A stretch of 64,000 bases of DNA. It comes from Centroberyx gerrardi (taxonomy: Eukaryota; Chordata; Actinopteri; Beryciformes; Berycidae). Of the stretch, positions 1 to 64,000 are shown piece by piece. The notes under the pieces were generated by a model. That model worked only from the letters and a program-made list of their open reading frames with translations. It made no database searches and had not been told where the DNA came from. Within the stretch, counting starts at the first letter, position 1, and the number at the start of each line of letters is the position of its first letter. The translations under genes and the position numbers were made by a program. The stretch lies in the NCBI RefSeq assembly GCF_048128805.1, contig NC_135999.1:20690949-20754948 (forward strand), given 5' to 3'.

Positions 1-1084
1 ACAAACAAACTTAAAATGTTTAGTAAAATATATATTCAATAAAATACTTTAAATCATGACTCGGTTTGCAATTATTAATGCTGTGCAAATATTACTGTGC
101 AAACTATGCTGTGCAAACCATTTAATAAATCAAAGTGTACAATACAAATGTGCAAATAGTGCAAAGGATTAGTAACGAAGAGTGCCTTCGTTACAAGATA
201 ATTTTTCAGAATTTTCTATTTTCTTTCCACCAAATCCTGAATTTCACGTTATTTTTCCCAGCAGGAGAACCTAGCCCCTCTTAAAATGGAAGCTGGCAGG
301 AATGATAACAATGGAAACTGTCCATGTTCTCATTAATTTCTGAGTCATTCATTACAGGAACCAAAGGAGGCATCGCACTTCCAGTTCTCTTGTTAAAATA
401 ACAGAGGTGTTGCCCTGTTGAGCTATTTTTCACACTATTGTGTTGAATATTCTTGATTTGGGCTGGTCCCCCCCCAAGGTGCTGAATGATGTTAGCGGGG
501 GTTTTCAGAAATTTAGCAAGACATTGTTTTTCAGTAAAAGGTGAGGGAAACTCCTGGTCCCACATTATCTCATCGAAGTGATGATAAACTAGTTAATAGT
601 TCATTTTCCTTTGTATCCTTTCATCCTTAAATATTCAGTGGCGTATTGGAGCTCTACATCTTCACTTCTACTCATTCCGAACACATTTCTTCCAAGAGTT
701 GCCTGCAGAGTTAGTCTCTATGATTAGGTTGATAAATACAATATATGAACACAATGTCTCTAAGCAAAATTAGACAGTGAAGCCACATCATCACTGTCAA
801 TAAAAATGGACTGCATAACAAATTACATAGTGTTTGCGTCTAGTATCTGGTCTCTGGAGTCTCGTACCGCTGAGGAATGCATGCTAGTCCGGCCTCTGGG
901 CCCTGTCCCGTCACTGCCGTCCCCCTTAATACGTTGAACAGAGAGTCCCAGGTCCCCACAGACCTCATTGATGTCAGGAGGGTCTGGCATCTATCAATGC
1001 AGACATGTCCATTGCATGGTAAATACCAAACCATCCATTTATGGGAAAGATTGTTATTTGTGTTCAGTGGCACAAATACCCTAA

Positions 1085-1195
1085 AAAGCTCTGACTGCCC
1101 TAGACAGAGTCATAGACTAAGGACTTTTTCAATGGATATCTCCATTGAATTTTGTCTTTAGTCTAGGACTAGGCTTAATCCCTGTCCGCAAAACC
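1085..1195. repeat. Palindromic dispersed repeat
   Basis: Two arms mirror each other: GACTAAGGAC and TTCAATGGA on the left pair with TCCATTGAA and TTTAGTC on the right, around a short TATC centre. The right end continues into GGACTAGGCTTAATC. This layout and wording resemble a small inverted-repeat element widespread in fish genomes. That family assignment is from memory and was not searched. Confidence 0.5.
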
Positions 1196-3559
1196 AGCCC
1201 AGAGAGTTTTTCCTATATCCCCTACTGTACAGTGCCGAATCAGAGGTGACACTGCTGCTTGAAGTTGCAATAATACTCCTATCACTTTCACTGCAGCTGA
1301 CATTGATTTATGTTATAAATTTCCTCCCCTCCCATCCTGTTCTGTTCTGTCCTCCACCGCTTGTTGACCAGGCAGTTGTGCGTTCCTTCGTCCCGAAACA
1401 CACTGCCCAGATGTGACGGGACAGATTGCTCAGGGGTTGAACTCAGTCTGTCTGACCCGCAGTCCGACCCCTCCGCCCCGGCCAGCCACAGACACACGAT
1501 ACATACGAGCAGACGTAGATATACAGAACATGCGCAGACAGACAGGCTTCCCGTCAGCACGCATGCACTAACATCCACACACAAATGCACACACACACAC
1601 ACAGATATACATGTACGTACACTGACCAGACGTGCACTTAACTTGGCATTCATCCAGACAAATACAGGGCTCCAAGCTGTGGCCAGTAACCATAATACAG
1701 TGTGAGAGATCATCAACCCTGGGTCAGAAGTTATTTTTGACTACTGAGCGGTCTGTTCTGAATTTCTATTAGTTCTGTTTCTTCTGCCTGAAAGATCAAA
1801 ATACTGGAACAACCATAGTCACACATTAGTCACTGACACTAGGAAATAAATAGATGGGCCGTTTGTGACTTTGTTCCATCATTATTTGTATAATGAACAT
1901 AATGATAAGCATATAATGACAAAAGGTAAAAATGCAGAAGATTGTTAGTTTTGTCTATGAGATGTCTATGAAGTCTGTAATGTTCTGTATTGGCTGTAAT
2001 TGTGAATGCAGATGCAGTTTTGTAATTCAAAGCTCACACGTTGTCATCATGCTGTTGTACTCTGTACTGTGGATCAGTTACCCTGGTGCCTGTCTGTCAG
2101 ATGTGGTCTGCTGTGCCTCTATTGTATTGTGTCTGCTTGAAACTGTATTTCCCAAAAGCAATTCACCACCAAGATATCCTTTATTTCCATGATTTACAAT
2201 AAAACAAATAAATAATTTATTATCAAGATCTTTGGAAATCCAGCCCAGTCTCATATTTGTGTGTCAGAGTCAGCTAATACCGGCAATAAACAAGCGAGAG
2301 CAGCGTGAGGCCAGAGAACAGAACATGACCGTAGCTCAAGAACTCCCATGGTGATGCAACTTCACTGTTTCACTGATCCCAGATCTGCAGTGAGTGTGGC
2401 CTGTGTAGCTTCAGCACAGGTGCAGTGTGAGGTCATCTGATCCGCACCGGGCCACCTGACCAGCCTCAGGAACACACTGTCATCATGACAACAGCAGCAC
2501 GGCCCCCTAGGAAGGGCTCTGCGTTCATCCCTGGTGTCCAGTGTCAGTAGGCTTTAAACACCGACAGCTGAGCGGGACCGGCAACTTGAGCGGCCAAGGG
2601 CACTCTGATGACCTCATCACGACATCACTCTCTGAAAATGACAGTGCAGCAAAGTGCTGGATCAGGCCGCATTATCCAATGCACTGAACAGCCTTGTCTC
2701 TGGTGCATATATTGAGGAGAAACTTGTTTTTCAACCAACATTAATAAAGTAAATAAAAGATTATAGTTGCGTATATCTGTGCTTGGCCTACAACTGTTTG
2801 GTTATGTCAAGCTTCTGAGAAAAAGATCTGTACGAGAACGCGTTGTTTTCTTACCTCAACCCTCAAAAGTGTACAATCCAACACACAGTTATTTAGACAC
2901 AGAAATATCCACCTCTAGAAAACAAAAACAGAAAAGTACAGAAGAAACGCTGCCAGCGTTACACAGTCTGAGGGAATCTGTCCTCTGAGAGTACTGATTG
3001 CGAAGCCACAAGCTGTTTGAGAAAACTCCATCCCCTGCCAAGCCCCAAAACCTACTATAAATCATACTGGAGGCATGTTGGAGAATTCACTTTCAGACAC
3101 TGAGTCATGGCCAAACTAGAACAAGGAAAGAATGAATCCTTCAGAGGTTAGCCCAAAGCCATATTCCCTCTCTATCCCCTCTATTGCTACCTTCCAAACA
3201 ACAACCTGAAACTCAACTTAACTTAAAGAAAATAAATTCAAAGACAAGAGCAGTCTGGCTAAACACTGATTTAATAAACTACTGGAAGTACTTGGTTGTT
3301 GACTGGATACCGTCAGGAAACATTATGCTTCATATGTTTGCTTAAAATAGCCATGCCTATCATGTGTTTCCAGATATTGCTATCAATATCTGAGTATCAT
3401 CACCGGACCTGCAGCTGGTGTGAGGACCGAGAATCGTCTGGTCAGTGTGCAAACACGCCTTGACTATCTTTCATTCTCGGTGTGTAAAACTGAGATCAAA
3501 GCAGAGTCCAGGATTAGAGTCCAGTTGGATGGTGGTGTGGTCTGATCCCCACCACACGG

Positions 3560-4050
3560 CTGTATACCACTACTCAAGTATGGAAGTAACAGATTACATT
3601 TAATCTCATTACTGTAATTGAGTAGCTTTTTGTGTACTTGCACTTTTTAGAAGTTAGTAATTATACCTTTACTTGAGCTTCACTGCTACATTGTAAATCA
3701 CATCTGTTACCAACTACACATTTTGTTGGCTTTCTATTGGCATTGCATCAGAAGCGAGGCAAACACATGTTGCATGAATTGTATTGATTCATGCTTTGCC
3801 TTGTTTATGCACTTTATTCTGTTTCTTTATTAGGTTTTTTAATTGAATGAACCTAGCTTGAACTCTGTCTTCTCATCCTTTAAGCATCACAAGGGAACTG
3901 TTATTTGTCTTTTGTCAAAAAAGTAACTCAGTAACTTTTACTCTGAGTGCATTTTAATTGAGCTACTTTTGGCAATGTTTACATGAATAACTCTACTTTT
4001 GCTAAAATAAAATTTCTACAAAATAACAATACTTCAACTTGAGTATGATA
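3560..4050. repeat. Dispersed non-autonomous repeat, AGTAACTTTTACT type
   Basis: This AT-rich stretch repeats short wordings such as TACTCAAGTA, TTACTTGAGCTTC, AAGTAACTCAGTAAC and ACTTTTACTCTGAGTG on both orientations. Similar wording recurs in the best2 introns near 50650-50760 and 51200-51350. It looks like a degraded DNA transposon derivative of a type common in fish. No coding capacity was seen. Confidence 0.4.
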
Positions 4051-4478
4051 TTTCAGTAATCTTTACACCCTTTGTTCTATTCCTGGCCTATCATGCCTGG
4101 TGTCTACTTGGGGAAGGTACTCTGTCCAGTTTCCTTGCAAAATGGAGCCACGACAAATCCTCATCCGTTTAAAACCCATAAACCACAGTCAAAAACCACA
4201 AATTACTATGCCAGATCTCCCAAATCCCAAAGCCCTGTATGGAGAAGACAGATATGGTGCTAATTTGGGCTCTCACTTCAATAAGTGCTTTGAAATGGTC
4301 CCTTGCTCTTATGATTGAGCCATCAGATATCGATGGCTCTGAGCACAGCTTGGTCAGATCCTGTCAGGTGGGAACCCTCTCACTCCCTCCTTAAAAGCCT
4401 TTAGCCTGGTATACTGGCAGAAGAACAGACACAAGACTTAAGACCATGGAAGTATTGTATTATATAGAATGAGTCACT

Positions 4479-4479
<1 letters not shown>

Positions 4480-4540
<61 letters not shown>

Positions 4541-4541
4541 T
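4480..4541. repeat. (GA)n microsatellite
   Basis: About 60 bases of nearly pure GA repeat with one AA interruption. A second GA tract lies at 5096-5142. Both produce false open frames of repeated Arg-Glu. Confidence 0.95.
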
Positions 4542-5095
4542 GACTCAGTGCCCACCAGCTAGTCCTTGAGACGGGCCGGCATAAAAAAACTTGGAGGAGA
4601 GACTAGGTAAGCAAACAGAGAACGAGCAGCACGTCCTTCTCTCCTGCTATAAATATTTATCATTAAGGAGAGCACATTTATCAAATTTTTTCCCCCAAAA
4701 TAGAGACATTTCGAGATTGAAGTACAGCAGAAAAGATGTGCATTCTTCTTGGAGAAAATCATGCAACAATAACGCTCTGTGCAGAATACCTATTGTCCTG
4801 CCATCAGGAATAAATAGACACCAGCCAGGCTATATGGTCTTTCTAACCTCCAACTTACTGTCTTTGTTTCTGTGTACTTATGAGTGCATGTTTCTATTAT
4901 ATTAGCTGTCATTAGTCACTTTTCATAATAATTATTTAGTAACTATTTCATATTTTTTTGTTTTTTAATAACAAGTTATCTTTTTAATATATCTTACTGA
5001 TTATTTGTACTGTTGCATTCTTGAATGCTTTGGCAATATTGTTTCTTTATAAAATTCATGCCAATAAAGCAAATTGAATTTAACTGAATTGAGTG

Positions 5096-5097
5096 AA

Positions 5098-5142
<45 letters not shown>
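5096..5142. repeat. (GA)n microsatellite
   Basis: GA repeat interrupted once by GACA, followed by AT-poor unique sequence. It carries no gene signal. Confidence 0.95.
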
Positions 5143-5143
<1 letters not shown>

Positions 5144-8100
5144 GCAGAATAGAACAAACAGACACGGTGTCAAGTGATGATGTCCTCCTCAGCTCCTGTA
5201 TGTCCTTCTCTTTTGACGCTGATGTGTTTTTTCTGTCACTGCATGACAAAGGGCCCATTCAGCGTCTGTTCAATGCACGAAGGACCATAAATGCATATGG
5301 ATTCCTCCTTTATGGGTGAAAAAACATGTTTTTTTTTCTGTACCTAGACAGGAATTAATTAGAGTGTGGGAGGCACTGTAGATGTAGTGTGGATCTCAAT
5401 CTAATCTCACCTGCACTATTCGTTGACATGCAAAGTAACACAAACATTTTAGAAACATCATTTTTGCCATTTGCTTTCCAGCTTTCGAAGACGTTAAAAC
5501 TCTATATTGTATTGAAAGGGTTTTCAGTTTTATTAAGATCTTAAGAGATCATCTCTTAAGTCTATGAAGTCTAGAACTAGGTGAAATCGAGGTGTGGAAA
5601 ACAGATTGCTCTATATGAGGGCAGAGATCTGGTTTAAAGCCCGCTCCTTCCTCAGGGGTGAACAGTGATTTAACAGTCTAGCTCAGACCAATAAAGGATG
5701 GAGGGCTGACTGCCGAAGTCACACAGGTAGGAAGAATAATGACCCGTCCAATACAAGCTCTGTGTAAGGCTGAGAACAGCAGATCAGAAGCCACACTATG
5801 GACATTATGGACAACAGGGATATACATACTAGAGCAGTGACAGCTCAGAGAAATAGGAGTATGTGAAGAGTTTTGCTGCAAAATCAGATATCCACCATCT
5901 GCAGAAATTGACACCTACACTTACAAAATCAATGCTGGCATAAAAGTAAGGTTCACTCTGGGAATTTAAGTTATTAACTATCTTAGGCTTTTTAAGGCTT
6001 TTTTAAGAATGCAATCCTCTGTATCAAACTAATAACAATTAGTTTACACAACAGAGATAGAGTTTGGAATGAAAATCTTCATTTCATTCCCTAATTAATT
6101 CTTATTACAGAACCAGGGAGGCAAAGAGTATTAAGCCTGTGGAAGTTTTGGAGGAATGAATATTTGGAATTCAGGCATGAGTCAAGCGATGAAAATAGTT
6201 TGAAATTACAGGCACTACCAAAACAGAAGCAAGCTGCAAGAGAGAGAGAGAGAGAGATAGAGAAATACCATCATTGGATTCAGTCTGGCCACAGCAGAGC
6301 TCACAGACTGTCATTCGCAGTATTGTTGAGACATTCCTCCGACAGAAACTATATCCTTATCGGCTTCAGTGTCAAAGCTTAAAATGTTTTACTGAGCCCA
6401 AGACACAACACTGATATGGTTTCAGACGAGAAGAAAAGTGAAAGTCATGGATAACAGAGAAAGTTTTTGGAGAAGCGGTCTGTGATGGATTTAAATCAAT
6501 CTGACCTTGTAATACACACACACACACACACACACTTGATTTCATAATCCACAGTTTGTTCCAACCAGTTAACTGCTGTAGCTTATGTTGTTGTCTTGTT
6601 TTGTTTTGTTTTGACTGTACTGGATGACATCATGGCTAGTAATGCTTCATGATGATAGGAACAAGTCATACCATAGAAATGCCTTGTACAATGACAAAAA
6701 CATAGGGAGTTAATGGAATTTCTTTTCTCTGATCTTCGAAATTCACCTTCAATATTTTGAGACAAGATTTTTTTTACTACATAAATACAAATTTACACAT
6801 CCAGTGGCATGGCCTCTAGTGATTAACGTGAGATTACAGAACATAGATTAAGTTTGTTTGCACAGTGATAGAACTAAAATGTAAGAATAAAAAAAATGAT
6901 AAAATACGAAAAAAATACAAAAACATATTAAGTAGAGATGCAATCAATATGTGCAGGTGAGATAAAAAAAAAGGGGGTTTATAAAAATATCTTAGCTAAA
7001 AAAAAACAACAAAAGCATTACATGACAAGTTATGTTGCTCAGTTGTTTTTTTCTGTACACTTTTGTCAAGTCAAATTAAAATCCTATTAAATACATTCTT
7101 CAAAAAAAAGATGACAAGCTAAGACACAGCTGGATAATTGGATAACAGAATCTAAATGACAACAGAAACAACATGATGGAAATTAGTAGGGAAACAATAA
7201 GATGCATAAAATGACAAGGGAATTAAAAAATAATTACAATACTTCTGATGCAGAAAGAGAAATCATAGGGGAGCTGAGTGTGACAAGGAGGGAGAGAGAT
7301 GTGTGCTGAATTACTGGGACAATACTACAATCTGTTTGGTCCATCTGTAAGGTCCTGTTTGAGTCTCTATTTGAAATGTCAATGTGAAAGTAGATGCTCT
7401 ATATCTTATAGAGAACGGACAGTGAGTTTTCTGGAGTCTGGGAAGGTGCAGGTTGTTGGAAGTGTTTGGCATTTTAAGTATGAACTTGTGAACTTTTCAG
7501 TAAAAAGTCAAATTTAACGGGGCAAGGGAAGAGATTCTGGTCCATTTATGGATTTGTAAATAAAAAAGTTTCGTGTATGTTTATATAGAAGACAGAATTT
7601 AATTTTTTTAAACAATAATAATGAGTGTTAAAAGACTACAAATACAGGAAAAACAGTACTTGGTTAGCAGCTGTAGCTGAAGAATGGCAAGAAACGTTGT
7701 GTTGCTATGCTCAACCTTGATTTTGATCCGTTGCTTTCGATGAAGAGACTTTCTGCTGCCCAGCTCTCATCAGCTGGGCATAAACAGATGATATGGTATC
7801 AATATCGTGTTAGTCAAAAACATTTCAATTTGATGGAAAGACAGTGAAATAAAAATAAAAGCATTCTAAATTACTTTTAATGTAAAAATAAAACACTTTA
7901 AAAAATTAATTCATAAAAAAGACTGATTCAAATGCCTAGAAAAGAGAGAAAAGAGGTCATAGTGAAATACTGAGCATACTAGTCTGCTCAGTAGGAGAGA
8001 AATCAAATCACATTCAAACACATTAAATGCACATGAAATGTATAAATGAAAGGAATGTGTGTAGTGTGAGGAAGAACCCGCTGAACTGTCTGAGTGATCG

Positions 8101-8565
8101 TCAAATAAGAAACATGGAATCTACACGAGCCATCGTCCTATGTGGTATGACTGTGGAATGATTCACTGGATCAGCATCGTCATCGGATCTCTACTGACCT
8201 TCACCTGAGAGGTTTGCATTGCGTCCTGCTGTTTTTCTGAAGCGGCTCACGTTCGCCCTCTCCAGGACACAAAGGGGAAATCTAACTTGTGCTTTTCTGA
8301 CAATTCATAGCAACACGTGCAACCGAGGAAAACAAAACACAATTCATAGATGAACTGTTACCTAGAAATACACAGAAAAAGAGAGCATTCTTCTTCGCTT
8401 CTTTTTCCCCCCCACAATCATTACCCAAGTGATTCCTTGTCCTTATTCAAACTGTTTTTAAACGGGGTCCACAAGTCATTCTTGTCTCCCTCAGACTGGT
8501 GTTTGTGCCACATACATACTTCCCGTGTTCCCGCGCTCAAATCCATTACGGAAACAGCGAGTGGA

Positions 8566-11500
8566 CTAGACAGCTACTGGATCCACGAGGGCCGGAGTAG
8601 CCACTGGTGTAGGAGAGGGAGATGCTTTGCCTTTGTAGCCCAGTGACAGGATGTGTTTCTGGAGGTGTGCGATCCAGTCCTCTTGAATAGACAGAGGTCC
8701 GTGAAACACTTCCTCACAGAACCTGAGCAACAGAAGGACAGACAGCGGTATTTTATTCGATTTATCTGGAGCTATACTTTTCAATCTGCTGATCTAGTAC
8801 AGCAATTTCTCATTAGTTTCTTAATTAAATGAGGGTTTCTGTACAAATGAATAATGATCTTTGTAAAAGGCACAAGTGGGAAAACCCCCAAACACTGCTT
8901 TTATTTGCAAGTTCCAATATGCTTTGATTGAATACAAATGCAATGAGGGAGTCTTATTTTTTTATTCTAGAAGAGACTGACCTGCACTTGAGGGAATAGA
9001 CTTTGCCCACTAGCTTGACCAGGGGGGTAAGTGGCGGCTTGGGCAGCAGAGCAGGGATGTTCCCAGTCCGTGGTGGCTGCTGGGAGTTGTTGTCCTGGTT
9101 TTCTGCCCCTGTAGGCACTAAGCGTTTTGGTGGATAGAACCCTGAAAACACAAGAGAGAGAGGTGATACAGAGATAAGCAGAAAAATAGAGAATGTGTTT
9201 ATCTGTTACAGGATGTTCATGTCCATCTCTTACCCCTTGGGGAGCGCACCCCGAGGTCACCGCGGACTGCCTGCATGTGTGTGTGGCCCCTCTCCATCCG
9301 CGGTCGTTCCTGAGCTGCTCTGAATGACCCACCGGTGACCCCCAGCTCCTCCCTGCCCACCCTGTGCTCCGGCTGCAGCCCCGAAGGCTTCAGGCTACCG
9401 CCAGGCACAGAGTCCGAGTCTGTGGATAGAGAGGGCGAAGGGGCAGCTCTCTGGGACTGGAAGACAATGCGTAGAGATTAGGATTTACATTACTTAACAC
9501 ACTGCTCATGTGCACCGAAATGTGAAGAACAACAACAGAGGATAATGGGAACTTTTTATGGGTAAAAAGTCAGAAGAATGACCATTCTCCTGCATAGACT
9601 TTAGCTTGGCAGTTCAAGGAACAGTACTTGTTCGTTACTAAAATAGAGCAAGGCCAACCTTCTTGATGTAGAGGTCTCCCATTCGATAGCGTTTGGTTAT
9701 TTCTGCCACCTTGGCAGGCTCCTTTTGGATCCACTCGCTGAGGAATTCGATAGGCGAGTTCGTCGCCCCTTCTGTCTTCCACTCCGTCACACCCAGCTGT
9801 CTGAGGTGGGCCCGCGCATGGCTGGCCAGGGCCTTGCGGTTGTCGAAGTCGAACCCACAGAGCTCACAGGACGTGTCTGATACCATGGGTGAAGAGAAGG
9901 AGAAGTATACATATAGAATATATTATCAGAATAACTGTAGATATTTTCATTGGAAATACACTTTTAAAGCAGTCTGTAAATAAATGACTTAAAGCATATT
10001 ATAAAACTTTAACAATTTAACAATGTTCACAGTCTATATATGTCACTCTGGCTGCAGAGAGTGGGGTTAAAATTTATCATCAATCTATGCTGTTCAATGC
10101 ATGCCAGGAGTTATTTTGTGATGAAGTGTTGTAACATACTTTTTTGGTGTACCCATATACCTCAACTTGCCTCATCCACTTCTACCTCATTTAGTGATTT
10201 GTTACATTTCCCAGAATGCTTTTCAACAACCCCCAGAGAACGTGCCTGAACTATTTGCATTCAGTGCATGCAGGTGGCGAAAACAATAGCGATAGCATAG
10301 TAGCAGCAAGAGAGTGAGAGAATGAGTTTTCCAGTTGAGAAAAAGTGAATCACACCCCTTACTCAAAACACACATCTTGTGGCTGCATTGCATTCTGGTC
10401 TACCGCGGCTACTGTTGGTGGAGAAACTGGTCTATCTGCCTCTTCTACAATGGATTTCTCCCTGTATGATTGTTGAATATCAGTGCAAAATGGTGGCTCT
10501 GGAAAGAAGCCCTTGCTATTTCATTTTGATCATGTTTTAGATGGTTGAAATTTTTCTGCTATCAAACTCTATTTTATCTGTACTTTAGTGTGGAAATATC
10601 TCAACGTGATGTCATGGCATCTATGTTTGGCCAGTTATCTGTGGGAATAAGAAAAATACACCACCAAACAACAAAATGAGCCCAGACATACAAGGTACAT
10701 CATCACCAACAGCTGTTTGGATTTTTCCTTTACCAGAGAACAACTGCTGTATCACACAATTTTCCTACAATGGAAAGTGACACAAATAGCCTAGCTAAAA
10801 CTCTAGGTGCTTTGCAGTGGTGTTAATGGCTTACCAGTATGTGAAGCCCCACTCTTGCCAGAGGGGGATTTCTCTTTCAGGGAAAAATCCAGGGGTGCAG
10901 TATAGGACTTGGTGGCTGGATCCCCCGGCAGGAGGCTGTCCAGCGACCTCCTGGAGCCCTGAGAGGCCCACACAGTCTTGCCTGATGCTGAATCTGCACT
11001 GAACACCGACTCCTTTTTGACTTTTTGACCATGTATCATGAACTCTTTAAGGAGGTCAATCGGTGATGTTTTGATTGACCAGGTGAGGCCAAGCTGGCGC
11101 AGATGGGCACGGACGTGGCACGACAGGGCCTTGCGACTGTCAAAGAACTGGCCACAGAAGTCGCAAAGGACGACTGGAAGGGGTTCTACGTCGGAGGATG
11201 ACACTAAGAAATGGGGGGAGGAAGGAAGGTTAGGAGGGTAGGAGATCAAAACTTTCATACATACATTACTGTGCAAAAGTCTTAGGCACCCTAGATTTTT
11301 TATATAAATTTTATCTTCGATGTTTATCCTATTTATTTGTTTTCTACATTAGTGTGTCAGTAGACTGCTCTTTACAGTAAATGTTCTTATATTTAGAAAC
11401 TTTTCATTTCATTATTTTTGAAAGCATCTTCGCATCACCTACTTTTGCACAGTAGTGTACATACATACATAAACCAACAAAACTAACACATGAATAAATA

Positions 11501-13746
11501 AACAAATGCAAAATAGCAAGGTTATGTCATAGTTACTGAGTGTATAAATTAAGAATGAATTGAACTGAAGCCAGCCATAACATTGTAAAGGTACCAAACA
11601 ATTACGGCACATATTACAGTCAAACCCTAAGCAATTCTGAGTTATGGCTGCCTGCTTTACCTGTACTGAGAGAGGCGGGGTTAACGGCAAGACTAGGCAA
11701 CCTCTGAGGGGAGGCGCTGCTGCTACTGCTGCATCCTTGCGTTGGAATAGACATCTCAATCTCCATGGGCTCAGGCTTGGGCTTCCTGTGCAGGGGGTCC
11801 ACTGCTAGCCGAAAGCCTTTCTTAGCCTTGGGGGCCCGGTTGACAGAGGCGAGAGGGGGCTGAGTGTACTTTGCAGGGGGAGGAGAGAGGGATGGGGAGG
11901 GGAATGGAGATAGGGACGGGGATGGGGCTGGTGGTGGAGCTGGAGCTGGAGCTGGAGCTGGGGGTGGAGCTGGAGATGGTGCTGCAGATGAGTTGGTGGT
12001 AGTGGTTTTTTTGTGGGGCTGTATGCCAGGCAACACGCCACTGCTGACCAGCTCCTGGATAGTGTCGATAGCAGAGCATTTCCCCATCATGTCAACCACC
12101 CCCATCTGACGTAGGTGGGACCGCGAGTGGCTGCCCAGGCCTTTCCGATTCTCAAACTCCTCCCCACACAGGATACAGGTAAACTCCTCTGACGCTTTAG
12201 CTCGTTTACTGGGGGGAGACCGGAGAGGGGTGGAGGAGAGGGGTTCTTTGGACACGGGTGGAGGGGACAGATGAGAGGGGCGTTTGGTGGAGGATTTAGG
12301 GCGGCTCTGTAAGTCGAACGGCTCCTGCTGCTCGCTGCTAATGGGCTTGAGGTCCTCGGCCTCCATGATCTTGTAAAGGAATTCGATGGGGCTACCCTTG
12401 GTGTCACTCTCTGCTAAACCAATCTGGCGCAGATGGGCACGGGCATGACTGGACAGGCCCTTGCGTGTCTCGTACCAGGAGCCACAAAGTTGGCACACAT
12501 GAACCTCGTCGTCGGTGTGTGAGGCTGCAAGAATGTAGAAAAGAAGAGAGGGGAAGGGAGGAAGGGGTGAGAAAATGTATATTGAACTTTACTGAAAGGA
12601 TAAACCCCTTGAGATGAATCATCTCATTTTCAAGAGGGTCCCTGAAACACAAACACATCTACAGTACATCAAAACAAAACATACAAATACACATAAACAC
12701 ATACAAATATGTACTAAGTGTAGATATGTAAATGTCCTAAGTCAAAAGTGGACTATTCAGTGATGTTTACTTCATTAAAACAAAAATGTTATATCAGCAA
12801 TTATCTGGCATCAACAGCCATGTAGCTGCATGAGGTATGTGAAAGTTCTGTTCATACAGTGGTATTAAAGTTTAGTAAAACATATCTTTCATGCACATAC
12901 AGCTACTCCACCCCTCGTTAGTTTCAACATTTCTTTAACACAAATGTTCAGAGTTCAGCCATACCTAAGGTGAGAGGGGCATCGGTTTCCTGCGGTGCCC
13001 AGAGCGGCTTGGCTGTGGCCTGGTGAAGCCCTACGGAGGATGAGTTGCTGTCTTCACTTATTCTAGACTCAGACGCTCTAAGAGTCGAGGAGGACGAGGG
13101 GAGGAGGGACATTGACTCTTTCAAGCTGGCTGGCAATCCCTGAGAAGCTGTCCTCTGTGGGGTCGTTGTGACTTTACCCCCTGCTTTAGAGGAGGAGCCC
13201 CTGTCCTGTGGGACTGACAGTCTCCTGGACTCCTGCTGGCCTGTTTTTTTGGGAGGGGTGGGCACAGATGCAGGGGGGGCTGTTTTGAAGTTGGGGAGGG
13301 AGCCATCTCTCTCCTGGATGATCTGGTAGAGCAGTTCTATGGGAGCTCCGCTGCTTTCCGACAGCGTCACACCGAGCTGCCGTAGATGCAGGCGGGCGTG
13401 GCTGGAGAGCCCCCGTCGAGTCTCGAAGTACGTTCCACAGACCTCACACATGACCGGCTGTGGGGTGACTGTGGGAGAGTTCAGAGGGAAAGTTGTCATT
13501 ACAAATGGCAGAGAAACTGAGCGCGAGAGGTTGAGAAACTGAGACAGTGTCAACCTAGTTGTGAAAAAACAAAGGTATGAAGCTGTAATGTGCCAGACAC
13601 TAATTATGTTGACATTCAAGCTCTTGCCATTTGCTTGGTCATCAACTCCCTGTTTGCCAGCAATATAGCATAATAACAAATAATATAGTTAGCTTGTTTA
13701 TAAGTGTCCCCTCAACCCCACCATCTCTCTTACTGATTGGATCCAT
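8566..13746 (-). CDS. wiz: WIZ-like widely interspaced zinc finger protein
   Basis: Eight coding exons on the minus strand: 13746-13734, 13468-12965, 12524-11661, 11203-10835, 9876-9659, 9456-9234, 9141-8982 and 8722-8566. They join in phase to 835 aa. Six C2H2 fingers are spread along the protein: C12/C15/H28/H32, then starting near residues 183, 289, 474 and 587, and a last one C783/C786/H803/H807. Fingers 1-5 share the pattern CxxCG...RK/RxL.SH.R.HLRQ.G, typical of WIZ. WIZ is a nuclear adaptor of the G9a/GLP H3K9 methyltransferases, which it is known to bind through its C-terminal finger. It also recruits CtBP; PFDLQ (241-245) and PLDFS (564-568) fit CtBP docking motifs. A Pro-Ala run near 11930-11990 is repeat-derived. 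The start, MDPI, is the first ATG in the exon after an intron acceptor; longer upstream isoforms cannot be excluded. The donor after 9659 (GTTGGC) is weak. Confidence 0.88.
11263..11462. repeat. Short inverted-repeat element in wiz intron
   Basis: The ends read ACTGTGCAAAAGT on the left and ACTTTTGCACAGT on the right, a near-perfect inverted pair around about 170 bases of AT-rich sequence. The left end continues CTTAGGCACC, wording I associate with a common vertebrate/fish dispersed repeat. It lies in the intron between the third and fourth coding exons of wiz and has no coding capacity. Confidence 0.6.
11925..11995. repeat. GGAGCT hexamer-like repeat inside wiz coding exon
   Basis: On the plus strand GGAGCTGGAGCTGGAGCTGG and variants recur. 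Read on the minus strand in the wiz frame this gives an alternating Pro-Ala stretch followed by Ser-Pro repeats, between the third finger and the basic C-terminal part of that exon. Such a tract is likely disordered and variable in length between individuals or species. Confidence 0.8.
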
Positions 13747-13795
13747 GGCTGTTGATAATTTTGAGGGATGAGGATGCTGACGACCTGGAGAACCT
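13734..13795 (-). other. wiz: wiz first coding exon with leader
   Basis: The acceptor CAG (13798-13796) opens this 62-base exon and the donor GTAAGA follows 13734. The ATG at 13746-13744 starts MDPI and ends in phase 1, which joins the next exon (13468) to read [16 protein letters not shown]. Upstream of that ATG the frame stays open to the acceptor without another ATG, so 49 bases are leader. Confidence 0.7.
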
Positions 13796-14149
13796 CTGAA
13801 CACGGAAGAAGATGAAATGGAAAAAAAAAAGGATCAATATCAAATCTGCATTCCTCAACTGTCAAAGTCAAAGCAGACATATTAGCACTAAAGTCAATTA
13901 GGACAATATAGAGACCAATATGGATATGGATTGCTTATCTTGTAACATCGCGAGAATATACAGACACAAATGTATTAATAAACGATCTAACCTCCCTATC
14001 TTAACTAGATGACTAACGTTAGATAATTTGACATGACTTCATCATTTCTCGCATCAAAAGGCAAGCGTTACTTTACCACGGAAATAACGTTATCGTTACA
14101 GCTGTCGATTTGCAACTGACGTTCTCTTGTCACGGCCATTGAACCTTAC

Positions 14150-14395
14150 GGCAGCGTATTGATGGGGGAAAAAATCGGCTCAGTATCTCGTTATAACGAG
14201 AAACCTTTCTCGTTATAACGAGATCTTTTTCTCGTTATAACAAGATATTTTCACGTTATAATGACATCTTTTCTCGTTATTACGACATACCAACTTATCT
14301 CATTATAACGAGAAACGTTTCTCGTTATAATGAGATACCAACGTATCTGAACCGAAACAGCCGATTTTTTCCCACTGTGGCATCAATACGCTGCC
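14150..14395. mobile_element. Inverted-repeat DNA element with internal TTATAA palindromes
   Basis: The left end (from 14150) reads GGCAGCGTATTGATG then GGGAAAAAATCGGCT. The right end (to 14395) carries the reverse complement, AGCCGATTTTTTCCC then CATCAATACGCTGCC. Between them, variants of the self-complementary word CTCGTTATAACGAG occur about six times. There is no coding capacity. It lies in the wiz 5' intron. This looks like a miniature inverted-repeat transposon; the superfamily is undetermined and no clean target-site duplication was identified. Confidence 0.8.
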
Positions 14396-14672
14396 ATAGA
14401 ACCTAGCTTTAGTTTTACATTTAAATTTTTTTGAGTGGCACCTCCAAATATAACTCAACATATCATCAAGACAAGTAAGAATTGGTTTGAGCACATTGAA
14501 AGCTATACAAGCTAGGCTATCTTTGCTTGCTCCCATTGTTTTGCTATGGTACCTTGCTAGCTATTTGCTAGCCTAATTCTATTTTATTTTAGGGAAATAG
14601 CGACTAACAAGACATCCCACGCTCTCAACTGGAAACTAAACTAGATTCATCATCTAGCTAAATGTAACTTAC

Positions 14673-14760
14673 CTAAAAGTTTGCACACACAGCCTTATCA
14701 AACCAGTTTCACACACTACCAAGCCCAACGGAACAAGGGGTACAAGTTCCTGGTTGCAAG
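14673..14760 (-). promoter_or_regulatory. wiz: Probable wiz 5' untranslated exon and start region
   Basis: A good donor, CTTTTAG|GTAAGT, ends a minus-strand exon at 14673, and the next good acceptor is at 13796. The upstream limit is not defined by the sequence; 14760 is an estimate. About 300 bases separate it from the divergent prdx2 first exon, so the two genes may share a bidirectional promoter. No TATA box was seen. Confidence 0.45.
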
Positions 14761-15039
14761 GTGCAAACACAAACACCTTCAAAATAAATGTTACTGTTCA
14801 AATATGGGCCAAGTATATGGAGTTCGCTATGCCCAGTTATAGGGCTAACATATATATTTTGACAGCTGAAACATATAAATTTAACTTGATAAAATACATT
14901 AAGCGCAATAGCACTGATACCGCCATAACAGAAAGCTGAGTGAAGGGGTTTGATAGTCTACTCTCAACTTTTATTTTGAAAGAAATATCATGTTTTCACT
15001 TCCGGAGACCGTCGCTGGCCCCGCCTACTTCTTGCACAC

Positions 15040-15127
15040 AGCGGCAAGCAGCCTTTTTTCGTTCTTCTCCAGTCAGCAGTTGCAGAGCTCCACTGTCCCA
15101 AGTTCTTTTGGTTTTACGTAAAGAGAC
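15040..15127 (+). promoter_or_regulatory. prdx2: prdx2 5' untranslated exon and promoter
   Basis: A plus-strand exon appears to end at 15127 with donor GTGAGT. It is joined to the acceptor CCCCCAG at 16177. A GC-box-like CCCCGCC lies just upstream near 15018. The transcription start is not marked by a TATA box; 15040 is an estimate. The exon holds no ATG in frame with the protein. Confidence 0.5.
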
Positions 15128-16195
15128 GTGAGTATATCTTACAACCATTTTGGTTTCATTCTTCAATCAGTTCAAGAGTTTAGACATGTATGCATTGCAC
15201 GGCCAAGGGCAGTGGCTCTTTGGTCGCGAAGAGAGAGAACATAAAAGAAACCCCCTTACTAAATTAAGCTAACGTTAAGCTAGCCAGACAGTGGGGTCAG
15301 TTCCTCCCCTCCTTGTACTTCGGCCTCTTTCTAGCCTGTTCTTTGTCCCTGTGGTGAAGGAAAGATGGGTCAATGGCACCTTGCTTTGTTTTAACGTTAG
15401 CGGCCCTGCTGCCATTTCACCTGTCAAACAAAGTAAATGCAAAGCCATTGCTCGCATGGCATACGCACACATAAAAGGTAACGGTACATAACGTTATAGC
15501 TAAACTTTTATCAAACAATGGTTGCTGCACGTGTGTATAATTCATGCAAGACGACAAACGAATTGTTATGATGGCTTGTATGTGCTTATGTAATAAAATT
15601 GAGACCGTTGCAAGCAAATACAGTACATTTCTTTAGTCACTATTTATTCATTTTAACACCAGATTGCAGAAATTTCAAAGAACGAGCTGAATGCCACACG
15701 GCTGTTGTTGCAGGCCTAAATGGAGCAACACAATCGTAACTTGATAAATGCTATCCTATTTTGCTAAATTTTGCAAGCCAAGGGGTAAAATGCAATAGAG
15801 TATAACTTGAATCTTGTTTTTAAAAAAAAATTGTATCCCACTTATTTTCCCTCATTGGTTTATGCTTTTTCATGATTATGTAAGCTTCTTAATAGACCAT
15901 TGTTCCCTGCAAAGCCAGCTGGACAACTGACTTGCATGTGACTATGTATAGCTTTAGGGCAATCTGCACATTTTCAAAGTGTTGCAAAACCTAGAAATCG
16001 GTTAAGCCTTGAGCATTTTCAATGTAAGTTCCATGTTAACTTTTGCATTTGGTGCCAAAGGATATTGCTGCTATCAGAGATCCACATAGAGCCTCAGACT
16101 CCACCCAGCCAGCACTATCGCTGCTGTGTCTATCAGCATCAGGAGCGATCTGCTGACTGTGTGCTCTCTTCCCCCAGTGAGCTGCCACCAACACC

Positions 16196-19100
16196 ATGTC
16201 TTCCGGAAATGCAAAGATTGGCTTCCCTGCCCCAGCCTTCAAAGCCACAGCTGTAGTGGACGGGCAGTTTAAGGACATCCAGCTGTCAGACTACAAAGGT
16301 AACAGGCTGTTTTCCCATAGACTGTAGAAGCAGATGTATTTAAACCTTTGTCACAACCTCTGTGATTTCCTCAGTCTCTGACTACGAGTGATTTATATAC
16401 AGTAGACACCCTCTTCATGATTGCATAATGGACATAAACGTATCAACAGCTTTCTTTAGTTTTAAGACATGGCAAATGTGGGTTGACCAAAATCAACACT
16501 CCCATCTTCCCCTCTGTGCTCTTCAGGGAAGTACGTGGTCTTCTTCTTCTACCCTCTGGACTTCACGTTCGTGTGCCCCACTGAGATTGTGGCTTTCAGC
16601 GACAGGGCAGAGGAGTTCCGCAAAATTGACTGCGAGGTCATCGCCGCCTCCACAGACTCTCACTTCAGTCACTTGGCCTGGTGAGACTCCATGATTGTTT
16701 TAAACGAAAGGAAGATGACTTGAGTTTGTTTATTATAAATGGATCCACACCTCAGTCATGGGGTTTTCGATGTGGTGGAACCATGATTATCTCATCTCAT
16801 GTTCTTGATTGTAATCTTGGCTATACACATCATTTTAAAGATGTGCTTTTTTCAATAGTTGATGGTACATGTTTCATTTCTGTTTGCTCTATCCAGTTTC
16901 TAATTGTAATCTGTTTATAATTTCCAATTAAAGGGTAAATTGTAAGGGGTTTTAGCAGATCTCAGGCAACACCCACCCCAGCTTATCTCCCCTCACTCTG
17001 CCCCCCTGCATAGTATTGATAAGTTATCTGGGTCCTGATATACTGAGAGGAGCTAACGGTCACTTGGCTCAATCAAACTTTACTTTCTAGAAGGAATCAT
17101 CCGAGACAGTTGTGGGTAATGAATCGGGACCTGTCCAATTCTGGGCATAGTCTGTAAGTTTAATTATGTACAGTTTGATTTTAAACATTTTGTGGGAATA
17201 TTTCCTATTGGACCACCTGCTGTTGACCAATGTCTTAATATTTCTTTCTGGGCTTCAAGGAGGCATCTTTACTTTTTTGCCCCTCTGTGGTAATATAAGA
17301 TGGAAGTCTCGAAGTATCCTAGAATTTGTCACGGAGTACCATTTTAAGACTAGTTTTGTGTCTGATTTATTATTTCACCTGAATATTATAGCCAAATTTG
17401 TCTACAAAATACCACTACATGCACTTGGTCTAGGTAGACGGGTTTTCATTTTTCAAGCACTTAAAATGTATATGAGGCAATGAAAGACTAATATCGTCTT
17501 ATAATGTTGGCACCCTGTATGTGCTCCCCTGTGCTGAATGGGTTTTTAAATTGGATAAAATGAACAACTATTGATGACAACATTCATTCATTTCTTTCTT
17601 TTTTCCCATGTAGGATCAATACACCAAGGAAGCAGGGAGGTCTGGGTCCCATGAACATCCCCCTGGTGGCAGACCTCACCCAGTCCATCTCCAGAGACTA
17701 CGGTGTCCTGAAGGAGGGAGACGGCATCGCATACAGGTCAGGCAGACTGTGTGTGTGGTCCTATGGAATCAGGATTTGTTTTTCCCAAATGGCTTGTTGT
17801 GCTCATATTGAAGTACACACCTTTTAATGGTATCATCTAGGCAGCCAAGGCCCATGTTACCACAGTGTTACTGAGACAGATAATTATACTTATTGAACCT
17901 CGGCCACAGTGTATCATCAGAAGCAACTCAGCCGTGGGCAGGTGTCGCTCATCTAGGCATGAATACAGACACAACTTCCAACACACAGCACTGTAATTTA
18001 TAAAGGGGAATGGGCTATTAAGCACATTAAGTGTGTTTGTTTGTTTCTTTTTTTATCACCCAATATTTTCCTATTTGCCCCCAAACCTCTCAATTCCACA
18101 TTTATTTCAATTTCTTTGGGGCGCATGTACTTTTGCCAAAAGTACATAGTACATGCTTATATACAGCTTATATACACCTTTTTCATATCATGTCAGGCAG
18201 AAGACTACTAAACCCATTTCCGTAGTTTACAATTGTGCCTCAAATGGGTATGGAAAGGGGATGTTGCAAACTGATGAGATTGATGCTATCAAAGAATTCA
18301 ATGAAATACAGTAGTGTCACCAGGCGTGGGTGGGTCTTACGCAGGGAAAGTTAACACTTGAGTGTAAATCTGATAAATCCAATCCGCTTCTCTGGTTAAG
18401 AAAACAATGTGGTCACACTGGAACAGAGCACTAAAAAATTCTACATAAGCAGCCCAAATGATGGATAAAATGTCATCGCCAGTTCCACGTTTAAGATAAT
18501 ACTGTTACTTTCATTAATCAAGACTGTGGCAAGTTTTGATCTGAAGGACAATTGTGCACTGTCAAGTGGCAGCTAGTTTGCAAGCAAGATGAACCAGTTG
18601 GTTTGGTAGAATGTAAATACTCACTCAGCTGTAGGTACTAGTTACCCAGAGTGAGCTTTGAAGGTTTGGAGAGGGTGAATGGATGTTAACACTTATTCTC
18701 TGATCTTGAAACAATCCTGTTTGCAGGCAGCATACACTTTAGCTTGGCATGCCAATTCACAAATGTATGTGTCCATAACATGAGATCATGAATGACGTGA
18801 CCACAAAGCAACATGTATTTAGCATCCAAATTTGCCAGCCTGCTATTTAAGTCGGTAAATAACAGTTTTGGAGCTTTGCACACCCAGTGCAGCCTCCAGT
18901 TTCAGGACACAAAGTACCCTGCCACACGACTGTTATCCATGAGCAGGAACATCCTCTGCTGGCTCAGACTTCAACCTCTCGATTTGTCCCTCTCAGGGGT
19001 CTGTTTGTGATTGATGACAAGGGCATTTTGAGGCAGATCACAATCAATGACTTGCCTGTGGGCCGCTCCGTGGACGAGACCCTGCGTCTGGTCCAGGCCT

Positions 19101-19792
19101 TCCAGCACACTGACAAACATGGCGAGGGTGAGTGAAATCTGAACACATCTATATGTTTTGTGGGTTTTTGTCCCCCTCCATACTAGAGCTGAAGAATTAA
19201 TTGAAAAAAAATCAAAATCGCAATATGAACTTCTGCAATTTCCAAAGCGCAGAGGCTGCAATTATTTGCTTAAGAGAGAGGGGCGTCCAAACTGGATTTC
19301 TAAATGAATCAAGTACAGCGTTGGTGAAATATTGGTGTCATACTCAATCTCAGTAAATCCTTTCTTTAAACAATTTTGAAAGAAAAACTTGTGATGATAT
19401 GAATTGCTTTAAATTGCAATATATCGCAATTCGATTTTTTGTCAATATCTTTAAGCCCTACTCCAACCAGAGAGTAAAATGTATCAGTTAATTGAACCTA
19501 CCACTCCAAGATTATATGCTTAAACTCCCTCAATACAAATGAGGTGGTTGGGGGTTTTGAATTGCCTTAGAGGGGTCAGGTAGATTGTGTACAAGATCTT
19601 GTATTATCAGTTTATGCTGCTGTAGACTGTATCCTCAAGGTATGTGAAGTTAAATTGTGTGTCATTGACGGCCGGTGGTGGGCTTTGTCCCGTCTCCCTC
19701 TCCATACAGTGTGCCCTGCTGGCTGGAAACCAGGTAGCGACACCATCATCCCCGACGTCCAGAAGAGCAAAGAGTTCTTCTCCAAGCAGTAA
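16196..19792 (+). CDS. prdx2: Peroxiredoxin-2 (typical 2-Cys peroxiredoxin)
   Basis: Five coding exons, 16196-16298, 16527-16680, 17614-17736, 18997-19127 and 19710-19792, join in phase to 197 aa, the usual length. The enzyme reduces hydrogen peroxide and alkyl hydroperoxides in the cytosol, using thioredoxin as reductant, and works as a dimer/decamer. The peroxidatic site FTFVCPTE gives Cys51 and the resolving site EVCPAGW gives Cys172. The GGLG loop of hyperoxidation-sensitive eukaryotic enzymes is at 94-97. The C-terminal motif, Tyr-Phe in mammalian Prdx1/2, reads EFFSKQ here, so Tyr is replaced by Phe. The ATG sits in ACACCATGTC, 18 bases into the exon after a 5' untranslated exon. Prdx2 is preferred over Prdx1 because of its position beside junb. 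Confidence 0.95.
19181..19462. repeat. Degraded inverted-repeat (hAT-like) element in prdx2 intron 4
   Basis: The left end reads AGAGCTGAAGAATTAATTGA then AAAAAATC and CGCAATAT. The right end mirrors it with ATATCGCAATTCGATTTTTT and TTAAGCCCT. The wording resembles the GGGCTGCACGATTAATCG group of fish hAT-like non-autonomous elements. Coding capacity is absent. Confidence 0.55.
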
Positions 19793-20132
19793 ATCTGAAC
19801 ATCTCGTAGACGACTTCGTAACCCTAGCACTTACCTTCAGATGAGAAGTTCCCCTGTGAAGCAGTCTCTTATCGGCGTCTAAGCCCAACCTAACAAATTT
19901 TGAAGTTGTTAGACACAAATCCTTTGTTGTTGCAAGTCTTATGTTTGTATGTCCAGCGACCAGTGGGGCGGCCTCATAGTCTTGAGCACTGAAAGTATAC
20001 TCGTTTTTGTTTCTTTTTCCGGAAAGTGTTGATTATTTTTTACCTTGAGATCATTAATGAATCATTCTACCATCATTATTAAAGCAGTGGGAAATGATGA
20101 CTGACATGTTGGCAGTGTTTTTGTGTCTGACA

Positions 20133-20138
20133 AATAAA
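20133..20138 (+). terminator. prdx2: prdx2 poly(A) signal
   Basis: A canonical AATAAA lies 341 bases after the prdx2 stop codon, in CAAATAAACC. It is the first canonical hexamer after the stop and is followed by a TG-rich stretch near 20155. Confidence 0.75.
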
Positions 20139-20159
20139 CCAAGGTGAAGTACCTTATGT

Positions 20160-20981
20160 TGTGAACTTCATGGATCTCAGTTTGGACCACTAGGCGGCGC
20201 CATGGCACTTCTAAAACTCGCCTTTTGGTATACAGAGTTCAGTCATGTTTGAAATGAACAGGGTGCTTCAGGACCTGGGAGTCTTGAGGCTGCAAGTCTT
20301 GGTTAATGCTGGACTTGCCGTGATGTTGACTCACAGCACAACAGTGACAATACAATTTGACATTGCCAAATACCCCGTTCCGGAAGCCAGGAACTCACTT
20401 AGTTGGAAAGATTTAGTTGTTGGACAGAATCACATGACTGTCCATACTGTAGCTGGTGAGATGGGTTCACTGTCTATTAAGTGAAAAGTTATTCTTATAT
20501 AATCCATAATCCATACTATTGAAATTACACAGAAATGGAACTTCAGGAACCTCTGTCCTGCGCCTCATTTCATTGAAGTGGGTTGATCATGTAAAACCAC
20601 AAGGTACTGGGATATTTAATTGAACATAAGGAAACAAAATGTCTTTACGCTTTTACCAGACAAAACTTCCCTATTTTGATGAAGTTTATATAGATTTTGC
20701 TTGGCCATTTGCTGTGATGTGCTTGGATCCATTACTTAATCTGTGATTGTGTCCATAACATTTAGATCTCAGAGCTTTTGTTAAAACAGATTTTTTTTAA
20801 ATCTCAAATAAGCATTTATCAGACCTAAATCCTACTCTGCAAGTGTGTCTGGAACTTTTTGCAACCATTTTCCTGAAGTAATGCTCTCACGGGTTGTTTT
20901 GGGAAATTGAAAGCAGAGTGGGGAAACTCCCCTGTCCTTTTATAAACCACTCATTGACAAACCTCTTCATTTACACACACA

Positions 20982-21018
<37 letters not shown>

Positions 21019-21060
21019 TGGTGTGAAGGGGAGAGCGCAGCATTTCTGACGGGCAATGTA
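20160..21060. other. prdx2-junb intergenic spacer
   Basis: No gene was recognised. A 79-codon open frame at 20245-20484 starts with ATG but shows no recognisable domain or splice partner. A CA microsatellite occupies about 20977-21016. Confidence 0.5.
20977..21016. repeat. (CA)n microsatellite
   Basis: About 40 bases of CA repeat, interrupted once by AGA near the left end. Confidence 0.95.
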
Positions 21061-21068
21061 GGTGGGAG

Positions 21069-21180
21069 TTCCCGGAACCCTTCTCATGATGTGACGTTTG
21101 GAAGCAAAGTTGACCATATATGGCTTGACGTCCTTACGTCAATAAGGAAACAATCCCACGCTGGGACGTCTCTAACGTCA
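21069..21180 (-). promoter_or_regulatory. junb: junb downstream immediate-early enhancer candidate (STAT, CRE, CArG)
   Basis: About 590 bases downstream of the junb stop lies a dense cluster. It holds a perfect STAT site TTCCCGGAA (21069-21077), CRE-like TGACGTTT (21092-21099) and a perfect CArG box CCATATATGG (21114-21123). CRE variants TGACGTCC (21126-21133) and TTACGTCA (21134-21141) follow, then GGACGTCT (21164-21171) and TAACGTCA (21173-21180). Mouse JunB is known to have an inducible enhancer just downstream of its transcription unit combining a serum response element and CREs; this looks like the fish counterpart. Orientation is given relative to junb. Confidence 0.75.
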
Positions 21181-21763
21181 AGCAACTGTGACTGCTGTAC
21201 AGTTGCTGGCCTGATGGGCCGTCGTTGGCAGATGAAATTACCTTATGTGATTATTTTGTCTACGTTAATTATTTCATCTACAATATTTCCTAATATAATA
21301 CAACTAAGAGGCGACCATTTTTACATAAATATTATAACACCAATAACAAAAGTGAAACCACACCACATTTTTTTCTTAATTGCATTTACTTAAATAGATA
21401 CTGTACAGGTAAAAAAGACATATGCCTATCAGGCTCAGCCTGAAGAACACAAATAACTTACAATAGAATGCATCACAACTGGCAGTTGTCAACGTAAAAT
21501 GTAAACAGGCAAAGCCAAACAGATGACACTTTTAAAAACGTATTCAAAAATGCCCTAAGTGTTTCAGTCTTATGTTCTTATGATTTCTGAGCACTTTTCT
21601 TTTAGTCAAAGAAACCATAATAACCCTCTTCCCTTGGCCTATACAGGCTATTTCCAACGTGAAAACACATTGTTCATTGTCCACGCTGTATTGTTGTCAG
21701 TGCAGTTTCTTTTTTGACAGGTTCTCCAAAGATTGTCCAGTGTTTAAAAAGTGCATTGTTTCT

Positions 21764-22762
21764 TCAATAAGACTTCACCTTGGGCGCCAGCATGAGTTGA
21801 CAGCCACTGCTGACATGTGTCATGACTTTCTGTTTGAGTTGGGCCACCTGTTCCCGCAGTAGGGAAGCAGTGTTGGACAGTCCGGCGTTATCTGTTTTCA
21901 GGACTTTCACCTTGTCCTCCAGACGGGCGATACGCTCCAGCTTGCGCTTCCGGCACTTTGTGGCTGCGACCCGGTTCCTCAGCCGTTTGCGCTCCGCTTT
22001 GATACGCTCCTGGTTCTCCATGTCGATGGGAGACATCGGCGGAGACCCGCTGTCGCTGCTATGCATGTCGGGGACTGTCTGAGGCTCCTCTTTCAACCCG
22101 CCAAAGCGCTGCGGGTGGAGGCCGGCTCCGACCAGCGAGTGCTGGAAGTGGTGAGAGCTGTGCGCAACGGCCTGGGGATGTTGGTGATACTGGTGGTGGG
22201 GCAGGTAGCTGATGGTGGTCGAGGGGTAGCTGGGTGCAGCGGACAGGTTGGGGTTCGGGGTGCAGCTGCTCAAGGTGGTGTACTCGAGAGGCTCTGGCTG
22301 GATGGACGAGCCGAACACCGAAGTGGGTACCGAGCAGCCGACACCACCTGTACCGATGGACACGTTTGGAGGAGCCATCTGGTTCATCTTGTGGAGGTCG
22401 TCCAGTGCTTTAACGAACCCGTCAGCAAAACCCTCTTGTTCCTCTGTGATCCCACGGTTGTACAGGTACTGGGGTACAGGGGTTGGCGTTGTAGTGATGA
22501 CCCCGTTGCTGTTCTGGATTATCAGTCGCTCCAATTCTGGAGAGGCAAGTTTCAGAGAGCCCACGTCCGCTGTCCCCGCTGAATAGAAATCACTCTCGGC
22601 GCGCAGGTGCTGTGACTTGAGGTTTGAGTTCCGATATGAGTCGGAGAAGTTCAAGTTCATATTCTGCTTTAGCAGCTTGTAGTCTGGCAGCGCAGCGCCT
22701 GGATGGCCATAAGCAGAGAGAAACGAGTCGTCATAAAAAGGCTGTTCCATTATTGTGGACAT
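21764..22762 (-). CDS. junb: JunB transcription factor (AP-1 subunit)
   Basis: A single uninterrupted frame of 332 aa, as expected for intronless jun genes. JunB is a nuclear bZIP protein that dimerises with Fos/ATF partners on TGA(G/C)TCA sites and acts as an immediate-early regulator. The N-terminal part has the Jun transactivation motif around [11 protein letters not shown] His/Tyr-rich middle follows, then [20 protein letters not shown] leading into the basic region ([13 protein letters not shown]). The leucine zipper (L-x6-L, about 275-305) and the Jun-type C-terminal tail complete it. The ATG lies in an MSTIMEQPF context; a second in-frame ATG is four codons on. Teleosts usually keep two junb copies (junba, junbb); which one this is cannot be decided here. 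The promoter, the upstream CArG module and the downstream enhancer are listed separately. Confidence 0.95.
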
Positions 22763-23109
22763 ATTTCAAATCAGACAGTCAAATACAAGTGTGCGCTGGA
22801 AAGATCTTGCTTGGACACAAAGTCTTCAGTGTCCCAATTGATTCCCTCTCCAGCACCAAGTCCCGATGTATTATTATACTGAAGATCAAAGTTATCAAAA
22901 ACAGAGCAAAACTTCCAAAATAGTGGAACTGTACTGTACCAAGTCGTCGTTTTGTACCTTTAGGTCGAATCAAAGCGGTGTCCGGTGACTAATTCTGATG
23001 TTTTGATTCCACTCGTGTGTTGCCGTTTCTTTTACGCTCTGCGTCCGAGCTTTACTTTTATTTCCTCTTAAACAAATGCGTATTGGTGGTCGACTGACGC
23101 GCTCTGTGG

Positions 23110-23226
23110 TATTTATACGTCCGGGTCTACTAGCTCACCAACCTGTAAGCGGCTGCCGTTCCAGTGCGCTGATTGGTTATTTCATCTTATCCCCCGCCCC
23201 CTGATGTCACATATTCGATGACGTTG
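23110..23226 (-). promoter_or_regulatory. junb: junb core and proximal promoter
   Basis: On the minus strand a TATAAATA box occupies 23117-23110, so transcription should begin near 23085. That leaves about 320 bases of leader before the ATG. Further upstream come a CCAAT box (23176-23172, in AACCAATC) and a GC box (plus-strand CCCCCGCCCC, 23191-23200). Two CRE-like sites follow, TGATGTCA (23202-23209) and TGACGTTG (23219-23226). This TATA/CCAAT/GC/CRE order is typical of an inducible immediate-early promoter. Confidence 0.8.
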
Positions 23227-23474
23227 TTGCCAGGAACAAGGACTGTAAACAAGACTATCGGTGAAGGAAACTCAATGCAGGTAAACACATAAAACAGCCT
23301 ACCTGTTAAGTGCTTAACCACATTCATAGTCATATTTTAACAAGTCGGTTAAAGTGTGAACCAGACCGCAATGTCGTCCAAAAACAGAAATACTTCAACG
23401 TCATGCTGAAACCTCAAACATCCTTTTTGCTATTTAGCCTCAAGATCACCCGAATCCCATCGATAAGGATATGA

Positions 23475-23526
23475 TGCTGAGTCATGCGATCAAAATTGAT
23501 ATCATTCAGTCCATATATGGGTATCC
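23475..23526 (-). promoter_or_regulatory. junb: Upstream SRE/Ets plus AP-1 module of junb
   Basis: A perfect CArG box CCATATATGG (23511-23520) lies next to GTATCCTGG. On the minus strand this reads CCAGGAT-AC-CCATATATGG. The Ets core CAGGAT, two bases, then the CArG box is the same spacing as in the c-fos serum response element, where Elk/SAP ternary complex factors bind beside SRF. On the other side of the CArG box, 26 bases away, is TGCTGAGTCATGC (23475-23487), an AP-1/Maf-type site. The module sits about 400 bases upstream of the predicted junb start. Confidence 0.65.
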
Positions 23527-24520
23527 TGGCGCACCGGTTCCTCCCTGTGAGGAGCGGGAAGCCAATCCCATCCTGGACCGCTTCCAGGACCGACGAGCCT
23601 CCGGGATGTGGGAGGCGGAGGAGGCGCCCTGCTCCACTCTTTCGCCCCGAGGCAGGGAGAGGAGGGGTAGGTGGTGAGGATGGCGCAAACTCTGGGCATA
23701 ATACAGTGTGATGTGTTCAAAAATGTATTAACTATAATGGTAGTCTGGAAAAGAAAGGCAGTAGGCCTACTTATGCCCAAAGTACCCATACAAGAAAGAA
23801 ATCAGTACTAATCCTATAATAAAAACATTTGGTAGGCTATTGTCCTACTTACCTAGCCTTTAATACTATGATAAATACACAATACCAAGTAGGCTACTAT
23901 AAGCTCACAATATACTCCATTGTGTACTACAGATACATTAAAGAATATTATTGTAGTGGTATCATAAGAGATAAGAAATTAAGAAATAAGGCCCGCGAGC
24001 CTTAATTACAGTTTTTAAAACGTTATCAGTGTCAAAAGTAAGGCTGATCGTACAGTGCTCAATCGGTCTTTTCCCGATTCTCTTCACGAACGGTGCAGTT
24101 GTTTTGAACACGTGTGTCACCACTGGAAATTGTATGCGTCCCTATGGAAACTATGGCAGCGTAAACAAATAGCGGAGTCTAACTCAAGGCATGTATAGCA
24201 TTAAGGACATGTCCCCCGCTCTGAACACCTGTTTGGCAGAAAGACGTCTTTGTCTCCTCTGTATGGTAATGACCTCTGAATCACTCCCCGAGGGGCCATC
24301 CGCCCACGCATGTTCACATCTACTACTTCAACTTTCCCTCCGTCTGCTTATATCCTCAGGTCTGCTATGAATTTGTCTACAATCCCTCCTGAATTTTCCT
24401 GACAAGGGCCTTTTCCACCATTTTTTTTTTTTTTTTTTTAACCTTTTGTAGCAAATGGATTGGAAGGGTCATTTGACTTCATACATTCATACTTCTTGCT
24501 ATCACTCTGAATCTAACTTA

Positions 24521-24948
24521 AAGGAATAGTTCACCCCAAAATGAAAATTCAGTCATTATCTACTCACCTCCATGTCAGTCGAAACACCATTGAAGTTCGT
24601 AGGACCACCAACCACACAGCGAGTTAGCCCCCGTAGTTCCATCTCAGCTTTCTCCCAAACTACTGAAGTTTAACTGAGCCAAAAAAAGCATGAAATGTTC
24701 ATCTAATTTCCTCAAACAGCTCCTACAGAATAATTCAAGTTTTTTGTAGCCAAACAATTGCACTGTGGATCCAAAAGTCAGATATTTACCTACCTGCTCA
24801 GGCTGTTTACAGACATGGACATTTTTTTTTCTTTTTTTTCTTTTTTTTTTAGCTGTAAGAGTTAGGGAACTACAGGTCTAACTCACCGCGTGTTTGGTGG
24901 TCCTATGCACTTCAGTGGAGTTTCGACTGACATGGGGGTGAGTGAATG
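24521..24948. mobile_element. Miniature inverted-repeat element
   Basis: The left end runs AAAGGAATAGTTCACCCC, then CTCACCTCCATGTCAGTCGA, AACACCATTGAAGT and AGGACCACCA. The right end mirrors it with TGGTGGTCCT, ACTTCAGTGGAGTTTCGACT and GACATGGGGGTGAG. The interior is AT-rich with a poly-T/CT run near 24823-24850 and no coding capacity. The left-end wording is of a kind very common in fish genomes. Confidence 0.75.
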
Positions 24949-27069
24949 GGGTTTTCCCCTTATGACCAAGTTGACCTTTGGACCATTGCTATTACCTTTG
25001 TGCTCATGATTGACCTTGTGTGAAATGATAAATCAGGAGCACCAGGTGCATTAGGCCTCATCAAATCTGCTGCATTTGTCTGTGATGTTGTAGCTGCAAT
25101 TCGACCAGATACCTGACGCAACACCAGTCCAGTCCTCTCCACTTCCAGTTTTCGTGAGAGTTGAAGGCTGCAGTTAGGCCAGCTGTCACACAGCGGTCAG
25201 TTTGTACCTCGCCCCTCCCACTGAACCCGTGGCATGATCCGTTGCGCAGCGCTCTTGTCAGTGAGAAACAACAGGAGAAACAGAGAAACAGGAGTAATTT
25301 AAGGGAAACGGAGTAATGCGTTGAATCAGTGGTCAATTCCAGTTTCAGCGGGTGACATCATCCACTCACTGAAGGTCAGCACAATCACTTGCGAGGGATA
25401 TCACATATCTATCACCTCTTATCAGATGTGGTTTGATTATTTCCTTTAGGCTATCACTGCATGACTCTTAAACAACAAACTCTTAGAAGTATTCGGTTTG
25501 ATTGATATTTAGTTTTGTACGTAGATATTCTTATTCTTGAAAAAATGTTTTTATCCAGTCTAATTATGTGATTGAGAATTAACACTCTATACTGTATGTT
25601 TAATATGTTAATTTATATAATTATTTTCTGGATTGACTCAATTGTAATTGGCCACGTAACACTGCTCCCCTCTCTCTTAACTTAAGACTGACAATGAGAC
25701 AAAAGTCTGTTTCATGGCTTACTGTTGCTGTCTCCATTTATACAGTATATCCTATGCAGAAAGTAAACTATTTTATTTCAGTATACTAATGGAATATTTA
25801 CATGTGACATTCCCATTTGAGACCGTTCATTCGCTCTGAGGAGGAAAAAACAATTTCTTGCTCACATGCAGCTCTACATGAGTGCTCGCACACATGCACA
25901 AACCTACACACACGCACATACACAAAAACACAGCCCGGTCACCTCATACACACAATTCCGTCACTGGCTTTGAGCAGAGGGGTAATTCAGCTTGACAGAT
26001 TTCATTTGGCTCTCGAGAAGGTGAAGGAGGAGAAGAGAGACAGGAGGAGAAATAAGGAAAGGGGGTAAAAAAAAAAAAAAAAAGAGAGCAGCAGAGGAGC
26101 CCATAGGTGCAATCAGCCACGGCGGTGAGGATGGCGCCCGTGGCTGAGCCATATAAAGACACTTTTATCTGTTCACTGACTATTAGCACATCGCTGGGTA
26201 CATGACTGCTAGCTGCGCCCAGGAGAGGGATTGAGGGCAGGTGAACTGAGGGAGGAGAGAGAGAGAGGAGGGAGGTAGAGGGATGCAGTTTTACCAACAT
26301 ACAGCCGGAGATAGAAATATTAAATTCCCCACATTTTATAAAGCAAGGATGAGTCTTTTCCAGAGTCAAATATGTCATTTATAAGAAAGTTAACAGAGCG
26401 AACCACACACTTAAACTCATTCAGTAGTGATTAATTCAGTAATAACTTCCAAAAGTATTCATTTAAGCTGAGCTGGCTTTCCAGTAGGTCATAAAAATTT
26501 AGTTAGAGGGCTTTGGATCTTCACCCCAATTTGGGAATTCACCTATTTGGGAACCACTCAGTTCTGCTGATAGTTAACTGATTTAACCACAGTATGAGGT
26601 GTATCCCAAAATCGCTAAATGGATCATAATAATCTAAGCCAGAATTGATTTAATGGGAATAAAAACGGGAAAAAAACATTTCTATACTATGTTTCTAAAC
26701 CATAATGTTCTGTTGCATTTGTATCCACAAAATGAGGCTTTTATGTAATAAGTGAAGGAATCATGATAGTCATGCTGTTCATTCATTTTATTCATTTTTA
26801 TTGAATATTGTGAATATTCACTTGTCACAGTGTGATTTAAACTATCTCTGGTAAAATCGTGTGTTTTGTGCCGGCTATATGCTGATTGCACATTCTCTGT
26901 AATTAGTTCACTGACTTCAAATTTGAGACTTTTGTTAGCAAATGACAAACCAGAAGGAAGCCTGAAAGATCATGATGTTCATTTGGCCTTCATCATGACT
27001 TGAACTCCCTCCTCCCCTCTCGCCTCGCACCACAGCCTCCCCCCTCCCATCCAAACACTCGCTGGGCAC

Positions 27070-27345
27070 TAAACACTGGCCAGCTTTATTAAATGAACCA
27101 GAAGTAACATCTTTCCTGCGTCTTTGGCAAGGTCTTGCATGCTGGAAGCTCGATGACCTGGAAGCGGCCTGTAGGTGCGGTGAGTCAGGTAGGGTTGTTC
27201 GTCAGGGCAAAAAGCTGGCTGTCCCCGCGAGGAGAAACGGCTCACTCCCTCACACAGCAAATTAAGTCCGAAGACTGTTAGTCAGTCCTCTAAGTGTGCG
27301 GGGGACACTTGAATTAGCGCTAACAAGCAGCCATTGTCAATCTCT
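27070..27345. promoter_or_regulatory. Candidate conserved non-coding block
   Basis: This is non-repetitive sequence with a Hox/Cdx-like TTTATTAAA, a Sox-like CCATTGTC (near 27331) and an AP-1-like TGAGTCA (27181-27187). All six frames are broken. The appearance is that of an enhancer rather than a gene. Conservation was not tested. Confidence 0.25.
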
Positions 27346-30073
27346 TTTTCAGCCCCCTCTCTCCTCTCTGAACCGAACCCCTCCCCACACCAAAACCCCT
27401 TTCTTCTCCTCTTCTTCCTCTCATCGTTATTTGGCTGCCCGTGGGAAATTGAATCGCCTTGTGCGTGTAATCGCTTTAATGAAGGCATGTTTAATCAGCA
27501 TATCCTTCGTCTGTAGCTTCCAGATAGTGCCAAGGAGCCTTGTAGCGACGAGAGACCTTTAGCACAAGACAGGATGATTGCTGGGGCCAAATGAGTGTGG
27601 CAGGAAAAGACAGTCGGACCCAACTGTCCCCCGGGGCTGACATAACGCATATGGAGCTGTCCTTCCCACTTCCCCTCCATCTACACGGATGCTTAAACTC
27701 TCTGTCACTCTGCCAATCTGTAAAAAAAGGCAAACAGCAGGAAGTGCAGGATTTAATTAGATCTAATCTAATTACACATGCTCATTTGGTTTATTAATTG
27801 AGTTGGCTTATTGTTGCCTTTTTTGTTTCTCTATGAACAGATGAAAAAGGCAAAAATAATACTGAATTATGAGGAGAGGATAAAATTGTGAGCATAATGT
27901 TGATTTATGAGGTTAGGTGTTGTTTTGGTATATTGCAGTCCAGGTTGTTGCATGTTGTGGCATCCTTTGTCTTGTTTTTATTGATTCTCTGAAGATAATT
28001 CATCCAATATGAATTTTACATGCGTATGCATCTGGTAATAAAATATCAGAGAGTGCTGAGATTGCAATCTGTAACCCAAGTAATTTGCTAGACGTGGCTC
28101 TTCTTTAAGATACCACCAAGAACCAAGGGATGATTATTTGAGGTCAAATATCACAAGCTGATATCAGTGACCTCTGAAGTAACACGAGTAAGGCTTAGCA
28201 GTGAATTGAGAAGGCACGTTACGGTGTATGACACAGTCATTACCGAAAAAAGAAAAACAGGTGGAACCGCTTTCCGATATATAGTCTAAAAAGAGAAGAA
28301 ACCATTAAATTAGCTTTTCCGCTTATGGAAGAAATGGCTAACCAAAGGAGTGGGTTGTGATAAAAAAAAAAAGGTCTCGTGCAGGTCACCGAGTGATGTC
28401 AAGGCAGTGAGAGAATAGAAGTTAAGTGAGAGAGGTGAGTAAGAAGCCAATCACCCCCGTCTCTCCAAACACACCCAAACAAGACACATCATAGTCGTTT
28501 GCTGTGAAACATGAGGCCCAATATGCTGTAAATGACTAAATGAGAGCTCACACGACTTGTGGTTGACATAACCTATACCTTATTATACAATCCCATATCA
28601 TGATAAATCAAATCAACACTTCTACTTCTAATACTTCTATACTGTATCTTATTAGGCAGTTTATTACTGTTTGGACCGCTTTAGGGGATTTGTAAGAATA
28701 TCCACATTGCATATTTGTTTTTTGCATTTGTTCTCATTTGTTCATGTCAGTTACCTTCATACAGATGACCGCTACATTCAAATTCTTTGTAAAATCATTT
28801 TGTTTTGCACACAAATGCACATTATGCAACAGTTTTACTCCCAAACACTGTGGGCAAGTTTACAGAAAAAACACTCCAGGGATGAGGGAGGAGAGTCAGG
28901 ATGTGGGGCGGACGTTTGATTTCTCTGTCTGACGCTGACAGAAGTTCCTCTTTGTAAGAAAAAACGAGAAGTGAATGTGAGGTGGTAGGAGGCTGGGGTG
29001 TGGAGGATTTAGGTGCACCGCATTTTCATTTCCCCAATTAGTTGCGGTAATGGCCAACTGCAGTGTTGGTGTAGCAACAACAGGCATGAAGAATTTTTAA
29101 GGTTCAGGTCAAGTTCCATGCTAATAGGCTTGCAGGGATACATCACCAGATATTTATGACCAGACACAGATACAGTTGATACTGGATGTAGCTATACCTT
29201 AGATTAAACTCTTTAAATTATATGTTAATCACTGAATTATAGCTGTGTAACCCTCATCATAAAATAGGCAAATAGGCATGCACGCTAATTGTCCACTGTA
29301 TGTTTGGTTGCTATGGATATAAATTCACTTTTTCAAAAATATCTCATTATTCAATCCCATATCATGCTAAATCATGTCACTAGATTTCACAGGTTTCTAT
29401 TTTGAGTTCACTCTCAAATCACACATAAATACACACACACATGAGGTTATGTATATCTTTGTTATAAATTATAACAGTGTCTTCATAGTAGGATTTTGGT
29501 TACATTGAGGCAAATAAATACTCAACTCTTTGTTTACAGTTCCAAATGTATGACACAGCAACACAGTAACTCTTTGATTTTTCATTATTCACCTTCCTCA
29601 AGATGAGTTAGTTAAAGGTTAGTTCTGTTTGAAAGGTGCTGTTGTATGGTCATGAAATTATCTTAGGTAGGCCTAGTTTAGGTTTAGTTTAGGTAGGTTC
29701 CTGCAACATTCCTCGGAAAGTCAACGACTCCTACGAAAATAAAAATGTAGTGAAAATATGAATTGATGTGTGAGAAAAAGAGCTCCATTCACATGAAGGC
29801 AAAATGAAACATTAATCACTGTAGCTGGTAAATGACTTGGCTTATTGTGGTATTGGTTTGAGGTTAGTCCCTCACCTCAGCCTACAAAATTTCCCAGCAG
29901 GTAATTTGAATGAGAAATGGCAGCTATGTTTATTCTTCAGAGCAATGACTGGAGCTGCTTATAGTAGATTATATTACTGATATAGAAAACAAAGGGTAAA
30001 CTGTCATTTTGAGTTGATGAAGCAGGAGTTGGCAACCCAAACACACTCAAGCAAACTAATTTCCAAGAAGTAT

Positions 30074-30106
<33 letters not shown>

Positions 30107-33100
30107 CCCCACTGGTATATAGTATGTATATATAGATATCCACATATCATTCTGCAACTGTATTGGCTGGTGTACGTGCCTTTGTGTGTGTGCATGTGTG
30201 CGATTGAGGGCATCTGCGTTATGAGAAATGTTTATCGAAGAGAGACAAGTGGATACAGAGAAAGGACAGTCTGTCTAATCGCGTGGTTACTGTTGAGATC
30301 AATGGTGTGAGTTGGGCTGAAACTGTGTAGGCGACAGAGGCGCTTTCTGATGCACTCGGCGTTGCTGATGATCATTGAGACTCAGCACTTCTAGTCCCGA
30401 TTGCTTCCTGGAAATAAAGCAGAGACAGAGAAGTGAACAGAAGTGGATGTCATGTCGTGGCTGCCTGCAAATACATTTCATTATCTTTTCAAGTCTGAGT
30501 CATGTGTAAGTGGTGCATAAACAGATGTATAAACAAGAGAAGAGACATTTTTGAAAGATGTGAATTCAGTGCAATTGTTGATTTGGGCAGGTGCTTTCAT
30601 CAACTGCCATCAGATAAAAGCGTTTCATTGTGAATTTTAGAGTTACAACATGTTTTCCCATCCCCCAAGCCTCAGAGGAGTTCAGTTTATGTTAGTGTTT
30701 ACTACTGTGCAAAAAAAATGTCCATTTTCCATTCATTAGAGCAACTCCAGTGTGATGAACATCTTGATAACACTGCATGTTTTTTTTTTTTTTATTATAT
30801 ATTTTTTTGGCATTTTCTCTATTACTTTATTTATTTAGTTATTTTTGGCTTTTTTATCCTTTATCATAGTTAGATAGTTCACTGATCCACCATGCCCACA
30901 GATATTGTTTGAACTGTCTGAGACTGTATTAGTATCTGTGGTTTTCTAATTTATTCATGTAAATTGGTACATTTATAATACAGCTATTATGGTGGCCAAT
31001 GTTATCACAATATATTAATCGCATAACAGTACTGAGCCGATATTAATCACATAATCAAACTGCTTTGAGTGAGAGGGATGACAGTCATAATACTTGCTAA
31101 CTTAATCTCTTAATCAGTCATTCATGCCCGTTGACTTTCATCAGAAATCAGCAGCAAGGAGCCTTACACTCTGCTTCATTATTTACTGTCTGTCTCACAG
31201 CAATATCAAGATGACACCAGCTAGCAAATGCCACTCCTATTTTATTTACCAGAAGTGGTTTACCAGTTTGGGTTCTCACGTACACAAATGCATTTACTTA
31301 TACATGCATGCATACACACACACTCGCAGAAACCTTCCTGTCAATGGTTAGTTTTTCTCATACTAAAAGAACTAAGTAAGTGACTACTAAGGCAGTCAGG
31401 CAAATGCTTCTTATACCTATATGCACATTGAATGCCTCCACTCAAAACTAACCTAAGAGGCAAAAAAAAGAGGCATTTCAGTCCTTAATTGTGTAAGTAT
31501 TACCACCTATCTATTGAATCATATATCGATTGCACCTTTTACTGACATTGTGTCATTTTGGCGTCCACCATGCCTTTTGTGCTGAGTTGTCTTTTATCTG
31601 ATGGCTGTATGATGCAAAAAGAAGTTCCTGATAAATGAATCACCGTCATCAGACGGCTTACAACTGGTCTCAGACCAGTTAGATAGTGACCTTTTACTGC
31701 AATACATATGTAAATATAAACTGTGTGTCAGCATGTTACCTACGGAGCACGATGATCAGCACTAGAAAAGGGAAAGATGTACAAACACAGAACATGAATG
31801 GATAGAACAGTCCTTCCACTAGTACAGCATAAAATTGTGATTATGAAATTTTAAGGTTTGCTATGGTGGCAATGCAAGCCTGGGCATTAAGGCCGTAAAG
31901 TGTGTCTGTTGCAGGACTGCTCAGCAAACTGTCAAAACTCAACTGAAAGCTGACATTAGCGATAAGATTAAAATAGCATTATCAAAGATTGGACTTCTCT
32001 CGCTAGCTCTTATAGTCAACATTAGCATATTCGCAGAATATGGCAGCAAGGTGTCAAGAGAAGCTCCTTTTGGTCCTTGCTGCAAAACCTCTCGCCCCTG
32101 CGACTTGCCGTAAGTCAGTTTATACAGAAGCTAGCCCAACAGTACACATAAAAATGGCCGTCGCTCTGACCGTCCAGGAACTTTGATTTGAATGCGGATG
32201 ACCGTTTTATCCATTCAAGTTCTGTGTACAAATGACTTCCAGGGTCCAGGTAGCCAAGCCATCTTAGCCTAATAAACACCATGTTACATAAGAACATCAA
32301 CATACCACGGACACTCATAATAACTCTGAGACTCTCTTATTCACACCCTGTGTTTAGTCCCCCAGAAACATGACACATATTTATTTGACGCACACACACA
32401 TACAGACACACGCACACGTGGGACATTTTTTGCATGTTTTTGCTGATTCCAAATTCAGTCCTCACGCCCCTTAAATTCCCATGAGAGAAAAGGGGAGAGA
32501 GAAAAGACAGAGGGGGGGAAATGCAGAGTCATTTGTGGTCATGAGTGAGTGTCTACAGAAAAATGCCCCCTGTACATGAGCACTTAGCACATTGATAAGC
32601 ACTTATATTTCAGCATTTCCAAAAGGGATGTACTTTGTTGCTCATGAACTCAGAAATTAGGGAGGTGCACATTTACAGATGTGACACGTTTCATTAGAGT
32701 CTCTCCCTAGTGTTCAGTAGACTGTCAGGTAGCAGCCGAGACAGGCGTGACTTTGCCACCAACCACATACGACCTGGGAGCGGCCAAGTGACACTTTCAT
32801 CAATACTCGCTGGAATGAAACCATCCCACTAATATATAGAGAGAAAGATAGAAAGCTTTTAGTCAGGCAACCACAGCCAACTCAATTCTGTCCGGCACTG
32901 AAACGGTTAAACTGCACTTTTGCTTTTTTCTACCACCCAGCTGTCTGGTATTACCGGTGGTGTCTGGTGCCCAGAAATGAGGCGGAGGGTGTTATCACTC
33001 AGTCAGATGGGTATGATAGTAACCATCAGGCTATGTGTGAAGATCTCTGCTTGGCTTTGCATTTTTCACCTCTGATGATAGTAAAAAAAGTGTCCCTTTG

Positions 33101-34479
33101 TTCTTTGTAGGTCTCTTTCTCTCTCTCTGTCTGTCTACTTGTCTGTAAATCTATTTCTTCCTCTCTTTCTTCCTGTGCACATGTGCGTTATGTGTGCCTT
33201 GTTGAGTACGCTGTGTGCCTTTGTGTTTTTCTTTTTTTTTTTACCTAGACGCTGTTGGCACAAGCAGTGTATTTAAAATTCTGACCTGAGGCAACACTTG
33301 ACCCTTGTTTACACTGTGAGAACACATAGGTGCACACACAGTAATGATGAAACAAAGGGTTCTTGTCATGTAGTTACTCGGTCAAACGCACACACACACA
33401 TACACACATACACACATATATACGCATATAGACACACAGACATTTTTCTACAGTGGGCTAATCCATCCACACCGACAAATCACATCAGAGTGTAGAGCTT
33501 CAACAAGGCCGTAATGAGCACCTGTGTAATTGACCAATTATAATCAGTCTAATGGTCTGGCGGGGAGCAATAGATTCCCTCAGTGCCTGTCCGTCATCCA
33601 CATGCCCCGCCTCCGTCCTCAGGCATGATGGAGAGTCTTTACCCTGTCTTGAGGGAGAAAACGGGAAAAGACAATGCTGTTGAGTGGACTCCTATTATTG
33701 ATTATCATTAATAGATCGATAGACAGATAGAGCGCTTGATTGCTTGATTGATTCAAATCAGCTTCCTACAAATGAAGCATTATGCAGTGATTTTAAGAGG
33801 GTTTCATAGATCTAGGATCACCTACCTTACTTAGCACATAAAGGATAATGTCAGTTTTCAATTCAAGTAAACAAAACCGACATTCTGGGTTACCATGTGA
33901 CAAAAATGATGAACAAAATTTATTGCATTTACTTAACAAGCTGAAGCTGGTAACTGTTTCTTAGATTTTTTTAAAAGTTCTAATCTTTGAGAATATCACT
34001 TCTCTCAGTGTGTATCTTCTTTTTAAACGTATCTAAATTATCTGTTTATACTTATCTAAATATACAGTACATCCATCCCAACTTCCAACCAAAGTGTTTT
34101 TTATTGGGTGTGCATTCATCATCTGTGTGGGGGATCTAATCAATTAATGTAAGTATGATTACTACTGCTTATAGTACTTCAAAAGTAATGTGAGTGTGAC
34201 TGTGGTCCACAGTGAGAGTGTCTCTCATTCAAAATACTCTGAAACACGCCGAGGTACTAACCTCACTTCCTGTGACAAATGCAGCAGGAAATGCTTTATT
34301 TCCTGTAGTGAAGTGTAGGTGGGGGTTATTGTGTGTGCGTGTGTGCATGCGTGTGTGTGTGTATAGCTGACACAGCGAGACAGAATGTGTGTGTTTGTGT
34401 TCATGCGTGTGTCAAAGAACATTTTACCCACATGTCAGTTCATGCTTTTCTCTCCCTGTGAGAAAAGCACTTCCCAAAT

Positions 34480-34790
34480 TAAACACGTTAAATTAGAAAA
34501 CCTGGCTTATTTTTGGGGGATGACTATTCCCCCTAACGATTATTAGATTGCAACAGATGTGTTAGTGTTATCAACAGGTTAGATTTCACAGGGGAGTGTG
34601 ATGCGTCTAAACAACAAATCTAATCCAGCCATCAAGCAGCAGAGGAAGTGAACCTGATATTAAGTTCACTCAGATTTGTCATTAGCTGGCTGCTCAGAGT
34701 CCCTAAATGACGTCAATGCATTTCTTAGCAATTAGATGATGTGTAAATGAGATTGACACACTGACGGAGGTATTGTGTGAGTGTGTTGTG
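34480..34790. promoter_or_regulatory. Candidate conserved non-coding block
   Basis: About 300 bases without simple repeats, containing several ATTA/TAAT cores (ACGATTATTAGATT, CAATTAGATGATG), a TGACGTCA-type CRE (near 34710) and no sustained open frame. It sits between microsatellite-rich stretches, which makes its complexity stand out. Confidence 0.3.
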
Positions 34791-34889
34791 AAACAAATTC
34801 AAACCTGTCCTGCGCTCTGAGGGCCTTTTTAACCTGTCCTGGGGCTGAGGCCTTCTCTCTGTGTCTCTGCCTCTCTCTTAAATACTTTC

Positions 34890-35135
34890 AGTTTGTGTTT
34901 GTTGCAAGTAATCTCAACTGTGATGATTAATTCATGATTATGTGAATAAAGTGATTCAGATTGGGCGGCTGTTTTCTTTAGTCCTTGTGTACAGGACCAA
35001 CAAGCATGAAATAATGAGAAAGTCACCATAATAAGTGACCTTCTTTCGCAATTTGGGCCACATCCCTCTTGCCTAATGAAGCTTTTAACACTCGCCTCCT
35101 ATGAGATCTCATTGAGCTCTTTTAGTGACGCAGCT
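34890..35135. promoter_or_regulatory. Candidate conserved non-coding block
   Basis: Non-repetitive sequence with TGATTAATTCATGATTATG, TAATGAAGC and AGTGACGCAGC words, ending abruptly at a poly-C run. No sustained open frame. The enhancer reading is an inference from complexity and motif density only. Confidence 0.25.
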
Positions 35136-35139
35136 TAGG

Positions 35140-35161
35140 CCCCCCCCCCCCCCCCCCCCCC
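35140..35161. repeat. Poly-C tract
   Basis: Twenty-two consecutive C residues followed by CA-rich sequence. The minus strand is poly-G and could form a quadruplex. The exact length is likely to vary or be misread. Confidence 0.9.
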
Positions 35162-35460
35162 ACACCCCTCAAACACACACGTACACACACATACACACAT
35201 ACACAACCATCAACTCTGATCCACCAATGTACTACTGTTGTCAAGGAAACAGCCAAAGCCTATCAAAAAGTCATGGGGAAAAATTTGAAGAATAGATTAT
35301 ATAATACGCACGTAGAAGAGGGAAAATTCATGTATTTGTTTTTGTGTGTGTGTGTGTGTGTGTGTATCTTGGAATAGCTTCAATGACGCATGCATTTGCT
35401 CGCACACACCATGACAGCTAACCACCCTCTTTCACCTCCCCACTCTGTGTTAGAAGATAC

Positions 35461-35845
35461 ACATCCATCTGTCCTTTCCTCTCCTCTCAACTGCTTCTCT
35501 CTTCTCTTCTCTTCTCTTCTCTTGTCTTCTCCTCTCAACTCCTTTTCTCTTCTCTTCTCTTCTCTTCTCTTCTCTTCTCTTCTCCTCTTCTCCTCTCCTC
35601 TCCTCTCAACTCCTCCTCTCCTCTCCTCTTTCCTCTTCTCTCAACTCCTTTTCTCCTCTTTTCTCCTCTCATCTCTTCTCTTCTCTTGTCTTCTCCTCTC
35701 AACTCCTTTTCTCTTCTCTTCTCTTCTCTTCTCCTCTTCTCCTCTCCTCCCAACTCCTCCTCTCCTATCTTTCCTCTTCTCTCAACTCCTTTTCTCCTCT
35801 TTTCTCCTCTCATCTCCTCTTTCCTCTTCTCTCCATTTCCTCACT
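35461..35845. repeat. Long polypyrimidine (TCTTCTCC)n tract
   Basis: Nearly 400 bases of TC-rich DNA with recurring units such as TCTCTTCTCT and CTCTCAACTCCTTTTCTC. The unit CTCAACTCC recurs about seven times, giving a higher-order period of roughly 50-130 bases. It yields long false frames of Leu/Ser/Phe on one strand and Arg/Glu/Lys on the other. Confidence 0.9.
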
Positions 35846-36479
35846 CTCCTTGTCTGAGCTTGCATTCAGGGAGTCGTGGAACATTCACTTCTTCCTCTCC
35901 ATGGAAAATATGAGGATCTCCTAGGATCAGACTCCCCGACTAACTGATTGATTGGTGTTTTTTCCAACCGTCACATTTTGTAAATTTAAGCCTTGTCAAA
36001 GGCACAGGAGACGAAATGACTCGGATGAAAAGCTGTGGTTGAAATGATCATTGTTCCTAATTCAGGATGATTTGGTGGAAAACAAAAAGGGAAAGATTGC
36101 ACTCTACTTCGGCTAAACCAGGTTTTCACCCAGAGTACAAGAATGCAATAGAGACATGCCAGCGCGTGTTTGTTTACGATATCACTGTTAGCAACACCAC
36201 TTAATAGCCATGCAAGGTTTATTTTTTACAGGCAGTAAAATCAGATGTGGGAGCAATGACATCATATTGTCTGTGATTAATGGTTAGCCATGCTTCTACA
36301 TGAGGATGGGGGGTGGGGGGTGAGGGTTGACAGAAACCCCAGCCAAAATCCCTTCTACTCCCTCCCTCCAAGGCATCCAAAAGCTACATTTACACAACAT
36401 GCTCAAGTGACAAATTGCAATCCTCTGATCATATCTGATTGTTTAGCAAGGCTGTCCATGTGCCATTCTACATGTGGGA

Positions 36480-36690
36480 TGAATTAGATTATTACCGATG
36501 TTATAATTATCCCTAATAATGATGATTAGTGCCTAATGAATACAGCTTGTCAGTGGTTCTAAGATCTGTCATAGCCCTTTTGCAGCATCTTATGCTATTT
36601 CTCCTAATGCGGATTTGTTTTGATGTAACCACAATAGCTATATTTAAATGCTAGTCCTTAATCCACCATGAAAAGATTCAGGACTAGTGA
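36480..36690. promoter_or_regulatory. Candidate conserved non-coding block with homeodomain-like sites
   Basis: About 200 bases of AT-rich, non-repetitive sequence with at least six TAAT/ATTA cores in the first 60 bases, then CTAATGCGGATTTG and a run lacking open frames. This resembles developmental enhancers near transcription-factor genes. Conservation was not tested. Confidence 0.35.
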
Positions 36691-37270
36691 TGCTCTACTG
36701 ATGAACGTAAACTTTGGCCTTAATGTTCATGTTGTTGCTTTTTTTTTTTTCCCTACGGCTACTACTCATAATGTCAGAGTCACGCGAGTGATTCATTTTT
36801 AGCTACAATGTTTTTGGAGTGAGGAAGATAAAATATTTCAGGGATCAAAAGAGAAATATCTGACCATCTGGACACAGATCACATGGTCAAATATCAGATC
36901 CGTGTGACATTTCGGATACACACAAATCTGAATCTAAAAATATCTGATTCCATTGCTCGACACAACAGTGAAAATCAGATCTGTACAACATAAGGTCAGT
37001 ATTTTCTCTGCTTGTATGAATCCAGCCTAACATCATCTTAACCATAAATTTGATAAGGCTCACCTTTACCAAGTCAACTCCAGGAGCACAGAGGACTGCA
37101 GCTAATAAAGTTTGTTGCAGTTTGGCATTTTGACAGAATACAACAACTGTGTGCATGTATGGGAGAGTTTGTGATGTGTGTGTGTGTATGACTCGCTCTG
37201 ACTCACTGCTGTCCCCCTGGGTGCATGGCTAGGGCAATGAAGGAGGGTTTATGTGTGAGTGTGTAGCCTA

Positions 37271-37272
<2 letters not shown>

Positions 37273-37337
<65 letters not shown>

Positions 37338-37386
37338 GTGTGTGTGTGCATGCATACATTCGTACATGTGTGTGTGTGTGTATGTG
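37273..37386. repeat. Compound (TG)n/(GA)n microsatellite
   Basis: TG repeats (37271-37294), GA repeats (37295-37334) and again TG repeats to about 37386. The open frames here on both strands are artefacts of the repeat. Confidence 0.95.
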
Positions 37387-40300
37387 TTTGTTTAGTGGGT
37401 CTCCGGAGCTGCCCAGACCTGAATCCCCTCTCATGACTCAAGAATGTGACTGTGTCTAAAACAGCATCTCATTTTATCTAGAGCTGTTCAGTCTTTTATA
37501 ATATGGGTTGTTGTTTTTTTAATTTGGGTTTTTAATTTAGTTAGTTATACATGAAGAATAGACACAGAATATGTTCCATTTTCAGCAAAAAACATGCTGG
37601 GCAGGAAGCAAGCTCTAAATGTGATCATTAAAAATGATGAAAGACAGAAATGGAATGTGAAAACATTAAGTGCCCACTACACATACAGTACATGCTGTTT
37701 CATCTTCTTTATATCTGGATTCAAACGCTGCTGTGAAACCTTAAGATAAGAAGAAGGCGAATGAGAAAAATGAGAAGAACAAGAACAAGAAGCCATGAGT
37801 CAGTCGGCCTACTTCAGTTGATCTGCCATTAATCAGACGGCCTGTTGATTATGAACAGATATGGCCGGTTGCTGCTCTACCTGAATCTCGATGTGAATCA
37901 GTCCCATCAGCAGGGGAGTTGATAGATAACAGATCCAATGGACATTTCCTCACTGGAGTCAATTAAGATGTCGGCGTGTGTGTGATTGGATTCGGCCCCA
38001 CTGTCTGTGACTCAGGCTCCTGCGTGTGAACTGAACGGGAAACCAGAATCTTTTGGGGGATTGAATCTGTTTTGGGGTTCTATCTGGAGTTAAGGGAGGA
38101 GAGAGAGAGAGAGAGAGAGGGGTGGGGGAGCTTATTCCCACAAGAAGGATTGTTTTGACAATTTTTAGTTTACGGTAAAGTCTTTTCCTGGCATCATTAC
38201 TCTATTGGAAAAAGAAGGATAAAGGTCAAGGTTATAGAGCGCTCAATTACAGACATTCTGCCTGGGCTGATTGTGTGGCTTTTTTGATGTGTGTGTGCAT
38301 GGAATTATTATGTGTGTGCACGTGTGTGTGTGTGTTTTTGTGGTTGTGGCTGTGTTTGTGCGTGCCAAATGTATAGCCTAAATGTTCTCCCCATGAAGAA
38401 CTTATTTGACAAACTATGTTCACATTTACAATTCAATTGAAATAAGGCCCGTGACAGACTTCCCTTATCAAGAACACACTGGTGCGCAGATGAGAGTGAC
38501 GATCAGTGATGGATGCGCTGCCGCGCGCCACAGTGAACAAGTTGTTTTAGTAGCTGTTGAACAAATAGCAGGAGGGGAGATGAAGGAGAGAGCGCCGTCA
38601 AACAACGCTTGACTGAGAAGGCTCAGGAGGTTAAAAGCTCCACGTGGAGACGTTCAAAGGCGGCCCGTCTGAAACTAAAAAGGGCCCATTTAAAACTGCT
38701 CCAGTGACTCACGGCTCCTTCTCCCTGTTTTACGGGAAATGGAATGTGTTTTTATTTCTTCTTTTTTTTTTTTCCCTCCTCCTGGCAGGGTAGAGGAGGG
38801 TCAGGCAGTGGGTTTATGTTTGTCTGTCTGTGTGAATGTTGTGGCGTGTGTGTTTGTTCATGTGTGTATGTGTCTTCTGAAGTCTCCTTGGGGGCAGATA
38901 GCCCTAATTATCGCCTTGGAGCCTAGAGACTTAGCAAAGCCACTCAGACAGAAAGTGCAACTGTGGCTTCTGCAATAAGTCCAGACTATTTACATAACCA
39001 ACGCTGATGGGTTCTAATAATAGCTTCAATCAGATAATAGATCAACTCAGATTTCTAGTTAACGAGTATTTTATGCAAATGCAGGAAAGAACAGAAGCAC
39101 AGGATGAAACCACAGAGCATAACCTTCGATCAGAAAAACACAGAGAAGTGAGCGACTCATTTCCTCTGTGTTTCTGTATTTTATATTAGCAATAATAATG
39201 ACAATAATGATTCTCACTATGAATATGATCATTTTGGATTCTAGCCACCGCTTAAGTCCCTGCTACAAATAAAACAATTAACATCCCCAGTAAGCATCAC
39301 ATTACTTCCTGCTTTATTTCTCAATAGCTCAAGTGTAATCAGAGCTTTTATCTATCCATTTATTACCATCTGGATACTCTCCTTACAGCAATAACTGAAT
39401 AGTCTTGTTCTATTGCCCCGTGGCTGTTGTCAGTCAAACCCATCACCTCTAGCCCAGACTGGCTTCTTTGGAAACTCTTGGCCTATTTCTGCCGCTGTTT
39501 GTCTTGACTGGGGTTTTTCCAGCCTGAGGTGGCTATTTTGGTCAGATAAATACAATGTTGTGGGGGGGTGAGAAGCGAGACTCAGATGAGATCACCTCTC
39601 GGGGCTCCTGAGCAGCAAAACAACAGCAGCAAGACAAGACAAGAACTGCCGTGGATGGAGGCGGAAAATAAAGGCTTGGAAAATTATTGACATCCCGCCC
39701 CGGCTTCAGGTCGCCCCGAGGCGAGGAATCGGGAGGCAACCTTGTCCCACAGTCTCCCGGAGCAAGGGTTGAGACATTTGAAAACATTTGAAACAACAGG
39801 CAAAGTGCTTGTAAAACCAATGAATCAATGTCTGATACTAAGATCCTTACTATGAGGCTTTGTGATTGAACAGCAGCTGAAAGGAGGGGGACGTGGTTAA
39901 TAGCTACTGAGTGTATTTCAAGGCCTTTACCACAGGCAGACCAGACGGGTCTGTGTTTTGTTAGATGATTAGCTGTGTTTGTGTGTGGCTGTGCAGCCAA
40001 GGGAAAATCGAGCTCACGACTTCACATATTTTTTTGGGAGGGGGGGGACATTTTGCAGTGAATTCCATATTTGGGTGGAGAGACTCTATCTGTCTGTCTT
40101 GTTGCCTGACTGTCTGTCTGTCTGTCCTTTTGTCTGTTTATGTGTCTGTCTGTCTGTGTTTAGGAGTGTTTTGACAATGGGAATGGCCGGTGCCACAGAT
40201 ATCTGGCTATCAGTGGGCGTGAATGTGTGTGTGTGTGTGTGTGTTGCCATGTGCACTAATGTCTGTGTGTGTGACAGTGAGTTTATTGCCATGTGGTTGT

Positions 40301-40400
40301 CTGCAGTTCCAGCCAGGTGTGGTGGTTGGACGAGGGTTTGGTTTCGCTGCCAGGTACGCCACCTGCATGAGCTCTTAGACAACAACAGCTGCACACAGCA

Positions 40401-40405
<5 letters not shown>

Positions 40406-40432
<27 letters not shown>

Positions 40433-40485
40433 CTGTGTGTGTGTGTGTGAGAAAGAGAGAAAGAGAGACAGGGAGAGGGAGAGAT
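40406..40485. repeat. (TG)n microsatellite with adjoining GA tract
   Basis: TG repeats of about 45 bases with one CTG interruption run into a GA-rich stretch. It generates a spurious 184-codon frame on the plus strand together with TG-rich sequence further left. Confidence 0.95.
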
Positions 40486-40510
40486 TGCTACAGTATAATT
40501 CTAGGGTTAG

Positions 40511-41200
40511 GAAGTGGGAAGGGGTGTGTGTAGTACAAACAATGCCACACCCCAATAAAGGTAATGGACTGACATGTTGTGATTATTTTACTTGTTTACC
40601 CTGATTATACTCTGGGGAAAAAAGGAGAGAAGAAACATACGTGCAGACGTGCTTCAAAGGTGTGTGTGTTTGTGTGTGTGAGTGTGTGTGTGTGTGAAGC
40701 CTTGCGCATCTGGAGCTCCTTAAAGGGCGTGGGTGGAGGGAGTTATGCGGTAAAATGAGGTCATCATTGCTGTTGATTTATGTGACACGCGCTATTACTT
40801 ACACTCCTGTGACTTCACCAGCGTTTCTGTTGACAGCATGAATAATACATGTCCCCACCGAAGGATGACATCCTCCACTTTCTCCTCTCTCATCTGCTAT
40901 TTCATAAAGTTTACTTCATCATTAGTGACCCATGTCATGTCAGAGAGAGAGAGTGTGTGTGTGTGTGTGTAGCATTGTCCCAGTTTTACTCCACGGCTAC
41001 CGCTGCGCTGATTACCTGCCATCCTCTATCCAGTTCAACAAGTTCAGCTCGCACATGGGTATCTGTGAAATTGCGCAATATGGTTGTACGGGAAGTGGGA
41101 AGGAGTGTGTGTGCGTGTGTGTGCATGGGTGTTTGTGTGCTTTACAAACAATGCCACACCCCGGTAAAACTAATTGATTGACATGTCGATATTTTGCTTG
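40511..41200. repeat. Pair of diverged direct repeats
   Basis: Copy 1 (40511-40594) and copy 2 (41091-41200) share GAAGTGGGAAGG-GTGTGTGT, then ACAAACAATGCCACACCCC, TAAA, TAAT, TGACATGT and ATTTT-CTTG in the same order and orientation. They differ by substitutions and by extra TG repeats in copy 2. The intervening about 500 bases are mostly unique. Confidence 0.75.
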
Positions 41201-44200
41201 CGGCGTATTGCTTAAGCGCAGTCATATGATAATGTGACGCATCACAATTTTATGTTTTGTTTCAATCAAGTCGAGTCAAGTTGAAGCAGGAGTAGAAGAA
41301 TGGATAGAGGCTGCGTTTTGGCTCTGACTGCCGTGTGTTTCCAGAGACGTGGAGATCTTCCTGTAGCATTGAGAAATAGAACTGTCAGCACAGAGATTAA
41401 TAGTCACGGATGGGTGGTGGATTGCGTCGTGGATGTGCTTTTGACAGCCAAGCTCAGACATTCGCCCCCTAGAATCTCTGAAGCCGAGCCCCGGGACCGG
41501 CGCTCCCGATGCAGGGGGGTCGCCACGGTCCTCACTAAACAGACATGAGTGAGGGGGCAGAGTGAAGGAGAGAGGGAGGAGGGAGAGATGGTGGGGGGAG
41601 GTGGGGAGATAGAGGACAGCCGTTACTGTCACCAACCATCAGGCAGCCCAGGGGTGACATGGGAGTAGGCAAGAGAGGAGGAGGAAAGGGGAGGAGGAGA
41701 GGTCAGCCCTCAAGTCGCCCTCAAGTCCTCACCCCTCACCCCTAAAGCAGACATATTTGCGCCACACCCCCACACCCCCCCCCCTCCTCCTCCTCCTCCT
41801 TTCCCCTCCCCTCCCCTCCTCCCTGTCTCTCTCTCTCAGTGCAGATGTGCAAGTGTGCAGCTGTTGGATCTCTCCATACCATCTTTTTTCGGCTCTTCAT
41901 GTCAGAGTTCTAGCAAATTCATCTACTTTTGTGGCATGAGAAAACTTTTTCAGTGTTCAGTTTGGTCACAGTGTGGTAGAAACTCCTCCAGCCTTACAAT
42001 CCATAATTCCCAATCCCTAATGTTTGGTACACCTTAGATTCAAGATTCAATAATTTATTGCCTTGTCAACAAGTTGATATGGGAATTTGCCTCAGTGCAA
42101 CTCTTAAGACAATAGACCATACACAAATGGGTATCTATGACACCTTACCCCTGAGAAATAATAACATCCTCAGATTGACTTGGATAATAACCTTCAGTTT
42201 GCCTGTGGAACGGCTGTCTGCCCTGTTTTTAACTTCTGCTGGGAAAAACATGTTTTGCTGGCGCTGACCGCCGCTGAGGGCTGCAGCCCAGACATAAACA
42301 GTGGTGTGGCAGAGGAGAGGAAGCTGCGAAGCTGCTGCAGCAGGTGGTGGTTGGCAGAGAAAAGAGCTTGGTCAACACGTCTACTGTGCTGGGACACTCA
42401 GGTGTAAACACTCTCAGGACTCGCACCATGACACACACTGGCAAACAGAACCGCTTTTTGGGAGATCCACGACTTGTTTAAAATATAAGGAATGATTTTT
42501 CACTGAGTAGAATGAGTGCCGACTGTATTCATTACACAGTGAAAGTAGGTGATGATTGAACCCCCAAGAGCACAAACTTTGGACTCTCATTGGTGCTGGT
42601 AGTGCAGTACGACCTTTTAAATTGCATCTTAAAACATACTTTTATCATATGACCTTTTTATAATCCTTTTATTATTTGTATCTTTTTGCTTTGTTATACT
42701 TATACCTACTGTGTGCTTCATTCATTTCTTTTATTTAGTTTGTCTTATTTACTTTGTCTTATCATTGTCCTACTTATTTATACTGCTCAATTTCAATTTA
42801 GTCCATTTTATTCTCTCACTTTGTAAAGCACTTAATGACTTTTGTTTTGAAAGGTGCTGTGTAAATAAAAGTTTTATTAAAGTTATTATTTACATGGTAC
42901 GAGCCTTAACCCATTGAGCGTCCAGGTTGTCCCACAGTGGTGCAGAACATTTTAAAGAAAGTGGCTTTACGTCATGGAGAACCACATAACGTACCTATAC
43001 TCATACAATATGGCCACAGGCCTGAGGGACCTCACGAGTCGCAGTCGGTGAGTTTTTTATGTGGATAGCGGTAAGGAGACAATTTGAGGAAGGAAAACCA
43101 ACTAGGTAACAATTAAAGAAAGAGAAAAAAAGACAATGAGAAACTGTGTTGGCTCCTGGGTACTTTAAATACACACTTGGTCAGCACACATACACATACA
43201 CACACACACGCGCACACACACACAAAAGAAAGAAACAAACCACTCTATCCTTCGTTTATTAAGCTCTGTTGTTGTTCACCATCTTGATTCCACAGAAACA
43301 CACACTCATTCTGAAAGGAAATGGCCAATTCACACACACACATTCTCCCACATGTGGGAATCCAGTCAAGACACACACACACACACACAGAACACTGTGG
43401 AGTCTCTGTACCGTCAGTACCTTGGTTGTTCTATCTTGATAACGTTGCTCTTTCAGACAGACCATTAACAGTAAGTTGATTCATACTGGGTCAGACAATA
43501 CTGACTGACAAAGAGTTCTTGTCTAAACAAAGTCTGTACAGTAGATAGGCAAGAAGATACTGTGTGTGAGTGTGTGTGTGTGTGTTTGCATTTCTGAGCA
43601 AACCCCTAACAGACATGGTTGATAGATAGATAGACATAGCCGGTGTGAACCAGACAGACAGGTCCGTATGCACAGAGAGTGCTTCATCCTGGAGCAGGGT
43701 GTGTGAGACAGGGAGTGCCTAAAACGCCACACACACACACGCACGCACACACAGTCACAGACACAGACACATACACATACACACGCCAGACACAAACAAA
43801 TGTGAAAGTACTAGGGTTAGAATCAGTACAACAAATACTGGACTGGCAAAGACTCACACAAGTGTTTACTCAAGAGAGAGAGCGTTGACTTTTAAAATCC
43901 TGCTATTGCATCATTTGCATAGGACAGGACCAGATGGAAGTTTAAAACAATGTGTGTGTCTGTGTGTGTTTGGGGGGGATGGGGGTACCAAAACTATTAT
44001 TCCAGGCATAATTGAGAGTGAGAGTTCATCTTTGTGTGTGTGTGTTCACTGTGTGTAGGTGTTTCCTTCGAAGTGAACACCTACACACGGTTAGTGAACG
44101 GCACGTTTCAGATACACAAGATATAAACAGATCAGAGTCCTGCCTGAGAATAATTGGATCTTGATGCGTGATATATCTTTTTCTATTGTGAAAAAAGTGT

Positions 44201-44606
44201 GATACATCTAAACCTTTTAAGAGATGGTTGTTTTGGTTTGTTTTTATAAAGGTATAGAAGAACACAGCTGTATATTTGTGATGTTTATTGTATTTAGCTA
44301 AACCGTGCATCTTTTCTTGATATTCCTAATTCTGTCTGTGAAAAGGACTATGAATGAAAGCACTGGTGTGATTTTGCCCTCTAGTGTCTTGTTTTAACAA
44401 TACTGCCCTCTTTGCTCTTTATTGACGAACTCCTACATCTTACTGAGGGAAAAGTCATGGATCAATAATTTATTGATCTTTTCTTGGTAGATTTCCACAA
44501 TTTTGTGAAGAATGCAATGAAGTTCAGCCATATTTTTCCAAACTACTGAATGTAGCCTTGGCCTATATATCTATTGCACCAAGATCAAATTGTATAATTA
44601 GCTAAT

Positions 44607-44801
44607 ACAGTGTTTATTTTGAAAAGCAGCTGCAGCAAAAAAGTGATAGTGATAGAACGGACATTACTTGCTCATTTTTGAAAATCCATTGCAACAACAA
44701 GCTTGATTCATGTAATGAGGCAATGTTTATTTAGGATTGCAAAGAAAGTAATTGTGATAGAGCAGATATTAGTTGCTCTGCCGCTTTTAGAAATTGCATT
44801 C
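44607..44801. repeat. Two-copy tandem repeat, about 113-base period
   Basis: Copy 1 (about 44607-44692) and copy 2 (about 44718-44801) both run TGTTTATTT, then AAAG or AAAGAAAGT, GTGATAGA, CGGACATTA or GCAGATATTA, TTGCTC, TTTT-GAAA and ATTGC. They are diverged but clearly colinear. Confidence 0.6.
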
Positions 44802-46333
44802 TGTGAAAAGGCAGCTCTTTCGCTCACAACTCAGAAACTGCATCAGTAGGAGGAAGCTTTCACAACAGATGTTCAGGCCCTGCTAGCTAACAGGAATCAG
44901 TGTCGCTTTGTGTCTCTGTGGCCTTGTGCTCTGTCTCTCTTTCCTAAGAGAGTAAACACTCGCAGGTTTCAGATGAGACAGCTTCCACGAAACCCATCTG
45001 TGAAAGTTTCTTTTCTTCCCACATTTTTGTTTTTCACTCGGTTTCAGGAGAACTTTTTTTTCCGCAAAGCCCCACAAACAAAAAAGTACACAGAGGCTGA
45101 TACACACAGACAGTTTGACAAGTGAATGTGCACGCATGCTGGGCTCTCGCTCTGTCTCACACACACACACACACACGCATGTACACATGCACAATCACGC
45201 ATAAGATGTGGTCAAAATGGATGCTTGCAGAGTTGATTTGAGTCTTAAATTAGATTGTTTCAAGAAGCCTGCTTGCTGACCTCAGCCCTCCTGGTTCCAG
45301 AGAAACACACACACACACACAGAATTCTTTGAAATCCTCCCCCACGCTTGTGTTTTCACACTAATGACAAAAACTAAAACCACATTTCCCCCAAAACGAG
45401 CACAAGGATTGGAACTGATTGACCTTTGTCAAAACCGATTCTGGGAGACAGGAAATAGAAAATTCTGTTTTACAAGTAGCCGCAGGTGGCCAGGCATCTT
45501 TTCTGTTGGTTAATCATGTTAGATATGGTGATAGTGCTATCCTTTGATGCTGGTCAACTGATTATCAGGGGAACTACAGTATTTCTGGGTCAGTATACGT
45601 GTTGAAACTGGCTATGACTAAGAGTCAGTTAAACACACACACACAAACACACATAAACATAAACGCACACACACACACACACACACACACTCATGGATCT
45701 TTAGGGAGGCATATCAGAGCATATGCCCTGCTCAAAAATGCCAACACACTGCTGACTTTGAAGAATTAACAGTACTCCTTGCATTATGTGGTAAAGTCTT
45801 TTATTCACTTTTGTAAACTCCACAAAAGCTGCCTGTTGCTCAATCTCAGCGCTGGCCGAAAGCCAGCGGGACAAACATGATCTTTGTGCAAATATGCTTT
45901 TGAGACACCCAACTTATCAGGCTTATCATGTTTTACATGTGCTATTATCGTCTTGACGTTACTACATTTCAGCATAAAGCCATATTTATTGTGAAGCATA
46001 TTGCAGTGTGTTTTCTGGTGCTTACCTACTAATCCCCAACCCGGTGACTGACTGTCCAACAGTGAATGTGCCCCAGTCAGCAGGATGGCATCTTTGACCG
46101 TGGGGAAGAGCCAGAGCACTTAAGCCTATCGCTCCATTGTTCGGTCTGCCACACAACAAAACCTGGGCCTCCGGTGGGAAAGAGCCGGGAGCAGCGCTGG
46201 GCTGCAGAGAGACAGGGCAAGTCAGGGGGCTGCTGGTTGTTTGGTGTGTATACAAGTTGGGTAGACAGTCACACAAACATATTTTTGGTTATACTCTGGT
46301 TGGCTTTGTCTGTGCTGTGATCTGTCTCGATTA

Positions 46334-47123
46334 ATGACGAGCCACAAGGACCCCGCCCCCTTTGATACCATGATGACAGCTGTCCAAGAGGTGAGTTTGT
46401 GTTTATCCCGGCTCCATTACTTTGTGTCTCTCTGAAGAACCTCGCTGATCCATTTTTCTGGTCAATCACAAACGGGAATATTATCCCACTGTGCTTAACT
46501 AACCAAGCAAACTATGTGATTGTCTAATTTCAGTCAATTGTTGGGATTTGCTGCTGTAACCTTTAAAATGTCTTTGCTACAGGATTCTCAGGATAACACA
46601 AGGTCCAGACAGGAACAGGAGGAGAAATTGATCCTTACAGCCTGGCACAGCATGGTGGGTACCTGAAGGGAGAAAAACCTTGCAATTGTTTGCCTTTAAA
46701 TTTTCAAGCCATATCACCAGAGGCACCACCTGCCAGAACTAGTGGAAAGTGGATTATTTACTATCAAGGTGAACTACTGTAACACCTAGCACAATGGAGT
46801 GAGAGCCACATATCGCAAATCAGAATTATTGTTGTTAGTAGCAGTTGTAGTCGCAATAGTAGTAGTAGTACTAGAAGTATTAGCATTAGTATTATTAGTG
46901 GTATTAGTGGCAGTAGGATCTGGTAGCAGTGTTTCCTTTTCACCCCCTCCGACCAGAATGAGTCTGACAGAGTTGTTCTGGTGTCTTGCAGTCCGCAGCT
47001 CTGCAGCAGCACAGTCTGTGTGACGGCTCCACAGCTCCAGGACAGGCCCAGTCTTTCCTGGCCAAGCAGAGGCAGTCCACCCAGGCCAGGAGGGGCTTCT
47101 CCCCCAGGCTGCAGCCCAGGTAG
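46334..47123 (+). pseudogene. hook2: HOOK2 C-terminal remnant or mini-gene
   Basis: Two in-phase exons encode an unmistakable Hook-family tail. Exon 46583-46654 includes RSRQEQEEKLILTAW. Exon 46992-47123 includes AQSFLAKQRQSTQARRG and ends ...RLQPR-stop. They correspond to the HOOK2 segments SRSQREQEEKLLISAWYNM and AQSFLAQQRLATNSRRG. Hook proteins link dynein-dynactin to cargo; the tail binds FTS/FHIP. A tentative third exon (46334-46390, ending at GTGAGT) would add MTSHKDPAPFDTMMTAVQE, giving an 86-residue product if its ATG is used. Hook2 is normally about 700 aa, and neither the N-terminal Hook domain nor the coiled coil was found upstream. It could be a decayed gene, a short expressed tail gene, or a gene whose other exons I failed to see. 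Its place between junb and best2 is the ancestral one. Confidence 0.75.
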
Positions 47124-47627
47124 GAGCCTTTGTCTCCGGGGAGAGACGGAGGAGCTCGGCCCACTCATGGGCAGGATGGAAATCAAGACTGTGGAGGAAG
47201 GAGGTGAAGACACCCTGCCTGCATGTCTTCATGTTCTTGCATTGAGGTACTGACTGTATGTTTTTGATTTGCTGTTAACGCTCTCTGCTGGTCAAAGTTG
47301 GTACTGGAATGACAATGTTGTAGTTGTCCCTTATTGATTTCAGTGTATTTGGACCTAACTTTAAAAAAGTAAATCACGGAAGACTGTTTTTTATCTGTAT
47401 CATACTAAAAAAGTGTACATATAACCTATAAATAATCACTAGGTTGTCTGCTCCATTCGTCATTGCGTAGTATTTCAAAATTTATTTTTTGCGGGTAAGA
47501 TTCAATGTCCATTTGAGTTATTGCAAAACAATGAGTTTTTATTTTGTGATCAAAGTAAAACTGTTAAAAAACAACCTCAGTGCCACTTATTTCTACACTC
47601 TGAACTTGTATCATTATTTTATTCATT

Positions 47628-47633
47628 TTTCAG
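47628..47633 (-). terminator. best2: Possible best2 poly(A) signal
   Basis: Minus-strand AATAAA, about 490 bases after the best2 stop. Between 47130 and 48124 there is otherwise only AT-rich convergent 3' sequence with no gene. Confidence 0.35.
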
Positions 47634-47668
47634 TTTTTTTCATTGAAGTGTCTGAAAACACACATGAT

Positions 47669-47674
47669 AATAAA
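47669..47674 (+). terminator. hook2: Possible hook2-tail poly(A) signal
   Basis: AATAAA in GATAATAAATTTG, about 550 bases after the hook2 stop. A minus-strand AATAAA at 47633-47628 could serve best2, so the two convergent transcripts may overlap slightly. Confidence 0.4.
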
Positions 47675-48124
47675 TTTGAAATCACTCTATTTACAGGATA
47701 TTTTAGTAATCAGGGTGAATAAGGTGAACAAAGGAAACAGTCACCCATCTAATCTTCTTTTCAATGGCATTTTTTTTTGGTCCAAACTACAGTTATTACC
47801 TAACATGGCAGTATAGATTTAAGTAGTGACAGGCAATATATTATAAAATATATGTAGATAATTGAAGATCCTGAATAATGTTTTTCCTTTAGCAACAGTA
47901 CAGTCCACTACCCAAAGTGGCAACTGTACTACCCCAAAGGTACAGTAGATGCAATGTTAGAGTGGAACCTAGCTTTTATCAAGGTCCATATCTACTACTA
48001 ATTCCACTACTGAAAATGTCACCTGTCCTCTCCTTCTGGGGTTTAATTGCATTGATTCAAGCAGTACAGATTCAAATAGTTTAAGGTTGGAAGTTCACGG
48101 TAACATCACAACATCGTTTTCCAT

Positions 48125-51100
48125 TTAAGACCCGGTGAGCTCTGACCCCATGCTCACACTGCGCAAACGCTGAGGGACGCTGTAGGACGGCACAGTGAGG
48201 AAGGACATCTTGGCCCCACCAATGGGAGGCTTGGGAAGGGCGGGCACAGCTCTGTTCTGGTCCATAATTGGCTGGGAGCTGAAGAGCTCGAGGGTGGAGC
48301 GGGCAGTGGGGCGGAGCAGCAGGGTGGAGGGGTTGAGGGAGGCCGGTCGAGTGGAGCTCCCTCTGGAAGGGTGGAGGGGTGGAGGGAGCAGTGACACGGG
48401 CGCTTGGATCTCCCCTCTTTCCTCCCTCTTCTGTCCTTCTACATCACCCCTCTCCTCCACCCCCCCTCCTCCCCTCGTCTCCTTCCCCTGGTTTACGGCA
48501 GGGTGCCCTCCTCGCCTCTCCTGCTCCGCCCCGAACTGAATCTCCAGCAGAGGCGTTCTGGTGCTCATCTCCCCCCTGAAACTGCACACGGTGCTCTGGG
48601 TGTCCTGGCCGAGCCCCGAGGGCAGAGACCCCGCTTTGCCTATTTTACCACCTTCGTCGTCGTCGTCGTCGCTGGTGGACGGGTCAATGCTGGGGGAGTG
48701 GCGTAGCCTCTGGAGCTGGGCCGAGGTGCGGCGAAGAGCCCCTCCCATGAGGCCCGTGGGGGACGGGGCCGCGTTAAGGAGGCGGTTGAAGAGAGCCATG
48801 TTGGGGTGACGGCTGCCCGACTCCTCCAGGTTCTCAGCGATGTCCTCCAGAGGCTGGAAGTGCATCTCTTCCTTAGGAATCCTGTTGGGTGGCAGCAGGG
48901 ATGCAGTGGTGAATTAACAGGTGGGTAAACTATGAACTATGACCTATTTTCAGAATAGCAGTCGTTTATTTTTATTTTCTTGAAAAAACATACTGGCATG
49001 TAACTTACATTGTGATACCACTTACTAATTCTAATGTTTATATTATTAAAAATTGCAGCAGATTTAAAATGTAGGTGTAGGTGAAATTAAAAGATAAACA
49101 GATTTTAGGTGGGTTTATCCTCCACTCCACACAGACGTAGATGTGATGGAGCAGGGAGACTAAACACACAGGTGTTTCATGCACATGGTAAAGAGACCAT
49201 GAAGTAGAAATTGAAAAAAAGGACAAAAAAAAATTGAAAGCTCCTGGTTTTGTTTAAAGAACCTATGCTTTGGCTTGGTTGCAGAAGCTTAAGACTTTCC
49301 TTCCCAACTGGACAATACCCAAACAAAACAAAGAGACAGTTTGTGTTAATTGATATTCTGATATTAACTAATATTACTTACTAGTTTCTTGAGGGAGGGG
49401 AGAACGCTTTCTCTTTTGCCACCCTGACGTGCTTCCGGTCACAAGCCTGCCTCTATAACCTGGCTACCAGCACTGCTAGGTTCAACTGCTAGGACGAACA
49501 ACAAACAAGTATATAGAATGAGAAGGTAAAACACAGAGACTCACGCCATGTCAAAGGTGGATCCCTGGAAGGAGGGCTTGCGGAGGACGAAGAGCGTGGC
49601 GGCGGTGTAGGGCGGTCGGGGGTTGGAGTCGTTCCAGTACCGGTCTCTTTCTATCATGGGCAGATCGCCGTACATCTCATCCACCGCCATCATGGACACC
49701 TGCAGAGTGAAATGCAGACAGATACACATACAGGTACAGTATCTACAGTAGAGAAGGGATTTGAGCTTAATTCCACAGAAAACATGTCCGTCAATGGTCA
49801 GCAACAAGTTCCATTACTGCAGACATTACACATAGAGCAACAAGTGTCATTACAGCAGTTAGGACGTCCTAAAATAAAGACAGGATGGTATGGTAAAGTT
49901 AAGATGGGAAACCAAGTTGGGTTTAAGATTTGCTTCTGCAATGGCAAATTTGGATATTACATTTTTTTTTACCTTAAAGATAAGATAAGACAGCATAGGA
50001 TTGTATTTCAGCATTGGGCCTCAAAATGAATATTCACCTTGGATTATGGCACAAGGGATAGTAACATCATATCCTGTGTATTGATAAATAATAATATGGC
50101 CTCAGGTTTCCCATGTAGGATCTCAAATTGTACTGTATGAGATTTCTACATGCACTTTAGGGCTCAAATCCTTTTGGTTACAGATTAAAAGAAAGCTACT
50201 CATGAGGTTTGTTATAAAAGAATAACATTCTCTGACTGACAAAGTAAGAAAAAGAGAAGGAAATAACGTTAAGAACCTGGAAGTTCCTGTCTATCAGCCA
50301 GTTGGTCTCAAAGTCGTCATCATCTTCTCCAAAGGGGTTGATCAGCTGCTCCGCAACCTTCAGGACAGAACAGTAAAATAACAAGCTAAACAATAGGAAC
50401 CACTGATAATGTTTATCTTCACATTGTGCTCAGGGATCAAAAAAAGAACAAATAACAAACGCCGCTCCATCTGACCTTGAGCCAGCCGGCGTAAAAGAAG
50501 AACTGCAGCAGGGTGAAGATGGGCACGTAGAGGTCAAGGTCGTGACCCGGATAGCCTTGGCTGGGGTCCAGGAACTGACGGCCGATTAGACAAACCAAGA
50601 AAAAACTATAGACTGCCAGGGTCACTACCTGAGGGAGGGAAGAGAAGGAGCAGAGTACTCAGATTACTTTTTTGTGGCAACTAGTAATTTAACATGTTCG
50701 TCTTTCAATTCTTGTAATCTGTTATTAGTTACTTATTAAAATTAGAATGTTGTTACTTTTACTTTTCTTCTTGTTTCGTTTTTTATTGCGTAAATTAAAA
50801 AAAAAAAAAGAAGTAGAAAAGAGGGAAAATCCCATGGCATTATACAATATGCTGCAATCAAAGTCTGCTTGATAAAAATGAGATTGGCTTACTGTTTTAA
50901 AAACAGCAATAGTATCGCATTGCATTTTAAAACAATGATCAAAAACACAAGGCAACACATGCCATATCACTACGACATGTTTTTAAAGAGTAACTAAACA
51001 AAAAAAACAAATCTGTATAAAGCCTGACATCTAAAAGTAAAAAGCATGCTACTGAAATTGCCATCTGCTATTCTTTGGCACCAAGTGATGTCACCTTCTA

Positions 51101-51814
51101 TAGAGTACAACAGATGGTGACATCACCTGGCACCAAAGATCAGCCAATAGCAGATGGCAATTTCAGAAGCTTGCTTTTTATTATTAGATGTCAGGCTTTA
51201 CACAGATTTGGCATTAAGTTACTCTTTAAAGTGGGTAATACAAAAGTACTTAAACAAGCTACTCTTAATAAAGAGTAACTATTTAACATAACTAGTTACT
51301 TTTTAATGTAAGCAACATAGTAAAGTGGCTGATTCCTTTTAAAAGTAACTTTGAGGAGGAGCAATGGAGGCGAAGGATAGGTGAATAGATCGATCAATTA
51401 GAGGGGAATGGTGTTATGTTGGTGGGCTGAGTCGATGTATGGATTGATTTTAGTAGTGTAAGCATGTCAGAAATACCCTTCAGCTAGTACAGACAACACA
51501 TCTCTATTGCCAGTGTGCAACACCCCAAGGATCACAGCCAATCCCACAGTACTTACCTGTGTGTACACCAGGGGCACGCTGATCATGTCGTAATGAAACA
51601 GCATGCTGCACTTCCCTCTGAACACATTCAGCTCCTGTTGACAGACAAACAGAGAGACTTTCTCAGCTCATTATAAAGCATTAATCCTATCTCTGTGTGT
51701 GTGTCTGTCTTTGTCTGGTGTCTGTGTGATTTATGTGTCTGAATCTTTGCCATAACCAGTTTCAATGAGTGTACTGACCTAGAAATAATGTAGTTCCACT
51801 TAGTATCAGCGGAC

Positions 51815-51868
<54 letters not shown>

Positions 51869-54708
51869 CGCTGTACCTCCAGCAGCAGTTTCAGAGTGTT
51901 GTCGTCTTTGATCCTGCCCTCACAGCGGGCCACAGCAGCCAGGTTGGTGAACCAAACACAGGGGATCCAGTACTTGTTATAGGGAGACTGGAGTCCCTCG
52001 TACTTCTTACGTTCCTCCCGCGTCATGAATCCTGCAGTTTAAACAGATTAAGAGGAAATGGTGAATCATCAAGTTCAAGTCCAAGACTTTACTGTCCCTA
52101 GTGAGAAATGTATCGTGCAGAAAGGCATACACCAGAAATACAGACTCACAATAAACAAATCTGCAGACACATACAAGACACATTCAAATCAACAGTTTAA
52201 AAAGAGCTAAAGATTGAATGACTAGGAAAACAGGGGCATGGGGTCTAGAGATCATCTGGTTTATGATGCAAAGGATGAATGAGATAAATATTCGTACTGT
52301 GTGATTTAAACCTGATTTGAAATGTGAATTGAGCCTGAACCTATGACCTGTAGGGAGTGGTTCAAATTGTAACCACAAGGAGTGACTAGGACAGTTTCTG
52401 ATGCTCTGGGCTTTGTATAAAACCTGTCCTACACAGACATCAGTGACAGTGGTCTACTGCGTTTTGTTTATTTCACACTCAGGCCACTACAGAGAAGGGA
52501 GAAAGAGAATTGATTCAATGAGAAAAGAAGAGAAGAGAAGAGAAGAGAAGAGAAAAAAAAAAAAATGACTTCTTAAAATATACAATCTTTGTTGACCTCA
52601 CCCCTCTTATTATCACAATGTCAATATTGAAGTCAAAATGTATTTTACAGTGGATGTTACTTCCCAAATACTCTAATTACATACTCTGTCATTCACAAAT
52701 GATTCTGAGGTGCAGAAATAGATTGTTACACCAGTGTGTAAACTCCCCATGCTCTGTCTCACGATGTTGTAACAGGGTTATGATAACTTTATCATCAGTG
52801 AGTTTCATGATGTCCTCATGATGTCTCCTGCAGAGTAGAAGAGAACGTACAGGAGAGGAGACAAGACACACTCTTGACGTGAGTCTGTACAACATTTACT
52901 CTCACGCTCTGAGCACGTTAAAAAGTCAACCATTTACCATATAAAACTCAAATCTAAATTAGAATGAGTGAGAAATATATTGGCTAAACTAAAGGTTGAT
53001 TTATAAAGCAGAAGCAAAAAACAAACAAATAAAACAATGGTCTTTATGAATATTTTTCCCCACCATCCCAACAGCAGTGATCCATTCTCATGTACATTTG
53101 GGGAATTTGGATTGTATGCTATTGATTTCCATATTGTATTGTTAGGAAATTCAGATGTAATAGTTTTGATGTAGTCATTCCTCACAGAGGAATTTAAGTT
53201 CCTTTTGAACCATCACAATGCGGCGCACAGCCAAAACATGTTGGTGAGAAACTAAACTATTTATTTAATGCATTTAACATAATTGCTTTCATGTTTTATC
53301 AACCCCCATAATTTACAGCTTGTTCAGGTGTATCTTCCTTATAAGACCATACCTAACTTGCAGCAAAATAAAGTGTTGTAATGTCACAGTGTCAACATCA
53401 CCACCACCCATATCCCCATCTCTGCACCACTCACCGGCCTCCACCACGTGGTCCATGGTGGGGAAGCGCTTGAAGACGGCTGTGCTGACCGAGCGGAGGA
53501 TGAGGATGGCCGACAGACTGGCGTAGCGCATCATGGTGCGTCTCAGCAGCCGGCCGCGCTCGTCGCTTCCCTGGAGCCCCCCCGACAGCGTGCACATCAG
53601 CCTGTCGGGCAGCGGGATGCAGGTGTACTGGCTCCACCAGCGGTTCACCACCAGGGTCACGTAGAAACCTGTTCAGAGCAGCAGAGGTGAGGGACAGGAT
53701 CGAGCCGAGTGGATGGTGGAGCGGCACTGACTGTCACTCTGGAGAGACATATCAGATCAGGCGGGTGGTGCTTTACTGCATCAGGGCAATTCAGAGTCAA
53801 AAAGTGGCCTGTGTTCAATTTTCTTTCAAATACTGTAGTCTAATTGTCCCAAACTAGGGGTTCCCAAAGTGGGGCCCAGGAGCCACCAGGGGCCCTTGAC
53901 CGTGTCCCAAGGGGTCTCCAGCAAAATTAAAAATAGTTTAACTTCACTGACTATTCTGATCATCTGAATCTGAATATTCTGAATCTGCTGTTTCACTCTC
54001 TCTATTGTTTCCTCCCCACCTACAGTAGAGACAATTATGGTATTCTGGACTAAATTATACCACACAACAAAGATCTTCTTGGATGCAGGGTCCCTGGGAC
54101 AAAACCTTATCAAATAGGGGTCTGCGGTCTAAAATTGGGGCTTTGACACGAAAACATTTGGGAACCTCTGGCCTAAAATTCCTGGCACTCATTCTATTGT
54201 ACCTTTTGGCAAATCCCACCCATCTGGTGCTGCAAACAGGTTAAAACGGTAATAATTATTTGCAAATACCATCTAATACATACTGTAGCTCTCTGATGGT
54301 CCGGGCTTAAACCCTGCCCCATCCTACTCTTTTGCTGTTCCAATATTCACAATGACACAATTAATGCTTACCCAGTACAAAGGACATAGGGATGAGACTG
54401 GCATAGTGGTTGCAATAAATTGCCAACTTTTCAAAATACCTCTTCTGGTCATCATAGAGGAAAAATCTAAAAGGGAAAAAAACAATGGCAAAGTTTTTAC
54501 TATAATTTGTGCTAACCGAACATTGATAATTTGTCAGAGGCAAAATACTGTCTTACCTGTAAGTGATGCTGATGGCAGTGTACATGGCAAAGAAAGCCAG
54601 GAACTCCTTATATAAGACCTTGTAGATGCTTCCTTTCCAGGCCAAAAGCAGCTTGGAGAAGCCACAGAAGCGGGCGTTAGCGACTCTGGCCGTGTAGGTG
54701 ACAGTCAT
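48125..54708 (-). CDS. best2: Bestrophin-2, calcium-activated anion channel
   Basis: Nine coding exons (54708-54557, 54466-54372, 53668-53435, 52031-51877, 51634-51557, 50628-50476, 50357-50277, 49699-49545, 48881-48125) join in phase to 619 aa. Bestrophins are pentameric plasma-membrane chloride/bicarbonate channels opened by Ca2+. The start [12 protein letters not shown] is the canonical bestrophin N-terminus. Neck residues I76, F80 and F84 ([11 protein letters not shown]) and the Ca2+-clasp acidic run GEDDDDFE (E300-D304) fall at exactly the human BEST1 numbers. Lys208, in RIKDDNTLK, matches the BEST2-type aperture residue as I recall it. Synteny next to get3 and hook2 supports best2. The last exon encodes a poorly conserved 252-residue tail with RRTS, an acidic run and Pro/Ser-rich sequence, making the protein longer than human BEST2 (509 aa). 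A leader exon probably begins at 54728 (acceptor TTTTGAAG). Confidence 0.93.
50980..51233. mobile_element. Long-armed palindromic element in best2 intron
   Basis: The two halves are near mirror images: AAAGAGTAACTAA ... TCTGTATAAAGCCTGACATC ... GCTACTGAAATTGCCATCTG ... TTTGGCACCA, then the reverse complements TGGCACCAAAG ... CAGATGGCAATTTCAGAAGC ... GATGTCAGGCTTTACACAGA ... AAGTTACTCTTTA. The arms are about 110 bases with a short centre. The flanks (50650-50760, 51235-51350) carry AGTTACT/AGTAACT wording of the repeat also seen near 3560-4050, so it may be nested in or be the core of that element. Confidence 0.75.
51818..51866. repeat. (TG)n microsatellite beside a best2 splice donor
   Basis: About 48 bases of TG on the plus strand, hence CA repeats in the best2 transcript, starting about 11 bases inside the intron after the exon ending at 51877. 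Confidence 0.95.
53853..54178. mobile_element. hAT-like non-autonomous element in best2 intron
   Basis: The left end reads AGGGGTTCCCAAAGTGGGG and the right end TTTGGGAACCTCTGG, an imperfect inverted pair typical of hAT-derived vertebrate repeats. Internal phrases such as GGGGTCTCCAGCAAAATTAA and GGGGTCTGCGG recur in that group. There is no coding capacity. Confidence 0.6.
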
Positions 54709-54729
54709 TGGTGACAGGGAAGTTAGGTC

Positions 54730-55333
54730 TTCAAAACAAGAGGGCTGTGTGAAATAAATCATCAGTTCCATAATTACACCGCCAGTAGGGCCAAATGGTT
54801 ATGGAGCAACTTAAGGAGGAAATGAAGGAGTTGGATAGATGGTTCAAACATATGGTATATTTATGGAAAGATGATTTACATGACAAAACCAAGCATCTCT
54901 CTCCTTCAACCTTGTCCGAATAAATTTAATTTGCAAGGCAGATAAGGTGAGGATTTGTGCATTATGGCATAAAGCTTAATGAAACACTATGAGCGATTAT
55001 ACACTGCTGATCTATTTAGCCTTAAAGAAAGCATTCTCCTTACCTTTTGATGGGTGTGTGTGGTTTTTTTTTTTTTTTTCTTGATATATGGCTCTTCAAA
55101 GTGCTTGCTGGTGCAATTTAGTCAGTAAATCCCTGTGCGTAATTGGAACCACTGGACAAGTAAAGTCATTATGCCACTTAACAGCACAGTCCCCCCTATG
55201 CCCTTCTCTATGCCTGGCACTGATGTTTGCTAAAGAGCGCATACTCTGATATCCACTGGCGTCAGCTCGGTTAACTGAGACTCGGTAGGCTACATGGCAA
55301 TAATCCTCGGAGCCTCATCGGTGCGTCCAGTGG
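54730..55333. other. best2 upstream intron or flank
   Basis: No assigned gene. A plus-strand frame from the ATG near 54797 reads [20 protein letters not shown] and continues for about 20 residues to a stop. It looks protein-like but has no partner exon. A poly-T run lies near 55064-55079. The remainder is unremarkable. Confidence 0.4.
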
Positions 55334-55531
55334 TCAGTGCGCCCCGGGGTAAATCCCCAAAACGAGAAGGAGGAGCTCGTTAGCGCGGCCCCCGACCGGG
55401 AGAGCGCGGCTCGGCACAGCGCGCTTCACATCGCTGATGGACCACAAGCGACAGGCCGCCGCCAGGGTACAGGGAGCGGAAAGGACGATCAAGTACAGTA
55501 GGACATTATGAAACAGGATCAAGTAGGCCAT
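55334..55531 (-). CDS. Small ORF with predicted signal peptide, function unknown
   Basis: A 65-codon frame on the minus strand starts in a good context (GCCATGG). It encodes a hydrophobic N-terminus (AYLILFHNVLLYLIVLS) followed by APCTLAAAC, the profile of a cleavable signal peptide. The remaining 39 residues include basic pairs and a hydrophobic LLLLVLGI stretch. I do not recognise it. It lies in a GC-rich, CpG-containing patch about 0.6 kb upstream of the best2 leader exon. It may be the best2 promoter/first exon with an incidental upstream ORF, the first exon of a secreted peptide gene, or chance. No strong splice donor was seen after it. Confidence 0.25.
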   Translation of the reverse strand: MAYLILFHNVLLYLIVLSAPCTLAAACRLWSISDVKRAVPSRALPVGGRANELLLLVLGIYPGAH

Positions 55532-55559
55532 GGCGAACTTTCATGTAAAACTGTATGAA

Positions 55560-57010
55560 AATATAAACCTATTTCCCGGTTAAATTGGACTATCTTTCAT
55601 GACGCACGCCGCTGCGTAAACCGAAAACTCATAATGTTGCTAGAATATTCCTATAGCAACTCATAGTGCGTCTGTGGCGTTCAATACTGATTTTAAAGTG
55701 ACCATATCGTACTTTATTTTTCTTTTTTTTATCTCATATGGTATAGGGCTATCGCTACAATATTCCTATGGGATAATTTATAGGCCTATATTTTATAATT
55801 TTGCTGTGATATTTGTATCACAGCAAAGTATCCCTATACATTTTATTGCACTACAATGTCAGCACGTTTCATTTTTTGTTAATTAGTCTTACATTACCTC
55901 AACAGGAGGCTTGTTTGCTGGTCCTGAACTGTAGTGTCCAAGGTTAACTGCTGTGTCAGGCCCTGTCAGAGCCAATCTGTGGGTCGGTCCCCTCGCCTGG
56001 ACCGCAGGGCGGGTCAGTGTGTCTGTTAGTGCGCTTGTTGGGGAGAATTTATTGCAGTTTACTCCAATTAACAGACTGGTTAAATAAGCAGAAGGCAGAT
56101 AAAAAAGAAGGACGCCAAAAGGCTCGTAAATGAGGCATGTCTGTGTTTTAATTTAATTTAATTTAAACACTCGCAACATAATTTAAAGAAAATCTATAGA
56201 AAACAGATTCATATTAACTTAAAAGCATTCAATAACAAAGGGGAAGATTAGGCTTTTCCACCACCTTAAGGTTTGCTTTAGCTTGTCATCTATCATTTTG
56301 GATGGGAACAGGAAACAATTGTGCTTAGGAAATATGTTTGTGCACAAAACCATAAAGGCGAGCGAATCAGAATTGAATATTGAATGAGTAGGGCATGGAT
56401 GCCTTTACATTTGCTTCCACCAACTCAACATCCTTTTCAGTATTTTGTTCAACATTAGATCAAGCAACATTCAGTTATTTTTTTAATCGTTTACAATGCA
56501 CTAAATAAGGCTATTGTCTTTCTATAGTGTTCCTATATAGTCCTCAGCAAAACACAGGATGGACACAAAATGGCAGACAGAGAAAGAAGAGAGAATAGTT
56601 TCATGAGCTTTACAAGTTCTGCATGGGAGCTACAGCGCTGGAGAGCACAGCAGGGTCGGGGTTAACTCTGTTTCAGCTCCAACCACCCAAACTGCATGAA
56701 GAGAAGAGCTTCATCACACATTTTCCAAACTTTGAATCTCATTCACAAACAAAAAATACCCCGTCTCCAACCACATTCCACCTAGAACCACAGTGGCCAT
56801 CTGGCTGTCCAGTCCAAACTATGTTATACCTGCCACCTAGCTGTATATCGATAAATAAAGAGGATTATGTACAAAGCTGAATGTTATGGACAGTGTTTAA
56901 AAATGTTGTTAGACCGGATGATTAGGCTACTCAAATCCTGCAACAGCCGTACCAAGAGGTGTTGGTCTGATGGATGTGACGAATGGCAGACTAATATATA
57001 AAAAGAGACA
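55560..57010. other. best2-get3 spacer
   Basis: No gene recognised. The sequence is AT-rich with a TTTAATTTAATTTAATTTAA run near 56145-56165. An 85-codon plus-strand frame (56623-56880) has no recognisable domain and no splice partner. The right end meets the get3 3' untranslated region. Confidence 0.5.
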
Positions 57011-57031
57011 CTTCAGATTGCTCCTGTTTTC

Positions 57032-57037
57032 TTTATT
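57032..57037 (-). terminator. get3: Probable get3 poly(A) signal
   Basis: Minus-strand AATAAA about 880 bases after the get3 stop. It implies a 3' untranslated region of about 0.9 kb containing a CA microsatellite (57642-57680). Confidence 0.5.
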
Positions 57038-57641
57038 GCAAGGGTGAGGATGGTCTTGGTCAAAGACAAAAATTACTTAAGACCACAGGCCATATTCCAT
57101 TTTAAAAGGTAATTGTCTCTTTTCATTGCCCTGCTGTCACATCCTGAATCTGCAGAAATTTTGATGAAAATAACCTATTTCTCTGGGTGATGAATTTCAT
57201 GAGCATGGGCCCCTTTCCCCCGCTATCTTCAAAAAACACTTAATCACTGCCCATATCTGTTCACGCTTGTCTTTACTGTGAAAGAGTAGAGGACAAATCA
57301 GAGAACAGACAGAGCCACCAAAATAAAACCACATGGCATAAACAAAGGATATAAGCATCAACCATCAGAAAGCGGTTTTATCCTGGAATACACAGCACCA
57401 TCACCGGAAACACTTTTGCCATCACTTTGCACATTAGAGGCTGGACACTGCATAGGAGGGGGGAGGGGGGAGATATGGAGAGTTCCTTGGAGGGGAAGAA
57501 GTTAAATGCTTTAAGTAGGAATAGTACAATTGCCAGGGGGGATACGGAGGAAATGGTACGAGAAAGACAAGCGAGAGAAACGCGGCAGAAGATAGAGAGC
57601 ACAATCCTGTAGCGTCTTGTCTCTCAAACAGTGTACTAGGT

Positions 57642-57643
57642 TA

Positions 57644-57677
<34 letters not shown>

Positions 57678-57680
57678 TGT
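57642..57680. repeat. (TG)n microsatellite in the get3 3' untranslated region
   Basis: TG repeats of about 38 bases with one TATG interruption. In the get3 transcript they read as CA repeats. Confidence 0.95.
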
Positions 57681-57918
57681 GTATGAGTGTTTTTTCCGTG
57701 CCCCTTGAATGTTTGGATGTGTGTCTTGCTGTAGCAGTGAGGACGCTCTGCTTGGGATGACAGTGGCGAAGACTAAAAGGATGATCTTGAGGCTGTTTAC
57801 TGCACGGAGGTGAGGCTGGTAGTGGGGGCTCAGAGGAGGCGAGCTCAGACTGTAGTACTGTGGTTTTGTAGAGGAGAGGAGGAGGAGGGGGCGGCGGGGT
57901 GTCCTGCAGAGAGGGAAA

Positions 57919-60900
57919 TCACTTGTTTGGGGGTTTGTAGGGTTCCAGAAGTTGTTGAGAGAAGGTGTTGACCTTGTCGGCACCTCGTACTTCATGGGGC
58001 AGCAGCGGTAACTTGACTATGTGGAAATCTTCATAAAGGTCCTCCATCTGGAGAGAGGATACAGATCATTACTGGAGACACTGACATTTGATGAACGCCT
58101 TATCTGAAACTGGAAGGATCCAGTACCATTAGTGCATCATTTTTTAGCATTAAAAATAAAGTAGACGCTTCAGTATTAGTGCATACATTTTTAGTATCCC
58201 TGGCCCAAGTGGGAAATTAACCCCTAAACCTAATGATGTGATAATTTACTTTTCCTGGTAGAGAACAAAAAAGTTAGGTGAAACACTTGCTCAGTAGAAA
58301 AATATAGACTCTATTTAATTACATCATCTCCATATGTCATGTTTTTAGTGCAATAAACAGAAATGGAGGGTTGCGCCTAACTTTTTTTGTTCTCTTTACT
58401 GACATTTTTATAGGCAGCACCTCAACTCCAAGGAGCTTTAGGAACATCTTATTACCAGAAAATGTTTGAGATCAGATTTTTGACCCCCGAGTCTCATTTT
58501 GTTGCCTGTTGCTCCAAGTGTTGCCCATCTACATTGCCCAACAACTGCATAGTGTATCAACAACCTTAAACTGTTTTTCTGCAATCTGCAATATTTTTCT
58601 GCAATCCAAATGCAATCTTTTAATTGATTAAGCTCTCTTACATACAGACATAACACACATACACACACACACACAGAGACTACTCCATACCTGGTCTAAA
58701 TACTTGGACTGGATTTTATGGCGGGCTTCGCACATCTTACACGGCCTCTCACTGTCAGGGAAAACAAGTTGGTTGACGATAATGTTGTGTGTGTCGATGC
58801 GGCACTTGGCCAGCTCCTGGATCAGCCGCTCCGTCTCATACAGGGACAGGAACTCAGCGATGCACACACAGATGAAGGTGGTCTGCTCCTGATGGATGAT
58901 CAATCATTGAAGGAGGAGTAGTATGCATAGATAACATTCTACCAGAAAACGTTCAATACTAGCCCAGGTGTTGATTTTCTCCAATTGCCAAAATGATCGA
59001 ATGCATATTGGAGACAGGCCGTTACTTGAGACAGGCTCTTTTTTTACCGCAGATCAAATCGAGATGTCACAGCTCAATAATATGTAGTATGCATTATTGA
59101 GCTGTGACATCACACAAACCACTGGTTAAATATTGTTATCTCGTAAATATCCACATAAAGTCAGTTTTTACCCAACCTTCAGAACCTATAATGAATTTGT
59201 CATCAGAAGACAAGATGCAGTGGAATTAGTTTGTGTAACACATGTTCCAATGCTGCTTAATAATCAGCAACAACCGTTTAGATGGATAAATTATTAGAGA
59301 CATGTTTACTTGCTAAACTATGTAAACCTTCCAGGCTACTTAAAGAGACAGGCTGTTATAGGAGAAAAGATGTTCATTATTTGTTTTGCAGTAACAGTTG
59401 ACTAACTAGCAGTTTATAGCTCAGTGACGACATATGTTTGTGCTGCAATTTAGAGCTCACAACTATGAAGCAGAGAGGCAACAAGGCACACAATGCAATG
59501 AATCTAACAGCATATAAGCAACCGCGCATTAACGTTCACATATTCATAGTATTCCCATGATGTCACGTGCATTTCCTCCCAATACGGCGCTTTACAATAC
59601 ACACAGCTTATTGGCTGTGTTTGTCAGTTGATTGTAATCACCTGTTAATTTATTACAACCACCTGTTATTTTCCTACCAAGATGACCGTGTGGTGATGTA
59701 ACAGAATACTATGAATTGTAGTAACAGTAATGTGCTCATGTTGTACAAGTAGAATTGGTACATATTGGTGTGGCTTACGGGGTCTTTGAACTGCTCACTG
59801 ACTGAGCGGATGACTGGCAGCGTCTCTTCTAGCTTAGAGGCCAGCTGGTCTGCATTCATGTCGCCCAGACCGAGCATGTTGCACATCTAGAGAGAGGGAG
59901 AGAAACAGAGAGAGGGGTTAAGTGTGAGGGCTTCAATCATGGCCAACATAGACCAACTGAATCTCAATATCTCTCAGCATCAGCAGATAAACCAACATGA
60001 ACACACAACATGAACTTTATTCCATGCTAGGCTATTTTCCTGTTATTTTGCTGAAGTGTTTTTTCTAAAATGCACTCTATAAACGCAGTTGAACTGACTT
60101 GAAAATACACAAATGATCCAAGTTAATTAATGAATGGAGCTGGCTTGTCCCTTCTCACCTGGGAGATGAAAGGACTAATCTGGTTCTTGATCTGCATGAG
60201 GCGGCCCAGACCCCGCTCCACGATGGTGGGAAAGTTGAGCAGCCGCAGTGTGTGGCCAGTAGGGGCAGTGTCGAACACTACTACTGAGAAGTTCATTCCT
60301 TTCACTAACCTGATGAAAAGAGAAAAAGCATATTAAAGTAGGAGGGCTACTGGGAGGAGGGATGGGGTTGGGGGTTAAAAGATCTGAATAACCCTTTGGT
60401 TCCATTTACTCTTGCTATAGAGCTGGCTAGTCACATGGTAATCCAGACATCATCAAGGTTCTGGAAGAGTTTTGGCCGTTCATTTGTAGATTTCAAAATA
60501 GCTGGCTCCGCTCACACACCATATGGTTCCACTCATTCAATCGATCTAAAAAGTTCTGATATACTGTAAGAGTAATGGATAACTAAATTGGATTTGCATC
60601 TTGAAATTTGAGAAAAACTAGAAAAAAAACATTGGTACAAGACTGTGTACGTAACAGCCTTAGCTCAGTAAAGGACTACAATTTCCATGGTACATTACGC
60701 CACAGCGCCATTTTTGATCAACTGCCGGGTCTCTGTGATAAAAATGGTTTTGTGCCGGATTGTAACCAATTGTACAGCATTTTACAGATTCCCCCAGAGT
60801 GAATGCTTGGAAGAACGATGAATCTGACTTACATGGTACGATAAAATTTCTTTCAAACATGCTGTGCATGGTGTTAGGATACTATGGGGTGTTACAGAGC

Positions 60901-63600
60901 CAGCCAGAGCTAGCTACCGTGTCAAATTGGCGATGAGGAGAGTATGACAGTGTAACGAGCATAAGAGCGTAAGAGCTGTTCTGATCGTGTGCTTGGTCGG
61001 GAGTTGGCGAGGCTTATGGGTATGGTAGAAGGTGTCATGGGACCTTATTTTTCAACACAAAATTGAAACATTCACCATAACTGATGATAGCAATTACATA
61101 ATGGAGCCTTGCGTCACCCCGTAAAAGATGATAAGCCTACTTGATACAGATCGGCTCTAAACAACAACAGAATGAAGTTGGACGGGTGGTTAACATGGGG
61201 AAATCACTTGCTAAACCACTGTACCACATGACTAGACAGCTCTATAAGCAGAAGCAGTCTTTAACAAGGTAAAACATCATCATGTGATGCAGTTTGTTCT
61301 TGCCTCTTTTATTAACCAACACCCAGGCACCGTGAGTTACGACAGTAAACTGCTGGTATCTAGTAAAGATCTTAGATCAGAGCGCTGACTTAGAATAGCA
61401 CTGGCCAGCTCTTCTTGACCATCTCATTCATAATCCTGTGAAAGGTAAATGTGATTCTGATGGCTCTACAAGTGGAAAACATGGGGGTCGGCCTTTCAAT
61501 GATCATCATCTGACCTCATGACCTCGGCATAGCTCATGGCCTCGTCGATGCCGGGGAAGGCGCTCATGGCCTCCTGCATCATCTTCTTGCCCATGCTCAG
61601 CATGTTGTCCTCCTCAAAGAACTCATCAGGCAGCTCTGCCACACCCAGGCTGGGGTCAATCTCCTGCACTCACACACACACACAGACCACACACACAAAT
61701 AACCAGAGCGTTACAAAATGGCGGCTTGGGTAATTTGCAAGGTTATTTTTTGAGGACCTCAGGCCATTTGGTCAATTATACAATGATGACTTGTGCTTCT
61801 CAGGGACATAAATGTGGAACTATCATGAGACTGAAGAGTCAGTGGGCACATGAGATGCGTTTCAATTTGCAAACACAGCATAAATAGACCTCTTTGTTAG
61901 CAAAGGTAAGTATGTTTCCATTCACCTGTCAAGCTAAATTTATGCTAACTTTTGAAATGCCGCAAAAAATAACGTGAATTAGGCAGGTTTCCATCAGCTT
62001 GGTTAAATAAAGTAAATAAAGAAAAACAGAAAGAGGATTTCAGGATGTCCAAAAGCCACTTTTGCACTGTTGTACAATGGAACTATACCAGTTGTATCAA
62101 GTCTACATCATTATTGATTTGATACATTTGTTTCCATTGCAATTTATTGGATAAGTTCTTTATCAACAACAACAAAAAACTGATTTGATGCATCATAGTT
62201 TGCAAAAATAAACACTTGGATAGAAACCCAGCTAATAACTAAGGTGAGAGAAAATCTAAATTCTGTAATCCGCATCTTAAATTCTATTCCTGAATGTTGC
62301 ATAAAAGTTGAAGAATTAACTTTTCGTCTTTCATTTGACCCTCTTCAAACGTTTAACAGGTGAGCAGTCATTGTGCATCCCTCATTTCCCACGTCCATTT
62401 TGCTTATTTGTCAGCTAAACCACATGGGCTTGTCTTTCTCAGCTTACCGTGACATCTCAAGAGGTAAATGTCAAACAATACCTATGGTTCTGGGAGAAAT
62501 AACCAGTTTTAAATTAATCAGGTGCGTAAAATAGGTGAAACAAATAAACATATAGCCTACTGTATATTTCTACTTTGCCCCTGTCTTTTGTGTACTCGCT
62601 TCATAATACAAATCACTCCTGGGTGTGCGCACTCTTCCACCTGCAGGGTGACTTACCATGGCAAAGAGGTTGTCATAGCCTTTGACCTTAGTAGGCACCT
62701 TGGAGAACTTCTGGTCAAAAGCATCAGAGATGTTGTGGGCAGGATCCGTGGAGATGATGAGGACGCTCTCCCTGACAGCAGCCAGCTGGACAGCCAAACT
62801 ACAGCTACAAATAAGGAGAAGACAGGCTTGTACTGCAAGTTGCATGTAGACGGAGGCACTTGACAGATTAAACTGTGATGTCAACAACGTGTCTTATCTA
62901 ACTATTCACCTTTATGTTGCTGCCATTGACTCACTACAGCTTGTGGGCATCAGTCTGGGACTAAAGCGATATTTTAATTTTGAGGCATAATTTGTTAGCT
63001 ACGTTAAGCTATAAGCTAACTGCTATCTGGTGTAACGTTATTCATAGTACGAGCAGATGTCCATTCGTCCAACTATTGAATGGGCACTAGATAGAAAGTT
63101 CTCCTGTTGCCTTTATCGGAAAATAAATGTTAACAAGTAATCTGTCGGTGTCACCCTGCACAATGGTGATCGATCCAGCCGACAATGTCATAAATCGATG
63201 TGTCAGCTGGCTAACGTTAGCGGCAATGTTTGAAAGAATTCAACTTGACTTAATTAATCAAAGTAACGGTTAGCTTAATTGATTTAATGCTAATGTATCT
63301 TAAGCTACTAGGCTAACGTTTGGTAAATTCGTGTCGTGCGAAAGTAATGACTCTTTTATAACGTTAAAATCCACGTCAACGTTGTTGATGGCTAAGCTAG
63401 CAAAGCGACGTAACATGAGAATACCATGTGGCAAATGAGGATTTCCCTTCTACTTACCTACATGTCGTTTTACCAACACCACCCTTCCCACCCACAAATA
63501 TCCATTTCAAAGATTTTTGCTCGATGATGTTTTTTAATGTTGGTTCTAATGGTTCAACATCAGGCGCATCTTCAAATTCGTCTTCCAATGAAGCTGCCAT
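57919..63600 (-). CDS. get3: Get3/ASNA1 (TRC40), tail-anchored protein targeting ATPase
   Basis: Seven coding exons (63600-63458, 62804-62657, 61663-61515, 60309-60159, 59886-59779, 58888-58691, 58047-57919) join in phase to 341 aa, close to human GET3 (348 aa). The dimeric cytosolic ATPase receives tail-anchored membrane proteins from the BAG6/GET4/UBL4A complex and hands them to the WRB-CAML receptor at the ER. The deviant Walker A loop [12 protein letters not shown] is at 37-48. Switch I has [12 protein letters not shown] (about 66-77) and switch [10 protein letters not shown] (about 160-167). The zinc-binding pair CKMC is at Cys283/Cys286. The hydrophobic client-binding helices around [19 protein letters not shown] are present. 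The start [14 protein letters not shown] is chosen by homology and Kozak context (AAGATGGC); the frame is open further upstream. The protein ends [10 protein letters not shown], as in the family. Confidence 0.96.
59063..59111. repeat. Perfect 19-base inverted repeat in get3 intron
   Basis: Left arm 59063-59081, GATGTCACAGCTCAATAAT, and right arm 59093-59111, its exact reverse complement, are separated by 11 bases. The hairpin lies in the intron between get3 coding exons 5 and 6. It is probably the centre of a larger palindromic element, but clear outer ends were not found. Confidence 0.8.
60744..60821 (+). pseudogene. Possible THAP-domain transposase remnant
   Basis: A 25-codon plus-strand stretch reads [20 protein letters not shown] before a stop shortly after. 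The spacing Cys-x5-Cys and the Phe-x-Arg-Phe-Pro word resemble the start of a THAP zinc finger, which occurs in P-element-like and other DNA transposases. It lies inside the get3 intron between coding exons 3 and 4, with nothing else of a transposase visible. It is weak evidence on its own. Confidence 0.2.
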
Positions 63601-64000
63601 CTTGTCTGTGTACAGCCCAGGTGGAATGTACCAAGTACTACTGTTGCCTTCAACTGCTTCTCGTAAGCTCGTATTTCTGAGCTCCATAGTAGTAAATACG
63701 ACGTATCTGCGCATTCAAATGGTTTTGGTTGTAAATAGTAACACAATGCACCCTGTGACAAAAGTAGTTTTATGGTGGGTGTTGTTTAATTTGAGAAATT
63801 AAGCAGCACAACGTTGGTCTGTGCTGCAGCGGCAGAATGAAAATGTGCACCTGGCTTGTTAGTGATGTTTTCATTTATTTAAAAAAAAACATGTGTGACA
63901 GCTAAAAGTGGTGAAAAAAGAAATGGGTATTATTATTTATATAGAATGTCAAACAATAACACATAGTAACAGTAGGCCTACATCGCTTGTAACATGCTTG
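63601..64000 (-). promoter_or_regulatory. get3: get3 leader and upstream flank
   Basis: The get3 leader and promoter must lie here, but no TATA box or other clear core element was seen. The region upstream of about 63780 is AT-rich with no gene. Confidence 0.4.

Follow-up and report, generated by a model that had tools for sequence, protein, structure and literature searches.

A block of STAT, NF-kB, CArG and CRE-like sites downstream of a fish junb gene is a probable counterpart of mouse junb enhancer E

Does the dense group of regulatory sites behind a fish junb gene correspond to the inducible enhancer that lies downstream of the same gene in mouse? The mouse downstream element includes a CRE, and work by Perez-Albuerne (in 1993) and by Brown et al. 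(in 1995) reportedly concerns, to go by the titles, a downstream enhancer of mouse junb and an APRF(STAT)/NF-kB site downstream of mouse junB, respectively. A downstream CArG box of mouse jun B mediates the serum response (PMC516031). According to the available passages of PMC3799436, the mouse enhancer, named E, is ~200 bp long (+2022/+2237), is located about 200 bp downstream of the poly(A) site, and contains four kB sites, three of which contribute. The same passages present E as the principal control of junb induction and as looped to the promoter; in unstimulated dendritic cells the E-promoter loop is already present, LPS is followed by its at least partial relaxation, and Pol II accumulates also at E (PMC3799436). 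A junb enhancer downstream of the gene is already known in mouse, and what is added here is its probable fish counterpart.

The gene features that frame the block within the window (the whole 64-kb stretch of DNA that was analysed) are as follows.

18998-19792, + strand: final two exons of a gene for a typical 2-Cys peroxiredoxin, which faces junb tail to tail (Pfam and PDB matches)
21385-21390, - strand: AGTAAA ahead of G/T-rich DNA, a candidate junb poly(A) signal
21764-22762, - strand: junb coding sequence, a single ORF of 332 aa with its stop at the low-coordinate end, 21764 (ORF list and Pfam)
23112-23117, - strand: likely junb TATA box (motif scan)
23172: CCAAT, upstream of the TATA box
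23220 and 23398: CRE-like sites, upstream of the TATA box
23478: AP-1 site TGACTCA, upstream of the TATA box
23511-23526, - strand: ETS+CArG site GGATACCCATATATGG, upstream of junb

The ORF matches the Pfam families Jun (2.1e-60) and bZIP_1 (2.2e-17). Its best PDB chain is jun-D and, among the matches listed, none is named JunB, so the search leaves the paralogue unsettled. Mouse junb primers +706 and +746 align within the ORF at about 22380-22407. We take the gene to be junb rather than c-jun or jund, an assignment that rests on these two primers and partly on the known sequences of the paralogues. The last peroxiredoxin exon matches Pfam 1-cysPrx_C (5.5e-08) and the penultimate exon has no Pfam match. 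When the two exons were joined and compared with PDB, peroxiredoxin-1 was closest (139 bits), followed by peroxiredoxin-2 (124 bits), and the sequence leaves the choice between 1 and 2 unsettled; the name prdx2, which we assume, comes from synteny. Human JUNB and PRDX2 are presumably arranged tail to tail, and the fish side of this junb/peroxiredoxin arrangement is present.

The preliminary description had placed a STAT site, a CArG box and five CRE-like sites at 21069-21180, some 590 bases beyond the junb stop. Direct reading and a motif scan recovered all of them at these positions, 584-695 nt past the stop; the block occupies 584-700 nt past the stop and so lies downstream within ~1 kb. Two kB sites had been overlooked, one overlapping the STAT palindrome and one at 20920-20932. 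The sites are listed below.

20920-20932, unstranded: second NF-kB site GGGGAAACTCCCC, with consensus matches at 20921 and 20922 (reading)
21064-21073, unstranded: NF-kB consensus GGGAGTTCCC, overlapping the STAT palindrome (motif scan)
21069-21077, unstranded: STAT palindrome TTCCCGGAA (direct reading and motif scan)
21092-21099, + strand: CRE-like site TGACGTTT (direct reading and scan)
21114-21123, unstranded: perfect CArG box CCATATATGG, a predicted SRF site (motif scan)
21126-21133, unstranded: CRE-like site TGACGTCC, first pair (direct reading and scan)
21134-21141, unstranded: CRE-like site TTACGTCA, first pair (direct reading and scan)
21164-21171, unstranded: CRE-like site GGACGTCT, second pair, core GACGTC at 21165-21170 (scan)
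21173-21180, unstranded: CRE-like site TAACGTCA, second pair (direct reading and scan)

The motif scan found TTCCCGGAA to be the sole TTCCSGGAA in the 64-kb window and one of 18 matches to TTCNNNGAA; the CArG box is one of eight. Seven loci, from 8 matches, fit the kB consensus GGGRNWYYCC across the 64 kb, and two of the seven are in or near the block. The second kB site is located 832-844 nt past the junb stop, ~130 bp beyond the block. Adjoining it at 20937-20944 on the - strand is TATAAAAG, which is away from known gene starts and might point to an enhancer RNA or to transcription in antisense. The overlap of STAT and kB sites, together with the second nearby kB site, strengthens the likeness to the mouse element, as two more of its recorded parts are matched.

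CpG observed/expected is 0.94 in the block, compared with 0.42 (19793-20900), 0.23 (20900-21060) and 0.46 (21186-21763) in the surrounding segments; the plain CpG count is unexceptional, with 831 of 12775 stepped 125-bp windows holding as many or more. Self-comparison of the window with 21020-21259 returned, besides the segment itself, short matches at E values of 0.39 or worse, which rules out a repeat within the 64-kb window as its identity. Rfam gave no match at the gathering threshold across 19500-24500. No AATAAA or ATTAAA is present on the - strand between 20901 and 21766. If AGTAAA at 21385-21390 is used instead, the block would begin ~175-205 nt past the junb 3' end, which would fit the ~200 bp of mouse E; this is a weak indication, as the two strands of the window together hold 63 copies of the hexamer.

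Sites two to five of the CRE-like group form two pairs. The first, TTGACGT-CCTT-ACGTCAA (21125-21142), is an inverted repeat whose 7-nt arms match perfectly, and the second, read as GACGT-CTCTA-ACGTC, is a related copy 38-39 bp beyond it: GACGTC-CTTACGTCAA (at 21127) and GACGTCTCTAACGTCAA (at 21165) align with 15 matches, one mismatch and one gap. Four of the five sites look like one pair repeated, and because of this 'five CREs' overstates the number of independent inputs; a reading of them as five independent inputs was rejected. None of the five sites of 21069-21180 matches the full CRE palindrome TGACGTCA. The only copy of TGACGTCA in the window is at 34708-34715, with no identified gene near. 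Jun/ATF dimers could use such CRE-like sites as well as CREB. The strong cAMP/calcium input that had been read from the number of CRE variants is accordingly weakened, given the two related pairs, the lack of a full CRE and the possible use by Jun/ATF.

The clustering of the sites was evaluated by simulation, using 1000 order-3 Markov sequences of 64 kb each, modelled on the window, and a cluster span of 112 bp. The window contains 40 merged ACGTC sites, five of them in the block. Four CRE cores within 112 bp occurred in 0/1000 Markov sequences, three cores plus a CArG box in 1/1000, and two cores plus a CArG box in 41/1000. With a STAT site added to the CArG box, three cores were found in 0/1000 and two cores in 1/1000 sequences. 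An overlap of STAT and kB sites anywhere in 64 kb was present in 14/1000. Dinucleotide shuffles of 21061-21185 never gave five sites (0/20000; the maximum was four, in 2/20000), so the composition of the block does not explain them. When motif triples were permuted on the real window, 0/1500 scored as high as the real set (9.61 at best, against 11.80); addition of kB as a fourth motif moved the real score only to 11.86, and kB contributes little to this statistic. ACGTC ranks 21 among all reverse-complement-collapsed 5-mer classes by a naive Poisson tail, and the 20 classes above it peak at 4479-4486, 14186-14189, 35494-35584, 40089-40092 and 51818-51819, peaks that we interpret as microsatellites, tracts of low complexity or an array of palindromes. 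The segment 14186-14330 is an array of imperfect palindromic units like TCTCGTTATAACGAGA and forms the strongest CpG-containing 5-mer cluster of the window. In all of these cluster statistics the motifs were picked after looking, the CRE sites are partly non-independent, and the scope is one 64-kb window. Within this window, the STAT/CArG/CRE cluster is not chance. A whole fish genome comprises some ten thousand 64-kb windows; since the tests cover one window of many, the argument leans also on the place of the block, directly behind an immediate-early gene whose mouse counterpart has a documented enhancer downstream.

That place agrees with the place of E. From +2022/+2237, primer +351, and an assumed protein start and 344-aa length, mouse E lies ~668-883 nt past the stop, and the fish block plus the second kB site lie on the same side of junb at a similar distance (584-844 nt). 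The parts also agree. Both elements have kB sites and a STAT(APRF)/NF-kB site, known on the mouse side from a title; the five fish CRE-like sites correspond to a CRE of the mouse element; and the downstream CArG box at 21114-21123 has its mouse equivalent in PMC516031. The mouse precedent for an inducible downstream element (PMC516031 for the CArG box and, in its available passages, PMC3799436) upholds the place and the CArG-plus-CRE composition put forward in the preliminary description. The two differ in that the fish has two kB consensus loci (the first within the block, the other ~130 bp beyond) and the mouse four, and in that the fish CRE pairs look repeated.

A second known system with a similar set of signal inputs in a short stretch at an immediate-early gene is the c-fos promoter, with its SRE, CRE and STAT sites. 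The fish block differs from it in being downstream of the gene, in adding NF-kB, and in that its CArG box (21114-21123) has no neighbouring ETS core at the fos-type distance. The fos-type arrangement is instead found upstream of fish junb: GGATACCCATATATGG at 23511-23526, the sole GGAW-NN-CArG match in the window, contains a second copy of the CArG box CCATATATGG, and its 2-nt ETS-CArG spacing is the same as in the c-fos SRE. Because the junb promoter has its own ETS+CArG site, serum input need not hang on the downstream block alone, and serum may act mainly through a site other than the block.

Direct comparison with mouse letters was attempted through primers. Twenty-seven mouse primers were aligned to 20000-26500 of the window, comprising 26 of the 28 Table 1 junb oligonucleotides (all but +4553 and +4704) and one primer from the 3C section. 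None of the three primers in or beside E was recovered (scores 18, 18 and 18, at noise level, with best matches outside the block). Of the coding primers only 3/7 mapped to their expected positions, so the alignment had little power and the result for the E primers should be taken as uninformative, not as a negative. For primers -1350 and +517 the top match fell in or near the block, at noise level. The letters of the mouse element are absent from the available passages of PMC1553470, PMC10756686, PMC3087454, PMC4503981 and PMC10507257, and also from those of PMC3720722, PMC4359351, PMC4789231 and PMC4023608. By titles and abstract openings, no description of a fish junb downstream enhancer was recognised among the literature matches listed, which is weak evidence of absence.

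Taken together, these observations argue that a signal-inducible junb enhancer, the fish counterpart of mouse E, occupies 21061-21185 and probably takes in the kB site at 20920-20932 as well, a reading to which we give a probability of roughly 0.7. The block agrees with E in place and parts, from which we infer common ancestry, and it is probably a fish member of a known element type. Working from the mouse, SRF would bind the CArG box at 21114-21123, with TCF or MRTF cofactors as its switch, the CRE pairs would be occupied by CREB/ATF or Jun-ATF dimers, and STAT3-type factors and NF-kB would use the overlapping site at 21064-21077. The block would be held close to the junb promoter, about 2 kb off, by a short chromatin loop, and factor binding would lead to release of paused polymerase at junb, its presumed target gene. 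Binding, inducibility and looping of this kind in fish are projected from the mouse element. In this scheme the block would integrate signals from growth factors (SRF), from cAMP/calcium or stress (CREB/ATF, Jun-ATF), from cytokines (STAT) and from inflammation (NF-kB). Whether the ancestor shared by ray-finned fish and mammals already had a hub for SRF, CREB/ATF, STAT and NF-kB is evenly balanced; under that history the place, the parts and the overlapping STAT/kB site were kept, the intervening DNA underwent turnover, and the fish lineage duplicated its CRE pair.

A genuine junb enhancer could also have been assembled independently in fish, by site turnover and local duplication, rather than inherited. 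The CRE pairs look duplicated, the primers for mouse E and its flanks find no match (in the low-power alignment described above), and immediate-early genes in general often gather the same motifs; we nevertheless consider independent assembly unlikely, as the fish block shares with the known mouse element the side of the gene, a similar distance, and the same set of STAT/kB, CArG and CRE sites. Chance clustering of short motifs chosen post hoc would profit from that choice and from the partial duplication of the sites, but is hardly credible against the results for four CRE cores in 112 bp (0/1000), permuted triples (0/1500) and five sites in block shuffles (0/20000).

Two further explanations assign the block to a transcript. 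It might be the upstream part of a separate promoter, with TATAAAAG at 20937-20944 (- strand) starting an enhancer RNA or lncRNA towards the peroxiredoxin gene. This motif occurs four times in the 64 kb on the two strands, one of them here beside the kB site, and Pol II accumulation at mouse E, in the available passages of PMC3799436, would fit such a start. However, no listed ORF of at least 120 aa overlaps 20000-20937, the Rfam search of 19500-24500 was negative at the gathering threshold, a CA repeat lies between the TATA motif and the block, and the observations also agree with an enhancer that makes RNA; a separate promoter is very improbable. Slightly more remote still is a location of the block inside a long junb 3'UTR, with motifs that are incidental or work at the RNA level. 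Sequence does not fix the 3' end, given the lack of AATAAA and ATTAAA noted above, but the consensus sites for four classes of DNA-binding factor, several of which are palindromes, the raised CpG and the negative Rfam search all speak against it.

If the counterpart of E is ancestral, the locus would clearly exemplify an enhancer grammar that has persisted in one position behind an immediate-early gene for some 430 million years, and would provide a small, testable junb switch for work on fish regeneration and immunity. If it arose independently, the same input logic would have been rebuilt at the same place.

Vertebrate DNA was also sought in wider collections. The JunB protein gave 41 pattern stretches and no relatives in the genome_contigs collection, a DNA pattern gave 7 stretches there, all with bacterial titles, and patterns gave 6 and 6 stretches in viral contigs; these stretches were taken as chance. 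Elsewhere in the window, 10803-13679 (- strand) contains three ORFs, two of which have Pfam C2H2 fingers, one of them below the curated cut-off, in a pattern that presumably recalls WIZ.
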